From positions 1 to 23,396 of the IMG/VR virus record IMGVR_UViG_3300030102_000846: a stretch of 23,396 nucleotides of DNA; one strand, written 5' to 3'. Origin of the DNA: a virus. Both the position numbers and the translations under genes were made by a program. Numbering within the stretch: position 1 is the stretch's first letter; every line of letters starts with the position of its first letter. The notes under the pieces are model-generated. The model was not told the origin of the DNA. It did not search any database and was given only the letters and a program-made list of their open reading frames with translations. Below, piece after piece: positions 1 through 23,396 of the stretch.

Positions 1-172
1 CACGACCCGTCGAGTGCACACTGTAAGTGGACTTACCGCGCTTTTTTCTGACTACAAGAGTTCCCAGATTCCACAAACCAAACTCGGCTTCAAGCAGGTC
101 AACCAACTTTTCCAAGCCAGCCTTCTTGCGCTTTGCAACCTTGTCGTATCCGGTGTATCTACGCTTTGCCAT
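1..172 (-). CDS. Probable peptidoglycan peptidase (M15/VanY-like), 5' part only
   Basis: This gene starts with ATG at 172 and runs off the left edge of the window after 57 codons. An AAAGGA ribosome-binding site lies 6 bases upstream, and the start is 18 bases after the fibre stop. The visible protein has a very basic start (MAKRRYTGYDKVAKRKK), then an amphipathic helix, then GLWNLGTLVVRKKRGKSTYSVHSTGR. The last stretch fits the S-x-H-x-x-G-R entry to the zinc site of M15/VanY-type carboxypeptidases and related phage lysins, in which the histidine binds zinc and an aspartate follows shortly after. That aspartate and the rest of the active site lie outside the window. As the last visible late gene it could be the endolysin or a virion-borne wall hydrolase. 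The family call is inference from one motif; the existence of the gene is much surer than its function. Confidence 0.6.
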   Translation of the reverse strand, partial: MAKRRYTGYDKVAKRKKAGLEKLVDLLEAEFGLWNLGTLVVRKKRGKSTYSVHSTGR

Positions 173-190
173 CACAAGTCCTTTATTTAC

Positions 191-1609
191 TTAGGTGTAC
201 ATAATCAAGAATGAAATGTCCACCGAAGCAGACTGCACGCTACTTATCTCTGCTGACGAATTTGACGAAGCCCCGCCGTCGAACTCGTATACACGGAAGG
301 TGATGTCGGTCCCACTGACACTCGTGACCGTTGTTTGCAAGAGCACATCGCTGTCGTCTGACTGCTCCGCTCGTGGCGTGATAAATATGGCAGCGTTTGT
401 CAGGTTGCTCGAAGACAAACCGTGATCGCTACTTCCTAACGTGGCAAAACCTGTTGCGTTTGTGGTCTTAGTGTCTTTTCCGTAAGCAACTTTCATTGTT
501 AGAGCCGCTGTTGCGCCTTCGCTGCCAACACCAGACACCACCAAAGGATCGCTAGCTGAAACAGTTGCAACATAGTTGCCGGTTGTTTGAGTGCTCAACG
601 CCACTGCATTGTCCGCAATATGCTCAGACGCCACTGCGTCGTCAGCAATCTTGTCACCATTTACTGCATCGGCACCCAACTCCGTTGTCCCGACAGCACC
701 AGTCGCAATTTTGGCCTGTGTGACTGCATCATCAGCAATACCAGAAGTAGGAACAACGATGTCAACGTTGGCAGCAGCAGTCAGACGGCCATCAGCATCA
801 ACCGTGAACTGACCCACGGAATCGGCATCACCATATGTAGCCGCAGTAACCGCAGTTGCCGCAAGCGCATCAGCACCAACAGCACCCGTAGCGATCTTTG
901 CGGCGGTCACCGCATCATCAGCCAAATGCGCCGTATCGATAGAACCGTCAACGTAATGCTCAGAGTTAATTGAGTCATCAGCAATTTTTGTCCCGTCAAC
1001 TGCGTCGGCAGCAATTTTTGCTGTTGTAACTTGCAGGTCAGCAATATGGGCCGTGTCAATAGATCCGTCAACGTAGTGCTCGGAGTTAATTGAGTCGTCG
1101 GCAATCTTTGTTCCATCAACTGCGTCAGCAGCAATACCAGCAGTAGCAACCTGTCCGTACGCCAACCCCGTAGCGGTCGAAGAATCGGCCTTCAAAACAT
1201 GCTCATTAGTACCAACCGCTAAACGAGTAAACGTCGAGGAACCGTGTGCAACAATGTCGCCTTTCGTTGTCCATGTAGACGCCAACTCGTTGGCTTCATC
1301 TGCATCAACTGACGTAAACACAGGAAACACCGTTGCACCAGAGTCATGCGACACCGCCGAGGTGCCATCTTGACCACGCTCCGAATTGGAAGCGATGTTG
1401 ATTGTTGTGTCGCTAGAACCTGTACGGGTTACCAACACCTTTTCTTCAGACGCAGTACCAGGAGACAACACAACATGGTACGGCTCTGATCCGTACGGCC
1501 AGCCTGTAGCTGCCGAAACGGTAAACGAAGTTGTGCCGGATGCAGCAATCGATGAGGTCGTCGTCGTTGAGACCGCACCACCTGTGTATCCTCTGCGTGT
1601 TTTAGCCAT
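191..1609 (-). CDS. Tail fibre protein with Asp/Ala-rich fibre repeats
   Basis: A 472-residue protein whose ATG sits 2 bases after the upstream stop, with GGAG five bases before it. Residues about 14-98 form a beta-type module ending in ERGQDGTSAVSHDSGATV, probably the virion-anchoring part. Residues about 150-345 carry degenerate repeats of the type DDAVTxAKIA, common in shafts of phage fibres, including two consecutive 40-residue copies (159-198 and 199-238). The C-terminal roughly 120 residues, rich in Ser, Thr and Val, look like a beta-structured tip. There is no enzyme motif and no S74 chaperone. It lies between the nozzle-like gene and the lysin-like gene, as expected for a receptor-binding fibre. 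Its exact place on the virion is not shown by the sequence. Confidence 0.8.
   Translation of the reverse strand: MAKTRRGYTGGAVSTTTTSSIAASGTTSFTVSAATGWPYGSEPYHVVLSPGTASEEKVLVTRTGSSDTTINIASNSERGQDGTSAVSHDSGATVFPVFTSVDADEANELASTWTTKGDIVAHGSSTFTRLAVGTNEHVLKADSSTATGLAYGQVATAGIAADAVDGTKIADDSINSEHYVDGSIDTAHIADLQVTTAKIAADAVDGTKIADDSINSEHYVDGSIDTAHLADDAVTAAKIATGAVGADALAATAVTAATYGDADSVGQFTVDADGRLTAAANVDIVVPTSGIADDAVTQAKIATGAVGTTELGADAVNGDKIADDAVASEHIADNAVALSTQTTGNYVATVSASDPLVVSGVGSEGATAALTMKVAYGKDTKTTNATGFATLGSSDHGLSSSNLTNAAIFITPRAEQSDDSDVLLQTTVTSVSGTDITFRVYEFDGGASSNSSAEISSVQSASVDISFLIMYT
896..1135 (-). repeat. Two tandem 120-bp repeats inside the tail fibre gene
   Basis: The two copies occupy 1016-1135 and 896-1015 and encode 40 residues each (fibre residues 159-198 and 199-238). 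By eye the proteins differ at about 4 of 40 positions, all in the last ten residues, whereas the DNA differs at about 26 of 120 positions. In the first 29 residues, which are identical, the base changes are synonymous. This is an old in-frame duplication held at protein level. Confidence 0.85.
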
Positions 1610-1611
1610 TG

Positions 1612-3465
1612 TTACTCCACAAGGGAGCGCAACGTCACCGTCGCAGTCCCATCAAATATAAAATCGTCATTTGGTTGGTCTACAGGTGTCCATTCTACAC
1701 TTTCCGCAATACATCTGTAGACCTCCGTGCCTTCCTGGTAATTGATAACGCGAGGGTTGTGTATCAAATCACGCAGTTTTTCCAATTCGAAATTGACATC
1801 TACATGGTATTCACGGTTAAAACGGTTAATGCGCTGATGCAACAGAATAGGTACTTGGAACAGCTCGGATCGTGAAGGTGTTGGCACAGCTCGTGCCTGC
1901 CAACGGTTCAACACCGGGCCTTCTGTTGTCGTTGAGCTGTCTCGTTTCAAGGTCAGTTTGATTTTGGCTTCACGGAACTGTGTGTCCGGCCCCGTCATAG
2001 TTTTAGACGTAGATGCTTGACTGACCGCAGAACCCAACACTGCGTAAGCTGCGCCGTCATATCCGTAATTGACATCAATCTCGCCGTTTAACGACTCGTA
2101 CTCAAGGTCAAAAAACGCCAAGAATTTGGGGTCTGCGATACCCCAACGCCATGTCCCTGTCTCACAGAACCCTTCTGACACTAGGTTGGCTGTGTCTTGC
2201 ACGACAACACCGACACCCGAAACCGTGAACACCTGCTTAGAACTCAAAGTTGTGACGCTCTGCACTTCGCCCTGCCCGGTGTACATGAGATCAGGTGCGG
2301 ATGCAGGTACGTTTGCGTCAACGAAGTGCGAAAGGTCTATCCGGCCAAGTCCAGTTTTTGCTGAGGTGTAATTAGTAAAACCAACCCAAATGTATTCTTG
2401 GTGGCCGTCAGCGGTAAGAACTGGGTTTGGTAGTGAGACTGTTTGCCCGACTACAAGACTTGCATCTGAGTCAGGTGACGCATAGCGGAAACCTTCGTTG
2501 GTGCCGATGATGATAAAACCCAGATAAGAAGAAAGCGATTTGATTTCTTCACCAACGGGAAGCTCGGCAGCGACTACAGGGGTATCAAGAGTTCCGTCAG
2601 CCTTCAAAGTAATTTTGTACACCATTGATGTTTGACCGGAAAAACCTGCACAGTAAATTGCGTTTTGTCCAGAAGCAAAGCCCGTCCATCGGAACTTGCT
2701 GTCGGGGTGCGTAAAATCGGCTGTCGGGTTGCTACCTGAGGGATCAAACCACAGTTTTGCCGAGTCATGTCCACCAGCAATCAGTCGTCCTTTGGCATAA
2801 CCGATAGCACCGAACTCGACCCCGTACGCTTGCGAAGTGCCTTGTAGGGCGTGTGTTCCACCGTCTATTTTGTTGATGCCCTGCGTTGAACCTGTGCCAG
2901 CGAAGACGACGTATGCGTCATCACCAATAGTTTGTAAATCTCGGACAGCACCCGTGCCGGTGATTGTTGTCCATGTTGGCGAAGAGGCAAAAGGATCGGT
3001 GGAATACTTGATGTTTGAACCGTCACTGCAAAACAGCTCGTCACCGACGACAGCCAAAAACAAGTTTGTGCCACTGGTTGACAACGACACTTTCGTATCG
3101 TCAAGCAGCGTGAGTTGGCCTTCAGTCCACACATCGACACCTAACGAATCGTTGAAGCGTTGCACGTTGCTGTCGGGGAGGTCACCGTACTTCTGGTTAA
3201 AACCGAAATGCCAAGATGTCTGACCACGCCTCCACAAACCCTGCGGGTTGATAGAGGTTTCGCCAGGTATCTCCGCTTGGTCAACAGAGTCACGCAACCG
3301 TGCCTCAAATGTGCGGGCATACCGCCCAGAGGCAGTGTCTAAAAGGTACGGACGACCATCAATCGACACTGGGAAAATGTGGGGCACCAGCTCTGATGCG
3401 CCAGAAATACCAGTAAAGAACGACGGTCCACCCGTGAACGCTGTGGTGTAGGTAATCAGCGACAT
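1612..3465 (-). CDS. Large beta-rich tail protein, probable tail nozzle/hub
   Basis: A 617-residue protein starting at ATG 3465, six bases after the connector stop; the ribosome-binding site is weak. The whole chain reads as beta strands with repeated blade-like stretches, such as VGDELFCSDGSNIKYS, AIYCAGFSGQTSMVYK and GFIIIGTNEGFRYASP, suggesting a beta-propeller of several blades between residues about 120 and 400. The C-terminal third (about 430-617) changes style and ends in a charged segment, FELEKLRDLIHNPRVINYQE. In short-tailed phages a large propeller protein encoded next to the connector forms the tail nozzle (as T7 gp12 does). Position and size fit that, but I see no decisive motif. 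A siphovirus-type minor tail protein is the alternative. Confidence 0.6.
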   Translation of the reverse strand: MSLITYTTAFTGGPSFFTGISGASELVPHIFPVSIDGRPYLLDTASGRYARTFEARLRDSVDQAEIPGETSINPQGLWRRGQTSWHFGFNQKYGDLPDSNVQRFNDSLGVDVWTEGQLTLLDDTKVSLSTSGTNLFLAVVGDELFCSDGSNIKYSTDPFASSPTWTTITGTGAVRDLQTIGDDAYVVFAGTGSTQGINKIDGGTHALQGTSQAYGVEFGAIGYAKGRLIAGGHDSAKLWFDPSGSNPTADFTHPDSKFRWTGFASGQNAIYCAGFSGQTSMVYKITLKADGTLDTPVVAAELPVGEEIKSLSSYLGFIIIGTNEGFRYASPDSDASLVVGQTVSLPNPVLTADGHQEYIWVGFTNYTSAKTGLGRIDLSHFVDANVPASAPDLMYTGQGEVQSVTTLSSKQVFTVSGVGVVVQDTANLVSEGFCETGTWRWGIADPKFLAFFDLEYESLNGEIDVNYGYDGAAYAVLGSAVSQASTSKTMTGPDTQFREAKIKLTLKRDSSTTTEGPVLNRWQARAVPTPSRSELFQVPILLHQRINRFNREYHVDVNFELEKLRDLIHNPRVINYQEGTEVYRCIAESVEWTPVDQPNDDFIFDGTATVTLRSLVE

Positions 3466-3471
3466 CGCTGC

Positions 3472-4353
3472 CTACTTTCGGATACGCAGCGGGTACTGGC
3501 GGTTCAAACGTGCAGCTTCAGCAATGACGCGATCACGACGTAAACGTTGCAGCTGCAACATTGAGTTGGCTACTGCGCCTGACGGCACTTCGTCAGCCCG
3601 ACGGGTGTCGCCCTGCGACTCTGTAAAGTTGCGTTTAATTTCACGACCAGCCATCAAACGGATTTGTGCGCCCAACGCAAGCACATCATCAAGGAAGTCG
3701 GAGCCTCCAACAGTGCTAATAGTGTCTGATTCGCTGCTGAACTGCCCGTACGGTGCCCGGTAGATCACACGCACTGTGCCTGCACGGACAAGGGTGTCAA
3801 ACGCAAGCACATAGCCGGACGCAAAGTCTGAGGTTGGCATATCTGACAGTAGGCGGGTGTCACGGATGATGGGGTAGTCGTCTGACAGATAGCGGTAGCG
3901 CACATCAATCAGGTTGAGGATGTCGGTTGCGCCCGTGATGTTGACCATACGGTCACTACCGTTGTACGCAATATCGACAGTTTTGACTTGGAACAAACCG
4001 TTAAGAGGCGAAGACAAGTCAGCAAGATCGGCGTTTAACTGCTGCAACACCCGTGCCCGTGGGAATCGAGGGTTGACAGTCACGATGTCAGCAGCAGAGT
4101 GCGAAGCAGCCGTAGTGCCATTGAAGCCACGCTGCACGACAGCGGATTTCGCAGAAGAGTTGACTGTCCACACATAGAACTGTTCTGAACCGATCTCGAA
4201 TACTGTGCCTTCGCGTAGACCAGACAGGGCAAATTCAAACGTGACGGTGGTTGTGGACGCGTCGATACCCGCCGCAACCCTGTTACGTTCTTCTACCGTT
4301 CCTGCCAACAGTTCGCCAGCAACACGGTCAATGAGTTGACCTGCTGTAGTCAC
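3472..4353 (-). CDS. Putative head-tail connector/adaptor protein
   Basis: A 293-residue protein starting with GTG at 4353; GTGA overlaps the stop of the preceding 29-residue gene by four bases, which fixes the start through coupling. Residues 1-30 are helical (MTTAGQLIDRVAGELLAGTV). Residues about 35-95 form a beta module ending in QRGFNGTTAASHSAADIV, and residues about 96-290 are mainly helical with basic C-terminal helices. This is the layout of adaptor proteins that sit under the portal in short-tailed phages; N4-gp56-type phages usually encode an SU10/N4-like adaptor. The beta module is shared with the N-terminus of the fibre at 191-1609. The connector role is inferred from layout and from the position before the nozzle-like gene. 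Confidence 0.6.
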   Translation of the reverse strand: MTTAGQLIDRVAGELLAGTVEERNRVAAGIDASTTTVTFEFALSGLREGTVFEIGSEQFYVWTVNSSAKSAVVQRGFNGTTAASHSAADIVTVNPRFPRARVLQQLNADLADLSSPLNGLFQVKTVDIAYNGSDRMVNITGATDILNLIDVRYRYLSDDYPIIRDTRLLSDMPTSDFASGYVLAFDTLVRAGTVRVIYRAPYGQFSSESDTISTVGGSDFLDDVLALGAQIRLMAGREIKRNFTESQGDTRRADEVPSGAVANSMLQLQRLRRDRVIAEAARLNRQYPLRIRK

Positions 4354-4439
4354 TTCTTCTTCTTATCCGTACGCTTTCTTTTTTTCTTGGGCTGCATGCC
4401 GTATGAACCAGCGGGCTTCTTTTTTCCGTATGCCATCAT
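4350..4439 (-). CDS. 29-residue Lys/Arg-rich miniprotein
   Basis: ATG at 4439 is followed directly by a second ATG at 4436, and the reading frame closes at 4350-4352 (29 residues). The protein is MMAYGKKKPAGSYGMQ followed by a tail that is almost all Lys and Arg. GGAAGG lies five bases before the first ATG. The start overlaps the stop of the 44-residue gene, and the end overlaps the GTG of the connector by four bases, so it fits the coupled operon on both sides. No family is recognised. Such a tail could bind DNA or an acidic capsid surface, but that is a guess. Confidence 0.6.
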   Translation of the reverse strand: MMAYGKKKPAGSYGMQPKKKRKRTDKKKK

Positions 4440-4570
4440 CGTTTCCTTCCCATCTTCATTTTTGATTCGGCTGTTGACAGCGCAGGACCGAACGACCTAT
4501 CGCCGGGTTTATTTGACTGAGCGGACTTGCCGCCTTTTTTCTTCATGTGAACGCCACCGTAATGCGCCAT
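4436..4570 (-). CDS. 44-residue basic miniprotein
   Basis: The start is ATG at 4570, one base after the stop of the 83-residue gene, with AGAGGA six to seven bases upstream inside that gene. The protein begins MAHYGGVHMKKKGGKSAQSN, continues with a Pro/Ser-containing middle and ends KMKMGRKR. Its stop codon overlaps the start of the next miniprotein (ATGATG junction). No domain is recognised. Good ribosome-binding site, coupling on both sides and a composition like its neighbours argue that it is a real gene, although it is very short. Confidence 0.6.
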   Translation of the reverse strand: MAHYGGVHMKKKGGKSAQSNKPGDRSFGPALSTAESKMKMGRKR

Positions 4571-4571
4571 G

Positions 4572-4823
4572 TCATTTCCTCTTCTTATGTAAGCCGTGCG
4601 AAGCGTACTGCTTGCCGGACTTTGTTGCTTTGCGTTTTTTGGCTGTAGCCGCCGCCAACTTGCGACGACCTGCCGCTGTTTTTTTCAGCTCGTCAATTTT
4701 TTTCTTTGGTGCATAAACCTCACCTGAAGCTTTTGAACCTTGCGTTGATGGACGGCCAGACGGTGTAGTCCAATCTTGTTTAGTCCACTTGTCCAAAGAC
4801 TTTTGTGACTTGGACTTAGCCAT
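4572..4823 (-). CDS. 83-residue Lys-rich protein with SLDKWTKQDW motif
   Basis: ATG at 4823 shares its A with the TAA of the upstream gene (TAATG). The N-terminal motif SQKSLDKWTKQDWTTPSG is followed by RPSTQGSKASGEVYAPKK, then a highly basic helix with several AxxKKRK blocks. The S-L-x-x-W-x-x-x-x-W pattern followed by a small-residue turn recurs in short proteins of environmental phages and some large DNA viruses (DUF5872-like), to my recollection. Function is unknown in all of them. Its place among other basic miniproteins suggests a virion or assembly role. The family resemblance is moderately sure, the role is not. Confidence 0.75.
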   Translation of the reverse strand: MAKSKSQKSLDKWTKQDWTTPSGRPSTQGSKASGEVYAPKKKIDELKKTAAGRRKLAAATAKKRKATKSGKQYASHGLHKKRK

Positions 4824-5005
4824 TACTTGCCTCTGCTCTTGCGAGCCTTCGCTTGCGCTGTCTTGCTCAAGCCACCGTAATGGTAAACACGCTTACTTGA
4901 TGCTGTATGAGAAGCTCCGGTATGGAGATCACCGTTTGCCATTTTGTGAACTTTGCCGTTGTACGGTTTGCCATCTCGAAAATAATGCTTGGTTGATTTA
5001 GCCAT
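4823..5005 (-). CDS. 60-residue basic protein (KHYFRDGKPYNG type)
   Basis: It starts at ATG 5005, overlapping the upstream TGA by one base (TGATG), and ends at 4823 overlapping the next start. The sequence MAKSTKHYFRDGKPYNGKVH, then MANGDLHTGASHTASSKRVY, then a basic tail reads as a short beta hairpin with two G-K/H-x-H turns followed by a helix. Similar small proteins occur beside the SLxxW-type protein in uncultured aquatic phages, as I recall, with no known function. No enzyme or metal site is complete. Translational coupling on both sides supports it as a gene. Confidence 0.7.
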   Translation of the reverse strand: MAKSTKHYFRDGKPYNGKVHKMANGDLHTGASHTASSKRVYHYGGLSKTAQAKARKSRGK

Positions 5006-5193
5006 CAGTTTTTGTATCCTCCACCAGCGGCCTTGTACCGCTTCGCTAACATCTGAGCTTTACGCGCAGACCACTGACCGGGCCTACCGCCCTTACCACC
5101 AGCCTTGATCTCGTTAAACATACGTTTCCGCATCGCAGGCTTCGTGTAGTTCCCGGCCTCATTGACACGGGATTTTGACTTCTTCGCTACCAT
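5005..5193 (-). CDS. 62-residue conserved basic phage protein (NEAGNYTKPxMRKR type)
   Basis: ATG at 5193 lies inside the end of the upstream gene (seven-base overlap, ATGGTAG), with GGAG nine bases before it. The protein contains VNEAGNYTKPAMRKRMFN, then AGGKGGRPGQWSARKAQMLA, and ends KRYKAAGGGYKN. This combination of a Y-T-K-P-x-M-R-K-R helix and a G-Q-W-S-A-R-K-A-Q motif is one I recall in many small proteins of marine and freshwater phages, where it has no assigned function. It resembles a DNA- or RNA-binding basic fold but lacks a known signature. It is strongly basic, like its neighbours. Confidence 0.75.
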   Translation of the reverse strand: MVAKKSKSRVNEAGNYTKPAMRKRMFNEIKAGGKGGRPGQWSARKAQMLAKRYKAAGGGYKN

Positions 5194-5444
5194 GCTTCAC
5201 AACTCCAGTAACGGGCTTTGGTTTTTGGACCAGGATTGTCACAGTTATGACGAGCATCAAACGACTTTTTGCGAGCAGGATCTTGTTTCTTGATCTTCAT
5301 GTTCGGGTCGCCAAACATAACTTTCTTTACTTTCGAGCCATCTTTGACATACACCAAAGACTTCTTACGACCGTACCCTGGTTCACCTTTACGGATACGG
5401 CGAGGCGAGTTCAACTCAACGGTTTTGCCTTGATACACAGCCAT
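5187..5444 (-). CDS. 85-residue conserved phage protein (ARHNCDNPGPKTKARYW type)
   Basis: It starts at ATG 5444, 12 bases after the upstream stop, with no clear ribosome-binding site, and ends in GAAGCATGGTAG, which contains the next start. Residues 1-55 look like a small beta domain with LVYVKDGSKVKKVMFGDPNM. The C-terminus carries a motif I recognise from many environmental phages: SFDARHNCDNPGPKTKARYW, then SCEAW. The two cysteines with the nearby His could bind metal. In some phages this motif is fused to, or lies next to, capsid and maturation genes, but no function is established. Only the family-level recognition is firm. Confidence 0.75.
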   Translation of the reverse strand: MAVYQGKTVELNSPRRIRKGEPGYGRKKSLVYVKDGSKVKKVMFGDPNMKIKKQDPARKKSFDARHNCDNPGPKTKARYWSCEAW

Positions 5445-5456
5445 GCCAAAATTGTA

Positions 5457-5723
5457 CTACAGAATTCCGGTCACAACCTGTGAAGAATGGTCTGCTTTTT
5501 TCTCGATGTTCGCTGCGCCATCAATTTGTGCTGGCTGTAAACCGTCCTGTTTCAGGCGTTTATAGGCATCCATGTCCTTTGACCACTGTCGTTCTGTGGC
5601 CTCGATGCGGTTGTTGTCCTGTTTTCTGGACGGCATAGATGATGCAGCGAATGACACGCCTGCGATCCTGCAACCAAAACAGCCTTCGACATCAAGCGTT
5701 GGATGTACTTCACGATGTTTCAT
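5457..5723 (-). CDS. 88-residue conserved hypothetical protein with GCFGC motif
   Basis: ATG at 5723 follows the upstream TAG by two bases; a GGGAG lies further upstream than usual (about 15 bases). The protein starts MKHREVHPTLDVEGCFGCRI, then a Ser/Ala/Pro segment ending SMPSRK, then a charged helix (IEATERQWSKDMDAYKRLKQ) and QPAQIDGAANIEKKAD. This order (K-H-R-E-x-H-P-x-L-D-V-x-G-C-F-G-C, then Y-K-R-L-x-x-x-G-L-Q-P) is familiar from actinobacterial and aquatic phages as a small late protein of unknown role. The CFGC pair plus His residues could hold a metal. It is less basic than the genes that follow it. Confidence 0.7.
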   Translation of the reverse strand: MKHREVHPTLDVEGCFGCRIAGVSFAASSMPSRKQDNNRIEATERQWSKDMDAYKRLKQDGLQPAQIDGAANIEKKADHSSQVVTGIL

Positions 5724-5725
5724 AA

Positions 5726-6013
5726 CTATGAAATATAACTCCCGTACCCTGCCGCAGTGAGATTTGATGCTTCGTCAGCAGATACTTCGTGTTCGTGACC
5801 ACCGTGATAAGTAATAACGATTGTTGACATATCTGACGGTTCATTGTCAACGTAAGTGCCGTCGCTGAGTTTGTATATGTTGCGTCCACGAGGGTTTGCT
5901 TGGAAATGGCGAAGAAGGTTGTACGCCAAACGTTGCTCCTCTGTAAACGGGATCTCTATGTCGAAATCTGAAAAGTTATGCAGTAAATCTGTTGGTGGTA
6001 TGAATGTTGCCAT
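5726..6013 (-). CDS. 95-residue virion protein, paralogue of the repeat fibre's C-terminal domain
   Basis: It starts at ATG 6013, sharing one base with the stop of the repeat-fibre gene (TAATG). Residues about 27-95 align without gaps to the last 67 residues of that upstream protein: RNIYKLSDGTYVDNEPSDMS here against LNLYKLTDGTFTSVDPRDDS there, then YHGGHEHEVSADEASNLTAA against YFGGHNNFVTAEEKTDLVAA. By eye about 22 of 47 core positions are identical. Residues 1-26 are unrelated (MATFIPPTDLLHNFSDFDIE). I recall the Y-K-L-x-D-G-T to G-G-H to L-x-A-A-G-Y domain in minor virion proteins of actinophages. It is probably a fibre cap or attachment piece that works with its paralogue. Confidence 0.75.
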   Translation of the reverse strand: MATFIPPTDLLHNFSDFDIEIPFTEEQRLAYNLLRHFQANPRGRNIYKLSDGTYVDNEPSDMSTIVITYHGGHEHEVSADEASNLTAAGYGSYIS

Positions 6014-6897
6014 TAGGTCACCTCGTATCCTGCGGCTACTAGGTCGGTTTTTTCTTCTGCGGTCACGAAGTTGTTGTGGCCTCCAAAGTAGATTTTGGAG
6101 ACACGGCTGTCGTCGCGTGGGTCTACCGAGGTGAATGTGCCGTCGGTAAGTTTGTACAGGTTGAGTCGGCGTTTGCCGGGTTCCATGAAGGAAAACAGTC
6201 GGCCTGCTGCTGTTTGATCGTAGTAACTGGACATCGGGTAGTCGGCTTCTGCGGGTGGCCGGAAAATAAAACTCTTGGTAAAGGTGGCTGCGATGTCTGC
6301 CCCGGTGCCTGACCCGGTGGCTGCACGTTTTGACACTTTGGCTCCGATTGCACTTTGAGTGCCTGCGCCTGATCCGGTTGCGGTGCGTAAATGTTTTTGT
6401 AGGCCGGTCGCTGTTTGGCTACCTGCGCCTGATCCGGTTGCGGTGCGTAGAACTTTTCGTAGTCCGGTTGCGCTTGATGCTCCGGTGCCTGAACCTGTTG
6501 CTGCCCGTAGATGTTTGTGGAGGCCGGTGGCTGATGAGCCGCCCGTTCCTGATCCTGTTGCTGTACGGATTTGGGTGTGTAGTCCTGTGGCGGTGTCGCC
6601 TGTGGTTGCGCCACCTGAGCCGGTGGCTGTCCGAAGTTGTTTGTGGACGATTGCGTTGAGCGAGCCGCCCGTGCCGGACCCGGTTGCGGTACGCAGGTGT
6701 TTATGTAGCCCGGTAGCCGTTTGAGTGCCTGCGCCGGAACCTGTCGCAGTACGACTGACAGTAGTGAAACCGTTGCCGCTTGCTGACGAGCCGCCTGTAC
6801 CTGATCCCGTAGCAGTGCGGGCATGGATTTGCGCTCCGTTGTAGGTGAGGTTCGCAGCATTGTAGGTAAACCCGCTGTCGTTGTATTGGCGGGCCAT
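6013..6897 (-). CDS. Repeat-built fibre protein, nine copies of an ATGSG unit plus end domain
   Basis: A 294-residue protein starting at ATG 6897, three bases after the S74-fibre stop, with GGAG nine bases upstream. Residues 1-26 are a short start (MARQYNDSGFTYNAANLTYN). Residues 27-210 are nine tandem units of 20 or 22 residues of the form R-T/A-A-T-G-S-G-T/A-G, a variable Ser/Thr/Gln stretch, A-T-G-L-x-K-x-L. Residues 211-294 form a globular end domain with LYKLTDGTF and KIYFGGHNNF. The repeats, with regular small residues and one basic residue at each junction, suggest a fibrous beta shaft, probably trimeric, in a side fibre or spike. Similar ATGSG repeats occur, to my memory, in actinobacterial phages. 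No enzymatic motif is seen. Both other same-direction and opposite frames are also open over the repeats, which I take as a side effect of the repeat structure. Confidence 0.75.
   Translation of the reverse strand: MARQYNDSGFTYNAANLTYNGAQIHARTATGSGTGGSSASGNGFTTVSRTATGSGAGTQTATGLHKHLRTATGSGTGGSLNAIVHKQLRTATGSGGATTGDTATGLHTQIRTATGSGTGGSSATGLHKHLRAATGSGTGASSATGLRKVLRTATGSGAGSQTATGLQKHLRTATGSGAGTQSAIGAKVSKRAATGSGTGADIAATFTKSFIFRPPAEADYPMSSYYDQTAAGRLFSFMEPGKRRLNLYKLTDGTFTSVDPRDDSRVSKIYFGGHNNFVTAEEKTDLVAAGYEVT
6268..6819 (-). repeat. Nine tandem 60/66-bp repeats inside the repeat fibre gene
   Basis: The units encode 22, 20, 20, 22, 20, 20, 20, 20 and 20 residues in order. Each begins with a codon run for R-(T/A)-A-T-G-S-G. 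All lengths are multiples of three, so gain or loss of a unit would keep the frame. The units are contiguous with no spacers. Confidence 0.9.
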
Positions 6898-6900
6898 CGC

Positions 6901-8148
6901 TTACGACTCCAGTGCGGCGATACGAGCCTCTAGCGCATCAATCTGAGTTTTCTGACGTTGAACCACATTAATTAGATGCGGAACAATGCGGTCGTACTCG
7001 ACGGACTCAGGTTCCGTTAAAACCGACTGCGGGTATTCAATGTGTCCGTCCTCGTCTTCTGTACCTTCGTAGTCTGGGTCAGGACCAAAGTGGACTAGAC
7101 GGGGTTCGATTTCTGCGACTTCTTCAGCGATTAAACCGTAGTAGGAATATCCTTCAGGATCGTTACCTGTTGCGGACCTGTACCAAACTGGTCGCAGTTT
7201 GAAAATCAGATCGGCGTACTCGTCTTCCAACGTTTCAATGTTGCTCTTGTATTTCGCTGATGACGTAGACCGATGTATCGAATTGTTGCTTGTGTTGATA
7301 AACATGTTTGCAGACGAACTGGTTGTCAAATTCACAATGTTCGTGGAACGAACAACAGTTGTTACAACACGGAACGATTCTGAACCGCCACTAGCGTGAA
7401 CCCTGAAAGAGCCAGCCTCGCTTGAATCGCCAACATCCAAAAGATCGTTAGGATCCTGTGTGCCAATACCAATATGCCCTGTATCGTCAATCGTCATACG
7501 GAGGCTGTTGTTGTATCCACGAAACAACATATCGTTTCTTGAAATGTCAAAACCGATACCGCCACGAACAGCGTCATCCTGATCCCCGAAATAGATAAAC
7601 GGGTCACTGCTATCTGTTGACTGGAAACGAATCTCAGGGGATGACGCACCTCTAATATCAAGTAGTCGCTGTGGATCATCCGTCCCGATGCCAACGCTGC
7701 CAGATTCGCTAATCACCATACGAGTAGAAGGAACAACGTCAGAGTCAGAATTCCGAGTCTGAAATACCAAGAATCCGTCATAATCAGCAACGTCAGTTTC
7801 AATGACACCGATGCGAGCAGACGGGTGTGTCCCTGAATTCCAATGATGGAAACCCATAAACACTGAGCCTTGATTCGTTGACCCAGGACCGTTACCCGAA
7901 AGACGCAGTGCCTCACGGTCGTCATCTCCCATCAAGTGCAGTTGAACAACGGGGCTGGTCGTACCAATACCGACACGCTCATTAGCGTCATCAATGTACA
8001 AAGGGGCACCATCCAACAACGCCAACTCGATAGCCTCAACAGCATCATTTACATTCGTATGCTGTGCCGCATGATCCGGCGAATCCAGCGTGTCACTGGA
8101 CGTAGGATTAGTCAGGCTGTCCTGAGAAGTCGGAAAGTTGGTTGCCAT
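6901..8148 (-). CDS. Tail fibre with C-terminal S74 intramolecular chaperone
   Basis: A 415-residue protein starting at ATG 8148, overlapping the upstream TGA by one base. Residues about 60-260 contain repeated G-I-G-T-x-x-P-x-x-x-L motifs (RVGIGTTSPVVQLHL, SVGIGTDDPQRLLDI, HIGIGTQDPNDLLDV), typical of triple-stranded phage fibre shafts. Residues about 292-415 match the Peptidase_S74 (endosialidase-type) chaperone: SSAKYKSNIETL, then LRPVWYR, YGLIAEEVAEIEP and a C-terminal coiled coil (IDALEARIAALES). Ser296 and Lys301 have the spacing of the Ser-Lys dyad of endosialidase, so self-cleavage just before Ser296 is expected. It would release the last 120 residues after trimer folding. Family knowledge supports the chaperone; the exact cut site is inferred. 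Confidence 0.9.
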   Translation of the reverse strand: MATNFPTSQDSLTNPTSSDTLDSPDHAAQHTNVNDAVEAIELALLDGAPLYIDDANERVGIGTTSPVVQLHLMGDDDREALRLSGNGPGSTNQGSVFMGFHHWNSGTHPSARIGVIETDVADYDGFLVFQTRNSDSDVVPSTRMVISESGSVGIGTDDPQRLLDIRGASSPEIRFQSTDSSDPFIYFGDQDDAVRGGIGFDISRNDMLFRGYNNSLRMTIDDTGHIGIGTQDPNDLLDVGDSSEAGSFRVHASGGSESFRVVTTVVRSTNIVNLTTSSSANMFINTSNNSIHRSTSSAKYKSNIETLEDEYADLIFKLRPVWYRSATGNDPEGYSYYGLIAEEVAEIEPRLVHFGPDPDYEGTEDEDGHIEYPQSVLTEPESVEYDRIVPHLINVVQRQKTQIDALEARIAALES

Positions 8149-8510
8149 CAGTCAAGCGTAATCGTCAAGCTTGTGATCTGAAAAGTGTCACCAGCCGTCA
8201 ACGCAGCCGACGAAGCCAACGCCCCAGACCACAAAGCGTTACCACTCGACGCAGCATCCCACAACGACCAATGCGTCACAGTCTCAGTAGTAGACACATT
8301 CGTCCACTCCACCGTGCCAGACGAAGCCAACGACCCAGACGAAGCCGCAGAAAACGACACAACCTTACGAGTCGTTTCCGTAGCCGCATTAGCAGTCGCA
8401 TCCTCACCGGGGTCACCAGTGTGCAGCTTTAGGTAAGCGTTTGAAACGGAGAACGCTGTACCACGAAGCGTGTCCAGCAACTTGTTTTCAGCGTAATTAG
8501 AAATGCTCAT
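8148..8510 (-). CDS. 120-residue beta-rich virion protein (tail-fibre/decoration family)
   Basis: ATG at 8510 is preceded by GGGAG at a six-base spacing. The protein begins MSISNYAENKLLDTLRGTAF, then YLKLHTGDPGEDATAN, a beta stretch rich in Ser and Ala, THWSLWDAASSGNALWSGAL, and ends DTFQITSLTITLD. This pattern (N-Y-x-E-N-K-L-L-D, LHTGDPG, HWSLWDA, LxAGDTF, LTITLD) is a common small family in tailed phages, variously annotated as hypothetical, decoration or tail-fibre protein. It follows the capsid gene after a strong hairpin, so it may be made at a different level. The coding strand here is unusually rich in G and T compared with the next genes. Role not established. Confidence 0.75.
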   Translation of the reverse strand: MSISNYAENKLLDTLRGTAFSVSNAYLKLHTGDPGEDATANAATETTRKVVSFSAASSGSLASSGTVEWTNVSTTETVTHWSLWDAASSGNALWSGALASSAALTAGDTFQITSLTITLD

Positions 8511-8561
8511 TATCTACTCCCAGTAGTTGTCACTAAATAATAGCACCCCAGAAACAGCGAA

Positions 8562-8583
8562 GCCCCCCGCCGAAGCAGGGGGC
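8562..8583 (-). terminator. UUCG-capped hairpin terminator after the capsid gene
   Basis: In the minus-strand transcript the arms GCCCCCTGC and GCGGGGGGC (one G-U pair) enclose the loop TTCG, giving a nine-pair stem closed by C-UUCG-G, a very stable tetraloop. It begins about 20 bases after the capsid stop. The sequence after it (TTCGCTGTTTCT) is only moderately U-rich, so it may act as a partial terminator or as a 3'-end stabiliser of the capsid message. Confidence 0.75.
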
Positions 8584-8604
8584 AACGCCTTAAGGGGAGT
8601 CAGA

Positions 8605-9570
8605 TCAGCTGTTTGCGCCGATGCTTGACGATGACTCGATGCGGCGAAGCGAAGCCTCACGGAATCGGCCATAGCCACCGAGCCAGTACCAACCGATTGG
8701 CCGGAAACGCTCCAGGGTGTCTGTGATTGGACCACGAACGATCTTCGGAAGAGGACCGTTGCCGTCTGTGATTGAGTGCGCCTTTGCAAGAGCCTGACGG
8801 CCCATGACCAGCGTTCCGTACACATCGATGGTTCCGGCTGAACCTGAACCGTTTGATGCGTTAGCGAACAATGGTGCGCGTGCTGTTTCAATGAAACGGA
8901 TGCCTTCAAAAGCACCGATCTCACCGTTGTAGATCATCTCGGTGTCAACGTAAACGTGTGGGTCACGCCACGCAGCGGCTCCGGTTTCTGAACGGAGGTC
9001 ATAGGAAACATCGGGGTGGATGTAACCCATGTACATTCCGTTGAACGTCGGAACGTTTGCGCCACGAAGTTGGGCGGTCACCTTACGGAGGTCGTCGGCA
9101 GCGATTTCGTCTTCAACTGCAACAGTGGTGCGTGAAGTTGGGTCGCTGGAACCGCCGGTTCCGTAGTTAACGTTTGAACCTGCTTCGAGAACAGCCTTGA
9201 CAACGCTGTCAACCGACGCACCGGCGTTGTAGCCGATGACGTTCGCTGCAACCGTGTCAACGTCGAGGAACGAGGTTCCACGCAGTTTTGCGGTCGTTGA
9301 AACGGCGTTACCGTATTCAGCGAGAGTCACCGACACTTGACTGTCGCCCATTGCAACAGCGGTAACGTCGGAGGTTTCGGTCAGGGTTGAGGTTGCTTCA
9401 TCGAGGTCGTTGAAGATGGTGAACGTTACTGAGGTTCCAGGCATCGCCTGTTGTACCGGCTGAACGTCTGCTACTGCGTCGAAAAGAAGCTCTGAGCGGA
9501 GTGCGAAGTACGCAAGCCGATCAAATGCCGCCTGATCGACGGATACTGATGACTGTTGGGTAAGTGCCAT
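8605..9570 (-). CDS. Major capsid protein, N4-gp56 family (HK97 fold)
   Basis: A 321-residue protein that assembles the head shell. It starts at ATG 9570, with a purine-rich GGAAGGA upstream at rather long spacing. Family-like features: an N-terminal helical arm (residues 11-37), a beta region with TFTIFNDLDEAT, a spine-helix segment VIGYNAGASVDSVVKAVLEA (111-130), NGMYMGYIHPDVSYDLR (177-193), GEIGAFEGIRFIETARAP (216-233) and YGTLVMGRQALAKA (251-264). These correspond to what I know of the N4-gp56-type capsid family, including the usual length near 300-400. It lies directly after the scaffold gene and before a strong hairpin. No protease gene is seen next to it, so maturation cleavage is uncertain. 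Confidence 0.9.
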   Translation of the reverse strand: MALTQQSSVSVDQAAFDRLAYFALRSELLFDAVADVQPVQQAMPGTSVTFTIFNDLDEATSTLTETSDVTAVAMGDSQVSVTLAEYGNAVSTTAKLRGTSFLDVDTVAANVIGYNAGASVDSVVKAVLEAGSNVNYGTGGSSDPTSRTTVAVEDEIAADDLRKVTAQLRGANVPTFNGMYMGYIHPDVSYDLRSETGAAAWRDPHVYVDTEMIYNGEIGAFEGIRFIETARAPLFANASNGSGSAGTIDVYGTLVMGRQALAKAHSITDGNGPLPKIVRGPITDTLERFRPIGWYWLGGYGRFREASLRRIESSSSIGANS

Positions 9571-9601
9571 GAGGGATTAATTCCTTCCGGGGAAAGGAAG
9601 C

Positions 9602-9617
9602 CCTCTAGTGTTAGAGG
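9602..9617 (-). other. Short hairpin at the scaffold/capsid junction
   Basis: CCTCTA and TAGAGG pair around a four-base loop and overlap the scaffold stop codon. A second possible stem (CTTCC 9584-9588 with GGAAG 9596-9600, flanked by GAGGG and CCCTC) follows. In the minus-strand message these lie just before the capsid start, so they could separate scaffold from capsid expression or mark a processing site. No U-run follows. Confidence 0.45.
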
Positions 9618-10042
9618 ACTTCGGATTGTGCTTGGGCTTCGGCCAGCAACTTTTCGACTTCCGCTTGTGACCTTGCTTGCGAAATGCGTGTAACGAAATC
9701 GACTTGTGGTTCTGTTTCTGAACCAGCCGCAATATCGTTAGTGCGGTTCCACGTTCCGGCTTCTTGCTTGATGCTTTCGGCCTGCGTGTCTTTCAGAAGT
9801 CCTGCCTCGATACCTGCTTCACGGATAGCGTCAGCGGTCAGCTCGCCGTCGTATGCTTTCAGGAAGTATTTGGAGATCGGCAACTCAGGGTCAATACCTG
9901 CTTTGACGAACGCCAACTCCCGTGCCGCACTTGAGGCCGCATCTGCTTGCGCTTTCAGTTCAGCGTTTTCAGCTTCCAGCTGCTTCATCCGATCGCGTAA
10001 CGGATTTCTGCCTTCTTGCTCTTCATCGAAGTCGCTGTCCAT
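9611..10042 (-). CDS. Capsid scaffolding protein
   Basis: I place the start at ATG 10042, giving 143 residues, because AGGAG (10050-10054) stands seven bases before it. A GTG at 10066 in the same frame would add eight residues but lacks a good site. The protein starts acidic (MDSDFDEEQEGRNPLRDRMK), then forms a coiled coil (residues about 14-45, QLEAENAELKAQADAASSAA). Next comes the block FVKAGIDPELPISKYFLKAY, then a Gln/Glu/Ala-rich end. Acidic, helical and placed directly before the capsid gene, it fits phage scaffolding proteins, which fill the procapsid and leave before DNA entry. Confidence 0.8.
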   Translation of the reverse strand: MDSDFDEEQEGRNPLRDRMKQLEAENAELKAQADAASSAARELAFVKAGIDPELPISKYFLKAYDGELTADAIREAGIEAGLLKDTQAESIKQEAGTWNRTNDIAAGSETEPQVDFVTRISQARSQAEVEKLLAEAQAQSEVL

Positions 10043-10061
10043 ATGTACACTCCTTTGCCCA

Positions 10062-10087
10062 ATCACTACCCGGAGGCAGATAGTGAT
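10062..10087 (-). promoter_or_regulatory. Stem-loop in the scaffold leader, proximal
   Basis: ATCACTA (10062-10068) and TAGTGAT (10081-10087) form a perfect seven-base inverted repeat around a 12-base loop that contains GCCTCC in the message sense. It lies 20 bases upstream of the scaffold start and covers the alternative GTG start at 10066. It could hide or present the start region of the scaffold gene. Function is inferred only from position. Confidence 0.5.
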
Positions 10088-10143
10088 GCTGCTATGTCTC
10101 CCTTATCGGGGTTCCTGCCCACGGTGGGCATCGGAACAATCAT
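10066..10143 (-). CDS. Possible 25-residue ORF in the scaffold leader
   Basis: An ATG at 10143 opens MIVPMPTVGRNPDKGDIAAS, then LSASG, and stops with TAG at 10066-10068. The stop's G is also the first base of the alternative GTG of the scaffold frame (TAGTG), the same kind of junction seen elsewhere in this operon. Against it: no clear ribosome-binding site, and the ORF lies across two stem-loops. It may be a leader peptide or chance. No family is recognised. Confidence 0.3.
   Translation of the reverse strand: MIVPMPTVGRNPDKGDIAASLSASG
10111..10137 (-). promoter_or_regulatory. Stem-loop in the scaffold leader, distal
   Basis: TGCCCA (10116-10121) and TGGGCA (10125-10130) pair around a three-base loop, and GTTCC (10111-10115) pairs with GGAAC (10133-10137) after a two-base bulge. 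That makes an eleven-pair hairpin on either strand, 12 bases after the stop of the upstream gene. No U-run follows on the minus strand, so it is a poor intrinsic terminator. RNase processing, mRNA stabilisation or an attenuator are options. Confidence 0.55.
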
Positions 10144-10149
10144 AGCATG

Positions 10150-10995
10150 TTATTGGAGTCCTGTGAGTTCTGCGCCTTGACCGGCGAAACGACCGCCGCC
10201 TTCGAACTGTGCTTGACGGCGACGGGTACGCTGACGCAACCTCTGTTGCGCCGCGCCTGATGTACCGAATACACCGGCGATCTGTTCTTCTTGCGACAAG
10301 TCAGCCATACCAGCCTGTTGTTCCCCGGTGGTTGCTTGGAACAATTCTTGCGACTGTTCTATCGCTTGGAAACCTGCCTGTGCCTGTTCCTGTGTAATGC
10401 CCTGCCGTTGCAATTCCTCAGCCTGAGACAAACCAATATCAAGACCGGACTGTCTTGCCTCGCCAGCAATAATCGCTGTCTGGGCCTGTTGCTTCAAACG
10501 TTCACGAGTCCGTTCAGGATCAAGGAAAAATTGCGCCAAGTCTGAGTCGTTCACCCCGTACAGACGTTGCAATTCGCCAACAACTTCGGGGTCGGCATTA
10601 CGCACAGCCGAATAGCCCTCGTTGATGCGCGCATAGTATTCGTCAGGAGAAACATCATTGGCAATAAAATTAGCGATGTCATCGTTGCTGTCGTAAAACC
10701 CTTCTGGCATACCAGATAAACCACGGTAGTAGCGGTACTGGTTTTCTAACTCAATGTAGCGATCCTCTGAATAAACATTCAATCCTGCTTCACGACGTTC
10801 CTCGTTACCCCGGAACCGTTCGCGATAAACTTCAGTCTCCCTGATCTTTGTTTTTAGTTGCGCTTCGCTAACAACGTTTTCCCTAAAGACCAAGTTGTAC
10901 ACAAAGTCGTCAAGACCTCCCAGCCCATAGCGATCAAGATAATCCGTAATGATTCGCCTTGCAGAAAGCTGTTCGTCTGTGCCCATCATTGACAT
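10150..10995 (-). CDS. 281-residue probable internal virion protein, Gln-rich C-terminus
   Basis: It starts at ATG 10995, two bases after the upstream stop, with GGAAGG seven bases before it. Residues about 10-150 are helical and contain IITDYLDRYGLGGLDDFVYN, TEVYRERFRGNEERREAG, a Tyr-rich helix (IELENQYRYYRGL) and ANDVSPDEYYARINEGY. Residues about 165-281 are rich in Gln, Ala, Glu and Arg and end in a basic stretch (RLRQRTRRRQAQFEGGGRF). I recall this order of motifs in virion proteins of uncultured and actinobacterial phages, where they lie near the tape-measure or internal proteins. No enzyme site is seen. It is probably part of the ejected protein set together with the three genes before it. 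Confidence 0.65.
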   Translation of the reverse strand: MSMMGTDEQLSARRIITDYLDRYGLGGLDDFVYNLVFRENVVSEAQLKTKIRETEVYRERFRGNEERREAGLNVYSEDRYIELENQYRYYRGLSGMPEGFYDSNDDIANFIANDVSPDEYYARINEGYSAVRNADPEVVGELQRLYGVNDSDLAQFFLDPERTRERLKQQAQTAIIAGEARQSGLDIGLSQAEELQRQGITQEQAQAGFQAIEQSQELFQATTGEQQAGMADLSQEEQIAGVFGTSGAAQQRLRQRTRRRQAQFEGGGRFAGQGAELTGLQ

Positions 10996-10997
10996 GG

Positions 10998-11981
10998 CTA
11001 TACCTTCCCGAAGATGTTTGCGATGGTTTCGACCGTGCGGTACGCCTTGTCCCTGGCCGCTGTCGTGAACTCGTATCCAAACGATTCTGTGTTACGCAGA
11101 TAGTTTCCCCATTCCTGAAGATTCATCATGCGCTGTTCTCCACTGGAAGGGTCCGGCTGATAGGTGATTGCTTGTGCAAAATCAGGGTTGGTGAAGTCAA
11201 TGGCATCCGGACTTATTTCAAGCGTGTTAGAAGCAATCTGTCTGTAGCCAGAAACAATATCTTCAAATGTGCGTCCGGCATCCAACTGGTCGGCAATAGC
11301 CGGGTACATTGTTTTGGCTTGTTGTTTCAAGTAGTCGTCAAATGTAGACAAAGTTTCTTCGCCTGTAGCGATACGTTGAACAAACGAATTGAATGTTGTG
11401 TCGGCAGGTTTTACTCCGTACTTGGTGACAATCTTCATCATTTCATCACCATAAAAACCCTGAACAAGACCTCCTGTTTCGCCAGCACTCACGGCTTTTT
11501 TACCGATCATGTTGTCAATAACTGTTTCGTTCCATCCCAGACGAAGACTACGGGTAGCAAGATCAGCAATCTGTGTTTGGCTCAATCGGACACCAATGGT
11601 TAATGCTTTAGCAGAAATTTCAGATGCACGATTATCGACGTACGTTTGATACGTTGCTGGATCTTGAGCACTGCCTAAATCCCATTCGCGAGCAGTTGCG
11701 GTAGTTGTTTGATACCAGTCAGTTGCTCGTAACGCTTGGGTGAACTTGACACCGCCTGGTTCCCAATCGTTTTCATAGGCTTCTTTGATGACGGCTTTTA
11801 CTTCATCGTTGCTTGAAATGATTGCCCAGAACTCTGGGAACAGTTCAGATGCGGCTTCTTGCCATGTTTGCGGGATATCGTCTTCGGCTGGTTCGGGTGC
11901 GGGCGCAGGCTGAGAAGCAGGTTGGGTAACCCCAAACTCTGCTTCCGCTATCGCTTCACGGAAATCACTCATGTCAGACAT
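10998..11981 (-). CDS. 327-residue probable internal virion protein
   Basis: Two starts are possible: GTG 11984 (four-base overlap) or ATG 11981 (TGATG junction). I prefer ATG 11981 because GGGAG stands seven bases before it. After an acidic, Pro/Ala-rich N-terminus (residues about 15-40) the chain is helical. It includes FTQALRATDWYQTTTATARE, LATRSLRLGWNETVIDNMIG and the block ADQLDAGRTFEDIVSGYRQI to SPDAIDFTNPDF. It ends with MMNLQEWGNYLRNTESFGYE. That last region resembles C-terminal modules of phage proteins injected with the DNA, as I remember them. Function is therefore tentatively internal or ejection. No catalytic residues are recognised. Confidence 0.65.
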   Translation of the reverse strand: MSDMSDFREAIAEAEFGVTQPASQPAPAPEPAEDDIPQTWQEAASELFPEFWAIISSNDEVKAVIKEAYENDWEPGGVKFTQALRATDWYQTTTATAREWDLGSAQDPATYQTYVDNRASEISAKALTIGVRLSQTQIADLATRSLRLGWNETVIDNMIGKKAVSAGETGGLVQGFYGDEMMKIVTKYGVKPADTTFNSFVQRIATGEETLSTFDDYLKQQAKTMYPAIADQLDAGRTFEDIVSGYRQIASNTLEISPDAIDFTNPDFAQAITYQPDPSSGEQRMMNLQEWGNYLRNTESFGYEFTTAARDKAYRTVETIANIFGKV

Positions 11982-12940
11982 CACACAGCTCCCAACGCAT
12001 TGGCGAAGCCTGCTACATGGTTCGCAAATTTGATACCCATAGCCTCAGAAGGTGCAGCTTTTTGAGCGAACGATGTGGCAGCAACACTGATATCGGGTGC
12101 CGCTTCAGCAACACCAGACGCAGCGGCTTGTTGTTGTGCTGAGATTTGTGTCTGCTGATACGCTTTGACAAAATCGTTTGCCTCAGCCTCGGTAAAACCA
12201 CGGCCAAGAATTTTGTATGCAGCGGTTTTTGCCACGGCTTTAATATCTTCAGATGAGGTAACTCGATAGGTCGGACCCCTGCCTTGCTTCTTTTTGGGAG
12301 CGTCAGCCCGATACTCCAACACGGCACGTCTAAAACTTACGCCTGCGCCATTTGCATACGCGTATAGGTACTGGTAGCCGTTGATGTAGTCGTCAATGCT
12401 TTCAATGGTCCATCCGGTATCGCGTAATACGTCCGCAATCAGTTCCCGTTGAGAGTCGCTTGACTCGTAGTAGGTATTGAATCCATCAACTTCTGCGTCG
12501 TAGATGTAGCGTTGACCATTTTCGTCAGTTAGGAACGTCCCGTCCAAATCAATTAGGCCGGGTTCATCTGTTCGGCTGTTGTAACCAGGTAGACCAGGTG
12601 CTCGTACTCCGGAAGGCAGAGGCATTGCTGCACCTGCTAATCTGCCACTGATACCGGGAACGCTTGTTGTTATTTGGTTGAATCCACGCATCGGTGGTTC
12701 ATTTAATTTGTTTTCTTCATCTTCCCCTTGCAATCCCGCTATAACAGCGTCAGCGATTGCGTTGGTTTGAGCCGTAATCGCATCAGAACCCGTAGTGCCT
12801 GTGCCACTCACAGCAGAGGGAGTCGTCGTGGTAGTAGTAGTCGGCGCAACTGTTGTACTTGTTGTATCAGGAACGGTCGTTGATGGGGTCGTCGTCCCTG
12901 TGTTGTCCGGTATAACTTGTTTAGGAATTCGTGAAGCCAT
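11981..12940 (-). CDS. 319-residue virion protein with Thr-rich linker
   Basis: ATG at 12940 has AAGGA five bases upstream, nine bases after the giant gene's stop. Residues about 12-42 are a low-complexity Thr/Pro linker (TTTPSTTVPDTTSTTVAP and onward), a style common in Acidimicrobiia. Residues about 120-200 form a compact part with SDSQRELIADVLRDTGWTIE and SIDDYINGYQYLYAYANGAG. A helical part follows with KILGRGFTEAEANDFVKAYQ and a Gln/Ala-rich run. The gene overlaps the next one at TGATG. Small C-terminal helices (KFANHVAGFANALGAV) could sit in a membrane or bundle. It looks like one piece of a split tape-measure or ejection assembly. The role is not shown. Confidence 0.6.
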   Translation of the reverse strand: MASRIPKQVIPDNTGTTTPSTTVPDTTSTTVAPTTTTTTTPSAVSGTGTTGSDAITAQTNAIADAVIAGLQGEDEENKLNEPPMRGFNQITTSVPGISGRLAGAAMPLPSGVRAPGLPGYNSRTDEPGLIDLDGTFLTDENGQRYIYDAEVDGFNTYYESSDSQRELIADVLRDTGWTIESIDDYINGYQYLYAYANGAGVSFRRAVLEYRADAPKKKQGRGPTYRVTSSEDIKAVAKTAAYKILGRGFTEAEANDFVKAYQQTQISAQQQAAASGVAEAAPDISVAATSFAQKAAPSEAMGIKFANHVAGFANALGAV

Positions 12941-12948
12941 AATGATCC

Positions 12949-15900
12949 TTAACCGTCGATCTCCCTAGATAATACATCGTCCCAAACCATCAGAAAAGAC
13001 GGATACTTCTGGGTCAGAGCAACACCGTGCAACCACAATACGGCACGCAAATCCGAATTTTCTGCGGTACCCAACCCTGAACCTCTTGCATCTGCGGCTT
13101 CTAAAACACGGTTACGCATCTCAAAGTAACTACGCATACCAGTTCCCGCTTCCGTTGTTAACGCTTCCGGCAACAATGACGCTTTTTCCAACTCTGCAAT
13201 TTTGCGAGGCAACCTGTTCACATCGAACGGTGCGAAACCGTAGCCAGGGAAAAGTTGTTCAAGTTCTTTCTTGTACTCAGCTAACCGTTCTCTTTGCGCC
13301 GGGTTCGGGTCGTAATCCATTGACTGAAGCATAAGTGAGTACAGTCGAGAACCAACATAATACTCTGCTGATTGTTGCCTAGCACCGGGATCGTCCCAGC
13401 GTTCACGTTCACCAGAAGAAAGTTGGAATCCGTACAAACTAAAATCTATGCCAGTACCGAGTCGGCCAGCAAAATACGGGTACACATCTCCTACGGCTTT
13501 GACGAGATCCGGGTTATCGTTTCTCCATTTGTCGAACTCTTGTGTCGCCTGCACGCCATCAACTTTGGCGTAGGTTTTTCCAACCATATAGTTGATTGCG
13601 TCATCTCCGAAGAACTCTAGGAACTTAGGCACAGCAGTGGTTGGATCTTGTTGATTTAACAAGCCGAACGCTCTAGCCAAAATAGCGTCTGAAATGTTGC
13701 CGTCAATGATGGTTTCAATATCGTTAATAGTTATTTGACCCTCGAATTGTGTAGGTATCTTCAACTCGATTTTTGGTCGCATCGGCAAAATGAACTGTCC
13801 TAAAGCACGGTACATGACAAGGGCTTCAGCGATTTGTGCCGCATCTGCTTCCAGATCACTGTCCATTTGTGCTTGTTCTACTTTTCTTGCATCGTCATTC
13901 GTGGCGTTAGACGTATATCGCCCTGTAAGTTTCAGGGCAGACCAGGCTTGGATTCTTGCGTCAGCGACGAGCGCAGGAGTGTTCGGGTTGCTGGTAATAA
14001 CGTCAGCAAATTTTTGTGCCCATGAGGGCAGCACAATCGCTTCAGGGCTTTGTTCTCCGTAGGGGTTCAGGAAAGCGTAAATTTCTTCGGCCCCCGGAAT
14101 GAGCCTTTTTGTCGGACCCCAAGTCAAAAGTCTGTTTAGAGGAAATTTGACGACTGGCCCACCTGACGGTATGGCAGATAAAGCGACGTTTGCTGTTCGT
14201 AGCTGACCAACCATATAGGGATCAAGACCGCTTTCCTCTACGGCTTGACCAGTTGAGTAGCCGAGTGACCCAGCAAGTCCCGCACCAGCAATCGCACCGG
14301 GAATACCGGCTACGGCTCCACCGAAAATTGTCCCGAAAGAACCGTACAGAATTGCTCCAACGATTTCGTTACTGAGAAGTTCAGTCGGGTATGCGTACGA
14401 CCATTGTTGGGTATTGGGATCTAAATAGAAATATCCTCGTCCATCTTGATCTGGGTCGGCGTTTGCTAAACCTTCAAACGAGTTGTACAGCCGTTTGGTT
14501 TCGTTTGGTTGTGACAACAACAATCGAGGCCAACGAGTGATACCGTCCTTAGCGGCGTTTACAAACGGGTCAAGGACACTGAGGGCAACGTTCAGGTTGT
14601 TTTTTTCTGTAGCGTTGTACAACACTTCCATCGCACGGTCACTTGCAAAACCTCTAGCAATAGCATTTACTTCTTCAAGTGTTCGTGATCCAGTAGCGGG
14701 ACGTGTGCCGTTTGCGTAAGAAGAAATGCGATCCCAAACTTCTCTTGAACCGATGTACCTACCAGCCCAAGCGTCTGTGAACTTTGATCCTTCTTTTGCC
14801 GCCGCTTCTTGCAGGTTGGCGACGATCTTTGCTGCTTCGCCTTCATCTAGTTGTGGCAACAAAAGGTCAATACCTTCGTGGTAATACTTGCGCCATACAA
14901 CTGAACGGTTCAACGTTTTATCTGGGCGAGTCAAAATGTTGGAAAACAAACGACGCATAAAGTTGTTCCAACTTTGAAGCACCGCTCTTTGTGACTCTGG
15001 CACCCCCGTTATAACGTTTGTTGCCCTGTTGTTCCGTGATTTCACCCACAACGGGAACGCATCAGGGTTAGCATCTAACACTTCTTTAAGAACATCGTAA
15101 AATTCGTCAGAGTAATCTGCGGTTACTTCGGGACCAAACAAACCAGTACGCAATTTGGTAAACGCAGTTACTTCTTCTGCGGCTCCCGTTGGCAAAAACT
15201 TTCCAAAGTCAGAACCGTTTTTTACGATGTCGATAAGGCGTTGATCGCCAACTGTGAACGCCCTAAAACGTGGGATAAAGTATGTTTCAATAATCCCGAC
15301 GGCGTTGCTTTGAATAACGTTTCCGTTTTTGTCAAAGATCTTGAACGAACCTTGTCGTGTTTGGCCTGTCGCATCAACAAAACCTTCGTTTGCTTTACGG
15401 AATTCAAAATCTTTGAGCGCAGATAAAATTTCTCTGTCGCCTTGTCGTGCTAAATCAATAATTTCCTGCGGAGTTTTGCCTTCAGCAATAAGACGGCTGA
15501 TGCGATCATTGGCTAGCAGATGAACATTGTCAGCGACACCTTGCAGGTAAAACTCTTCGCCTCTTGTTGCTGGCCTCCACGCGCCAGCGTTATGAGTTGC
15601 TTTTTCAAGAACGCCAGCGTTTAACTCTGTTGTGAGTCCACCCTCAACAAATTCAACAGCGTCTTTTGCTGACTCATCTAAAACTTTGTCTGCGTCTGCT
15701 TTGTTTTTGAACGTTCCCAAAGAATCGTCCCACGATTTACCGGCGATAGGACCACGAAATCTGCCAAGTTTTTTTCTGCGGAACAACAAAGCGGAAGCAA
15801 GTTCTATAGGGTGGAACACTCCCGTTCTAATACCCGGAGCAAAACTTTGTGCAAACAAGCCTTCAATAGCAATTCTGAATCCATAGCCACCTGCCCCGAG

Positions 15901-17835
15901 CGCAGCACGGTTGAATACTCTGTTATGCAAATAATCTGTGATGGCAACAGGGAAACGGGGCTTACCGGCCTCGTTCAAAAAATTCTTAGGTAAGGGAGGG
16001 TTAACTACTTCTTTGCCAGCTTTATTGACTCCAGCACGATTAAAAAACCAGTTCATTGGTTTAGTCAATCGTTGCACTGCTCTCGGATCTGGCATTTCAA
16101 TTCTGTAACGAGCGTGCTCAGAATCAATCCAACCTCTCCGACGCGATCGATCACTGAACGCACCTTGAACCAAATTGCCGTTTTCGTCCTCAAAAACAAA
16201 TTTTCTAGCAGCGGTGTCATAAACCGCTCCAATCCCGCTGTCATCAAGAGCGTTAAACACGCTCATCTCTTCGCCCTCTTTAATGCCACGTTCAAAGATG
16301 TCGTCAGCAACCTCGCGTGGAATACCAAATCTTTCAAGAGAGTCAGCAAAAATAGATCTAAACTCGTTAATCGAATTTTTTATGTCGCCTTTGTTTTCAA
16401 GCAAAGCGGCTGTCAAACGGTTCAAAACAGGGTTGCGTTCAGCAGGAGATTTGTAAACAATCTTTAGCCAATCTTCTGCGCTCTTAACTGTTTCCGTAAT
16501 TTCTTTATCAGTAGCAAACCCAATGACTAGGCTTCTTGACGGCGCACGAGTCAACTTGCGCTCAATCCCCAGATATCGGGAAACTGGATTGCGGAGCACC
16601 GTTCCCTTCACATTGTTCCAGCTTGACCAATTCATTTCTGAAGCGGTCATGGCTCCACGTTCTGCGCCTAACACCCGTTCCAAAACGCTTAACGCTTCTG
16701 TTTCGTTTTGTGTTTGAACAAGGTCATTCCACGTTCGAGCTTCAGCGTTTGGCAACAAACGACGCGCATCAGAAACGTTGTCGAGAGCTGCAACTTCTCG
16801 TATCAGTCGTTGCCCTGTACCACCTGACAAAAACGCAGCAACTTTTTCAGGACGAACAAACGGGGTGTAACCGTTGGTCAGCCCATACAAGGTACGCAAC
16901 GAACCTTTTGTCGCGGAGGATGCGGCTGCGGTTCCGAGTTTTGCGGCGGCTGTTGCTGTAGGTACGCCAGTAGGGGCAGTCAAAACATATGCTGCGTCAA
17001 CTAAACCAGAAACATTGTTAAATGCTTCAGAACCGGGGTTTGCGAATTGCAAACCAGCAAGCCTGCCACCAGTCATACCAACAACATCAGTACCGCTTTG
17101 GGTGTGAGGGCTTGGTATTTCAAGGCCACCTCGATAACGAACAGATGCGGCTTCCTGAGCTGCTTTTGCTTCGTCGCCAACAAAAAAACCTTGACCAGTG
17201 TCTTTGCCTGAAAGCAGTTGGTAAATGTCAGTTGATTCCAACAATGCTTTCGGATTATAAAATGATTCGGTAGGACGATAAGCAATCACTTCTTCGTCGT
17301 CGCGTGGGCTGATGTTATAAAACGGGACGTTTGTGTCACCAGTTCTATTTAGCAACGTACCGATTTCGTATGGTGTCCGTGTGATTGCGGCTTGTCCAAG
17401 TTGCTCCACAAAACTTAAAGCAGCGATGTTTGATCGTGCCGAAAATTTTAATGCGCTGTACAACGGATCTTTAATATTTCTTGAGAACCACCCTGGCGGT
17501 TCTTCTTGCCCAGCAGAAGGAGTGCCCCCGCCACCGCCACCACTGCCAACACCAGCCGTAGTAGCGTTCTCTAGTGCAGTGTTTTGAAAATCTCTAACAA
17601 AATTAAATGCTTCAGGTTCGCTCATTACACCTGAAGTGACTGCTTGTGATGCGGCCAAAAGAACGTCGCCCTGCACATTCGGGAACGCCAGATTCATGTC
17701 TGCAATTAGATCTGAAAGAGCTTGCCCGTCAGTATTTGAAAGTTGCGAACGGATTTTTGCTCTGCGATTTCCAACTTCAGACATTTCCGTGAGCATCTGT
17801 TGTTCTTCATCTGGCGTGTAAAAAGGACGAACCAT
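12949..17835 (-). CDS. Giant 1628-residue virion protein, probable internal/ejection protein
   Basis: The largest gene of the window starts at ATG 17835, sharing one base with the TAA of the gene before it (TAATG). Visible parts: an acidic helical start; a Gly-rich linker near residues 94-106; long helical and mixed stretches without enzyme motifs that I can name; and a Gly/Ala zipper with hydrophobic character near residues 1157-1200 (GAVAGIPGAIAGAGLAGSLG). The C-terminal region includes WDDPGARQQSAEYYVGSRLY. In short-tailed phages, giant proteins stored in the head are injected and build a channel through the envelope. The zipper fits a membrane-inserting part. No lysozyme-like site was found by eye. 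A tape measure is less likely, because long uniform coiled coil and tail-tube genes are missing. Confidence 0.75.
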   Translation of the reverse strand: MVRPFYTPDEEQQMLTEMSEVGNRRAKIRSQLSNTDGQALSDLIADMNLAFPNVQGDVLLAASQAVTSGVMSEPEAFNFVRDFQNTALENATTAGVGSGGGGGGTPSAGQEEPPGWFSRNIKDPLYSALKFSARSNIAALSFVEQLGQAAITRTPYEIGTLLNRTGDTNVPFYNISPRDDEEVIAYRPTESFYNPKALLESTDIYQLLSGKDTGQGFFVGDEAKAAQEAASVRYRGGLEIPSPHTQSGTDVVGMTGGRLAGLQFANPGSEAFNNVSGLVDAAYVLTAPTGVPTATAAAKLGTAAASSATKGSLRTLYGLTNGYTPFVRPEKVAAFLSGGTGQRLIREVAALDNVSDARRLLPNAEARTWNDLVQTQNETEALSVLERVLGAERGAMTASEMNWSSWNNVKGTVLRNPVSRYLGIERKLTRAPSRSLVIGFATDKEITETVKSAEDWLKIVYKSPAERNPVLNRLTAALLENKGDIKNSINEFRSIFADSLERFGIPREVADDIFERGIKEGEEMSVFNALDDSGIGAVYDTAARKFVFEDENGNLVQGAFSDRSRRRGWIDSEHARYRIEMPDPRAVQRLTKPMNWFFNRAGVNKAGKEVVNPPLPKNFLNEAGKPRFPVAITDYLHNRVFNRAALGAGGYGFRIAIEGLFAQSFAPGIRTGVFHPIELASALLFRRKKLGRFRGPIAGKSWDDSLGTFKNKADADKVLDESAKDAVEFVEGGLTTELNAGVLEKATHNAGAWRPATRGEEFYLQGVADNVHLLANDRISRLIAEGKTPQEIIDLARQGDREILSALKDFEFRKANEGFVDATGQTRQGSFKIFDKNGNVIQSNAVGIIETYFIPRFRAFTVGDQRLIDIVKNGSDFGKFLPTGAAEEVTAFTKLRTGLFGPEVTADYSDEFYDVLKEVLDANPDAFPLWVKSRNNRATNVITGVPESQRAVLQSWNNFMRRLFSNILTRPDKTLNRSVVWRKYYHEGIDLLLPQLDEGEAAKIVANLQEAAAKEGSKFTDAWAGRYIGSREVWDRISSYANGTRPATGSRTLEEVNAIARGFASDRAMEVLYNATEKNNLNVALSVLDPFVNAAKDGITRWPRLLLSQPNETKRLYNSFEGLANADPDQDGRGYFYLDPNTQQWSYAYPTELLSNEIVGAILYGSFGTIFGGAVAGIPGAIAGAGLAGSLGYSTGQAVEESGLDPYMVGQLRTANVALSAIPSGGPVVKFPLNRLLTWGPTKRLIPGAEEIYAFLNPYGEQSPEAIVLPSWAQKFADVITSNPNTPALVADARIQAWSALKLTGRYTSNATNDDARKVEQAQMDSDLEADAAQIAEALVMYRALGQFILPMRPKIELKIPTQFEGQITINDIETIIDGNISDAILARAFGLLNQQDPTTAVPKFLEFFGDDAINYMVGKTYAKVDGVQATQEFDKWRNDNPDLVKAVGDVYPYFAGRLGTGIDFSLYGFQLSSGERERWDDPGARQQSAEYYVGSRLYSLMLQSMDYDPNPAQRERLAEYKKELEQLFPGYGFAPFDVNRLPRKIAELEKASLLPEALTTEAGTGMRSYFEMRNRVLEAADARGSGLGTAENSDLRAVLWLHGVALTQKYPSFLMVWDDVLSREIDG

Positions 17836-18236
17836 TATCGCCCCTGTTCAATCATTTGAACGATGATTGATTTCAGACCGTCATTCGGAAACATATTGTG
17901 CAAAGCAACCAAAGTTTCAACTGTGTCATCAAAAGGAATCATTCGTCCACGGACACGCTGATCCATCGCTGATGGACCGGGACCAAAATTTGCTCCAGCA
18001 GTCAAAGGTTCATTCGGTCGTTCAGTAGGACGATTAAATGGTCTTGCCCCCGGCTGTGGAGCCTGCGCTGCGGCTTCTTGCCCCTGCAAAGTTGCAGGTG
18101 AAGTCCCCGGCCTCACAGCCTGTTGAGATGCTTCTTGCGCTGACGCCTCACCGTAAGTTTGTCCAGTGAAACGTGCAGTTGACGTAGCCGAGTTACGAAG
18201 ATCGGAACGATTTGGATAATCGCCAGTCATTGACAT
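17835..18236 (-). CDS. 133-residue Pro/Ala/Gln-rich protein between portal and giant gene
   Basis: It starts at ATG 18236, four bases after the portal stop, with GGAGG seven bases before it inside the portal gene, one of the strongest ribosome-binding sites here. Residues 1-85 are disordered-looking and rich in Ala, Gln, Pro, Thr and Arg (RPFNRPTERPNEPLTAG). Residues about 95-133 form a helix pair, RMIPFDDTVETLVALHNMFP and LKSIIVQMIEQGR. No family is recognised. An adapter between portal and internal proteins, or a minor head protein, would fit its place. Confidence 0.6.
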   Translation of the reverse strand: MSMTGDYPNRSDLRNSATSTARFTGQTYGEASAQEASQQAVRPGTSPATLQGQEAAAQAPQPGARPFNRPTERPNEPLTAGANFGPGPSAMDQRVRGRMIPFDDTVETLVALHNMFPNDGLKSIIVQMIEQGR

Positions 18237-18239
18237 TGG

Positions 18240-20000
18240 TTAGCCTCCGAGTTGTGCGAGCAACGCTTCAATACCGCCACCCTGTCCGGGCGGTGGAGCC
18301 ATTGGTGCTTCCGCACCCATACCAGGTGCAGCCAAACCTGGCATACCTTCAGGTGCGCCAGCCGGTACTTCCTCTGCTTGACGTTCACGAGCTTCTTCAT
18401 CAACCTCGTTGACAGCATCAAACAACGACTTCTTTTCGACCATCACCTTTTTGGTTAGTGATGCAAGGTCGGCAGGCTGATACGGACCTTCAGGATTAGC
18501 CGCTTGTTGCTGGATTGATGCAAGCAACGCCGCCTCAATACCTTCAGACGTAATCCGGTCATGCTCTAGTTCTGGGTCGCTAATTAGCGGGTCGGCTTCA
18601 CGGGCAGATTCTTTTGACATCATGCCGGTGCCCATGCGCTGACCCAAACCAATAATGAGATTGTTTACGTCTGAACCGCTGGCCGAGTATGAAACGTAGT
18701 GGAAGTCTGTCTCCCAAATTTTGTTGGGGGTGTAGTCAACTTTGCCGGACTGTGCTCGTCCTGGCATGAAGAACGACTTGGGTTGAGAACCGAAGTACGC
18801 TTTTTCGATTGCGATAGCAACCTTGTCTTCTTCCAACAACGACGAAGCGAACAAGTCTTGTGCTTCCTGTACTCGATAGTCTACGACTGCGGACAGCACG
18901 TTTTCGCCACGGCGACCAGTACGAATGTTGGTGCCGGATTCTCCACCGAACTCTGCGGGGATTGCGCCTTCCAGACGTTCTTGCCGTTCGATACGGTCAA
19001 GAGCTGTGTCAGTTTTGTAGCCGGGGTTTACCTGCTGGATCTGTAGGTCGCCACCCTTGATAATTCCCAGTTCGCCACGCTTGCCGTCAGCTAACGCAAT
19101 AATTTCTGGGTTCTCTCCAGGGCGTGCAACCAGATACTCGTCTGGGAAGATGCCTCGCTCGATCGCAATTTCTGTCAACGCTTGCAGACGAGCACGGGTG
19201 TAGAACATTCCGAGCATGTCATCGAACTGCCCTCGTGGGGTGTCGAGTGTGATGCGTTGAGGGATAACGACCAGTGGGACTCCTGCACGGTTTGGGATGC
19301 GCTCCAGTTCGAGCACCTCCATACCTGCACGCTCGATGTAGTTGAGGTTCGGGTCGTCTTCTGCGCCCAACACACCAACAACAATTTCGTTATCGCACAC
19401 ATACTCCAACAACGTGAACTGTGTGTCTGGTTCAGGACGACCAACACGAAGTCGGCCATCGACCTGTGGACCGTAGTTTTGGATAAGCCATGAGTATGGT
19501 TTGCTGTACCTGAAGATAACGTTTTCTGGTACAGGGTTGTCCGGGTCTTCGCCTGGTGCAGCGTAAGTGTCAAGCGGGTTACGCAAATGCCACTTCGCTG
19601 TATTGTGACGGAAATCTGGCTTGACCACAATCGGTGACATCGAGTAGCCGAGAAGATGGCGGGCGCGTCGCCGGAGTTTCATGTTCATCCGGTTGTGGTC
19701 CCACATCGACAACATTGCTTTGTGACGCAGCGAAGCTAGTTCTTTAGAACGCTGTGAACCTTCCTTCATCGGAGGGAAGTACGGGTGCGGCATCGTGGAC
19801 GCAACACGCATCGACATCTGGTCCAAACCCACTGACAGCAAGTTAGCAACAGAAGCTTTAGCGTTCTGATCTAACTCGTTGAGCGGTACAATGACATCGC
19901 CCTTTGCAAGCTCACGCACCTTCAACATTTGGTCGTGGACTGGGCCAAGTATGCGACGGCGATGATTGTACATCGCAACAATTTCTTCGATAGTCCTCAC
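18240..20000 (-). CDS. Portal protein
   Basis: The portal ring sits at one head vertex and serves as DNA entry, exit and docking point for terminase. I take GTG 20000 as start (586 residues) because GGAG at 20006-20009 is five bases upstream; GTG 20006 and ATG 19973 are alternatives in frame. The protein opens with a basic helix (YNHRRRILGPVHDQMLKVRE). It continues with SVANLLSVGLDQMSMRVAST, HNRMNMKLRRRARHLLGYSM and a long beta and helical body. A helical region near residues 340-400 (ALDRIERQERLEGAIPAEFG) follows. The end is Pro/Gly/Ala-rich (APMAPPPGQGGGIEALLAQL). Length and place right after terminase agree with portals; no single catalytic motif exists to confirm it. Confidence 0.8.
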   Translation of the reverse strand: MRTIEEIVAMYNHRRRILGPVHDQMLKVRELAKGDVIVPLNELDQNAKASVANLLSVGLDQMSMRVASTMPHPYFPPMKEGSQRSKELASLRHKAMLSMWDHNRMNMKLRRRARHLLGYSMSPIVVKPDFRHNTAKWHLRNPLDTYAAPGEDPDNPVPENVIFRYSKPYSWLIQNYGPQVDGRLRVGRPEPDTQFTLLEYVCDNEIVVGVLGAEDDPNLNYIERAGMEVLELERIPNRAGVPLVVIPQRITLDTPRGQFDDMLGMFYTRARLQALTEIAIERGIFPDEYLVARPGENPEIIALADGKRGELGIIKGGDLQIQQVNPGYKTDTALDRIERQERLEGAIPAEFGGESGTNIRTGRRGENVLSAVVDYRVQEAQDLFASSLLEEDKVAIAIEKAYFGSQPKSFFMPGRAQSGKVDYTPNKIWETDFHYVSYSASGSDVNNLIIGLGQRMGTGMMSKESAREADPLISDPELEHDRITSEGIEAALLASIQQQAANPEGPYQPADLASLTKKVMVEKKSLFDAVNEVDEEARERQAEEVPAGAPEGMPGLAAPGMGAEAPMAPPPGQGGGIEALLAQLGG

Positions 20001-20042
20001 GAGCACTCCAAGATAGTTGACATTCCTGACGTAAGGATACCA

Positions 20043-20135
20043 TTATCCACAACAGTGATGCTTTAACCCGCAGTGTGGACATCTCCATCGTGTTGCAACC
20101 GGGTCAAACTGTTTGCCACAGTTGTCGCACTCCAT
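20043..20135 (-). CDS. 30-residue zinc-ribbon microprotein coupled to terminase
   Basis: The ATG at 20133-20135 shares its A with the terminase stop (TGATG), so it can be read by ribosomes finishing terminase. The frame closes with TAA at 20043-20045. The protein is MECDNCGKQFDPVATRWRCP followed by HCGLKHHCCG. It has a C-x-x-C pair (3 and 6) and a second C-P-H-C pair (19 and 22), spaced as in a minimal zinc ribbon, plus H26, H27, C28 and C29. A trailing zinc knuckle of this kind often binds nucleic acid or a protein partner. Its place between terminase and portal suggests a packaging helper. It is short, but the two correctly spaced Cys pairs and the coupled start make chance unlikely. Confidence 0.7.
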   Translation of the reverse strand: MECDNCGKQFDPVATRWRCPHCGLKHHCCG

Positions 20136-22123
20136 CACGAATTAACCAAAAACGATGGTCGCCACATGCGTGGAGGCAGTTTTGGTTCAGTCAACTTGGG
20201 TGCGTGTAGCAACATAAACCACAACGCCATCGCCAAGTCAGTACCCTTCTTTTTGTCACGAGTCCAAGTTTCTAACTCTTGCACTAACGCCAACGTTTTC
20301 CAGTTGTTCGACATAGACGGCAAGCGAAGCGAACCAGACCGCACGACCGGCGGGATTAATGCTTCCAACCCAAAGTTTTCGTCCATCTTGTTACGGGAGG
20401 TGGTGTGCGGAATCACCATGACTTGTCGTAACGCCTGCCACCGTCGCACGAAATCGTGTGCCAACAAGAATCGTTGGGCAGCGTTGATTTCGACAACGAT
20501 GTGTGACACGGGGTAACCCATGTCTTCTGCCCGGTCAAGCCATTCGTCAAGAATTCCGGTATATCTGCCAGTGGACATATCGTAACCGAGCAGGTCTTCT
20601 GCTGTGAGTTTGGTGCGTTCGATATCTACAACGTGATACAAACCAAGATCGGGTTGATGGATTGTCCAAATTACCCCCCAAAAGTTTGCTGGTGATGGGT
20701 CAACTGAGATGATTGATACCCACGGTGGTTTAAGTCCACGAGTGATGTTTCCTGGGAAACGGTCACGATCGATACAGCCGGGGTAGTCAACTCCGTCAGA
20801 TGCGATACCGCCAATAATTTGTGGTCGCTCTACGAGTTGATAGTCCAGGTCGATGTCTTCTTGCTGGTAGACGACCCGGAACTTTTGTGGCTGGTTGTAT
20901 CTAACAAACGACAGGTCTTTCCACGGTAAACGGATTGGGTCGAGTAGAGGTCCGTCCGGCCATGCGGGTGAGTCTTTGCGGCGTGACGGTTTACCAGTAT
21001 CAAGCTCTTCGTAATATGCCTTGTAAATCAGGTGATGATACTTCGGTGTTTTGACTGGATCGACCATCGCATCTTCAGCGGTAGCGTCTTCGCCGTCATC
21101 ATCTTCTTCAATGTCGTCGTACGTCACTTTATCGAGGCAGTGTTTGTACAGATCGCCCGGACCCAGCCTTTGACCGATTACATTTACTAGCCCGCCAGGG
21201 TCGCAACGAGCTTCAGCCATAGAATCCCAACGTTCTAACAGCCGGTCACGGGCAACGGACTCTTTTGCGTTTTCCGGTGACGCAACATCGTCAAACAAAC
21301 ATAGGTCGGCACGGTGACCAATGAACTCCGAGTCAATACCGTACGCAGAAACGGTCGGTTCTTTGTTGTCTAGGCCGCCAGGTATGTACTGCTCAACTAC
21401 GAACTCTTCTGCGCGCCACAACGAACCCGAAGCTAAAGGTTTGAACCTTCCATAGTCCTGTGCAAGACACCCTTCAGCGTCCACAGCCAAACCCTTCTTT
21501 ACTTGTTCGGGGTCAACAATCAATGCGGTTGGGCGTTCAAGGGTTTCACGGATACGACGGGAGTACATTTTGGCGAGGGTTTGCGAGATCGAGCCGATAA
21601 GGACTCGAATCGCACGGTTTCTTACGATGCACCAGACTGCTACGTCGTGAAAAAGGGTAGATTTGCCTGCGCCCGGAGGACAGTTCAATACAAGGAACTC
21701 TTTTTCTTCTGATTCAAGGTGTTGCACAATTTTGTATGCGGCATCAACCTGCCACGGCGACGGAACACGACCCAGATAGACGCGCCGGAAGTAGTCGAAG
21801 TCGTCCCAGCCACGTTTCGCTCGTTCGTTTAGACGCTCGTACGGGATGACTGGTGGTAAATCACCGGCCTCGTCGATGACAGCTCGTAGTTCTCGTCGTT
21901 CCCGGCCAGAGTTAGCACCAGCTTTTTTGACAGCGAAGTCAGCCGCTTGCTGTTCTGCTTCGATTTTGCGGCGGTTCGCATCCCACTTCTGTCCAGTGTT
22001 GTAATGGATACCAGCAATCTTGCAAGCTTCCTTGATAGATATGCCTGCGGCACGGGCCTGCCAGAACCGGGCTTTGTCTTCAGCGGGTACGTTTCGTCTT
22101 CCTGAACGATCTGTTCCTGACAT
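20135..22123 (-). CDS. terL: Terminase large subunit with N-terminal helix-turn-helix
   Basis: The packaging motor, which pumps DNA into the head and cuts it. I place the start at ATG 22123 (MSGTDRSGRRNVPAEDKARF, 662 residues); ATG 22132 and GTG 22177 are in-frame alternatives, and none has a clear ribosome-binding site. In numbering from GTG 22177: a helix-turn-helix near 40-65 (AAGISIKEACKIAGIHYNTG), Walker A LNCPPGAGKSTLF near 164, and Walker B LCLFDDVAS near 292. The RNase H-like nuclease has IISVDPSPANFWG near 488, HIVVEINAAQR near 562 and KKGTDLAMALWF near 647, giving the acidic residues expected for metal-dependent cutting. A separate small subunit gene is not seen in the window; the N-terminal HTH may recognise DNA itself. 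It is the first gene of the late operon. Confidence 0.96.
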   Translation of the reverse strand: MSGTDRSGRRNVPAEDKARFWQARAAGISIKEACKIAGIHYNTGQKWDANRRKIEAEQQAADFAVKKAGANSGRERRELRAVIDEAGDLPPVIPYERLNERAKRGWDDFDYFRRVYLGRVPSPWQVDAAYKIVQHLESEEKEFLVLNCPPGAGKSTLFHDVAVWCIVRNRAIRVLIGSISQTLAKMYSRRIRETLERPTALIVDPEQVKKGLAVDAEGCLAQDYGRFKPLASGSLWRAEEFVVEQYIPGGLDNKEPTVSAYGIDSEFIGHRADLCLFDDVASPENAKESVARDRLLERWDSMAEARCDPGGLVNVIGQRLGPGDLYKHCLDKVTYDDIEEDDDGEDATAEDAMVDPVKTPKYHHLIYKAYYEELDTGKPSRRKDSPAWPDGPLLDPIRLPWKDLSFVRYNQPQKFRVVYQQEDIDLDYQLVERPQIIGGIASDGVDYPGCIDRDRFPGNITRGLKPPWVSIISVDPSPANFWGVIWTIHQPDLGLYHVVDIERTKLTAEDLLGYDMSTGRYTGILDEWLDRAEDMGYPVSHIVVEINAAQRFLLAHDFVRRWQALRQVMVIPHTTSRNKMDENFGLEALIPPVVRSGSLRLPSMSNNWKTLALVQELETWTRDKKKGTDLAMALWFMLLHAPKLTEPKLPPRMWRPSFLVNS

Positions 22124-22225
22124 CGGACACATGATACACGGGGAGCAGGCCGAAGGGAGGGAGTCTCTCCGACCCACTCAACCCGTGCAATACCACCCAA
22201 AGGGAAATCGGACAAAACCTTTGAG

Positions 22226-22256
22226 TTGTCAAAATGATATCACAAGATGCTAAAGT
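22226..22256 (+). promoter_or_regulatory. Possible promoter of the early gene
   Basis: TTGTCA (22226-22231) could be a -35 element and TAAAGT (22251-22256) a -10 element, separated by 19 bases, with TG one base before the -10 (extended -10, TGCTAAAGT). It ends 38 bases before the gene start. The same bases read TTGACA on the minus strand (22227-22232), a consensus -35 for the late operon, but no good -10 follows it. A TATCAT (22239-22234, minus) is another late -10 candidate. The overlap suggests divergent control from one small region. Confidence 0.35.
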
Positions 22257-22262
22257 AAGAAC

Positions 22263-22279
22263 AACCGTGAGGGACGGTT
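22263..22279 (+). promoter_or_regulatory. Leader hairpin with GAGGG loop before the early gene
   Basis: AACCGT (22263-22268) and ACGGTT (22274-22279) form a perfect six-base stem around the loop GAGGG. The loop looks like a ribosome-binding site, but it stands about 21 bases before the ATG, further than normal. The only other purine patch nearer the start is CGGACA. The hairpin could be a translational control site or an operator in DNA. Confidence 0.5.
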
Positions 22280-22294
22280 AGAAACGGACACAAC

Positions 22295-23050
22295 ATGAAA
22301 TACGAAATCACAGCAGACGACTACTTTGCGATCATCCCAGAGAAAGTCCTGTACGCAGACATCAGCCACATCGCCGTACGCATCTACGGAGTGCTACGCA
22401 GACACGCCGACCAAACAGGAAGATGTCACCCCGGACGGGCACGCATCGCAAACCTCGCACACACCAGCCCCAGCTCAGTAGACCGAGCAATACAACAACT
22501 TGTCGAACACGGGTTTATCACTGTGCATCACCGACGCAACCCCGATAATCCACAGCAACTCCTGTCAAACAGGTACGTTATCCACAGCACCCCTCCCGCT
22601 CGTGACTATACCCCCATCCCGCTGGCGAGTACACCCCCTCCCGTCAGTGACGAAGAAACCAAAGCCAGAGAACCAGAGCCAAACAACCAGTTTGAAGAAT
22701 GGTGGCAGATCTACCCGAAGAAGGTCAACAAACAACAAGCTCACAAAGCATGGAAACGGCACACCAAAAACATCGACCCAAACGACATCATCAAAGCCAC
22801 ACGCAAACAACTCAACACACCAGAAACACCCCTATCAGCAGAACACCAATACATCCCCTACCCGGCCTCCTGGCTCAACGCAGGCTCATACGAAAACGAC
22901 ATCACCCCAACCAGCCCAGAACCAGCCAGACCATACGACCAACCCACCCATCACTGCAACAGATGTGAGGGCACCGGACATATCACAAACAAAGATAGCA
23001 AAGGTTACTCATACGCACACCCATGCCCCGAGTGCAGTGATACACTCTAA
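22295..23050 (+). CDS. Replication-type winged-helix protein with C-terminal zinc ribbon
   Basis: A 251-residue protein, the only confident plus-strand gene. Residues about 20-95 form a winged helix (VRIYGVLRRHADQTGRCHPG, ARIANLAHTSPSSVDRAIQQ, LVEHGFITV), like phage replication initiators and repressors that bind origin DNA. Residues 96-130 are a Pro/Glu-rich linker. Residues 133-205 (FEEWWQIYPKKVNKQQAHKA to YIPYPASWLNAGSYEND) match the C-terminal module common in phage replisome organisers of the DnaD/helicase-loader type. The last part has Cys221, Cys224, Cys244 and Cys247 (HCNRCEGTGH, PCPEC), a DnaJ-like zinc ribbon. The likely role is origin binding and helicase recruitment. The coding strand is strongly C- and A-rich. 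Start support is ATG with a leader hairpin; no strong ribosome-binding site lies at normal distance. Confidence 0.8.
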   Translation: MKYEITADDYFAIIPEKVLYADISHIAVRIYGVLRRHADQTGRCHPGRARIANLAHTSPSSVDRAIQQLVEHGFITVHHRRNPDNPQQLLSNRYVIHSTPPARDYTPIPLASTPPPVSDEETKAREPEPNNQFEEWWQIYPKKVNKQQAHKAWKRHTKNIDPNDIIKATRKQLNTPETPLSAEHQYIPYPASWLNAGSYENDITPTSPEPARPYDQPTHHCNRCEGTGHITNKDSKGYSYAHPCPECSDTL

Positions 23051-23396
23051 CCCACGGACCACGCAGTCCTCGGTCGTACACCCCTTGCAAGGTGCGGGAC
23101 GAAACCCACGGGAACGTGGTCGATCTCTCATGCGTAAACGACGATCCCATAGGAACTCTCGCTAAGGCAGGAAGACGAGAGAAGCACGAACCGGCGACGG
23201 CGAAAAACACAGCAACAAACGTGAAGCTCCACGACAACGAGCGGGAATCAGGAACAGCGGCACCCTGATGGGGGACATAACACACCCACGCCAACAACCA
23301 TCACAAACAGAGATACCAAGAAAACCACACATCTCCCACACAGATAATATGTATATCCAGCCCCACCCGGCTCGGCACATACCCGGTTGCGACAAA
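23051..23396 (+). other. Inverted-repeat-rich stretch without a confident gene
   Basis: About 345 bases follow the early gene. Visible structures: GGAC/GTCC (23056-23059 and 23066-23069); GTC plus CACC pairing with GGTG plus GAC (23073-23100), containing the palindrome CCTTGCAAGG; CCACG-GGAA-CGTGG (23106-23119), a stem with a GNRA-type loop; and CTCTCG with CGAGAG (23156-23161 and 23176-23181). The plus strand is rich in A and C. It could hold a terminator, a structured RNA or a replication origin. No tRNA pattern is seen. Confidence 0.45.
23268..23396 (+). CDS. Possible start of the next early gene, cut by the window edge
   Basis: From ATG 23268 the frame is open to the edge (43 codons, MGDITHPRQQPSQTEIPRKP and on). 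A second in-frame ATG at 23349 would start MYIQPHPARHIPGCDK. Neither has a good ribosome-binding site, and A/C-rich DNA gives open frames easily. The short later start has the more protein-like sequence (Pro, His, Cys). It is listed because the early operon should continue here; the sequence in the window cannot decide. Confidence 0.2.
   Translation, partial: MGDITHPRQQPSQTEIPRKPHISHTDNMYIQPHPARHIPGCDK

Follow-up and report, generated by a model that had tools for sequence, protein, structure and literature searches.

A block of small, mostly basic genes in a marine virus joins a fixed late gene to a mobile cassette found also in unrelated viruses

Seven consecutive small open reading frames (ORFs) in a 23,396-nucleotide stretch of viral DNA (IMG/VR record IMGVR_UViG_3300030102_000846; the whole stretch is referred to here as the window) form a composite block, in which a fixed gene, F88, is followed by a mobile cassette, F85-F62-F60-F83, and then by two lineage-specific genes, F44 and F29. 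All seven frames are under purifying selection. Two members of the cassette, F62 and F83, are evidently the halves of one DUF5872-like two-domain protein, and a third, F85, is by profile comparison the same domain as the C-terminus of the capsid protease gp125 of phage ICP1. The cassette, the split F62/F83 pair and the F85-protease link are new here. The reading preferred below, with a probability of roughly 40%, is that the cassette proteins are made late, associate with the head and bind nucleic acid in an accessory role, F62 and F83 working as a pair; their function and their presence in virions are what we infer from the evidence that follows.

Organization and charge of the block

The seven ORFs, named for their codon counts (88, 85, 62, 60, 83, 44 and 29), all start with ATG and occupy positions 5723 to 4350 of the minus strand; the neighboring gene at either end lies on the same strand. 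F88 (5457..5723) is separated by a 12-nt gap from F85 (5187..5444), which overlaps F62 (5005..5193) by 7 nt. Overlaps of 1 nt join F62 to F60 (4823..5005) and F60 to F83 (4572..4823). A 1-nt gap then leads to F44 (4436..4570), which overlaps F29 (4350..4439) by 4 nt, and the F29 stop is in turn overlapped by 4 nt by the GTG start of CON293 (3472..4353), a conserved connector-side gene of 293 codons. The opposite boundary of the block is P95 (5726..6013), an acidic conserved gene directly upstream of F88. The overlapping or abutting frames look translationally coupled, and the seven coupled small genes are present where the original prediction had placed them, with the lengths it gave. The position of the block in the late operon is likewise supported. 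The virus is marine, and its hosts are bacteria.

The basic character claimed for most of the set is also borne out, in six of the seven proteins. The six ORFs other than F88 carry net charges of +14, +15, +12, +20, +9 and +12, with pI values of 10.1-11.2; F60 is rich in histidine and lysine, and F29 is 38% lysine. The exception is the near-neutral F88 (net charge +1, pI 7.8). The basic charge is conserved across the F62, F83, F85 and F60 families, whose median net charges per 100 residues are +25, +25, +20 and +20, respectively, compared to +2 for F88.

Scans of all seven proteins against Pfam and NCBIfam returned no family. PHROG profiles matched F88 (PHROG 24600, E 1.2e-32), F85 (PHROG 7595, E 2.8e-14, and PHROG 9979, E 1.4e-4), F62 (PHROG 17747, E 7.7e-35) and F83 (PHROG 14910, E 3.7e-12), as well as the flanking CON293 (PHROG 7578, E 5.9e-85) and P95 (PHROG 23524, E 8.2e-18); F60 has no PHROG.

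Selection on the frames

Small, lysine-rich frames in purine-rich DNA invite the suspicion that they are spurious, the more so as the two smallest belong to no PHROG or Pfam family and the lysine-rich tail of F29 encodes a purine-rich stretch right before the CON293 start. Substitution patterns make this explanation extremely improbable. Median dN/dS is well below 1 in six families: 0.08 for F88, 0.12 for F85, 0.16 for F62, 0.37 for F83, 0.29 for F44 (32 distinct coding sequences) and 0.10 for F60, the last from 4 pairs only. In F29, all 8 variable sites over 3 distinct sequences are third-position and synonymous, a pattern reached by none of 20,000 neutral draws. Because dN/dS is low and the variation in F29 is entirely synonymous, the seven ORFs are not chance frames, a conclusion that refutes spurious origin for F88, F85, F62, F60, F83 and F44 and that draws on few sequences for F29. 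Purifying selection is seen in both of the smallest frames, for which a Ka/Ks signal had been suggested as a check.

A fixed gene and a variable slot

F88 is represented at 142 loci. Within the family H7, C15 and C18 are invariant, and a conserved H-x3-H...CxxC pattern marks a putative zinc site. Its homolog in Streptomyces phage FlowerPower is gp41 (E 1.2e-8), which a single gene separates from gp43, the homolog of CON293. F88 is thereby traceable to Streptomyces phages, and within the head/neck operon it is a constant member. The order P95-F88 is kept in most loci of the clade, and CON293 has at least 346 relatives in IMG/VR.

The slot between F88 and CON293, by contrast with this fixed frame, is a variable insertion site. 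Among 92 distinct slots, 36 hold F85 only and 24 hold none of the other families; the remainder contain F85-F44 (16), F44 alone (8), all six (3) or other arrangements with F62-F83 (5). The seven genes therefore do not constitute the one conserved set originally envisaged: F88 is core, F85, F62, F60 and F83 are mobile, F44 (64 loci) was found in no other phage lineage, and F29 occurs in close relatives only.

A mobile cassette in unrelated viruses

F85, F62, F60 and F83 are present also in viruses without the markers of this clade, which are missing from all 80 of the F60 loci and from 78 of 80 F62 loci; the two families have at least 554 and 585 relatives in IMG/VR, respectively. F83 lies within 1 kb at 71 of 80 F62 loci, and F85 within 1 kb at 37 of 80 F60 loci. 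This clustering is local. Around F62 loci, the density of F83 is 0.45 per kb within 1 kb and at most 0.02 beyond 2 kb, and that of F85 is 0.21 per kb against a background of 0.02-0.04 further out; around F60 loci, F85, F83 and F62 reach 0.24, 0.13 and 0.09 per kb within 1 kb, falling to 0.01 or less at 2-3 kb. The original prediction had four motif-bearing members recurring together. Three of these, F85, F62 and F83, do so across unrelated viruses, accompanied by F60, which it had missed, whereas the fourth, the GCFGC-containing F88, is a lineage gene. Conservation of order, which it had proposed to examine in viral metagenomes, holds to a limited extent: the window order 85-62-60-83 recurs once (locus L407), against a slot content so variable that 24 of 92 lack the other families.

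In other phages the cassette occupies varied sites within the late module, for example adjacent to terminase (MEP402, CRP-1), following tail genes or alongside lysozyme. Marine phages of the HMO-2011 type and the Zobellviridae (HMO-2011, CRP-1, MEP402, HTVC033P) carry homologs of F62, F83 and F85, annotated as hypothetical, among the small genes that separate their head genes from their tail genes. Their core genes are unrelated to those of the window, and the homologs lie near terminase, lysis or fiber genes rather than in an F88-connector slot.

F62 and F83 as a split DUF5872-like protein

In alignment with a two-domain DUF5872 protein, F62 covers the N-terminal half and F83 the C-terminal half, and 35 proteins matched by both profiles are fusions of the two. 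Two phages (L142 and L220) carry a fused copy within the slot itself, with which F62 is 61% identical over the shared part (L142), and many cellular genomes also encode the fused form. In the window each half has a gene of its own and F60 intervenes, whereas DUF5872 proteins are a single chain. DUF5872 (PF19197) is known from bacteria and from dsDNA viruses of algae, among them Chrysochromulina parva virus BQ1 (PMC12085832). Scores straddle the Pfam gathering cut-off of 27.5 bits: the window F62 and F83 do not match PF19197 at E values up to 1, the fused phage copies fall below the cut-off (L142, 23.6 bits), and a homologous cellular protein (L307) passes it with 28.6 bits. When genomes were scanned, the fused phage protein as query returned no match, and the F62 alignment was needed to detect relatives.

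Among cellular forms, fusions in SAR11 have the domain order reversed, an arrangement found in 11 of 99 Pelagibacteraceae genomes; in a Bacteroidota sample, 1 of 148 genomes has a DUF5872 protein, so that the cellular form is rare there. One cellular homolog, L321, combines DUF5872 with Rho_N (E 1.3e-5, over the cut-off) and SAP (E 8e-4, below the cut-off), and this association with nucleic-acid-binding domains, seen in that one protein, favors nucleic-acid binding for F62 plus F83. Because a DUF5872 protein can be divided between two genes and exchanged in that form, binding between its halves is to be expected. Counting against the preferred reading, the chromosomal location of DUF5872-like proteins in some bacteria means that the role of the pair is not confined to virions.

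F85, the capsid-protease domain and Tlr6F

The F85 family HMM (positions 4-84) matches residues 183-261 of ICP1 gp125 with 56 bits, a stretch that takes in the FG, R and YW positions, and the F85 match to PHROG 9979 falls at 199-257 of 278. Residues 37-160 of gp125 form a Peptidase_S78_2 domain (E 8.2e-10). In gp125, a member of the Peptidase_S78_2/XkdF family, the domain is thus fused to a protease, whereas the window F85 is a free protein of 85 residues with no protease part. The occurrence of the domain on a capsid-protease gene product favors association of F85 with the head. The Peptidase_S78_2 name, supported by Pfam for gp125, is unsupported for a 124-residue GR7B protein that also bears it, and no family scan supports the name 'HVA1 family protein' given to F85 in CRP-901/902.

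F85 may also be a weak relative of Tlr6F/DUF5754 (PF19058), a small, widespread protein of unassigned function in polinton-like viruses, virophages, giant viruses and some phages (PMC4642659, PMC12220804). Like Tlr6F, F85 is small and widespread; unlike it, F85 relatives reside in tailed phages beside the F62/F60/F83 cassette. Eleven of 33 F85 relatives match PF19058 weakly (best E 1.5e-4, below the cut-off of 27.4 bits), the window F85 does not match it, and in 14 records nothing exceeds the cut-off. The F85 AF2 model (pLDDT 91.2) has a weak BFVD match to a Tunisvirus protein (E 0.21, TMq 0.45).

Sequence searches of the PDB with F85, F88 and fused-DUF5872 profiles gave nothing convincing, the matches of the F85 profile to Erlin (E 0.024 and above) being best taken as chance. 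Foldseek found no PDB match at E ≤ 0.001 for either predicted model, which does not by itself establish new folds, and VIA gave best Z scores of 2.0 and 2.1. Neither method matched the predicted folds to a nucleic-acid-binding protein of solved structure, which counts against the preferred reading.

Possible functions of the cassette

In the preferred reading, the cassette proteins would be made late, together with the head and neck. F62 and F83 would form one complex that binds DNA via its basic surface, and F85 would recruit its partners to the prohead or to DNA already packaged. The proteins would contribute to balancing the charge of the packaged genome, to its organization or to its protection, or would accompany it into the cell. 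T4-like phages package small basic internal proteins made with the head. The likeness lies in small size, basic charge and proposed production together with the head; no sequence relation is claimed. Weighing against the preferred reading, a literature search for virion proteomics of cassette-bearing phages turned up no protein data from virions or infected cells for any member; the cobavirus paper leaves mass spectrometry unmentioned, and the ICP1 review describes virions that were not fully analyzed. Of the roles that the original prediction had offered as conjecture, namely DNA neutralization, portal sealing and action on the host nucleoid, nothing supports portal sealing in particular.

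A competing explanation of some weight, though on balance unlikely, is that the proteins have no role in the particle and are host-takeover or counter-defense 'morons' at a tolerant late-gene site, with the host nucleoid, RNA polymerase or a defense system as their target. Mobility, varying slot content, frequent absence, the varied late-module sites in other phages and the chromosomal DUF5872-like copies in hosts all fit such a role. However, the genes are late and apparently coupled rather than early, the F85 domain occurs on a capsid protease, and the families have been kept over wide divergence by purifying selection, unlike fast-changing anti-defense genes. More doubtful still is that they are head/neck assembly factors, in which F85 docks on the prohead while the remaining proteins, as small components of scaffold, connector or decoration, bind other proteins instead of nucleic acid. 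The gp125 gene that ends in the F85 domain does sit between portal and scaffold genes, in a portal-protease-scaffold-decoration-coat operon; structural matches in BFVD include proteins named XkdF and ChaB; and the window block is placed between head and connector genes. Counting against the preferred reading as well, the predicted action of the ICP1 protease falls at scaffold removal, a stage at which the head contains little DNA, and F85 may therefore dock on the prohead rather than bind DNA. Yet slots empty of these families (24 of 92) argue that they are not needed for assembly, and neither the strong, conserved basic charge nor the Rho_N/SAP domains fused to the F62-F83 protein is what such parts would predict. 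The same Rho_N fusion, together with small size, basic charge and chromosomal copies in bacteria, could instead point to proteins that bind RNA or aid translation, for instance as RNA chaperones in support of late expression, and that are neither DNA- nor particle-related; this is highly improbable, as no ribosomal or RNA-chaperone fold was found and the capsid-protease link would be left unexplained.

These findings make an old question testable: whether F62 and F83 bind each other, whether they bind DNA, and whether the proteins are present in particles of cultured marine phages. Lists of widespread virus proteins that lack an assigned function have for years included Tlr6F and DUF5872, and relatives of both now appear in one short phage cassette. 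It is conceivable, if unlikely, that tailed phages have in common with large and polinton-like eukaryotic DNA viruses a small kit for handling genomes, made up of a DUF5872-like pair and a Tlr6F-like protein, whose target would be viral DNA, either within the particle or at entry, and that phages trade it as a cassette with DUF5872 split into separately encoded, obligately interacting halves. Gene 'G', described as common to polinton-like viruses, phycodnaviruses and bacteria (Yutin et al., 2015), may be the DUF5872 family.

Composition of the seven-gene block

All seven small reading frames originally noted between the fibre cluster and the connector are present in the window on the minus strand at 5723-4350, between P95 and the connector-side gene CON293 (3472-4353, minus strand); we name them by codon count F88, F85, F62, F60, F83, F44 and F29. 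Their junctions are as tight as had been claimed, with an overlap or a 1-nt gap everywhere but F88/F85 (12 nt), and the GTG start of CON293 overlaps the F29 stop. Six products have a pI >10 and net charges of +9 to +20, in line with the five to six basic members first noted, while F88, unlike the other six, carries only +1. Pairwise Nei-Gojobori counts gave median dN/dS values of 0.08 for F88, 0.12 for F85, 0.16 for F62, 0.10 for F60 (4 pairs) and 0.37 for F83. The two smallest frames, for which a lack of selection had been named as one refuting outcome, also bear its mark: F44 has a median of 0.29, and the 8 variable sites among three distinct F29 sequences are all third-position and synonymous. 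Because neutral draws never reproduced this all-synonymous pattern (0/20,000, at three transition biases), the 29-codon F29 is very probably translated. It is the boundary of the set that was wrongly drawn. Rather than a single set, the seven genes comprise one fixed gene (F88), a four-gene mobile cassette (F85, F62, F60 and F83) and two local peptides, F44 being confined to the window lineage and F29 to close relatives among the loci found.

F88 and the variable slot

F88, a member of PHROG 24600, was present at 142 loci in the first collection; wherever it and its neighbours are visible, they run P95-F88-[slot]-CON293-P617. Its homologue in Streptomyces phage FlowerPower is gp41 (E 1.2e-8), separated by a single gene from gp43, the connector homologue. 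F88 is a core gene of this neck operon, outside the basic set. Across 22 diverse members H7, P8, C15 and C18 never vary, which points to a small putative metal site.

The stretch between F88 and CON293 is an insertion site whose cargo changes. Among 92 distinct slots, 36 hold F85 alone, 16 F85-F44, 8 F44, 2 F62-F83, 2 a fused F62-F83 plus F85, and 1 F85-F62-F83-F44; the full series of the window recurs in 3. None of the families is found in the remaining 24, and their absence from a quarter of relatives makes the cassette accessory.

The cassette in other viruses

IMG/VR holds at least 585 relatives of F62, 418 of F85 and 554 of F60, the last a His- and Lys-rich family that has no PHROG or Pfam entry. 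In loci found with F62 alone, F83 lies within 1 kb in 71/80 and F85 in 33/80; in those found with F60 alone, the figures are 37/80 for F85, 20/80 for F83 and 14/80 for F62, all of these counts describing a sample, as the loci are incompletely dereplicated. The density of F83 near F62 drops from 0.45 per kb to no more than 0.02 past 2 kb, and that of F85 near F60 from 0.24 per kb to 0.01. These viruses lie outside the window's lineage: its capsid, connector-side or P617 genes occur at 0/80 F60 loci and 2/80 F62 loci. As to gene order, the window's 85-62-60-83 recurs in one locus (L407), and others have 62-60-83-85 (L418, L454, L466, L480) or 62-83-60-85 (L422, L423, L426). Named phages with at least one family include HMO-2011, CRP-1, CRP-345, MEP402, HTVC033P, P12053L, ICBM2 and several cyanophages, where the genes are annotated hypothetical. 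Downstream of the cassette on two phage contigs (L418:2093-3659 and L466:4837-6165), there are genes that by eye resemble curli parts; their products would be a CsgG-like lipoprotein and a curlin-like repeat protein.

F62, F83 and DUF5872

F62 and F83 are the two halves of a single protein. They are fused, in the same slot, in two phages of the window lineage (L142, L220), and 35 fusions were found across all loci. A genome scan returned 420 F62 relatives; a single two-domain form occurs in Spirosoma, Fibrella, Hymenobacter, Corallococcus, Acidobacteriaceae and Rubrobacteraceae, and the reversed order F83-F62 in several Pelagibacteraceae. Fusion in both orders, together with adjacency as separate genes, is the standard genomic sign of physical pairing. 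The fused phage protein covers nearly the whole DUF5872 profile (Pfam PF19197), at 23.6 bits versus a cut-off of 27.5, and one relative (L307) scores over the cut-off. An AlphaFold2 model of the L142 fusion (24 sequences) was confident (pLDDT 89.5, pTM 0.67) and matched no solved structure.

A full-length F83-F62 gene is present in 11/99 Pelagibacteraceae genomes and is a candidate for a host-side function. The fusion was seen on SAR11 chromosomes at L292, L297 and L315 (about 4734-5150), and at L292 and L315 it lies between genes named by eye as SDR and TspO-like.

F85 and the capsid protease

Positions kept across the F85 family are FG, R-H and Y-W. Its AlphaFold2 model (36 sequences, pLDDT 91.2) consists of beta hairpins and two helices; it had no match in the PDB, and the predicted viral structures that it matched include ICP1 ORF125 as well as phage proteins carrying the names XkdF and ChaB. 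The ICP1 gp125 gene, annotated "capsid protease," sits between the portal and scaffold genes, and its product joins Peptidase_S78_2 (residues 37-160) to an F85 domain (residues 183-261, 56 bits). Procapsid maturation by gp125 has been predicted (PMC9040626, PMC7567579). Eleven of 33 F85 relatives weakly match DUF5754 (Pfam PF19058). This is the Tlr6F protein, which has no assigned function and is reported to be conserved among virophages, polinton-like and giant viruses and some little-characterized phages (PMC4642659, PMC12220804). DUF5754 and DUF5872 proteins occur together in one algal virus (PMC12085832).

The F85 domain also occurs in another unusual fusion, a 650-aa protein of Methylophilales phage Melnitz-3 (L235:2327-4279), alongside a cytidylyltransferase-like domain and DUF5824. 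Roseobacter phage SIO1 (NC_002519) has an F85 homologue at 24065-24277 (minus strand), 67.6% identical to the L147 copy; no gene is annotated there, and this one has apparently been overlooked.

Proposed role

We propose that the cassette proteins would be made late, together with head and neck parts, that F62 and F83 would form one complex, that the proteins would bind nucleic acid, and that F85 would mediate association with the head. They could then charge-balance, organize or protect packaged DNA, or act early after ejection. The best evidence for nucleic-acid binding is the domain joining in a single protein (L321), which combines DUF5872 with Rho_N (over the cut-off) and a weaker SAP match. 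Judged by sequence, the same proteins may instead be RNA-binding helpers, or protein-binding factors in assembly, and the cassette as a whole may serve host takeover or counter-defence. The parts of the block are members or relatives of known families that have no assigned function; to our knowledge, neither their arrangement nor the split pair nor the protease link has been described.

Lineage and neighboring genes

The minus strand of this 23,396-base IMG/VR record also carries terminase, portal, major capsid, connector-side and fibre genes. Named relatives of the terminase and connector-side gene are all distant, the best including two unannotated "Caudovirales sp. ct2KA10" records and Streptomyces podoviruses; the lineage is therefore essentially uncultured. 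An actinobacterial host is possible. P95 (5726-6013, minus strand), directly upstream of F88, and the C-terminal part of P294 (6013-6897, minus strand) both match PHROG 23524 and are apparent paralogues; P294 contains, in addition, a tandem repeat of ~20 residues, RTATGSGxG...GLHKHL. In the 415-aa fibre (6901-8148, minus strand), residues ~275-413 match PHROG 3299 and 37852; this C-terminal region matches the ends of other fibres and proteins from phages, again at the C-terminus, a pattern shared by intramolecular chaperone domains.
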